From an uncultured Collinsella sp. (lineage in GTDB: Bacteria > Actinomycetota > Coriobacteriia > Coriobacteriales > Coriobacteriaceae), in assembly GCA_934630855.1 (NCBI GenBank), contig CAKTWW010000027.1, positions 1 to 30,095 on the forward strand: a stretch of DNA of 30,095 nt, given 5' to 3'. The notes below the pieces were generated by a model. That model ran no database searches. It was not told the origin of the DNA and saw nothing but the letters and a program-made list of their open reading frames with translations. Below, in pieces: positions 1 to 30,095 of this stretch. The position numbers and the translations under genes were made by a program. The stretch's first letter is position 1. Each line of letters opens with the position of its first letter.

Positions 1-2
1 TA

Positions 3-41
3 TACGCCGTGATGCGCGACCGGGTGCCCTACCGGGAGTAG
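3..41 (+). pseudogene. possible 3' tail of an IS110-family transposase (cut by window edge)
   Basis: One frame reads YAVMRDRVPYRE and then stops. This resembles the C-terminal end of IS110/IS116-type transposases, which often finish with an alanine/methionine-leucine-arginine-aspartate stretch followed by a Pro-Tyr or similar pair. The following stretch (TTGACAAAACTATAGGAACA, 51-70) looks like the short tail often found after such genes. Only 12 residues are visible, so the gene may be intact to the left, a remnant, or something else. Confidence 0.3.
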
Positions 42-184
42 CCCCGGCGGTTGACAAAACTATAGGAACACCCAACGACTACCCCTTAGGTAAGGCCGGT
101 CATTTAAGTCTGTCCCCAATGAGTAGGTGCGGAAAGGGTGTGAATGTTTGATTTACGCGCTATGATGTGCCCTTGCATAGAGAG

Positions 185-211
185 CCCGGCGGAATGGTAA
201 CGGTCGCCGGG
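185..211 (+). promoter_or_regulatory. GC-rich hairpin in the metK leader
   Basis: CCCGGCG (185-191) pairs with CGCCGGG (205-211) around a 13-nt loop. It sits 11 nt before the AAAGGA ribosome binding site (223-228) and 22 nt before the metK start. A TATGAT at 161-166 could be a -10 box but has no good -35 partner. The hairpin could be a translational control element. It does not match a SAM riboswitch class that I can identify. Confidence 0.45.
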
Positions 212-233
212 ACACGTTTTTGAAAGGACAATC

Positions 234-1514
234 ATGTCAGAAGAGCTTCGTTCCATCCCGCCCCAACACGGGTCCTTTGTATTTACGTCGGAGTCGGTGA
301 CCGAAGGCCATCCCGATAAGATTGCTGACCAGATCAGCGATGCCGTCCTCGACGCAATCCTCGCCAAAGAAATAGAGCTCCAGGAGCAGGGCTACATTGC
401 GCCCAACGGCGTGCCCGCCAACGTCGAGAACGTCCGCTGCGCCTGCGAGACCCTCGTGACCACCGGCACCGTCATCGTCGCCGGCGAGATCCGCACCCAG
501 GCCTACGTCGACGTGCAGGAGATCGCCCGTGGCGTTATCCGCCGCATCGGATACGACCGCGCCAAGTTTGGTTTTGACTGCGATACCTGCGGCGTTATGA
601 GCCTTATCCACGAGCAGTCGCCCGACATCGCCCAGGGCGTCGACGAGTCCTTCGAGACCCAGACCGGCGCCACCACCGACCCGATCGACCTGATCGGCGC
701 CGGCGACCAGGGCATGATGTTCGGCTACGCGTCCAACGAGACCAAGACCCTCATGCCCATGCCGCACTACCTGGCAAGCCGCCTGGCCGAGCGCTTGGCC
801 GCCGTTCGTCACGACGGCACCCTGGCCTACCTGCGCCCCGACGGCAAGACCCAGGTCACCGTGCGCTACGAGGATGGCAAGCCCGTGGAAGTCACGACCA
901 TCGTCATCTCCACGCAGCACGCCGCCGAGATCGAGGACATGGGCAAGATCAAGGCCGACCTCATCGAGCACGTCATCACCCCGGTCATGGCTGCCGAGAA
1001 CATGCCGTGGGACAACGCCGACATCTATGTGAACCCCACCGGTCGCTTTGTCGTGGGCGGTCCCATGGGCGACACGGGCCTGACCGGCCGCAAGATCATC
1101 GTCGACACCTACGGCGGCTACGGCCGTCACGGCGGCGGTGCCTTTAGCGGCAAGGACTGCACCAAGGTCGACCGTTCCGCCGCATACGCCGCGCGCTGGG
1201 TCGCCAAGAACGTGGTCGCCGCCGGCCTGGCCGACCGCTGCGAGGTCGAGCTTGCCTACGCCATCGGCGTTTCCAAGCCGCTGTCGATCATGGTCGACAC
1301 CTTCGGCACCGCCAAGGTGGCCGAGGACAAGATCGTCGAGGCCGTCGAGAAGACCTTCGACCTGCGCCCGGGCGCCATCATCCGCGACCTGGACCTGCGT
1401 CGCCCGATCTACGAGAAGACGGCAGCCTACGGCCACTTCGGCCGCGAAGACGCCGACTTCACCTGGGAAAATACCGACCGAGTCGAAGAACTCAAAGCAG
1501 TCTGCGGTCTCTAA
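234..1514 (+). CDS. metK: S-adenosylmethionine synthetase
   Basis: Makes S-adenosylmethionine from methionine and ATP in the cytosol, as a homo-oligomer. The 426-residue protein carries the family signatures in order: TEGHPDK near residue 25 (methionine/ATP site), [12 protein letters not shown] near residue 155, and the glycine-rich GGGAFSGKD near residue 300 that closes on the triphosphate. It is about 40 residues longer than the E. coli enzyme, mostly through insertions, including one near residues 45-60. The start is set by AAAGGA (223-228) five bases before ATG. It is followed by a strong terminator, so it is probably transcribed alone. The antisense open frames across it are codon-bias shadows. 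Confidence 0.97.
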
Positions 1515-1552
1515 TTGAGAACCATTAAGATCGCAACAACATACACACTTTC

Positions 1553-1590
1553 AAAAGAAGTACCGGCCCCAACCGGTACTTCTTTTTATT
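1553..1590 (+). terminator. metK intrinsic terminator
   Basis: A 14-bp stem (1553-1566 with 1573-1587, core GTACCGG/CCGGTAC) has a 6-nt loop and runs into a T-rich tract. The A-run on the left arm pairs with the T-run, so it could act on both strands. Confidence 0.85.
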
Positions 1591-1681
1591 AACCGGTGGT
1601 GAAGATATTTCGATAAGAGCCCACGCAGCATCACCAGCTGATGAATTTTGCAGCACGGCGACTTCTACCATGTATCCTTAG

Positions 1682-1800
1682 TCTCGAGGGGCGGGGCATA
1701 AGGTCGATCGTGAGTTCCGCACGAGCCGGAGAGCACTTAATGTGCTCTCCGTGCGAGCAGGACTGTCCGAGCAGGCGACCTTATGCCCCGCCCCTCGGGA
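1682..1800 (+). repeat. long palindromic element, copy A: 25-bp arms around a conserved 69-nt core
   Basis: The outer arms 1682-1706 and 1776-1800 are complementary at 24 of 25 positions, and the remaining pair (T1684/G1798) is a wobble. The 69-nt interior (1707-1775) folds again: a 9-bp stem 1728-1736/1742-1750 with loop TTAAT, then GCAC/GTGC (1719-1722/1751-1754) separated by GAGCC and GAGCA bulges. The same core occurs in reverse complement at 19184-19251 with 64 of 69 aligned columns identical, but the outer arms there are unrelated. It lies in the presumed 5' leader of the serine dehydratase gene, ending 25 nt before its start codon. A weak TTGCAG/TATCCT pair (1648-1653/1673-1678, spacing 19) could be the promoter. 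Confidence 0.85.
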
Positions 1801-1825
1801 CGACGGGATAGACAAAGGAGCAGCC

Positions 1826-3433
1826 ATGGCAGGCAAGCCGCAAACACTAGCTACGACCTCGGCATTCGAGATCTTGGGCCCCGTCATGGTCGGCCCCAGC
1901 TCATCGCACACCGCCGGTGCCCTTCGCTGCGCCCAGGTGGCAGCCAGCCTGCTCGAGGGCCGTATCACCAAGGTCACCTTTGGCCTGTGGAACTCCTTCG
2001 CCCACACCTACCGCGGCCACGGCACCGATCGCGCACTCGTGGCGGGCATCCTGGGCCTCGACACCGACGACGAGAACATCAAGCAGGCCTTCGACCTCGC
2101 ACGCGAGCAAAGCCTCGAGTTTCACTTTGACATCAAGGGCGACGACGCGTCCATCCACCCCAACACCGTCGACATCGACATGGTCGACGACACGGGTGCC
2201 ACGGCGCAGGTCCGCGGCGAGAGCCTGGGCGGCGGCAAGATGCGCATCAGCCGCATCAACGGCGTCGGCGTCGACATTTCGGGCATGTATTCCACGCTCT
2301 TCGTGGCACACTACGACGTCCCCGGCGTGCTCGCCGCGCTCACCAACCTGCTCGCCTACGCCCACGTGAACATCGCCTTCTGCCGCACCTACCGCACCGA
2401 GGTGGGCGGCCAGGCCTACTCCGTCTTTGAGACCGATGGCGCGCCCGACGACACCGTCATCCCCATGCTGCGCAAGCTCGATAACGTTGACTACGCGACC
2501 TTTATCGAGCTTCCCGGTTCGGCCTCATCGCTCTCCCCCGGCGTCTCGGCCAAGGAAATCTTCGATGACGGCGAGCAGCTGCTCGACGCCTGCGATGAGC
2601 TGGGACTCAACATCGGCGCCGTCATGGCTGTGCGCGAAGCACGCCTCACCGGCGAGCAGCACGCCGTCGCCGCCATGCGCCGCGTGCTCGAAGTCATGAA
2701 AGACGAGACCACGGCCCCCATCGCCAATCCGCAGCGTTCACTCGGCGGGCTCATCGGCGGCGAGGCAAAGCTCGTCGATGCCACCGGCCGCAACGAGCTT
2801 AGCTCCAGCTTAATGGGCGCCGTGCAGACCGACGCCGTGGCCCGCGCCATGGCCGTGCTCGAGCGCTCCGCCACCATGGGCGTCATCGTCGCCGCCCCCA
2901 CCGCCGGCTCCGCAGGCGTCGTTCCCGGCTGCGTGCTGGCGCTCGCCGACCACCTGCAACTCGACGACGAGCAGGTAATGGATGCCCTCTATTGCGCCGC
3001 CGCCATCGGCCTCAACCTCACCACGAGCGCCTGCGTCGCCGGCGCCGAGGGCGGCTGCCAGGCCGAGGTGGGAAGCGCTGCCGCCATGGCCGCCGCCGCG
3101 CTGGTACAGATGCTCGGCGGCACGCCCGAGCAGGCGCTCGACGCCAGCTCCATCGCGCTGAGCAATCTGCTGGGCCTCGTTTGCGACCCCGTGGGCGGCC
3201 TGGTCGAGGTGCCGTGCCAAAACCGCAACGCCATCGGCGTGGCCGCGGCTTTTAGCTCGGCCCAGCTCGCGCTCGCCGGCATCAAGAGTCTGGTGCCGTT
3301 TGACCAGATGGCGCATGTGATGCTCTCGGTGGGCCACGCCCTGCCGGCAACCCTGCGCGAGACGGCCAAGGGCGGCATCGCGCAAGCCCCGGCCGCGCTT
3401 TCCGCCTGCGCCAAGTGCGGCGTATGCGGGTAG
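1826..3433 (+). CDS. sdaA: L-serine dehydratase, iron-sulfur type, single chain with ACT domain
   Basis: Deaminates L-serine to pyruvate and ammonia with an oxygen-sensitive 4Fe-4S cluster. The chosen ATG has AAAGGAG (1814-1820) five bases upstream; the open frame extends 28 codons further but runs into the palindrome. The 535-residue chain has an N-terminal beta domain (GPSSSHTAG near residue 25), an ACT-like domain around residues 160-240 (the FVAHYDVPGVLA stretch), then the catalytic alpha domain. C411, C453 and C464 have the 42 and 11 residue spacings that I recall for the cluster ligands of Legionella serine dehydratase. The C-terminus (CAKCGVCG) has cysteines fitting the family's tail-in-active-site arrangement. 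It corresponds to B. subtilis SdaAB fused to SdaAA. Confidence 0.93.
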   Translation: MAGKPQTLATTSAFEILGPVMVGPSSSHTAGALRCAQVAASLLEGRITKVTFGLWNSFAHTYRGHGTDRALVAGILGLDTDDENIKQAFDLAREQSLEFHFDIKGDDASIHPNTVDIDMVDDTGATAQVRGESLGGGKMRISRINGVGVDISGMYSTLFVAHYDVPGVLAALTNLLAYAHVNIAFCRTYRTEVGGQAYSVFETDGAPDDTVIPMLRKLDNVDYATFIELPGSASSLSPGVSAKEIFDDGEQLLDACDELGLNIGAVMAVREARLTGEQHAVAAMRRVLEVMKDETTAPIANPQRSLGGLIGGEAKLVDATGRNELSSSLMGAVQTDAVARAMAVLERSATMGVIVAAPTAGSAGVVPGCVLALADHLQLDDEQVMDALYCAAAIGLNLTTSACVAGAEGGCQAEVGSAAAMAAAALVQMLGGTPEQALDASSIALSNLLGLVCDPVGGLVEVPCQNRNAIGVAAAFSSAQLALAGIKSLVPFDQMAHVMLSVGHALPATLRETAKGGIAQAPAALSACAKCGVCG

Positions 3434-3447
3434 CAACAAAGAACGAC

Positions 3448-3480
3448 TCAAAGGTGGGACATTTGTCCAACCTCCTTTGA
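3448..3480. repeat. intergenic imperfect palindrome containing GGGAC
   Basis: TCAAAGG (3448-3454) pairs with CCTTTGA (3474-3480), and GGAC with GTCC inside, around an ATTT loop. It follows the serine dehydratase gene by 14 nt but has no T-run, so it is not a standard terminator. Confidence 0.6.
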
Positions 3481-3519
3481 ATGCCACTGTTTCCATACCA
3501 CAATCAACAGGGTAATCGC

Positions 3520-3525
3520 TATAAT
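3520..3525 (+). promoter_or_regulatory. candidate -10 box for the L,D-transpeptidase gene
   Basis: A perfect TATAAT lies 57 nt before the start codon at 3583. No convincing -35 hexamer is present 16-18 nt upstream. Confidence 0.45.
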
Positions 3526-3582
3526 GCAAGCCCAGATAAAACACGATGAGCCGCAAGGCGAAACTCGAAGGATATGCAAACG

Positions 3583-5325
3583 ATGTCGCAAAACGACCGC
3601 ACCCAATTGATTCCCGATCCGCAAAAACCCAGCAGGCAGCCCGGCGGCGTCCAGGCACCGCGCCCCATCACGCCCGCGCACACCCAGCAGCAGCGCTCGG
3701 GAGGACGTGCCTCGCAGCATCAGCAGCAAACCTACCAGCAACATCAACATTATCAGGGCTATCAACAGCACACTGCAGGTAGCAATACCCCCAACCAGGG
3801 TCCATCGCATGCACGCCACAGCGCCCCCGCAGACAAGAACGGAGCGGACAAAAAGTCTGGCAAAAAGACGACGCTCTTCGTCGTCTTGGGCCTCATCGTC
3901 ATTGTCTACATCGTGGGTATCGTTGCGTTCTCGCAGATTGCCTATCCCAACACGACCATCGCCGGTGTCGACGTCTCATTCTCCAATGCCTCGTCAGCCG
4001 CCACCAAGGTGAACTCGGCTTGGAAGCACTTTAAGCTCAGCGTCACGGGCGACGAATTTAGCTGGACCTACCAGCCCGAGTCCGACGAGCCCATCGTTGA
4101 CGGCGAGACGGCGGCAAAAGAGATCATCGCCCACAATGAGGCCTTCATCTGGCCCGCTCGGCTGATTGAGTCGCTCGGCGGCAAAACCAACACCACCGCC
4201 ACGGCCGACTCGGTCAACCTGGACCAGGACGTCGATTTGTCCATGCTCTCCGATGCCTTCGACCAGCAGCAGTTCGAGGAGGATCTGGGCGCCGCCATCG
4301 ACGAGTTCAACAACGGCCGCTCGGGCACCTTCGAAGCCAGCAGCTCGTACGACGAGGAAGCAGGAAAGTTCACCGTCGAAAAGGCCCGCTCCAACGAGAA
4401 GATCAATCGCGAGCACGTCATTAAATATGCCGAGATTCAGCTCGCCGCGCTGTCGGACACCGTCGACATCAACAAGATCGGCAACGATGCCTACGAGCCC
4501 CTCAACGGCACGCTTACGAACGACCAGATTCAGGCAGCATGCGACGCCGCCAACAACTTCCTGGGCGTCAACGTGACGCTCAAGCTCAATGGCGAGGACG
4601 CTGGCAAGGTCGACGGCAGCTCCGTGCTTCAGTGGATCAGCTTTGCCGACCCGGCCAACCCCACGCTGGACACGTCGCAGATTAGCGGCTGGGCCTCGGA
4701 GTTCGCCAACGGCTTTAACACCGTGGGAACCACCCGCTGGTGGAAGCGCGCCGACGGCAAGGAGTGCGCGGTCGAGGGCGGCGACTTTGGCTGGTCCATC
4801 GACAGCGACACCCTCGCTAAGCAGGTCGAAGACGCCATCAACAACAAGCAGACCGGCGAGATTGAGATCTCGTACTCCAAGAAGGCCGATACGTTTACCG
4901 CCAAAGGCGAGCCGGACTGGAAGGCCTATATCGACGTCGACCTGTCCGAGCAGCACGCGCGCTACTACGACGAGAACGGCAATATCGTGTGGGAGGCAAA
5001 CTTTATCTCCGGCAAGCCCGGCGAGGACGCAACCCCCGAGGGCGTGTGGCAGATCAACAGCAACGATGGCTCCAGCACCTTGATCGGAGCCAAGGACCCC
5101 GAGACCGGCAAGCCCAAATACGAGAGCCCGGTCAGCTACTGGATGCCGTTCGAGGGCAATATGGTCGGTTTCCACGATGCTACTTGGCAAAACGATTCGA
5201 GCTTCGATAACGCCGAATCGTACAAGTGGTGCGGAAGCCACGGCTGCATCAACTTGCGTCTGGCCGACGCAAAATCGCTCCACGAGTGCATCAAGGTCGG
5301 CCTGTGCGTGGTCGTGCATTCGTAA
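3583..5325 (+). CDS. membrane-anchored L,D-transpeptidase (YkuD) with peptidoglycan-binding region
   Basis: Probably forms 3-3 peptide cross-links in peptidoglycan outside the membrane. The 580-residue protein has a Gln/His-rich cytoplasmic head (about residues 33-65), a lysine patch, one membrane segment (about 97-118), and a long extracellular part resembling the PG_binding_4 (VanW-associated) region. It ends in a YkuD catalytic domain from about residue 445. The catalytic signature is H531 in GFHDATW and SHGCINLR with H553 and C555. I chose ATG 3583 because GAAGGA (3567-3572) lies 10 nt upstream, while the in-frame ATG at 3574 would almost touch it. The efflux-type cluster follows 134 nt later on the same strand. 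Confidence 0.9.
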   Translation: MSQNDRTQLIPDPQKPSRQPGGVQAPRPITPAHTQQQRSGGRASQHQQQTYQQHQHYQGYQQHTAGSNTPNQGPSHARHSAPADKNGADKKSGKKTTLFVVLGLIVIVYIVGIVAFSQIAYPNTTIAGVDVSFSNASSAATKVNSAWKHFKLSVTGDEFSWTYQPESDEPIVDGETAAKEIIAHNEAFIWPARLIESLGGKTNTTATADSVNLDQDVDLSMLSDAFDQQQFEEDLGAAIDEFNNGRSGTFEASSSYDEEAGKFTVEKARSNEKINREHVIKYAEIQLAALSDTVDINKIGNDAYEPLNGTLTNDQIQAACDAANNFLGVNVTLKLNGEDAGKVDGSSVLQWISFADPANPTLDTSQISGWASEFANGFNTVGTTRWWKRADGKECAVEGGDFGWSIDSDTLAKQVEDAINNKQTGEIEISYSKKADTFTAKGEPDWKAYIDVDLSEQHARYYDENGNIVWEANFISGKPGEDATPEGVWQINSNDGSSTLIGAKDPETGKPKYESPVSYWMPFEGNMVGFHDATWQNDSSFDNAESYKWCGSHGCINLRLADAKSLHECIKVGLCVVVHS

Positions 5326-5397
5326 ACCCGCCACCGCCCACAACAACACAACGGCCCTGCGATCGAAACCTTACAGTACCGTCATTCACAGTTCCTA

Positions 5398-5423
5398 TGC
5401 GCCCGCCTCTTGCGACGGGCGCA
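5398..5423 (+). terminator. hairpin after the L,D-transpeptidase gene
   Basis: TGCGCCCG pairs with CGGGCGCA around a 10-nt loop, 73 nt after the stop codon. The tract after it (TATACTT) is only weakly T-rich, so termination may be partial. It precedes the ribosome binding site of the next gene by 24 nt. Confidence 0.4.
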
Positions 5424-5459
5424 TATACTTATCTGAGCCATTTGTATAAAGGAGACACT

Positions 5460-6872
5460 ATGTCCAAGGTCCCCACTATCAATCCGAGCCCCGACGATTC
5501 CGATCGCATGCCCCAAGACGCCACTGAAACCCTGCCGCTCATAACCGCCGCACATGCCAAACAGCACGATGTGGGCCTCGACGATTCAACCGATATCTCC
5601 GACGAAGAAGCCTACGCCAAGCTCAAGGCGAAGCGTGCCGAGCGTCGGCGTAAAAAGCTGATCCGGCGCGGTATCGCCGCCGGCGTCGTAGGCGCCATTG
5701 TACTCATCGCTGTTGTTGTGACTTTGGTCATCAACGCGCAGCCAGCTGGTACCGACGGGCCGGTGACCGACATGGTCACCGAGGGCACGTTTACGACCAC
5801 CGTTGAGGCAAAAGGCCAGCTGAAGCCCATCTCCGCATCGGTCGTCTCCCCTTCCGTCGACGGAACGGTGGGGTCGATTAACGTACAGGCCGGCCAAACC
5901 GTCAACGAGGGCGATGTGCTCATGACGATCAAAAACGACGAGCTCGACCGCAATGTCGCCGAGGCGCAGCGCGCAGTAGCCGCGGCCCAGGAAGACCTGA
6001 GCAATGCCCAGAAGGCCCTCGCTGCCGCGCAGGCCGCACCGGCAATGGGTAACGACACCGACGCCGCATCGGGCGCAACGACCGACACGAGCGCCGTCTC
6101 GAGCGCCCAGCGCAACCTCGCATCGGCCCAGGCAGCGCTCGAGCAGGCCAACGCCAAGGCGGCCGAGCGCACGGTGACGGCCCCCAGCTCGGGCAGCATC
6201 GTCGAGCTCAATGCCAAAGTCGGCGCCACGGTTACAGGCGGCGTGGTCATGGGCGAAGGCGACACGAGCGGCGGCAAGCAATGTATGCAGATTGCCGACC
6301 TGTCCAAGATGAAGGTGACCGTGCAGGTAGGCGAAAAGGATATCGCCAAAATCGCCGTAGGCCAGAGCGCCAACGTCACCTACCCGGCCTTCCCCGATAT
6401 CGTGAGCCAGGGAACCGTCACGGCCATTGCCTCGGTGGCGAACTCCGATTCCAGCTATGGCGGGGGCAGCGTGACCTTTAACGTCGACATTTTGATCGAG
6501 GCACCCGACGCACGCCTCAAGCCTGGCATGACGGCCGAGGTCTCGGTAGTGACCGAAAAGCTCGACGATGCGGTCATGGTCCCGACCATGGCGCTGATGA
6601 CCGAGGACGGCGAGAACTACTACGTCAACCTGGCAACCGATAGCGAGGGCAAGGAAACCCGCCGCGTGAAGGTGACTGTCGTGACCCAAAACGACAACGA
6701 AGCCGTGGTCGGCAAAACGCAGGTCAAGCGCGATGACCAGGGCAACGAGATCAACGCGGACATCCCCGTAACCAAACTGCGCGACGGCGATACCATCGTG
6801 GTCGACACCGGCGCGGGCGCGACAGCCGACGGAGGCGCCTCTGATGGCATGTCGGCCGACGAGGGCATGTAA
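5460..6872 (+). CDS. MacA/YknX-like periplasmic adaptor (HlyD family) subunit
   Basis: Accessory subunit of an ABC export or envelope-stress system. It is anchored in the membrane and contacts the MacB-type permease. The 470-residue protein has an acidic and then strongly basic N-terminal cytosolic region (KAKRAERRRKKLIRR, about 56-70), one membrane segment (about 72-93), a split biotinyl-lipoyl domain (VDGTVGSINVQAGQTV and VTAPSSGSIVELNAKVGATV), and an alanine/glutamine-rich coiled-coil hairpin between the halves. Beta-barrel and membrane-proximal domains follow. ATG 5460 is supported by AAAGGAG (5448-5454) five bases upstream. Its stop codon overlaps the ATPase start (TAATG). The C-terminus ends in a low-complexity Gly/Asp/Ala tail. 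The substrate is unknown. Confidence 0.88.
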   Translation: MSKVPTINPSPDDSDRMPQDATETLPLITAAHAKQHDVGLDDSTDISDEEAYAKLKAKRAERRRKKLIRRGIAAGVVGAIVLIAVVVTLVINAQPAGTDGPVTDMVTEGTFTTTVEAKGQLKPISASVVSPSVDGTVGSINVQAGQTVNEGDVLMTIKNDELDRNVAEAQRAVAAAQEDLSNAQKALAAAQAAPAMGNDTDAASGATTDTSAVSSAQRNLASAQAALEQANAKAAERTVTAPSSGSIVELNAKVGATVTGGVVMGEGDTSGGKQCMQIADLSKMKVTVQVGEKDIAKIAVGQSANVTYPAFPDIVSQGTVTAIASVANSDSSYGGGSVTFNVDILIEAPDARLKPGMTAEVSVVTEKLDDAVMVPTMALMTEDGENYYVNLATDSEGKETRRVKVTVVTQNDNEAVVGKTQVKRDDQGNEINADIPVTKLRDGDTIVVDTGAGATADGGASDGMSADEGM

Positions 6873-7645
6873 TGCGTCCCGTCATCGACATCCGCAACGT
6901 GCACCGCATTTTTGAGAGCGAGGCCGGCTGCGCCCACATCCTCCACAACGTGAGCCTGGCGGTAAACCCCGGCGAGTTCGTCGCCATCACCGGCCCCTCG
7001 GGCTCGGGCAAATCGACGCTCATGAATATCTTAGGCTGCCTGGACAAACCGACGGCCGGCGACTATTACCTGCAGGGCCTTAACGTGGCAGAACTGGATG
7101 ATGACGAGCTCACCGAGGTGCGCGCCCTGAGCATTGGCTTTGTCTTTCAGAGCTTTAACCTGCTGCCGCGCCTGTCGGTCATCGAAAACGTGATGCTGCC
7201 GCTGTCGTACACCAACGTGCCGCGGGCCCAGCGCGAAATGCGCGCCGTCCATGCGCTACAGGCCGTAACGCTTCCCGTCGACCACTGGGACCACCGTATC
7301 TCCGAGCTTTCGGGCGGCCAGATGCAGCGGGTGGCCATCGCGCGCGCCCTCGTCAACGATCCGCCCATCATTCTTGCCGACGAGCCGACGGGAAACCTGG
7401 ACTCCGCCACTGGAGCGCTCGTGATGGAGACCTTCCACAGGCTCCAGGAGCGCGGCAAGACCATCGTGCTCATCACGCATGACCCCGGCATTGCCGCCGA
7501 GGCCGACCGCGCGGTGACCATTCGCGACGGCCGTATCCACGATGGCGCGTATATCGCGCATGCGTCGCAGACCCTGCGCGGCGTCATTGATGACCTGCCA
7601 ATGATTTCTGCATCCGCCAATCCGACGAAAGGAGTGATGGCATGA
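6872..7645 (+). CDS. ABC transporter ATP-binding protein, MacB/LolD/YknY type
   Basis: Cytoplasmic ATPase powering the adaptor and permease encoded on either side. The 257-residue protein has Walker [10 protein letters not shown] (about 49-57), a Q-loop ([14 protein letters not shown]), the signature [15 protein letters not shown], Walker [14 protein letters not shown] and an H-loop (LITHDPGIA). The [15 protein letters not shown] segment is typical of MacB/LolD-type ATPases. It overlaps the adaptor by 1 nt and the permease by 4 nt (ATGA), so translation is probably coupled. It is about 25 residues longer than typical family members because of a C-terminal tail. Confidence 0.93.
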
Positions 7646-8856
7646 GCACCCGCGACCTCATCCAGGAAGCCCTACACTCGCTCGAGGCAAATAAGGGCCG
7701 CAGTCTGCTCACCATCTTGGGCATTGTCATCGGAATCGCCTCGGTCATCGCCATGACCTCGCTTATCGGCGGCATCCAAAACAGCCTGGTCAACAGCCTG
7801 GGCCTCAATGCCGCACGTATGGTGCAGATTTATTCATCGCCAGAACTCACCGAGTCGGACGTCGAGAAGCTCAAAAAACTGGTGCCGCAGATCGAGCAGA
7901 TCGGCATCGTCGACAGCGCCTATACTGAATACAAGGCCGGCGACAAGAGCTATACCGTTATGGCACAGGGCGTCGATAGCGACATGCTCGACGCCGTGGG
8001 CGCTAGCAAGCTTGTTGCCGGACGTACCTACACCAACGCCGAGTCGCAGGCGGGGTCGCGCGTGGCGCTCATCAGCCGAGGCGGCGCCGATCAGCTGTAC
8101 GGCAACGAACAGGACGCGCTGGGCAACACCATCAAGGTTTCGAATGGCGAGGTGCAAATTGTCGGCGTGATTGATGGCGGCAGCGACTCCATGGGGTCGC
8201 TCACGCTGTACATGCCACGTGAGACCATCGCCGGGCTGTTCGGCGACGAAAACCCCTCGTTTCCCAGCGTAACGGCGCTCGCTATCGAGGGAACCGACAT
8301 GGACGAGCTGTGCAAGACGCTCGAGTCCAAAGTGCGCTCGATCAAGGGCATCCCGGAGAACGACGAATACGACAGTGTATCGGCGACCTCGATGAAAAGC
8401 GCCATCGACGCCCTCAACTCCTTTATGGGCGCGTTTTCACTCATCATGGGCGCTGTCGCCAGCATCTCGCTGCTCGTGGGCGGCATCGGCATCATGAACA
8501 TGATGCTCACTAACGTCACCGAGCGCATCCGCGAGATCGGCATTCGCCGTGCGCTAGGCGCAAGTCGCCGGGATATCACAGCCCAGTTCTTAGCCGAGTC
8601 ATCGGCGCTCTGCATCACCGGAGGCATTTCGGGCGTCGTGATTGGCTATCTGCTCGCCTGGGGACTCGCGATGTTCGCGGCGGGCTCCGGCGTGCTCGCC
8701 GAGCTTGGTGCCAGCGGAACGATCACACCGAGCTTTTCGATCGCAACGGTGCTACTCGCCTTTGCGGTGTCAGTGGGCATCGGCGTGATCTTCGGCTTCT
8801 ACCCAGCCCGCCGTGCCGCAAAGCTCGACCCGGTAGAGTGCCTCCGCTATCAGTGA
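7642..8856 (+). CDS. ABC transporter permease, MacB/FtsX type
   Basis: Integral membrane subunit of the same system. The 404-residue protein has the MacB layout: a first membrane helix (about residues 20-42, [17 protein letters not shown]), a large extracytoplasmic domain (about 45-270), then three C-terminal helices with the FtsX signature ([29 protein letters not shown], about 280-308) and the [17 protein letters not shown] end. In MacB-type systems this mechanotransmission unit works through its adaptor. No outer-membrane channel is expected in a monoderm. Export of a peptide or antimicrobial is a guess from the family. Confidence 0.92.
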
Positions 8857-8975
8857 AGCCGCAACTCCCCAAATCAAATTGCTTCGTTGAATAGACACAT
8901 TAGGGAATCTTTGTCTTTTCTTAATTCCACAAATGGGTAATATCTCACACAAAGTACGTGTGAAAGGATCGACCC

Positions 8976-10409
8976 ATGTCGCTTACACAGTCCGCGGAGC
9001 GTGCAGCGCTCAACAAGCTCATCGATTATCTCGACAGCAACCCGCAGGAAAACATCGACAAGATCATGGACCTCATCAACAAGCTGGTTTCCGATCGCGT
9101 GTTCCCCACCCAGCGCGAGGCGTTCACCAACGTCATCAAGAGCCGCGGCAATTGGTACGACTTGATCATGCGCGTATTCAGGCTCAATCCCCAGATGCGC
9201 ACCAGGCTGCTCAAGGCACTCATTGTCGATGGCAACCTGTTGGCATGGCCGGAGCAGGAGAAGAACCGCGAAAAGTACCAATGCAACATCCCGTGGGCTA
9301 TTTTGCTCGACCCAACGAGCGCCTGCAACCTGCATTGCACGGGCTGCTGGGCGGCCGAATACGGCTATAAGCAGAACCTGTCATTTGACGACATCGACTC
9401 CATCGTCACGCAAGGCAAGGCACTGGGCACCCACATCTACATCTACACCGGCGGCGAGCCCCTGGTGCGCAAGCACGACCTGATCAAAATTTGTGAAAAG
9501 CACCAGGACTGCGCGTTCCTCTGTTTTACCAATTCCACGCTCATCGACGAGGCGTTCTGCGACGATATGATTCGCGTGGCAAACTTCGTTCCCGCCATCA
9601 GCGCCGAGGGCAACGAGCACACCACCGACGCCCGCCGTGGCGAGGGCACGTACGCCAAGATCGAGCATGCCATGAGGCTCCTACGCGAGCGCAACCTGCC
9701 GTTTGGCATCTCCACCTGCTGGACCAGCGCCAACGCCGACACCGTTGCCACCGAGGAGAACATGGACTGGATGATCAGCGAGGGTGCGCTCTTCTGCTGG
9801 TACTTCCACTTTATGCCGGTCGGCCGCAACGCGACCTCCGAGCTCATGCCCACACCCGAGCAGCGCGAGCATATGTATCACTTTATCCGCGCGATGCGCG
9901 AGAAGAAGCCGCTGTTTACCCTCGACTTCCAAAACGATGGCGAGTACGTGGGCGGTTGCATCGCCGGCGGCCGTCGCTACCTGCACATCAACGCCGCAGG
10001 CGATGTAGAGCCGTGCGTGTTCATCCACTACTCCAACGCCAACATCCACGACGTGAGCCTGCTCGACGCACTGCGCTCTCCCCTGTTTATGAGGTACTAC
10101 GAGAACATGCCGTTTAACGAAAACTATCTCAAGCCCTGCCCCATGCTCGAAAATCCCGACGTGTTGCCCAAGATGGTCGCCGAGAGCGGCGCCATGAGTA
10201 CCGATCTTATCGAGAAGGAGTCGCCCGAGCAGCTGCGCGAAAAGACCAAGGTGGCGGCCGAGGCCTGGTCGCCAGTCGCCGACCGTATCTGGAACGACCC
10301 CGACGATCCGCTCTACGACAAACGCCATAACGAGGAATCGCAGGGCATGGCCGATAGCGACATACACAAGTTCGAGAAACAGGGCCGTAAGCTCAAGAGC
10401 AACCGCTAG
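8976..10409 (+). CDS. radical SAM protein of unknown function with SPASM-like C-terminal cysteines
   Basis: A 477-residue radical SAM enzyme. C117, C121 and C124 (CNLHCTGC) would bind the 4Fe-4S cluster and SAM, and YTGGEP is the SAM-contact motif. Further cysteines in GGCIAGG, VEPCVFIH and KPCPMLENP resemble a SPASM/Twitch auxiliary-cluster region. About 100 residues precede the catalytic core and form a helical N-terminal domain (NPQENIDKIMDLINKL). The charged C-terminus looks disordered. GAAAGGA lies about 8 nt before ATG. The gene stands alone, with 119 nt upstream and a strong terminator downstream. No precursor peptide or partner enzyme lies beside it, so the substrate is not evident. 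Confidence 0.85.
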   Translation: MSLTQSAERAALNKLIDYLDSNPQENIDKIMDLINKLVSDRVFPTQREAFTNVIKSRGNWYDLIMRVFRLNPQMRTRLLKALIVDGNLLAWPEQEKNREKYQCNIPWAILLDPTSACNLHCTGCWAAEYGYKQNLSFDDIDSIVTQGKALGTHIYIYTGGEPLVRKHDLIKICEKHQDCAFLCFTNSTLIDEAFCDDMIRVANFVPAISAEGNEHTTDARRGEGTYAKIEHAMRLLRERNLPFGISTCWTSANADTVATEENMDWMISEGALFCWYFHFMPVGRNATSELMPTPEQREHMYHFIRAMREKKPLFTLDFQNDGEYVGGCIAGGRRYLHINAAGDVEPCVFIHYSNANIHDVSLLDALRSPLFMRYYENMPFNENYLKPCPMLENPDVLPKMVAESGAMSTDLIEKESPEQLREKTKVAAEAWSPVADRIWNDPDDPLYDKRHNEESQGMADSDIHKFEKQGRKLKSNR

Positions 10410-10436
10410 TCCCCAATAATCCCGCAAGCAGCAAAG

Positions 10437-10484
10437 GCGCGGGCGGTCGTGGAACTCCATCCACGACCGCCCGCGCTTTCTTTT
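10437..10484 (+). terminator. strong terminator of the radical SAM gene
   Basis: A perfect 17-bp stem (10437-10453 with 10460-10476, core GGGCGGTCGTGG) with a 6-nt loop is followed by TTTCTTTT. Confidence 0.95.
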
Positions 10485-10499
10485 GGACGACCCCACCTA

Positions 10500-10566
10500 A
10501 GTTGCGGTGAAATACGGACTGCCTACGCTGCTAGAAGGGCCATTCAGTCCCTATTTCACCGCAACT
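10500..10566. repeat. palindrome with conserved arms, copy 1 (variable 23-nt loop)
   Basis: Arms 10500-10521 and 10545-10566 are complementary at 21 of 22 positions (mismatch at C10515) around a 23-nt loop. The arm pair recurs at 19402-19468 with a loop of the same length but unrelated sequence. It sits between the convergent radical SAM and TetR genes, beside the terminator. Confidence 0.85.
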
Positions 10567-10589
10567 CAGAAGGTCGCAAGGCGTCGGAA

Positions 10590-11201
10590 TTATTCGAAAC
10601 GTGACTCTAGGCTCGAAAGACCGTTGAGCGTCAGGTTGTTGGCAACCTCCGAAATGCGCTCGATGGGCACCGAGCCGTCGGAGAGTGCCCAGGTACGGTA
10701 GATGCCGATAATACCCGAGAGCAAAAACGCCAGGTAGTAGTCGAACATTTCGTCCTTAAGGCCATGGGGCAGCAGGTTGCGCTCGGTGATCTTGCGCTCG
10801 AGCGGCTCGCGCAGGCGCGCCATAAAATCATCGAGCGGGATATTCTCGATCAGCTGGCGATTGAGCATCAAATTGTCGCACAGCGCCTCGTTAATGGTCC
10901 TAAAGAACGTCTCCGCCGCACCGAGGGCACGCTCGCTGGGATTGCCGCCCAGCGAGGCAAGCGTCGACTCCACCGAGTCGACAATCATCTCCACGACATC
11001 CTCGGCAATAGCATCGAGCAGGCCGTCCACCGTGCCAAAGTGCACGTAGAAAGTCTTGCGGTCGACATTGGCCTCGCGCGCGATGGCACTCACCGTAATA
11101 TCGGCCAGGGGCTTTTCCATAAGCAGGCGCTCAAAAGCCGAAAGGATTGCATTGCGGCTCCGGACAATGCGGCGGTCGAGACGCGGTTTCTTGCTGGCCA
11201 T
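10590..11201 (-). CDS. TetR-family transcriptional regulator
   Basis: A 203-residue regulator. The N-terminal TetR helix-turn-helix is clear (ILSAFERLLMEKPLADITVSAIAREANVDRKTFYVHF, about residues 18-55). It is followed by an all-helical ligand and dimer domain with no recognisable ligand signature. The start at 11201 is supported by GAAGGGG about 7 nt upstream; the longer open frame runs through the promoter. A GATAATC/GATTATC inverted repeat (11245-11268) upstream is a candidate auto-operator. The next gene upstream on the same strand is the flippase-like membrane protein, 150 nt away, so the regulator may control it or itself. Confidence 0.88.
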   Translation of the reverse strand: MASKKPRLDRRIVRSRNAILSAFERLLMEKPLADITVSAIAREANVDRKTFYVHFGTVDGLLDAIAEDVVEMIVDSVESTLASLGGNPSERALGAAETFFRTINEALCDNLMLNRQLIENIPLDDFMARLREPLERKITERNLLPHGLKDEMFDYYLAFLLSGIIGIYRTWALSDGSVPIERISEVANNLTLNGLSSLESRFE

Positions 11202-11244
11202 TGACGTGCCCCTTCGTTGTATCGGCATTCCTCTACAAATGAGA

Positions 11245-11268
11245 GATAATCTACGTAAGAGGATTATC
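11245..11268. promoter_or_regulatory. candidate TetR operator
   Basis: GATAATC (11245-11251) and GATTATC (11262-11268) form an inverted repeat with a 10-nt spacer, 44 nt before the TetR start codon. Length and position fit a TetR-family operator. Assignment is by position only. Confidence 0.45.
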
Positions 11269-11351
11269 CTACATACAGCACGGATATGACCGGCACCATA
11301 GAGAATGCACGACTCACCCCGCGTACGGCGACGCCGCGAATGCAAATCTCG

Positions 11352-12653
11352 CTACTTGGAATGTTTCTTCTTGTTGAGTGCCGAAGGGGACACGCGAATA
11401 CCATCGCCCGTCTGGTGCACGTACGCCTTATGCACGTGCTTAGAGGCCACAGAAGGCTTCTGAACGTGCTGGGCGGGATCGACAGCAACCGCATTCGCGG
11501 GATAAGGTTTAGCGGGCGCAGAAGCCGTCTGAGGCTTGCATCCGAGTTTGCGCTTAAAGCGCGCCCAGCGCACGTGGACGCTTTCGGTATGGGTGCTCCT
11601 AAGACCCAGCACGGACGCAGACAAGATGGTCGGTGCGATAAAAGTGATCATGCGCCACAGCAGATAGCCCGCAGTCGAAGCGGAGCCAAAGAAGTGGCCC
11701 AGGAACAACGCGAAACCGCCCTCGGCGCCACCAGTGCCACCGGGCAGCGGCACGGCGGAACTCAGCAGCTGAACAAAGGCGCTGGCGGCCATAACCGAGA
11801 AAAAGTCGACATCGTGCTTGCCAAAGGAAAGCATCAAAAAGTACGGGACCAAGTAGAAAAATGCGAGCTGCATCATGGTGATAACCACGGTGAGCGCCAT
11901 GGACGAGAAGTGTCCGGCCGAACGCTTGAACTTTTCGGAAAACGAATGAATCTCGCCGTCCACAAAGGTGCGCCAGCCCTCGATCTTCGTAGGCGACACG
12001 CCGATGCGCTCGAGCCAATTGATAATGCAATGGGCAACGCGGGTGACGGTTTTGGGCATAAGCGCGACGGCGAAAACGCCGAGCAAGATAAGGCAATGGC
12101 CGCCAAAGCTAAAGACGCACAGCAGCGTCATGTCGCCATAGCGCTCGGCGAAAAACGGCATGCGTGCAAGCAGGAGGATGGCACCCCATGCCACCAGGCC
12201 AAACTGGTAGACGATAAAACGCGTAAACTGCGTCGCGCCGGCCTCGCCCACGTTAAGGCCAGTCCTGGTCAGGCGATAGATCTGCGCCGGCGAGGACCCG
12301 ATCATCATGGGCGTAAGGTTGCCAAAGAAGATGCCGCTCGCCTCGACCGAGATAAGGTCGCGAACACCGACGGGCGACTCGGGATCGACCCATACGGCAA
12401 TAGCGTAGGCGATAATGCCAAAAATCAGGTACGTCAGCATGCACAGGCATGCGACGATGAGCCACGGAGCCTGAACGGTCGCCATGGCGGCCCAGAACTG
12501 GCCCATCTGCCCGGTTACAACCAAATAGACGATGTAGCCCACCAGCACGACGCCGATAAAAATAGCGCCGCGGCGCGCGCCCTTGTTGTCATCGCCGCCC
12601 GAAACCTCAACCTCAACCTGGGGCTTGTGCGTATGCTTAGAGGACTCAACCAT
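11352..12653 (-). CDS. LPG-synthase-type flippase-like membrane protein (UPF0104 family)
   Basis: A 433-residue polytopic membrane protein of the lysylphosphatidylglycerol synthase transmembrane family (PF03706). About seven or eight hydrophobic helices lie between residues 28 and 360, and the hallmark PLPGGTGGAEGGF is near residue 310. It lacks the soluble aminoacyl-transferase domain of full MprF, so it more likely resembles the stand-alone flippase-like proteins than a lipid aminoacylase. Both ends are hydrophilic, and the C-terminus is rich in Lys, His and Pro. AAGGAG lies 5 nt before the ATG. A TACAAT (12687-12692) is a candidate -10 box. The natural lipid substrate is unknown. Confidence 0.85.
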   Translation of the reverse strand: MVESSKHTHKPQVEVEVSGGDDNKGARRGAIFIGVVLVGYIVYLVVTGQMGQFWAAMATVQAPWLIVACLCMLTYLIFGIIAYAIAVWVDPESPVGVRDLISVEASGIFFGNLTPMMIGSSPAQIYRLTRTGLNVGEAGATQFTRFIVYQFGLVAWGAILLLARMPFFAERYGDMTLLCVFSFGGHCLILLGVFAVALMPKTVTRVAHCIINWLERIGVSPTKIEGWRTFVDGEIHSFSEKFKRSAGHFSSMALTVVITMMQLAFFYLVPYFLMLSFGKHDVDFFSVMAASAFVQLLSSAVPLPGGTGGAEGGFALFLGHFFGSASTAGYLLWRMITFIAPTILSASVLGLRSTHTESVHVRWARFKRKLGCKPQTASAPAKPYPANAVAVDPAQHVQKPSVASKHVHKAYVHQTGDGIRVSPSALNKKKHSK

Positions 12654-12781
12654 GAGGCTCCTTCTTAGTTCAGATAAATCTTGCCTATTGTACCCGCAAG
12701 GCGCATAAGCAGAACGTAAAGCATGTATTGCAGTAGGAAAAACAGGGGCCGGTTTTGCGGCCGATCAAGAATCGCGGTAAT

Positions 12782-12811
12782 AAAAAACCCGAACCTCCGA
12801 GGAAGTTCGGG
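12782..12811 (-). terminator. tRNA-Glu operon terminator
   Basis: Read on the minus strand, CCCGAACTTCC pairs with GGAGGTTCGGG and is followed by TTTTTT. It lies 12 nt after the end of the downstream tRNA. Confidence 0.9.
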
Positions 12812-12822
12812 TATCAGATGCT

Positions 12823-12899
12823 TGGTAGCCCGTACCAGATTCGAACTGGTGATCTCCGCCTTGAGAGGGCGGCGTCCTAAACCGCTAGACGAACGGGCC
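12823..12899 (-). tRNA. tRNA-Glu (anticodon CUC), second copy in transcription order
   Basis: The minus strand folds as a full cloverleaf: acceptor GGCCCGT/ACGGGCT, D arm GTCTAGCGGTTTAGGAC, anticodon arm CCGCC-CTCTCAA-GGCGG (anticodon CUC, reading GAG), T arm with GTTCGAATC, and an encoded CCA end. It is identical in sequence to the copy at 12922-12998. Confidence 0.97.
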
Positions 12900-12921
12900 A
12901 TAGGCCTCAGCAGTAAAGAAG

Positions 12922-12998
12922 TGGTAGCCCGTACCAGATTCGAACTGGTGATCTCCGCCTTGAGAGGGCGGCGTCCTAAACCGCTAGACGAACGGGCC
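12922..12998 (-). tRNA. tRNA-Glu (anticodon CUC), first copy in transcription order
   Basis: Same cloverleaf and sequence as the neighbouring copy, with encoded CCA. The two genes are 22 nt apart and are probably cotranscribed from the promoter at 13033-13061. The discriminator base is A, and the first acceptor pair is G-U. Confidence 0.97.
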
Positions 12999-13032
12999 AC
13001 ATGACATCTGCACTGCCGTGCTGCGAGGAAAC

Positions 13033-13061
13033 ATATTACGGGACAAAAAACCCGAGCGCAA
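13033..13061 (-). promoter_or_regulatory. promoter for the tRNA-Glu pair
   Basis: On the minus strand TTGCGC (13056-13061) and TAATAT (13033-13038) are separated by exactly 17 nt. Transcription would start about 28 nt before the first tRNA. Confidence 0.65.
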
Positions 13062-13121
13062 GAAGAAATTCCAAATTCGCCGAAAATTATCGGCAGGTTA
13101 TGGAAACCGCAGGTAGACAGG

Positions 13122-13230
13122 GGTAGCTAATTTGGGACGGGGCTATTTTAGCTGCCCCAGCTGTAAACGCGAACGGTTTGGTTGTTGCTCGGCCGGGGTA
13201 GCTAAAAAGCCCCGTCCTAAATTAGCTACC
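13122..13230. repeat. long palindrome overlapping the 3' end of cca
   Basis: Arms 13122-13158 and 13195-13230 match with two mismatches and one single-base indel (key blocks GGTAGCTAATTT, GGACGGGGC and TTTAGCT) around a 36-nt loop. The right arm contains the cca stop codon (13226-13228). No T-run follows on either strand, so it is not a classical terminator. Confidence 0.8.
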
Positions 13231-14620
13231 TTAGGTTGAGGTGAGCCAGGAGGGCTTCTCGTGTATTGGGGATGTTGTCTTCGATCACGGCGTCGAGGGC
13301 GGCATTGAGCAGCTGGCCCAACTCCGGACCCGGTTTAACGCCGGCGCGGATCAGGTCCCCGCCGTTGATGGCGAGCATTTTGAGCGTATAGGGCTCCCCC
13401 GCCGCCAGCAAATCATGGGCTAGCGAGCGCATCTCCTCGATCGTCTCCACGTAATAGAAGCACGAAGGCGCCTTGCCGAGCGTGTCGGCACGCTTAAGGT
13501 CCATGAGCTCGTCAATCAGGCGGGCCGTGTCGACGCCCTCGCCCGAAAGCGCACGCATCATATTGAGCAGGCAGGAACGCTCAGGACGCAGCGGTTTGTC
13601 GTGATATTTAATCAGCAAGCACACGTCGCGCACCAGATCGTGCGAAAGCGCCAGGCGATCCATGATAACGCGCGCCTTCTTGGCACCAAGCTCGGGATGG
13701 CCGTAGAAATGCCCGCTGCCGGCGTGGTCGACGGTAAAGCACTCGGGCTTGGAAACGTCATGCAAGAACGCAGCCCACATCAGGCTCATCGAAGGTGCGA
13801 CGCCGTCGCACAAAGCCAACTCCCCCGCCACCGTCAGCACGCGGGCGATATGCTCGTACACGTTAAACGCATGGTAGACGCTGCGCTGGTCAAAGCCCCT
13901 GCCCGCAGCAAGCTCGGGCACGGCGGCGCAGATGAGCTCGGGGTAGCGAAGCATTGCATCTCCCCCGTGACCGGTCGAAAGAATGCCCTCGAGCTCGATA
14001 CCTACGCGCTCGCGCGCCACGGCATCGAGCAGCGGCGCGCACTCGGCAAGGGCCAGCTTGGTCTGGGGCTCGATCATAAAGTCCAAGCGGCAGGCAAAAC
14101 GCACCGCGCGCAACATGCGCAGGGCGTCCTCGTTAAACCGGCGCTTGGGATCGCCCACGGCACGAATCAGCTTACGCTCAAGGTCGCCCTGACCGTCGTA
14201 ACGGTCGACAAGGCCGCGCTCGGGATGCCACGCCATAGCATTAACGGTAAAGTCGCGACGCGCCAGGTCGTCCTCGAGCGAAGCCGCGCGCTCCACGCTC
14301 TGAGGGTGACGGCCGTCGGTATAGAAACCATCCAGGCGGTACGTGGTGACCTCGATACGCTCGCCGTCGCAAATAGCCGTGATGCCGCCAAATTTAATGC
14401 CCGACTCCACGACCGCAATGTCAGCGGCCTCAAGCGCGGCCTTGGACTCCTGCCACAGGCCGCTGCAGCACATGTCAACATCGTGGCTGGGGCATCCCAT
14501 CAGTGCGTCGCGTACCCAACCGCCCACGTACCAGGCCTCAAGACCAGCTGCCTCAAGCGCACGCAGCACCCGCAGGGAGGCACCGGTCGGCTGCGTACCG
14601 TTGAGCGAAACATTGCACAT
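13226..14620 (-). CDS. cca: CCA-adding enzyme / tRNA nucleotidyltransferase
   Basis: Adds or repairs the 3' CCA of tRNAs. The 464-residue protein is a class II nucleotidyltransferase: GGWVRDALMG (about 37-46) and HDVDMCC with the metal-binding aspartates, RRDFTVNAMAW, the DLERKLIRAVGDPKRRF segment and EDALRMLRAVRF, which fits the base-selecting EDxxR motif. A C-terminal HD domain follows (AAFLHDVSKPE, near residue 290), as in many bacterial enzymes of this family. GGAGG lies about 8 nt before the ATG. The gene ends inside a long palindrome. The tRNA-Glu genes downstream already encode CCA, so repair is the likely role for them. Confidence 0.92.
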   Translation of the reverse strand: MCNVSLNGTQPTGASLRVLRALEAAGLEAWYVGGWVRDALMGCPSHDVDMCCSGLWQESKAALEAADIAVVESGIKFGGITAICDGERIEVTTYRLDGFYTDGRHPQSVERAASLEDDLARRDFTVNAMAWHPERGLVDRYDGQGDLERKLIRAVGDPKRRFNEDALRMLRAVRFACRLDFMIEPQTKLALAECAPLLDAVARERVGIELEGILSTGHGGDAMLRYPELICAAVPELAAGRGFDQRSVYHAFNVYEHIARVLTVAGELALCDGVAPSMSLMWAAFLHDVSKPECFTVDHAGSGHFYGHPELGAKKARVIMDRLALSHDLVRDVCLLIKYHDKPLRPERSCLLNMMRALSGEGVDTARLIDELMDLKRADTLGKAPSCFYYVETIEEMRSLAHDLLAAGEPYTLKMLAINGGDLIRAGVKPGPELGQLLNAALDAVIEDNIPNTREALLAHLNLR

Positions 14621-14714
14621 ACCTATGGCCTCCTGCGCCTATCAAATTGGCTTTCGATTGCATCTGCCAGAAGTCTAGCAAGAAACAGGCTCCCCTGCAC
14701 ACGCAAGTCCGATA

Positions 14715-14752
14715 AACAAAAACGCATCCGCCCTGTTCCCAAGACGGATGCG
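14715..14752 (-). terminator. terminator of the first fruK paralogue
   Basis: On the minus strand CGCATCCG (14745-14752) pairs with CGGATGCG (14723-14730), followed by TTTTTGTTT. It ends the 14777-15709 transcript before cca. Confidence 0.88.
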
Positions 14753-14776
14753 AACTACTCCAGTGCTATGCCTAAG

Positions 14777-15709
14777 CTAGCAGACCTGACGGATGGCGAT
14801 GCCCTTCTTGTACTCCTCGACCTTGGCAAAGTCGCCCAGGCCCGGGCACTCGACCACGTTGGCGCCGGTGGCCATCGACAGGCGCAGGGCGTCCTCGACG
14901 CGCTCGGGGGCGTCGTGCCACACGGACAGGAAGGCGGCCAGCGAGGAATCACCGGCGCAGACCGTCGACAGCAGGTTGACCTCGAAATCGCGCTTGGCAA
15001 ACCAGATGTGCTCACCGTTGGAGAAGTACGCGCCGGCACCGCCCAGGGTCAGCAGCACGTTCTTAGCGCCCTTGGCGTGAAGCTCGGCCATAGCAGCCTT
15101 AACGGACTCATCGTCGCCACCGCTCACCTTAATGCCAAAGATGTCGAGCAGCTCGTCGTCGTTGGGCTTGATCAGCAGCGGCTCCATGGCAATGAGATCG
15201 GCAAGCTGATGACTGGAGATATCGAGCACGAACTCGGCACCCTTGGCCTTAACGCGGCGCAGGACCTCGGCCAGGAAGCCCTCGGAGGTGTTGGGGGGCA
15301 GCGAGCCGCTGATGACCAGGCAGGTCATGTCGTCGAGCGAATCGATGAGCTCAAACATCTCCTGCTCGTTGGCGTCATTGATGGCAGCGCCGGCGTTGAC
15401 CATGTTGTACTCGGTGTCGGGGCCGGCGTTGAGGAACACGTTGACGCGCGTGATGCCGTCGGTCCACACGGGCTTGACGGGCACGCCCAGAGCCTCGGCA
15501 CCCTTAACGATAAACTCGCCCGAGAAGCCGGCGAAGAAGCCCAGGATCGTGGTGTCGACACCGTAGTGGTCGAGGGTAAACGAGACGTTGAGACCCTTGC
15601 CGTTGGGCGTGTAGACCGCATTACGGGTACGAGTGACGGTATTGGAGGTGAGGCCGTCGCAGGAAATGTTGTAGTCAATAGCGGGATTTGCAGTGAGCGT
15701 GTAAATCAT
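14777..15709 (-). CDS. fruK: 1-phosphofructokinase family sugar kinase, paralogue 1
   Basis: A 310-residue PfkB-family kinase, expected to phosphorylate fructose-1-phosphate to fructose-1,6-bisphosphate. N-terminal YTLTANPAIDY and NGKGLNVS are the FruK/LacC substrate-site motifs, and ISGSLPP and LLIKPNDDEL are also family landmarks. The C-terminal anion-hole motif reads CAGDSSLAAF, with Cys where most relatives have Gly, but the catalytic Asp is present. ATG 15709 is preferred over the GTG five codons upstream because AAAGGA then lies 6 nt before it. It has its own promoter and terminator. It could instead act on tagatose-6-phosphate; the fructose PTS context favours FruK. Confidence 0.85.
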   Translation of the reverse strand: MIYTLTANPAIDYNISCDGLTSNTVTRTRNAVYTPNGKGLNVSFTLDHYGVDTTILGFFAGFSGEFIVKGAEALGVPVKPVWTDGITRVNVFLNAGPDTEYNMVNAGAAINDANEQEMFELIDSLDDMTCLVISGSLPPNTSEGFLAEVLRRVKAKGAEFVLDISSHQLADLIAMEPLLIKPNDDELLDIFGIKVSGGDDESVKAAMAELHAKGAKNVLLTLGGAGAYFSNGEHIWFAKRDFEVNLLSTVCAGDSSLAAFLSVWHDAPERVEDALRLSMATGANVVECPGLGDFAKVEEYKKGIAIRQVC

Positions 15710-15743
15710 GAATGTTCCTTTCACGAGGTAACATGTTGATGAA

Positions 15744-15749
15744 ATTATA
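15744..15749 (-). promoter_or_regulatory. -10 box for fruK paralogue 1
   Basis: A perfect TATAAT on the minus strand, 34 nt before the start codon. No good -35 hexamer is seen at 17 nt, which would fit an activator-dependent promoter. Two CGGTGAA motifs lie upstream at 15781 and 15799. Confidence 0.55.
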
Positions 15750-15780
15750 TTCCACGCTTCGCCAAAAGGCTATAACAACT

Positions 15781-15807
15781 CGGTGAACGGTGTGGAAGCG
15801 GTGAAGG
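15781..15807. promoter_or_regulatory. paired CGGTGAA motifs upstream of fruK paralogue 1
   Basis: CGGTGAACGG (15781-15790) and CGGTGAAGG (15799-15807) are direct repeats 18 nt apart, just upstream of the expected -35 region. Closely similar CGGTGAAAGG and AGGTGAAAGT occur in the fruA/rpiR intergenic region. Confidence 0.35.
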
Positions 15808-15834
15808 ATGGCGGGCAACCCACTCCCCTTCAAC

Positions 15835-15870
15835 AAAAAAAACGGCGCCCCGGACAAACCGGGACACCGC
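15835..15870 (-). terminator. terminator of the ptsH-ptsI-fruK2 run
   Basis: On the minus strand GTCCCGG pairs with TCCGGGG within a GCGGTG/CGCCG-extended stem, followed by eight T residues. It separates the two fruK paralogues into different transcripts. Confidence 0.9.
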
Positions 15871-15896
15871 ATGCGCACGAATATGACGAGATTCGA

Positions 15897-16829
15897 TTAC
15901 TGACGATCGAGCTTGCGGACGGCAACGCGCTTGCTGTACTCGTCGACGTGACCGAAGTCGCCGATGCCGACGGACTCGGCAACGTTGGCGCCGGTGGCCA
16001 TAGCGAGCTTCATGGCCTCCTCGACGTTGTCGCGATCCCTGTACCACTTGTGCAGGAACGCAGCGAGGGTGCAGTCGCCGGCGCAGACGGAAGAGACCAG
16101 CTTGATGTTGAACTCACGCTTGGCGTACCAGATGTCCTCGCCGTTGGAGAAGTAAGCGTCGCCGCGGCTACCACGGGTGAGCAGCACGTTCTGAACGCCA
16201 GCCTCGTGGGCGAGCTTCATGGCAACGCGGACCTCGTCGTCGGTGTCGACCGGCACGCCGAAGATGGCCTTCATCTCGTGGTGGTTCGGCTTGATGAGCA
16301 GCGGCTTCTTGTGAGCGAGCTCCTTGAGCTTGTCGGAGGACAGGTCCAGGACGACGTCGGCGCCACGGGCCTGAGCGTGCTCCATGACCTGAGCCAGGAA
16401 GTCAGACGTGGCTTTGGGAGGCACGGAACCAGAAACGATCAGGCACTCAAGATCGCCCGCGGTGTCCAGGATGTTGTAGAGCTCCTCCTGGTGCTGCGGC
16501 GTGATCGGGGCGCCGGGGTTAAGGATGCCGTACTCGTGCTGGCCATCGTTGACGTAGGTGTTGATACGCGTGATGCCGTCGGTCCAGACCGGGCGGCACA
16601 GGCAACCCAGGTTCATGACCTCCTCGACGATGAACTTGCCCGTGAAGCCGGCGAAGAAGCCGAGCGCGACGGTGTCGACGCCCATCTTCTTAAAGGCGAA
16701 GGACACGTCGAGGCCCTTGCCGTTAGCCGTGTAGCTGGCCGAGCCGGTGCGGACGTTCTCGTCAGGCTCGAGCGGCGAGCTCGAAACCGTCATGTCGACA
16801 GCCGGATTAGCGGTTAGCGTGTAGAACAT
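15897..16829 (-). CDS. fruK: 1-phosphofructokinase family sugar kinase, paralogue 2
   Basis: A 310-residue PfkB-family kinase of exactly the same length as the neighbouring paralogue. It has YTLTANPAVDM, NGKGLDVSF, VSGSVPP and LLIKPNHHEM. The anion-hole motif reads CAGDCTLAAF: Cys replaces both the usual Gly before Ala-Gly-Asp and the Ser after it, and the catalytic Asp is kept. It lies 74 nt downstream of ptsI on the same strand and is the last gene before a terminator, so it is probably the PTS-linked 1-phosphofructokinase. A GC-rich hairpin (16857-16886) lies between ptsI and this gene. Different substrates for the two paralogues are possible. Confidence 0.86.
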   Translation of the reverse strand: MFYTLTANPAVDMTVSSSPLEPDENVRTGSASYTANGKGLDVSFAFKKMGVDTVALGFFAGFTGKFIVEEVMNLGCLCRPVWTDGITRINTYVNDGQHEYGILNPGAPITPQHQEELYNILDTAGDLECLIVSGSVPPKATSDFLAQVMEHAQARGADVVLDLSSDKLKELAHKKPLLIKPNHHEMKAIFGVPVDTDDEVRVAMKLAHEAGVQNVLLTRGSRGDAYFSNGEDIWYAKREFNIKLVSSVCAGDCTLAAFLHKWYRDRDNVEEAMKLAMATGANVAESVGIGDFGHVDEYSKRVAVRKLDRQ

Positions 16830-16856
16830 TTACAGTACCCCCTGTATATGTGAGGG

Positions 16857-16886
16857 CCGCGTGGCCGGCCCATTCCAACCACGCGG
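16857..16886 (-). other. intercistronic hairpin between ptsI and fruK paralogue 2
   Basis: CCGCGTGG pairs with CCACGCGG around a 14-nt loop. There is no T-run, so it more likely affects mRNA processing or stability than termination. Confidence 0.5.
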
Positions 16887-16903
16887 TTACCTCTGATACC
16901 AAA

Positions 16904-18607
16904 TTAGCGAGCTGCGGACTCGAGCAGCGCCTTGACCTCGGCGGCGGTGTTACAGGCGAGCGCCTTCTCGGCGAGCTCGTCGCACTCGGCCTTGGTCCAC
17001 TGGCTGATGGTCTTGCGGGCGCGTAGGATGGACGGAGCGCTCATCGAGAACTCCTCCAGGCCCCAGCTGATCAGCAGCGGCTCGAGCAGCGGATCGGCAG
17101 CGGCCTCGCCGCACATACCGACCATGATGCCGGCCTTCACGCCGCTCTCGATAATATTCTTGAGCGAGCGGAGCACGGCGGGATAGTACACCTGGTACAG
17201 GTTGGAGATGGTGTCGTTGCCACGGTCGGCGCACATAGTGTAGCCGATGAGGTCGTTGGTGCCGATGGAGAAGAAGTCGGCGACCTCGGCCAGGCGGTCA
17301 GCGAGCAGGGAGGCGGCAGGCGTCTCGACCATGATGCCGACCTCGATGTTCTCGTTGAACTTGCGACCCTCTTCGGTGAGCTCCGCCTTGCACTCCTCGA
17401 CGAGCTCCTTAACGGCCACGACCTCCTCGACGCAGGTGACGAGCGGGATCATGATCTTGACGTCGCCAAAGGCGCTGGCGCGCAGCAGGGCGCGGAGCTG
17501 GACCTTGTACTGGTCGGGGTTGGCCAGGCAGTAACGCACGGCGCGGAAGCCCATGAAGGGGTTATCTTCCTTGACCATATGCAGGTACGGAATCTCCTTG
17601 TCGCCACCCACGTCGAGCGTACGGATAATGACCGGAGCACCCTTGAGCGCGCTGGCGACCTTGCGATAGGCGTTGAACTGCTCCTCCTCGGAAGGAAGCT
17701 CGGCGGAGTCCATGAACAGGAACTCGGAGCGGAACAGACCGATGGCCTCGGCGTCGTGATCGAGCGCGTTGGGCACGTCATCGGGGTTACCGATGTTGCA
17801 GGCGATGATCTTCTTGATGCCGTCGGCAGTCACAGAAGGCTTGCCGCGGAAGGCCTCGAGAGCCGCCTTCTCGGCAGCAAAGGCCTCGGCCTTAGCGGTG
17901 TAGGCGGCGAGCGTCTCCTCGTCGGGATCGGCCTCGACGACACCCTTGCCACCGTCGACAACAACGGTCATGCCGTTACGCAGTGCGGTGCAGCTGTTGG
18001 AAACCGAAAGGACAGCCGGGATCTCGAGGGCGCGCGCGATGATCGCGGAATGCGACGTACGGCCACCGGTCTCGGTGACGATACCGGCAACGTGAGCCTT
18101 GTCGATCGTGGCGGTCATGGACGGCGTAAGGTCGTGCACGACTACGACGGTGTTCTCGGGCAGGACGGAGAGGTCGACGACCTCCTTGCCCAGCAGCTCG
18201 GCCAGAATACCGGTGCGGATGTCGGCGATGTCGGCCGCGCGCAGACGGAACATCTCGTCGTCCATGGACAGGAACATGTTCTCGAACATGGTCGAGGTGT
18301 CCATGAGCGCCTGCTCGGCGCAGGTGCCGCCGTCAATGGCGGCGTTGATGGCGTCGGTCATGCCCGGATCCTGAGCCAGGACGATGTGTCCGCTCATGAT
18401 CTCGGCCTCGGCCTCGCCCACCGTCTCCTTCATGTGGTCGGCCTGAGCCTGAGTCTTCTCGCAGAAGACCGAAAGAGCGGCCTGATAGCGCTCCTTCTCG
18501 GCTGCCGAATCGGCAACCTCGTGCGGCTCAAACGTCAAGTCGGGATCGACGGCGACCATGACGGTGCCGATACCGATGCCCTCGGATGCGTTGACTCCCT
18601 GATACAT
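16904..18607 (-). CDS. ptsI: PTS enzyme I, phosphoenolpyruvate-protein phosphotransferase
   Basis: Takes phosphate from phosphoenolpyruvate and passes it to HPr. The 567-residue protein has the phosphorylated His186 in GGRTSHSAIIAR and the C-terminal PEP-binding barrel with GLFRSEFLFMD, FFSIGTNDLIGYTMCADR and GMCGEAA. Several starts are possible (18661, 18613, 18607). I chose ATG 18607 because the GAGAGAGG ribosome binding site lies about 7 nt before it but only 1 nt before 18613. The gene follows ptsH after 132 nt that include a hairpin, which could lower its expression relative to HPr. Confidence 0.95.
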   Translation of the reverse strand: MYQGVNASEGIGIGTVMVAVDPDLTFEPHEVADSAAEKERYQAALSVFCEKTQAQADHMKETVGEAEAEIMSGHIVLAQDPGMTDAINAAIDGGTCAEQALMDTSTMFENMFLSMDDEMFRLRAADIADIRTGILAELLGKEVVDLSVLPENTVVVVHDLTPSMTATIDKAHVAGIVTETGGRTSHSAIIARALEIPAVLSVSNSCTALRNGMTVVVDGGKGVVEADPDEETLAAYTAKAEAFAAEKAALEAFRGKPSVTADGIKKIIACNIGNPDDVPNALDHDAEAIGLFRSEFLFMDSAELPSEEEQFNAYRKVASALKGAPVIIRTLDVGGDKEIPYLHMVKEDNPFMGFRAVRYCLANPDQYKVQLRALLRASAFGDVKIMIPLVTCVEEVVAVKELVEECKAELTEEGRKFNENIEVGIMVETPAASLLADRLAEVADFFSIGTNDLIGYTMCADRGNDTISNLYQVYYPAVLRSLKNIIESGVKAGIMVGMCGEAAADPLLEPLLISWGLEEFSMSAPSILRARKTISQWTKAECDELAEKALACNTAAEVKALLESAAR

Positions 18608-18663
18608 TCCCATTCCTCTCTCCGTGCCATGTGATAAAGCGTTTTGCCATATCCATGACAAGA

Positions 18664-18696
18664 GAGCGCAGCTACCCTCAACAGGTCACTGCGCTC
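18664..18696 (-). other. hairpin between ptsH and ptsI
   Basis: GAGCGCAG (18664-18671) pairs with CTGCGCTC (18689-18696). On the minus strand it is followed by TCTCTTGTC, a weak T-rich tract. It may be a partial terminator or an mRNA-stabilising end for ptsH. A TGAAC/GTTCA inverted repeat (18704-18719) lies just upstream of it on the minus strand. Confidence 0.5.
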
Positions 18697-18739
18697 CCAA
18701 ATATGAACTTAATTGTTCAACATGCGACCCGATTGAGTT

Positions 18740-19003
18740 CTACTCGCCAAGACCGCTCTTGATGAGCTCGATGGCAGCAGCCAGAGCCTCGGCCTCGTCA
18801 GCGCCGTCGCACTTGACCTCGACCTCGGTACCGCAAGGGATACCAGCAGCCATGAGGGCCATCGGGGACTTACCGTTGACCTCCTTCTCGGGGGTGACGA
18901 CGGTCACGTCGCAGGCATACTTGCCCATGGTGGAGGCGAAGAGGCCGGCGGGACGCATGTGAAGACCCTGCGGGTTGACGAGGGTAGCCTTCTCAGAAAC
19001 CAT
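18740..19003 (-). CDS. ptsH: phosphocarrier protein HPr
   Basis: Carries phosphate from enzyme I to the IIA domain of FruA. The 87-residue protein has the active-site His15 in GLHMRPAG and a Ser at position 46 in GKSPMALM, the position phosphorylated by HPr kinase in Firmicutes. AAAGGAG lies 6 nt before ATG. It is the first gene of the ptsH-ptsI-fruK run. The upstream 139 nt contain an AT-rich promoter-like stretch (TTAATATAAA on the minus strand), and then a 152-nt palindromic element. Confidence 0.95.
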   Translation of the reverse strand: MVSEKATLVNPQGLHMRPAGLFASTMGKYACDVTVVTPEKEVNGKSPMALMAAGIPCGTEVEVKCDGADEAEALAAAIELIKSGLGE

Positions 19004-19141
19004 AATTGACTCCTTTTTTGTGTTTAACCCCTGTCATGCATGCGGCAGGAGTCAGATTCACGACGTTGTTTATATTAACTCACATCAAACGGTTTTTCAT
19101 TGTGTTTCGGACGAATTATTGGACGGATGTCTGGTTCGTTC

Positions 19142-19293
19142 GCTTGCTCGCCCACGGAGGGCCGGGCGCGGCCTGTGAGATTTCCTGCTCTACAGTCCTG
19201 CTCGCACGAAGAGCACATTAAGTGCTCTTCGGCTCGTGCGGAACTCGCGATAAATCTCTCAGGCCGCGCCCGGCCCTCCGTGGGCGAGCAAGC
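19142..19293 (-). repeat. long palindromic element, copy B: 42-bp arms around the conserved core
   Basis: Arms 19142-19183 and 19252-19293 are complementary at 41 of 42 positions (T19176/T19259 mismatch). The 68-nt interior (19184-19251) is the reverse complement of the core at 1707-1775. Its inner 9-bp stem (19208-19216/19222-19230) has an A-T pair where copy A has G-C. On the minus strand the core reads in the same direction as ptsH, whose start codon is 138 nt beyond the element. Confidence 0.9.
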
Positions 19294-19401
19294 TGCGGAA
19301 ACTTGGTCGGTCCAGAGTAATATCGTGCGAACGGAATTCTGGCTGGCGATCTGTTCGCGCTAAAGACTCGGTAGATAGTCCCCTCTATGCCCTTCTCTGT
19401 G

Positions 19402-19468
19402 AGTTGCGATGAAATAGGGACTGAATTTGGGGTTGAAACGTTTAAGCAGTCCCTATTTCACCGCAACT
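19402..19468. repeat. palindrome with conserved arms, copy 2 (variable 23-nt loop)
   Basis: Arms 19402-19423 and 19447-19468 are complementary at 21 of 22 positions (mismatch at A19409). Their sequence is that of the arms at 10500-10566, with the right arm identical at all 22 positions. The 23-nt loop has the same length as in copy 1 but unrelated sequence. It lies 12 nt from the fruA terminator. Confidence 0.88.
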
Positions 19469-19480
19469 TATTTGGGGATG

Positions 19481-19518
19481 AAAAAAGGCGGGGGCTCCTG
19501 GTGGAGTCCTCGCCTTTT
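19481..19518 (-). terminator. fruA terminator
   Basis: On the minus strand AAAGGCG and GACTCC pair with GGAG and CGCCTTT, followed by TTTTTT. It lies 34 nt after the fruA stop codon. Confidence 0.88.
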
Positions 19519-19552
19519 ATACAGGGGGCGGTGTTATCCGCGAACCGTTGGA

Positions 19553-21565
19553 TTAGACCAGACGGGCGTTGATCGTCTTGGCGATCTCGGCAGCGTCAGC
19601 GGAACCCTTGACGGTGGCACGGAAGTCTTCGTCCATGAGCGCCTCGGCGACCTTGGACAGAATCTTGAGGTGCGTGGTGCCAGCCTGGGCGCCCGGGATG
19701 AGCAGGGCGATGGCAACATTGACGGGAGCGCCGTCCATGGTGTCCCAACCGGTCACGCCGGACTCGTCCTTGACGACGATGACGGCGGCCTCGGTGATGG
19801 CATCGGACTTGGCATGCGGGATAGCGAAGCCCTCCATCATACCCGTGGTGCCCTCGGCCTCGCGGGCCAGGAAGGCGTTCATAACAGCGTCGGCATCGTT
19901 GGCGAGACCGGCCTTGACGGCCTGGTTGGAGACAAAGCTCAGGGCCTCGTCACGAGAAGCGAAGTCCTCGGCGACAAAAACGTTCTCGACCTTCACGAAG
20001 TCGGCAGCCTCGGCCTTGGGAGCCTCGACGGCAGCAGCCTTGGGAGCCTCGACCGGCTTGGCAGCGGGGGCAGCAGGGGCAGCCTTCTGGCTCTTCTCGA
20101 AGTCATACTTCTTAAAGGCCACGAACAGGATGCCACCGACCACAGCACCGATGAGGATCGCGAGGACCCACAGCGGACCGTTCTCGACAACGGGCAGGAC
20201 CAGGAAGCCACCGTGGGGCGCCGGATCGTGGACGTTGAACATGATGGTCAGGATCGAAGCGATGGAGGAACCGAGCATCATGATCGGCATGACGGGCCAG
20301 ATGTTCTTGGTCATGAACGGAATGGCACCCTCGGTGATGTGGGTGCAACCAAGGATGAGGTTGACGATACCGGCGTCATGATCCTCCTGGCTGAAGTACT
20401 TCTTGCCGACAACGACGGCGAAGGTGGTGATCAGCGGCGGAACGATGCAGGCGGCGGAGACGGCAGCCATGAAGTTGGTGCCGAAGTTGTAGGTGTCGGT
20501 GCCGACACCAGCGGCCAGGGCCTCGGTAAGCATAGCGGTACCGGTGACGTAAGCGGCCTTGTTGACCGGGCCGCCCATGTCAAAGGCGCACATGCAGCCG
20601 ATGGCAAGACCCAGGACGATGGCGCCAGAGGCGGACAGGCCCTTGAGGAAGTCCATCATAGCGGTGTTGATGGCAGCCATGGGACCGGAGATGCCGAGCA
20701 TGACCATGCCCACGATGAACGTGGAGAACAGCGGGTAGAGGAAGATGGCCTTCAGGCCGTTGAGGTTCTGAGGCAGCTTGGCAAAGACCTTCTCCAGCAG
20801 CAAGATAACGTAACCGGAAAGGAAACCACCGACGATACCGCCGAGGAAGCCAAAGCCCACGCCCGAGCCACCGGCGTCGATCAGGCCGGTCTCAGGCGAG
20901 ACGGGCAGACCGGTGATGGCGATCATACCGGCAACGAAGCCGGGAACGAGCGCCGGACGCTTGCCGATAGACTCGGCGATATAGGCCGAAAGCACCGGAA
21001 CCATGAGGTTCATGGCAATGCCACCGATGATCTTGAGCATCGCGGCGAAGGTGTTGTACTGAGCGTTCGTGGAGTCGAACGACATGATGCCCCACAGGAA
21101 CGAAACAGCGGTCAGGACACCACCGGCGACGACGAAGACCAGCATGTGGCTGACGCCGTTCATGAGGTGCTTGTAGATGATGTGGCCGACGGACTCCTTC
21201 TCCTCGACCTCGTCCTCGACATCGGCAGCGGCAGCAACCGAGTCGTCGCCCTTGGCGGCGAGCGCGCGGTCAATCAGCTTGCCGGCGGCCTCGACGGACA
21301 GGGCCTTGGAAACACCAACGGAAACCATGGGCTTACCGGCGAAACGCTCCGCCTGGACATCCTTGTCGGCTGCGACGACGACGGCCTTGGCACCGGCGAT
21401 CTCACCCTTCGTGAGCTCGTTCTCGACACCGACCTGGCCATGGGTCTCAACCTTAATGGTCAGACCGCGCTCGGCAGCTGCCTTCTCCAGCGCCTCCTTC
21501 GCCATGAAGGTGTGCGCGATACCGGTCGGGCAACCGGTGGCGGCGATGATGTCAAACTTAGCCAT
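19553..21565 (-). CDS. fruA: fructose-specific PTS permease, fused IIB-IIC-IIA
   Basis: Imports fructose and phosphorylates it to fructose-1-phosphate. The 670-residue protein carries an N-terminal IIB domain with Cys12 in ATGCPTGIAHTFMA, a membrane IIC domain from about residue 125 to 480 (GFLGGIVGGFLSGY, DMGGPVNKAAY, HITEGAIPF), an Ala/Pro linker (about 490-520), and a C-terminal IIA domain with His584 in GFAIPHAKSDA. The ATG at 21565 has GGAGG upstream; the longer open frame adds 33 codons of unlikely sequence. The B-C-A order differs from the A-B-C order of some FruA proteins. A GC palindrome (21588-21601) lies in the leader. Regulation probably involves the divergent RpiR-type gene. Confidence 0.94.
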   Translation of the reverse strand: MAKFDIIAATGCPTGIAHTFMAKEALEKAAAERGLTIKVETHGQVGVENELTKGEIAGAKAVVVAADKDVQAERFAGKPMVSVGVSKALSVEAAGKLIDRALAAKGDDSVAAAADVEDEVEEKESVGHIIYKHLMNGVSHMLVFVVAGGVLTAVSFLWGIMSFDSTNAQYNTFAAMLKIIGGIAMNLMVPVLSAYIAESIGKRPALVPGFVAGMIAITGLPVSPETGLIDAGGSGVGFGFLGGIVGGFLSGYVILLLEKVFAKLPQNLNGLKAIFLYPLFSTFIVGMVMLGISGPMAAINTAMMDFLKGLSASGAIVLGLAIGCMCAFDMGGPVNKAAYVTGTAMLTEALAAGVGTDTYNFGTNFMAAVSAACIVPPLITTFAVVVGKKYFSQEDHDAGIVNLILGCTHITEGAIPFMTKNIWPVMPIMMLGSSIASILTIMFNVHDPAPHGGFLVLPVVENGPLWVLAILIGAVVGGILFVAFKKYDFEKSQKAAPAAPAAKPVEAPKAAAVEAPKAEAADFVKVENVFVAEDFASRDEALSFVSNQAVKAGLANDADAVMNAFLAREAEGTTGMMEGFAIPHAKSDAITEAAVIVVKDESGVTGWDTMDGAPVNVAIALLIPGAQAGTTHLKILSKVAEALMDEDFRATVKGSADAAEIAKTINARLV

Positions 21566-21688
21566 GTGTCCCTCCTTCTTGAGTTCTGCGCCCGCGGGCG
21601 CTCCCCTACACGCGCTTCTTACGCGCTTTTCCACAACTGAAAGATACCAACCCAACGCTTGCATGAGAAGAGATAAGGCGCAATTCTC

Positions 21689-21730
21689 CGGTGAAAGGTT
21701 CTTTCATAACCGTAAACGGTAGGTGAAAGT
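21689..21730. promoter_or_regulatory. candidate operators in the fruA/rpiR intergenic region
   Basis: Three motifs cluster here: TGAAAG-GTT-CTTTCA (21692-21706, perfect arms), ACCGT-AA-ACGGT (21709-21720) and AGGTGAAAGT (21721-21730). The first and last contain GGTGAAAG, 32 nt apart. They lie between the divergent fruA and RpiR-type genes, where an RpiR operator would be expected. Confidence 0.5.
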
Positions 21731-21782
21731 TTACCATCAACACTTGAAACGGCAAGGTGTATCTTGTAATTGAAAATGCCCG

Positions 21783-21788
21783 TATACT
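21783..21788 (+). promoter_or_regulatory. -10 box for the RpiR-type gene
   Basis: TATACT lies 48 nt before the start codon. No standard -35 hexamer is found at 16-18 nt. Confidence 0.45.
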
Positions 21789-21836
21789 ATGGCATTGCAA
21801 AACAAGTTCGATTTTCATGCCAACCAGGAGTCATCC

Positions 21837-22694
21837 ATGACCGATAGCAGCAAGAGCGCGCTCTCCCTTATTAGCACCCACAAGGGATACAGCGAATCCG
21901 AGCAGCGCATTGTCGACTACATTCTGGAGCACCAGTCCGAGGCGCCACGCCTGACGGCCGCGCAGCTCTCTCGCGCCGCCGCAACATCCGAGGCGACCGT
22001 TTCGCGCTTTTGCCGCAAGCTGGGTTTTGGCAGCTTTCGCAGCTTTCAGTTTTCGCTGGCGCGCGACTTGGAAAGCCAGCGCAACGAGGGCCTGACCGAC
22101 GAGGTCTCGCTCGACAACATGGAGCAAAGCCTTAAAAATATCTTGGCAGCTAAGGTAAGTGAGCTCAACGCGACCATCGACGGCATTGACCACGAGACTC
22201 TGGCGGCGGTCGTATATGCACTTAAGAATGCCGGCGTCATTGAGTTCGCCGCCGTGGGTAACACGAACGCAGTCGCGCTCGATGCGACGTTTAAGTTTTC
22301 GCAGCTGGGCCTACGCTGCATGGCAAGCACCATCAGCGAGACCGCGATCGGTTTTGCACTGACCCTAAAACCTGGCGACGTCATCGTGCTGATCTCGAAC
22401 TCCGGTAAGTCGCGCCGCCTCAACCGCATGGCCAAAGCCGCTCGCGAGGAGGGCGCCACCGTGGTCGTTATCAGCGGTGACAACAAATCCCCGCTCGCGC
22501 GTCTGGCCGACTATGCCTTTAATACGGTGAACCATGAGGCGCTGCTGACGACGGGCGACTTTGCGTTCTCTAAGATCAGCGCAACGATGATCATCGAGGT
22601 TATCTATAACTTCCTGCTGCCCGAAATCGAGGACGCGCGCGAGCATATCAGCTACTACGAGGAGCTCATCCAGCCGGATAAGGTCGTGGAATAG
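21837..22694 (+). CDS. RpiR/MurR-family regulator with SIS sugar-phosphate domain
   Basis: A 285-residue transcription factor. The N-terminal RpiR helix-turn-helix (about residues 1-77) contains LSRAAATSEATVSRFCRKLGFGSFRSFQF. The C-terminal SIS domain (about 115-260) has IEFAAVGNTNAVALDATFK and DVIVLISNSGKSRRLNRMAKAA, which usually bind a phosphosugar. AGGAG lies 6 nt before ATG 21837. It is divergent from fruA with candidate operators between. In this family the domain senses a sugar phosphate; fructose-1-phosphate is a natural guess here, but nothing in the sequence proves it. Confidence 0.9.
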   Translation: MTDSSKSALSLISTHKGYSESEQRIVDYILEHQSEAPRLTAAQLSRAAATSEATVSRFCRKLGFGSFRSFQFSLARDLESQRNEGLTDEVSLDNMEQSLKNILAAKVSELNATIDGIDHETLAAVVYALKNAGVIEFAAVGNTNAVALDATFKFSQLGLRCMASTISETAIGFALTLKPGDVIVLISNSGKSRRLNRMAKAAREEGATVVVISGDNKSPLARLADYAFNTVNHEALLTTGDFAFSKISATMIIEVIYNFLLPEIEDAREHISYYEELIQPDKVVE

Positions 22695-22722
22695 GCAATG
22701 TGACAAGCTCCTTGAGGCTGCT

Positions 22723-22882
22723 GCCACGAAAGCCGCCCATCTACTACGTTTTAGCCGTGGGGGCCAACCATAGACACAAAACAGAGAAAACCGCAGGCGT
22801 TCTACCTGCGGTTTTCTCTTTGTCAATATTGGCATGGTTGGCGGTGCCCCACTAAACGTAGTAGATAGCCGCATTTCGTGGC
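22723..22882. repeat. 160-nt nested palindrome between rpiR and recN
   Basis: Left blocks GCCACGAAA, ATCTACTACGTTT, GTGGGG and CCAACCAT recur in reverse complement and reverse order on the right side, with small gaps. At the centre sits a terminator stem. It fills most of the gap between two convergent genes. Confidence 0.85.
22783..22821. terminator. bidirectional terminator for the RpiR-type gene and recN
   Basis: AGAGAAAACCGCAGG (22783-22797) pairs perfectly with CCTGCGGTTTTCTCT (22805-22819) around a 7-nt loop. The stem itself carries the A- and T-runs, so it can serve both convergent genes. Confidence 0.88.
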
Positions 22883-22916
22883 GGGCGGCTCCGAACAAGC
22901 ATGTGGTGGGGCTTAA

Positions 22917-24545
22917 TTACCCTTGCGCCTCTTCGAGCATCTGCTTGGCGTGGGCCAGGCTGGCCTCCGATTGATCGCCGCTGAGCATACGGGCGATCTC
23001 AGCGGTTCGAGCCTCGCCAGTCACCTCGTCCAGATGCGTCTGGGGCACGTCGCCCGGCTCCTTGCTGACCACGTAATGTTTGTCAGCCATAACCGCAACC
23101 TGGGCCAAGTGAGTAACGACAATCACCTGATGTGTGGCGGCCAGATCGGCCAACACGCCGGCCAGCGCACGGGCAGTTGAGCCACCCACGCCGGCATCGA
23201 CCTCGTCAAATACGAGCGTATCGACACCATCGGCGTTACCCAAAACAACTTTGCTCGCCAGCATGACGCGGCTAAGCTCGCCGCCCGAGGCGATACGGCG
23301 CAAAGGACGCGGCGTCAGGCCGCCACCACTGCGATACAGCAGCTCGTAGCTCGAAGGGCCCGCGGGCGTCCACTCGGCACGTGGAAGGTCGCGCGACTCC
23401 CACACGAGCTCAGCGCTGCCCATCTCCAAGCGTGCCATTTGACGACCGACCTCGTGACAAAAGCGTGGGGCAGCCGTGTTGCGAGCACGCTTGAGAGCCT
23501 TGGCAGCAGCGAAGAGTTCGCGCTCAGCCGCGCCAAGCGCTTCGCGCGCCTTCTTGATCTGCTCATCGCCATCATCTACCAGCGACAACAGCTCTTGTGA
23601 ACGATCACGCATGGCAAAGACGTCGTCCATGGTGGGACCCCACTGGCGCAGCAAGCCTTTGAGGTCGGAATAACGCTCGCGCATGCGAGCGAGCTCACGC
23701 GGGTCGAAGGCAACGCCATCGCGATAGGCACGCAGCTCATTGGCGCAATCCTCGAGCGATATGCAGGCGTCCGAAAGCGCGTCGGCAATGTCGCCCAGCT
23801 TGCGGTCGACGGTAGCCATGCGCGAAAGCTCGGCTACGGCGCCGTTCACGGCATCGAGCGCTCCCCCTTCGGCAGCAAGCGATGCATGGGCCTCGTTGGC
23901 CGTGGCCACCAGGACCTCGGCATGCTCCGAGCGCGGCAGCAGCTCCTCGAGCTCCTCGTACTCGCCTGGCTTGGGATCGACCTCGGCGATGCGCTCGAGC
24001 GCAAAACGCGCCTCCTCGACACGACTTCCCTGTGCGCGCGAGGCCTCCTCCACACGGCGAAGCTCCTTGGCAGCCGCGCGCGATGCCTTAAAGCAAGTGC
24101 GATAGCGATCGAGCGCCTCGAGTGCCGAGCGCCCAGCCCAGGCATCGACCATGGCGACGTGATGCGCCGGGTCGAGCAAGCGCTGGTGCTCGTGCTGACC
24201 GCACAGGTCCATCATTGCGCCCACACGCTCAGAAAGCTCTCGCACGCTGGCGATGCGCCCGTCAATTTTTACCCGGCTGCGGCCTTCGGCAGAAAGGCTG
24301 CGCTGCACGGTGAAACCCTCGGCGTCGTGCGGGCCATCGAACAGGCGCGCCTCAACGCTCGCCAGTGCCTCGCCTTCGCGGACCGTCGACGAATCCGCAC
24401 GCTCGCCCAAGATGAGCTTGAGCGCCGAGAGCAGCGCGGTCTTACCGGCGCCAGTCTCGCCAGTTAGGACGGTCAGGCCGGCACTCGGTACCAACGTTGC
24501 CTCGCGAATGAGCGCAATGTTAGAAACCTGCAGCTCATCGATCAT
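22917..24545 (-). CDS. recN: DNA repair protein RecN
   Basis: SMC-like ATPase acting early in double-strand break repair. The 542-residue protein starts with the RecN-type MIDELQVSNIALI and Walker A GETGAGKT (residues 29-36). A coiled-coil middle part (about 150-360) follows, then the C-terminal ABC half with LASGGELSRVMLA-type signature, Walker B LVFDEVDAGVGG and VIVVTHLAQVA. Its first codons overlap the end of nadK by 11 nt. It is the last gene of the efp-to-recN run and is followed by the bidirectional terminator. Confidence 0.94.
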   Translation of the reverse strand: MIDELQVSNIALIREATLVPSAGLTVLTGETGAGKTALLSALKLILGERADSSTVREGEALASVEARLFDGPHDAEGFTVQRSLSAEGRSRVKIDGRIASVRELSERVGAMMDLCGQHEHQRLLDPAHHVAMVDAWAGRSALEALDRYRTCFKASRAAAKELRRVEEASRAQGSRVEEARFALERIAEVDPKPGEYEELEELLPRSEHAEVLVATANEAHASLAAEGGALDAVNGAVAELSRMATVDRKLGDIADALSDACISLEDCANELRAYRDGVAFDPRELARMRERYSDLKGLLRQWGPTMDDVFAMRDRSQELLSLVDDGDEQIKKAREALGAAERELFAAAKALKRARNTAAPRFCHEVGRQMARLEMGSAELVWESRDLPRAEWTPAGPSSYELLYRSGGGLTPRPLRRIASGGELSRVMLASKVVLGNADGVDTLVFDEVDAGVGGSTARALAGVLADLAATHQVIVVTHLAQVAVMADKHYVVSKEPGDVPQTHLDEVTGEARTAEIARMLSGDQSEASLAHAKQMLEEAQG

Positions 24546-25395
24546 GACGGACTCCGTAGAATACGCGGCTCACCGAGTTATAGAAGCTCTCGGGGCCGTA
24601 GTCGAGCAACAGCACATCGCCGGGACCGCGGCGCACAGCCACGCTCTCGACGGTGCCGTCGCAGGTAATGAACTGCCCGTCGATGGCGATAGCCGGCACG
24701 CTCGGGCGGTCATCGGACATAAAGATCTCGACGACATCGCTCGGAGAGGTCAAGAAGGCACGAGCCTGAATGGTGTGCGGCGCGATGGGCACGCAAACCA
24801 TGCCTGCGTAATCGGGACTCACGATAGGGCCGCCGGCGCTGAGCGCATAGCCCGTAGAACCGGTCGCCGTGGACACGACCACGCCGTCACCGCGCAGGCG
24901 GTCGATATGGTGGCCAGACACGGTAATGTCGAACTCAACCATATCGGAAAGCGGCCCGCGCGTGAGCGCCATATCGTTGAGGGCAAAGGCACGCACGACG
25001 TCCTTGGTCCCGTCGTCGCGCACGGACACGATATCCGCGGCAATCGTAGCGCGGCGGCTCACATGGAGTTCACCGGACAGGGCGTCGCTCACGACCTGCA
25101 AAATGTCGCGCTCCTCGGGGCTCGCCGCCGTCAAAAAGCCTAGGTGACCATAGGAAAGTCCCAGAATAGGAATCTCGCGGTAGTTGAGAATACGAGCAGC
25201 ACGCAGCAGTGTGCCGTCGCCACCAAGCGTGATGACCAGGTCGGCGCCATCAATATCGGGCGTGCTCTGAATCTTGGAGCGCTGGTCGGCCGCCCATGCG
25301 ACCTCATAGCCCTGACGCGTCAGCCAAAGCTCGAGCATCAAGCCGCTCTCGACCGCCTCTTGTTTGTAGTAGTTGGGAACCAGAAAGACCTTCAT
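24535..25395 (-). CDS. nadK: NAD kinase
   Basis: Phosphorylates NAD to NADP. The 286-residue protein has the family motifs LGGDGTLLRAAR (GGDG at 58-61), LNDMALTRG and the DGVVVSTATGSTGYALSAGGPIV catalytic region. It overlaps tlyA by 4 nt (ATGA) and recN by 11 nt, so translation is probably coupled across all three. The tlyA-nadK-recN order is common in Gram-positive genomes. Confidence 0.95.
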   Translation of the reverse strand: MKVFLVPNYYKQEAVESGLMLELWLTRQGYEVAWAADQRSKIQSTPDIDGADLVITLGGDGTLLRAARILNYREIPILGLSYGHLGFLTAASPEERDILQVVSDALSGELHVSRRATIAADIVSVRDDGTKDVVRAFALNDMALTRGPLSDMVEFDITVSGHHIDRLRGDGVVVSTATGSTGYALSAGGPIVSPDYAGMVCVPIAPHTIQARAFLTSPSDVVEIFMSDDRPSVPAIAIDGQFITCDGTVESVAVRRGPGDVLLLDYGPESFYNSVSRVFYGVRHDR

Positions 25396-26204
25396 AGCGT
25401 TGCAGCTTTCTCGCTCAAAGCCGATACCTGGGAATGCAGCTCATCATCAGAGCGCTCGCCGGCGGCAAATCTCGTGCCGTACAGGAAAAACTCGACGTTG
25501 CCCTTAGCGCCATGGATGGGCGACACGCACACGTCGACTGGGAACAGGCCCTTGGCGGCAAAGAGCTCGATTGCCGCCACGAGCGTGTCGACGCGCACGG
25601 CGGGGTCCGTCATGATGCCACCTTCGCCCACCAACGCCGCCGGAGCCTCAAACTGGGGCTTTACCAGCGTGCAGAACGATCCCGTCGGCGTCAGGCATGC
25701 CAACACCGCATCGATGATATTTGAAATACTCGTAAACGAAACGTCGCACACGGCCAGGTCAATGGCGCTGTCGTACCCAAGCTCGGGCAGCTGCGTCACG
25801 TTCGTGCGCTCATGGAGCGTCACGCGATCGTCCTGGCGCAGCGACCAATCAAACTGGGCACGGCCCACGTCGACCGAAACGACCGTAGCAGCACCACGCT
25901 TGAGCAGGCAATCGGTAAAGCCGCCGGTAGAGCAGCCCACATCCAGGCAGGCAAGGCCCGTGGGGTCGATGTCAAACGCATCGAGCGCGCCTTCGAGCTT
26001 AAGGCCGCCGCGCCCAACGTAGGGGATGCGCCCCTTAACGTGCAGCGGCAGGCCCGGCGCCACCTTGAGCCCCGGCGAGGTCAGGCGCTCGCCGCCGCTC
26101 GAGACCAAGCCGGCCATAAGTGTGCGAAGGGCATCCGCGCGATCGGCGCAGATGCCCTGTGAAATCAGTTCGTCATCGAGACGCACGCGTTTCATGAATG
26201 CCAT
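25392..26204 (-). CDS. tlyA: TlyA-family rRNA 2'-O-methyltransferase
   Basis: An S4 RNA-binding domain (MKRVRLDDELISQGICADRADALRTLMAG, about residues 4-60) is joined to an FtsJ-type methyltransferase domain (CLDVGCSTGGFTDCLLKRGA, about 88-107). In mycobacteria TlyA methylates 16S and 23S rRNA and confers capreomycin sensitivity; older annotations call it a hemolysin. The ATG at 26204 overlaps the xseB stop codon (TGATG). ATG 26195 is an alternative and would place the S4 domain at the very start. It overlaps nadK by 4 nt. Length is about 270 residues, normal for the family. Confidence 0.92.
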   Translation of the reverse strand: MAFMKRVRLDDELISQGICADRADALRTLMAGLVSSGGERLTSPGLKVAPGLPLHVKGRIPYVGRGGLKLEGALDAFDIDPTGLACLDVGCSTGGFTDCLLKRGAATVVSVDVGRAQFDWSLRQDDRVTLHERTNVTQLPELGYDSAIDLAVCDVSFTSISNIIDAVLACLTPTGSFCTLVKPQFEAPAALVGEGGIMTDPAVRVDTLVAAIELFAAKGLFPVDVCVSPIHGAKGNVEFFLYGTRFAAGERSDDELHSQVSALSEKAATL

Positions 26205-26470
26205 CAACCATTCGTGTCCGGGGATGCAGCCTGCGTACCCTGGGATTCGTTAGCCGCATCCTCATCGTATTCCTGCTCGAGCTTATCGGCCTCACGCGGC
26301 GTCAGCTCAAACTTGTCGACCATGTCGACTGCGCGGGAACCCAGTTCAATCGCCTCGTCAAACAAATCGAGCGAACGCTCCAGGGACGTATCCTTGGAGC
26401 GAACGGTAGCGATAATCTGGTCCAGGCGGTCCGAGATCTCGTCGAAGTTGCGGACGGAACCCTCTGGCAT
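26204..26470 (-). CDS. xseB: exodeoxyribonuclease VII small subunit
   Basis: An 88-residue acidic helical protein. The segment FDEISDRLDQIIATVRSKDTSLERSLDLFDEAIELGSRAVD matches the XseB pattern of a two-helix unit with a DxSLExSLxLFxEG-like core. In the family it binds the large XseA subunit to degrade single-stranded DNA. The start has GAGGAG from the end of nusB 6 nt upstream, and its stop overlaps tlyA. xseA, often directly upstream, is not in this window; nusB sits there instead. The C-terminal 20 residues look disordered. Confidence 0.82.
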   Translation of the reverse strand: MPEGSVRNFDEISDRLDQIIATVRSKDTSLERSLDLFDEAIELGSRAVDMVDKFELTPREADKLEQEYDEDAANESQGTQAASPDTNG

Positions 26471-26472
26471 GG

Positions 26473-27057
26473 CTACTCCTCGACGGAGTCGGCGTCGGCC
26501 TCTGCAGCGTCCGCATCCTCGGCAATCACGCCGGCGGCTGCCTGAGCGGCAGCGACCTTGGCGGCAGCCTCGGCAGCCTGAGCTTCCTCGCGAGCGCGAT
26601 CCTCGGCCAGCAGCTCCTGGTACAGGTCCTCGCCCGGCAGCTCCTCGCTGCGGGCGATCTTGCCCAGCACGCCATTGACAAACGATGCGGACTGGTCGGT
26701 ACCGTAAGCCTTGGCGATCTCGACGGCCTCGTTGATCACGATGGCGTCCGAAACCTCCTCGTCGGTGAGGAAGCGCATCTCGTAGACGGCGATACGCAGC
26801 AGGTTGCGATCGGCGCCGGGCATACGCATAAGATCCCAGTTCTTGGCAACGGCGCGCAGGGCGCAGTCAATGCGATCGATGTGCTCGTAGGCACCGCGGC
26901 AAAGCTCCAGCGCATAGGGGTCGAGGGGACCCTTCGAAATCAGGAAATCGCCCTCGAGGACGCGCTCGAGCGGGCTGTCCGTGGCCTCGGCCTGGAACAG
27001 CAGCTGCAGCGCCTGACTGCGGGCAAGCGTACGCCCGCGATAAACCTTAAGGCTCAA
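26473..27057 (-). CDS. nusB: transcription antitermination factor NusB (TTG start)
   Basis: Binds boxA RNA with NusE (ribosomal protein S10) during rRNA antitermination. Residues 1-140 are NusB-like: RTLARSQALQLLFQAE, then ADRNLLRIAVYEMRF and INEAVEIAKAYGTDQSASFVNGVLGKIA. The last 55 residues are an Ala/Glu-rich acidic extension not usual in the family. The start codon appears to be TTG (27057): the upstream in-frame codons are CCT and the asp23 stop, and no ATG occurs before the conserved N-terminus. The AAGGAG in the final asp23 codons is correctly spaced. Confidence 0.92.
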   Translation of the reverse strand: MSLKVYRGRTLARSQALQLLFQAEATDSPLERVLEGDFLISKGPLDPYALELCRGAYEHIDRIDCALRAVAKNWDLMRMPGADRNLLRIAVYEMRFLTDEEVSDAIVINEAVEIAKAYGTDQSASFVNGVLGKIARSEELPGEDLYQELLAEDRAREEAQAAEAAAKVAAAQAAAGVIAEDADAAEADADSVEE

Positions 27058-27060
27058 AGG

Positions 27061-27423
27061 TTACTCCTTGGGGAAAACGAGGCCGTCGATGCAAACGTCA
27101 ACGCGCTCGACCTCGACGCCCACCTGGGCATCGATGGCGGCGACCACGGCGGCGCGAACGGCCTCGGCGAGTTTCTTGAACGGATAGCCAAAGAACACCA
27201 CGACGCGCACGGTAAGTGCGAGCTTGTCGCCGATGACCTCGGCCTCGACCGCCGGCTCGGAAGCCGGAGCCTTGGACGAGAGCATCATGGAGACAAGGTT
27301 GGTGGCAAGGTCCTTGACGCCAACGGAGGCGATGCCCTCGACATCCGACACGGCGCGCGAGACGATGGCGGTCAGAACATCGGGCGAAATGCCGATGCCG
27401 TCAATCTTGATTTCCTGGGGCAT
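27061..27423 (-). CDS. Asp23/Gls24-family envelope stress protein
   Basis: A 120-residue member of the Asp23/Gls24 (DUF322) family, with the ISPDVLTAIVSRAVSDVEGIASVGVK start and a VVFFGYPFKKLAEAVRAAVVAAIDAQVGVEVERVDVCIDGL end. Relatives sit at the membrane or cell envelope and respond to alkaline or cell-wall stress in Staphylococcus and Enterococcus; the biochemical role is unclear. AGGAGG precedes the ATG. Placement between efp and nusB is common in Gram-positive genomes. It lies 24 nt after efp and 3 nt before nusB. Confidence 0.9.
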   Translation of the reverse strand: MPQEIKIDGIGISPDVLTAIVSRAVSDVEGIASVGVKDLATNLVSMMLSSKAPASEPAVEAEVIGDKLALTVRVVVFFGYPFKKLAEAVRAAVVAAIDAQVGVEVERVDVCIDGLVFPKE

Positions 27424-27447
27424 GAGTCCTCCTAGAAGAGTTGGTTG

Positions 27448-28011
27448 CTAGACGCGGGAGACGAACTTGCCGTCGCGGGTGTCAACCTTGATGACCTCGC
27501 CCTCGTTGAGGTACATGGGGACCTGGATGACAGCGCCGGTGTCGATGGTGGCCGGCTTGGTGGAGCCCTGGACGGTGTCGCCCTTAAAGCCCGGGTCGGT
27601 CTGGACGATGGTGGTCTCGATGAACATCGGCGGGGTCACGCCCATGAGCTCGTCGTCGGCGAAGAGCAGCTGGCAGGTGTCGTTCTCACGCAGCCACTTG
27701 GAGTTCTCGCCCACCATGTCCTCGGGAACGGGAACCTGCTCGTAGGACTCGTTGTCCATGAAGATGTAGTCGGAGCCGTCGTTGTAGAGGTACTGGAACT
27801 CACGGGTGGTGAGCATGACGCTCTCGAACTTGGTGCCGGCGTTGCAGGTGTTCTCGACGACGCGGCCGCTCTTGATGTCGCGGGTCTTGTAGCGCACGAA
27901 CGCGCCGCCCTTGCCCGGCTTGACATGCTGGAACTCGACGATGGTGTAGACCTTGTCCTTGATGCGAAGACCGAGGCCGTTCTTGAAGTCGGCGGTAGAA
28001 ATGGTAGGCAT
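27448..28011 (-). CDS. efp: translation elongation factor P
   Basis: Relieves ribosome stalling at proline runs. The 187-residue protein has three OB-like domains, with the conserved Lys34 at the domain I tip in VKPGKGGAF and the C-terminal GDTVQGSTKPATIDTGAVIQVP and GEVIKVDTRDGKFVSRV signatures. The ATG at 28011 has AAGAAAGG 5 nt upstream; the longer frame adds 11 improbable residues. A TATAAT lies 58 nt upstream, making this the likely head of the efp-to-recN operon. No EpmA/EpmB-type modification gene is seen nearby. Confidence 0.96.
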   Translation of the reverse strand: MPTISTADFKNGLGLRIKDKVYTIVEFQHVKPGKGGAFVRYKTRDIKSGRVVENTCNAGTKFESVMLTTREFQYLYNDGSDYIFMDNESYEQVPVPEDMVGENSKWLRENDTCQLLFADDELMGVTPPMFIETTIVQTDPGFKGDTVQGSTKPATIDTGAVIQVPMYLNEGEVIKVDTRDGKFVSRV

Positions 28012-28068
28012 AGCGACCTTTCTTGTTATGGGCAGAACGCACAAGCGTCCAAATTACATACGACCGAA

Positions 28069-28074
28069 ATTATA
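28069..28074 (-). promoter_or_regulatory. -10 box for the efp operon
   Basis: A perfect TATAAT on the minus strand, giving a leader of about 50 nt. The -35 region is poor (CTGCAG at 16 nt). Confidence 0.55.
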
Positions 28075-28105
28075 CACTTGCAGACGGTGCCTGCAGCGAG
28101 CGCAT

Positions 28106-28148
28106 AAAAAGAGAACGCGGGGCGCCCGAAACATTCCGGACGCCCCGC
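28106..28148 (-). terminator. terminator of the Xaa-Pro dipeptidase gene
   Basis: On the minus strand GCGGGGCG pairs with GCCCCGC around an imperfect inner stem, followed by GTTCTCTTTTT. A separate AT-rich hairpin lies between it and the stop codon. Confidence 0.85.
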
Positions 28149-28155
28149 CCCTAAA

Positions 28156-28186
28156 GTAGATTTTTGGGACATACCTTAAAATCTAC
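28156..28186. repeat. AT-rich palindrome containing GGGAC
   Basis: GTAGATTTTT (28156-28165) pairs with TAAAATCTAC (28177-28186), with one mismatch, around an 11-nt loop beginning GGGAC. It lies 9 nt after the dipeptidase stop codon. Confidence 0.6.
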
Positions 28187-28195
28187 CGAGGTGTA

Positions 28196-29326
28196 TTAGC
28201 AATCGATGACGTGAAGGTCATGCGGGGTCTTGGTGAAGGGCTCGTAGCCGTTCTCGGTGACGACACCGTAGTCCTCCAGGCGCACGCCGCCCACGCCGGG
28301 CAGGTAGACGCCGGGCTCCATGGTAATGACCGAGCCGACCTCGATGATGTTCTTGCTGCGGTTGAAGTTGGGCAGCTCGTGGATGTCGATACCGACGCCG
28401 TGGCCCAGACCATGGTTGTAGTAATCGCCATAGCCGGCATCGCCGATGATCTTCTTGGAAAGCTTGAAAATGTCGTTGCCCTCGACGCCCGGATGGATGG
28501 CGGCAACGCACTCCTCGTGCGTACGGCGCACGAGCGCGTACAGGTCGAGCTGCTCGGGCGTGGGCTCGCCCATCACGACGGTACGGGTCATATCGGAGCG
28601 GTAATCGCAGTAGCCCGCGCCGTAATCCATGAGGACGAAGTCGCCCTTCTCGATGACACGGTCGCTCGGCACGGCATGCGGGTTGGCAGTGTTGGGACCA
28701 CTCGCCACGATGGAACCGAAGGCCAGGCTGTCGGCGCCGTTGGCGAACATAAAGTTCTCGAGCTCGTTGCGAACCTGCTTTTCAGTCATACCGGGCTTAA
28801 TAAAGCCGAGCATATGCTGGAAGGCGGCATCGGTGATCGACTGCGCGTGGCGCATGAGCTCGATCTCCTCGGCGTCCTTGATGGCGCGCATCTTGCGGAT
28901 GTCGTCATGCATCAGCGGCAACATGCAGGCGACGGAACGGTCCTCCAGACCACGCTGAATACCTTGGTAGAAGTTGATCTGCATGTCATCCTCGACGGCG
29001 CAGACGCGGCACTTGTTGGTCGCGATCTTACCAGCGACCCAACCGGGAATAGTTCCCTCGTCCATGTCATAGACCCAGGGGCTGCCGGCGGGCGTGTTCT
29101 CCTCAAAGCTGTTGAGGTAGCGCGAGTCGGTATGGAACAGGCACTGATCGGCCGTAATAAACGCAGCGTGCGGGAACTCGAAGGTGTAGTCGAAAACGCC
29201 CTTCACGCCCGTAAGCCAACGAAGGTTGGCCTCGTCGCGTACCACGATAGCGTCGTAACCGCGCTCAACCATCAGGGCGCGGACACGCTCGATACGACCG
29301 GCAGGACCGGCAGCAAACTCAGACAT
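28196..29326 (-). CDS. Xaa-Pro dipeptidase/aminopeptidase (M24 family)
   Basis: A cytosolic metallopeptidase that removes residues N-terminal to proline. The 376-residue protein has a creatinase-like N-terminal domain (about 1-135) and an M24 pita-bread domain. All five metal ligands are visible: Asp in LMDYGAGY and in YRSDMTRT, His in GLGHGVGI, Glu in TMEPGVY and Glu in VRLEDYG. AAAGGA lies 6 nt before ATG. Peptidases of this type often sit beside efp in Gram-positive genomes, as here, but a terminator separates the two transcripts. PepP versus PepQ type cannot be decided from this alone. Confidence 0.92.
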   Translation of the reverse strand: MSEFAAGPAGRIERVRALMVERGYDAIVVRDEANLRWLTGVKGVFDYTFEFPHAAFITADQCLFHTDSRYLNSFEENTPAGSPWVYDMDEGTIPGWVAGKIATNKCRVCAVEDDMQINFYQGIQRGLEDRSVACMLPLMHDDIRKMRAIKDAEEIELMRHAQSITDAAFQHMLGFIKPGMTEKQVRNELENFMFANGADSLAFGSIVASGPNTANPHAVPSDRVIEKGDFVLMDYGAGYCDYRSDMTRTVVMGEPTPEQLDLYALVRRTHEECVAAIHPGVEGNDIFKLSKKIIGDAGYGDYYNHGLGHGVGIDIHELPNFNRSKNIIEVGSVITMEPGVYLPGVGGVRLEDYGVVTENGYEPFTKTPHDLHVIDC

Positions 29327-29458
29327 GCAGATTCCTTTCTTGCTGTCTCAATAAAGACGGGACGGGCCTCAACCGGGCGACGGAATCGCACGCGATCCGT
29401 AACCGATTGGAAACCCGCCCCCCAACATGATACGAAAGACGATGGATGTCAATAAAAC

Positions 29459-30095
29459 TTAGAGAAGTTCCTTGCGAGAAGCCAAGTAGGCTTGGGCATG
29501 ACGCTCGAGAACCTCGTCCTCGACGTTCGTCAGTCGAATGGCGCCAAGCGCCGCCGGCAACGGCAACATGCTACGGTTTGAGCGAGCAAATTGCTGCTTG
29601 CGGAACTCCGCAATAAAGGCGGCGGGCTCCAGATCAAAGGCGAGCTCCTCGATAGCAAAGTCCTCCAGGCAATCGTCGACCTCAAAGACGTAATCGATAT
29701 CGAAATCGCAGGCATCGTGCGCAAGGCGCGCCTCAAAGCGCATGCCCTCGGACAGCAGCTGGTAGGCGGGGACCTGCGCCGCGGATTCGCCCAGGCAGGC
29801 ACGTAACGTGCGCTCCCCCATCTTTCCAAAATCGAGCGCATGGCGGGCGCTCGGGTTCGTGGCCATCAGCACATCCTTGCGCGCGGTCTGGGACCACTGC
29901 ACAGCATTGACGAGCGCGACCTCCTCGCCCGCGAGAATCTCGGGGACGGTCTCGGTAAACTGATTCCAACGAGATTTACTGCTCGAAAGCATGGTGCCCA
30001 CGAGCACGGTATATCCGCGCTTGAGGTCCTCGGGGTCCGCCTCGCGAACAAGGTCGAGGTCACACACGACCAAGCCCGGCTCGGGACGGAACGCG
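29459..30095 (-). CDS. unrecognised protein, 5' end outside the window
   Basis: An open frame runs to the window edge; the codons before the first possible start (TTG 30073) read AFRPEPG, so the gene probably begins further right. The visible 211 residues are acidic and soluble, with no membrane segment or obvious catalytic motif. I see GLVVCDLDLV, then an alpha/beta-type region and a helical C-terminus with FDIDYVFEVDDCLEDFAIEEL. I do not recognise the family. It lies 132 nt upstream of the dipeptidase gene on the same strand; that gap holds a TTGACA (29447-29452, minus strand) and TATCAT (29427-29432) only 14 nt apart, and a CGGATCGC/GCGATTCCG hairpin. Confidence 0.7.
   Translation of the reverse strand, partial: AFRPEPGLVVCDLDLVREADPEDLKRGYTVLVGTMLSSSKSRWNQFTETVPEILAGEEVALVNAVQWSQTARKDVLMATNPSARHALDFGKMGERTLRACLGESAAQVPAYQLLSEGMRFEARLAHDACDFDIDYVFEVDDCLEDFAIEELAFDLEPAAFIAEFRKQQFARSNRSMLPLPAALGAIRLTNVEDEVLERHAQAYLASRKELL

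Follow-up and report, generated by a model that had tools for sequence, protein, structure and literature searches.

An Interspersed Hairpin Repeat Family of Coriobacteriales with a Conserved Core and Variable, Self-Complementary Arms

Two related hairpin elements in a Collinsella contig

The window analyzed here is a stretch of 30,095 nucleotides of DNA from an uncultured Collinsella sp. It contains two palindromic elements, A and B, each located between two genes. Their parts and the neighboring genes are as follows.

234..1514, + strand: S-adenosylmethionine synthetase gene, upstream neighbor of A (Pfam PF00438/PF02772/PF02773)
1681-1801, + strand: element A, between the S-adenosylmethionine synthetase gene and the L-serine dehydratase gene
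1681..1706, + strand: left arm of A, 26 nt, inverted repeat with 25/26 positions paired with 1776-1801 (pairing count)
1707..1775, + strand: conserved core of A, 69 nt (core alignment)
1728..1750, + strand: apical hairpin of the core of A, GGAGAGCAC-TTAAT-GTGCTCTCC, a helix that covaries between copies
1776..1801, + strand: right arm of A (pairing count)
1826..3433, + strand: L-serine dehydratase gene (SDH beta + alpha), downstream neighbor of A (Pfam PF03315/PF03313)
18743..19003, − strand: HPr gene, downstream neighbor of B, stop codon at 18740-18742 (Pfam PF00381)
19142-19293, − strand: element B, between the PTS EII gene and the HPr gene
19142..19183, − strand: right arm of B in the orientation of the element, 42 nt, inverted repeat with 41/42 positions paired (pairing count)
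19184..19251, − strand: conserved core of B, 68 nt (core alignment, inverted repeat)
19208..19230, − strand: apical hairpin of the core of B, GAAGAGCAC-TTAAT-GTGCTCTTC (fold, covariation)
19252..19293, − strand: left arm of B in the orientation of the element (pairing count)
19553..21664, − strand: PTS EII gene (IIB-IIC-IIA2), upstream neighbor of B (Pfam PF02302/PF02378/PF00359)

The alignment of core A (1707-1775, + strand) with core B (19251-19184, − strand) reproduced the count given in a first-pass annotation of this DNA, 64 identical out of 69 aligned columns. The arms are the near-perfect inverted repeats described there; A has 24/25 pairs at the earlier coordinates. The dissimilarity of the arms was also borne out for this pair, whose left arms are alike at only 10/25 positions. 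The folds had z scores of −9.6 (A) and −13.6 (B), and none of 200 dinucleotide shuffles of either element folded as well. A scan of the window against Rfam at the curated gathering cut-off returned two tRNAs only. The hits of the elements were far below the cut-off (PreQ1-III for A, miRNA and sRNA models for B), and a known Rfam RNA family was therefore not supported at that threshold.

The window includes other repeated structures. A second pair of palindromic repeats, built on AGTCCCTATTTCACCGCAACT, occupies 10497-10569 and 19402-19468, one copy being 109 bp from B. At 13122-13230, two 27-nt arms separated by 55 nt form an inverted repeat (GGTAGCTAATTTGGGACGGGGC) near a pair of identical tRNA genes (12823-12999) whose starts are 99 bp apart, and an imperfect 38-nt inverted repeat at 22714-22891 encloses a terminator-like hairpin.

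Reach, anatomy and gene context of the repeat family

A and B both belong to a single family of interspersed repeats in Coriobacteriales that form hairpins and are non-coding. In a search of one genome per GTDB species, the core pattern matched 45 stretches, every one on Collinsella contigs. BLAST searches, with at most about 21 best candidates scored per genome, located the family in 37/43 Collinsella genomes. A covariance model was built from 29 copies; 17 of its 23 consensus pairs changed on both sides among copies. Applied to the order with stricter filters and the best 21 candidates scored per genome, it detected the family in 99/197 Coriobacteriales genomes. Phylum-wide, 24/396 genomes matched, of which 23 were already among the Coriobacteriales hits; the other one was G225 (best E = 2.8e-6). 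The 30 best copies listed from 12 genomes not in the genus list mostly retain the core (GAGTTCCGCACGAGCCG, the hairpin and CGTGCGAGC-AGGACTG) between different arms; greater divergence was seen in those from G065 and G077 and in one from G053. The distinct copies extracted from four genomes numbered 32 in G018, 27 in G027, 29 in G007 and 32 in G030, including a truncated one (L071). The search for the core across Collinsella and other Coriobacteriia that the first-pass annotation had proposed thus yielded many copies, and scarcity no longer speaks against the pattern. No match was found in viral contigs (IMG/VR, one exact pattern) or in phage records (blastn). The sole match in a plasmid record, NZ_OY725717.1 (L312), is a 900-kb Collinsella record labelled plasmid 6 that carries purH, topoisomerase I and tmk and is therefore probably chromosomal. 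A phage or plasmid origin was rejected on these grounds. A description of the family was not found among the open-licence papers listed by the literature searches, and it is apparently a so far undescribed repeat family of common human gut bacteria.

One copy consists of a conserved, asymmetric core of about 60-69 nt within a stem of usually 22-45 bp. The 5′ side of the core has an invariant TTCCGCACG, a CAGGACTG-like stretch is strongly conserved on the 3′ side, and the apical hairpin is closed by TTAAT or CAGT-like loops. The apical and inner helices vary as matched pairs between subtypes (GCACGAGCCGG/CCGTGCGAGC, CGCAAAGG/CCGTCTTGCG and CGAACAGG/CCGTCGTGAG). The arms of 177 distinct elements measure 13-49 bp, with quartiles of 26, 30 and 34. 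Over the first 24 arm positions, the two arms of a copy are 95-99% complementary within the delimited arm in G007, G018 and G027, and looser, 80-97%, in G030. Because the arms were delimited by an extension that favors pairing, all copies of the first three genomes were also counted regardless of where the arm ends, which gave 89-99%. The identity of arms between copies is only 30-50% in G007, G018 and G027. Consequently, the arrangement first noticed in A and B, a conserved inside and a variable but self-complementary outside, holds across the family. A total of 260 element records was available, of which 199 were used in the comparison of sites, 192 in the table of the bases at the feet of the arms and 177 in the mismatch count; records were left out when they were too near an end, duplicated or had weak ungapped arms.

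Few copies lie inside called reading frames (2/29 in G007, 2/32 in G018, 1/27 in G027 and 3/32 in G030), and our own ORF caller misplaces some starts, so that the orthologue of A appears inside a frame in G018 and G007. The copies tend to have the 3′ side of the core near a gene boundary, as for repeats that are tolerated or used in untranslated regions. This side was 30-60 bp from a boundary in 16/29 copies of G018, 15/25 of G027, 13/26 of G007 and 11/28 of G030, whereas the 5′ side was at that distance in 0, 0, 0 and 3 copies, respectively; these counts skip 3, 2, 3 and 4 copies in the same order of genomes, which are in-frame or have a missing neighbor. Between convergent genes, the copies are antisense to the nearer gene in 8/8 cases in G018, 9/10 in G027, 8/8 in G007 and 2/3 in G030, many of these sites being orthologous. 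All 19 pairs of copies with starts within 400 bp in six Collinsella genomes (G007, G016, G017, G018, G027 and G030) point outward, "−" then "+", and several of these pairs are orthologous; G077 has one same-strand pair. In one annotated record, the matched stretch stops 43 bp short of the 3′ end of manA. A stretch of about 2 kb with two ORFs, which resemble an AbiE-type toxin-antitoxin pair, lies between two outward-pointing copies in L005 (1985-4260) and L040 (252-2530). Related genomes have a short terminator-bearing spacer in its place, and similar terminator hairpins are found at both ends of the 2-kb stretch.

Paired change of the arms at orthologous sites

The 199 usable records were grouped by their flanks into 32 orthologous sites, and arm haplotypes were considered different when an ungapped comparison of up to 24 nt gave an identity below 75%. 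Nineteen of the 32 sites had at least two arm haplotypes and 13 had one. In pairwise comparisons, which are not independent of each other, arm pairs were unchanged in 12750 cases, changed on two sides in 2567 and on one side in 529; as the comparison is ungapped, one paired indel counts as several paired changes. One-sided changes equal or exceed two-sided ones at a minority of sites, mostly those with a single haplotype. Control hairpins taken from the same flanks gave the opposite result, 288 two-sided versus 1389 one-sided changes (23 hairpins). When the controls were perfect stems of at least 8, 10 or 12 bp, the two-sided to one-sided ratios were 0.10, 0.07 and 0.02 (28, 16 and 4 hairpins), and over all control sets the ratio ranged from 0.02 to 0.21. 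These results indicated that paired change belongs to these elements and not to the hairpins of the region in general. Haplotypes of the same site have an identity of 0.71 over the four positions nearest the core, which falls to 0.4-0.5 in mid-arm and is 0.60 over the outermost four, and 21/34 haplotype pairs also differ in the core. The allele differences show sites that are long-lived in the C. aerofaciens complex, at which the arms and the core subtype appear to be rewritten in place. Arm change is episodic: site A has two haplotypes in 21 relatives, and a site with 18 records has one.

Individual sites provided views of possible intermediates. Site A is filled in 21/21 close relatives, of which 6 have one arm haplotype and 15 the other; seven carriers of the second haplotype retain, adjoining the element, a remnant of the right arm of the first. 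Among nine more distant genomes listed for this site, eight have no element and one (L113) has an element of another subtype. In 19/21 relatives the site of B is occupied by an element, either complete or interrupted where a contig stops; of the two others, L122 has a deletion scar and L119 a contig end. The elements at this site fall into two core subtypes (12 and 7) whose arms differ, some outer bases being common to both. In G018, a single-contig genome, the core at site B is inverted between unchanged arms (L130/L171), and in G009 the left arm of one allele is combined with the right arm of another (L015 and L131, which are the same copy). These were the only core inversion and the only clearly half-converted copy. 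Comparison of L064 with L027 showed identical arms holding different core subtypes at one site (L064).

At the valS site, the 22 close relatives fall into three groups. Nine carry a core between arms of one haplotype, and six carry a second haplotype (one cut by a contig end). In the remaining seven, the outer arms of the first haplotype form a plain hairpin that lacks the core and has a loop of four bases. These coreless hairpins have two mismatches in L289, L296 and L297 and one in L290; correction is therefore not automatic. The outgroup C. bouchesdurhonensis (G016, L299) has an element of the same core subtype, and the other seven distant genomes listed have none. Since the outgroup keeps this subtype, the coreless state more likely reflects loss than gain of the core, and insertion of a core into a ready-made hairpin was rejected as the preferred explanation, with independent gain remaining a lesser possibility. 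The first-pass annotation looked to orthologous loci without the core to learn which arm is ancestral. At valS both arms persist without it, which bears on this question: the arrival of a core need not have produced either arm as a new copy.

Known repeat families and the possible origin of the arms

MITEs are short, non-coding, dispersed inverted-repeat elements whose terminal inverted repeats are shared between copies. The present family is likewise short, non-coding, dispersed and made of inverted repeats, but its terminal inverted repeats are not common to most copies, the exceptions being young copies in G030. Reading of individual loci brought no related full-length transposon to notice. 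The ends of REPINs are strongly conserved and their middle less so (PMC3116915, PMC2817692, PMC3733652). Our family resembles REP/REPIN sequences in its many extragenic, hairpin-forming, non-coding copies per genome and in the compensatory changes of its stems. It differs in that the middle is conserved and the ends vary, so that conserved terminal palindromes are lacking, and in that it lacks a constant tag such as GTAG, the left foot showing no more than a preference for A (112/192 records). The first-pass statement that conservation is reversed relative to MITEs and REP elements was thus confirmed.

A further difference concerns the RAYT transposases, whose genes are flanked by inverted copies in the REP/REPIN systems. 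Y1_Tnp genes were present in 10/10 Collinsella genomes searched, and every one of these genomes had one or more such frames of RAYT size (259-348 aa). However, pairwise searches found no core in ten Y1_Tnp loci, four or five of them RAYT-like, and the covariance model gave weak scores only, the best (E = 0.0017) in an IS200-type locus, L080. Among 197 genomes, 65 have the element and a RAYT, 34 the element only, 34 a RAYT only and 64 neither (p = 2e-5, odds 3.6); outside the listed Collinsella, the first three numbers are 34, 31 and 34. A RAYT was not detected at E<=1e-10 in 34/99 element-bearing genomes, one of which has 38 element matches; incomplete assemblies and divergent genes limit the figure of 34/99. 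A RAYT as a necessary partner was therefore not supported, although the presence of the two is associated. In G030, a different palindrome, AATGCGYCATTTAGGGTC, stands on both sides of the RAYT-like gene (L085, 1077-1966); this palindrome, or one very like it, also lies beside young G030 copies of the element in L218, L220, L230, L231 and L238.

The arms are not unrelated in all cases. The dissimilarity that the first-pass annotation described for A and B extends to most copies, at the 30-50% identity given above, and fails for the young copies of G030. There, six or more copies from different locations have about 19-23 nt of each arm in common, and their outer ends are similar. Thus, of two observations that would have told against its reading, a small number of copies and shared arms, the second was made in part. 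In all four genomes tested, inner arms resembling the arm of another locus exceeded column-shuffled controls: matches of at least 14/18 were found for 8/28, 6/29, 7/26 and 18/28 arms, and the shuffled means were 0.5, 0.4, 0.4 and 1.0. The shared arms of G030 together with this excess suggest that the hairpin spreads whole and that likeness fades later while complementarity is kept. The arms probably travel with the core and then diverge in concert, as judged from one genome, G030.

Possible donors were sought with the outer arms (inner 10 nt removed, 127 distinct kinds) as matches of at least 14 nt in 1.38 Mb of redundant DNA. Another family member was matched by 29/127 outer arms versus 2/127 after shuffling, a few of the 29 possibly being orthologues with diverged flanks. 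Matches to non-element DNA numbered 22/127 versus 25/127 after shuffling, and some of them are remnants or coreless elements. Therefore, family members are one source of arms and random chromosomal DNA is no visible source. Fold-back copying of other chromosomal DNA into the arms, and with it the first-pass suggestion that the core seeds copying of flanking DNA, was not supported in the DNA searched. The 85/127 outer arms without any match in the DNA searched imply that exchange between members explains only part of the variation.

The explanation that we favor, with about even confidence and as read from alleles, is a hairpin repeat of REP-like type in which exchange between members and fold-back (template-switch) correction rewrite the arms. 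The whole hairpin would spread as a unit, young copies carrying related arms. Mutation, or exchange with another member, would alter one side in a first step, and fold-back or template-switch synthesis on the other arm would restore complementarity in a second. The expected outcomes would be paired changes, half-converted arms and an occasional core inversion; slippage may now and then remove the tip and leave a coreless hairpin, and recombination between lineages would spread the arm haplotypes. Template switching has been described that homogenizes the arms of inverted repeats and inverts spacers (PMC8604942) and that maintains stems by multi-base paired changes (PMC8794818). Arm homogenization, multi-base paired changes and spacer inversion, the last seen only once here, are points of likeness to the quasipalindromes covered there. 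The cases described there are single hairpins; here the process would act on a whole family with like cores and would swap most of a 20-40 bp arm. Of the first-pass ideas, fold-back copying is supported for the correction half, in view of the paired changes, the one half-converted pair and the one inverted core. An invertible segment finds its single true inversion at site B of G018, which looks like a by-product and not a switch.

A structured RNA, the third of the first-pass ideas, was considered as well. The element would be transcribed, the stem selected for pairing only and maintained by compensatory mutations, and the core kept by a binding partner. The retention of the core in most of the distant copies listed and the covariation of 17/23 consensus pairs agree with it. 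On the core strand, arm mismatches of the G.T type, which would be wobble pairs if that strand is RNA, outnumber the A.C type by 82 to 33 in 177 distinct elements, an excess that would fit folding of this strand as RNA or as single-stranded DNA. The counts are 45 versus 9 in G018, G030 and G016 together, and the pooled other loci have no bias (23 versus 22); a strand-biased mutation pattern could produce the excess too. The large excess of two-sided over one-sided arm changes, reversed in control hairpins, and the swapping of whole arm stretches instead of single pairs are not what such selection predicts. The inverted core at site B in G018 and the failure to match Rfam at its cut-off also count against it. 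A promoter reading through the core strand was rejected, as no promoter-like excess was found upstream on that strand (0/25, 0/21 and 0/28 copies with at least 9/12 matches). Taken together, we regard a structured RNA as unlikely.

Repeated transposition ranks next and is also unlikely. An element with short terminal marks would excise and re-insert at preferred sites, so that haplotypes would be separate insertions. In G030, six or more similar copies have arisen by a recent expansion, which would agree with mobility. Immediately beyond the left arm there is an A in 112/192 records (11/21 in G007, 15/24 in G018, 13/19 in G027 and 13/30 in G030), and immediately beyond the right arm a G in 103/192; the commonest 4-mer immediately outside an arm accounts for 15/192. 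The outermost arm bases are common to haplotypes at sites L061, L063 and L074, while over all sites the outermost four bases are only 0.60 identical between haplotypes. The element is absent from four genomes at site L048; these could be the true empty sites predicted for a mobile element, but no palindromic target is seen there by eye. No restored empty target was found in close relatives at A, where all are filled, at B, with its one scar and one contig end, or at valS, where 22/22 are filled or coreless. In a three-genome comparison there was one true inversion, and the other inverted matches were cross-matches within close pairs. The RAYT type, the mobilizer that was searched for, is undetected in a third of the carriers, as described above.

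A more doubtful proposal than these gives the core the role of a cis signal, by which an activity of the host, or one acting in trans, would recognize the core-strand hairpin and drive the copying of one arm onto the other, with other copies as donors. If so, the genome would carry perfect hairpins that are renewable, specific to the lineage and placed next to stop and start codons. Finally, ordinary homologous recombination in the C. aerofaciens complex may spread a few ancient arm haplotypes, the element not being special. Recombination between lineages alone could distribute old haplotypes. In its favor, haplotypes per site are few (site A has two among 21 relatives), and both the mixed G009 allele and the right-arm remnant beside another element at site A look recombinational. 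Nevertheless, the flanks of these alleles are 0.83-0.98 identical and the arms strongly different yet paired, and neither the source of this paired novelty nor its lack in neighboring hairpins is explained. As a full account, this is improbable.

The origin and upkeep of long perfect hairpins are usually studied on single hairpins. The family allows the study of how bacterial genomes build and keep them, since it supplies dozens of sites per genome in many genomes, a core that marks the center, adjacent control hairpins and visible intermediates. If rewriting by exchange and fold-back correction is right, arm-conversion rates and donors would be directly measurable. Draft contigs ending inside or beside copies (L008, L010, L019, L033, L120 and L121) were also observed; the element therefore probably breaks short-read assemblies.
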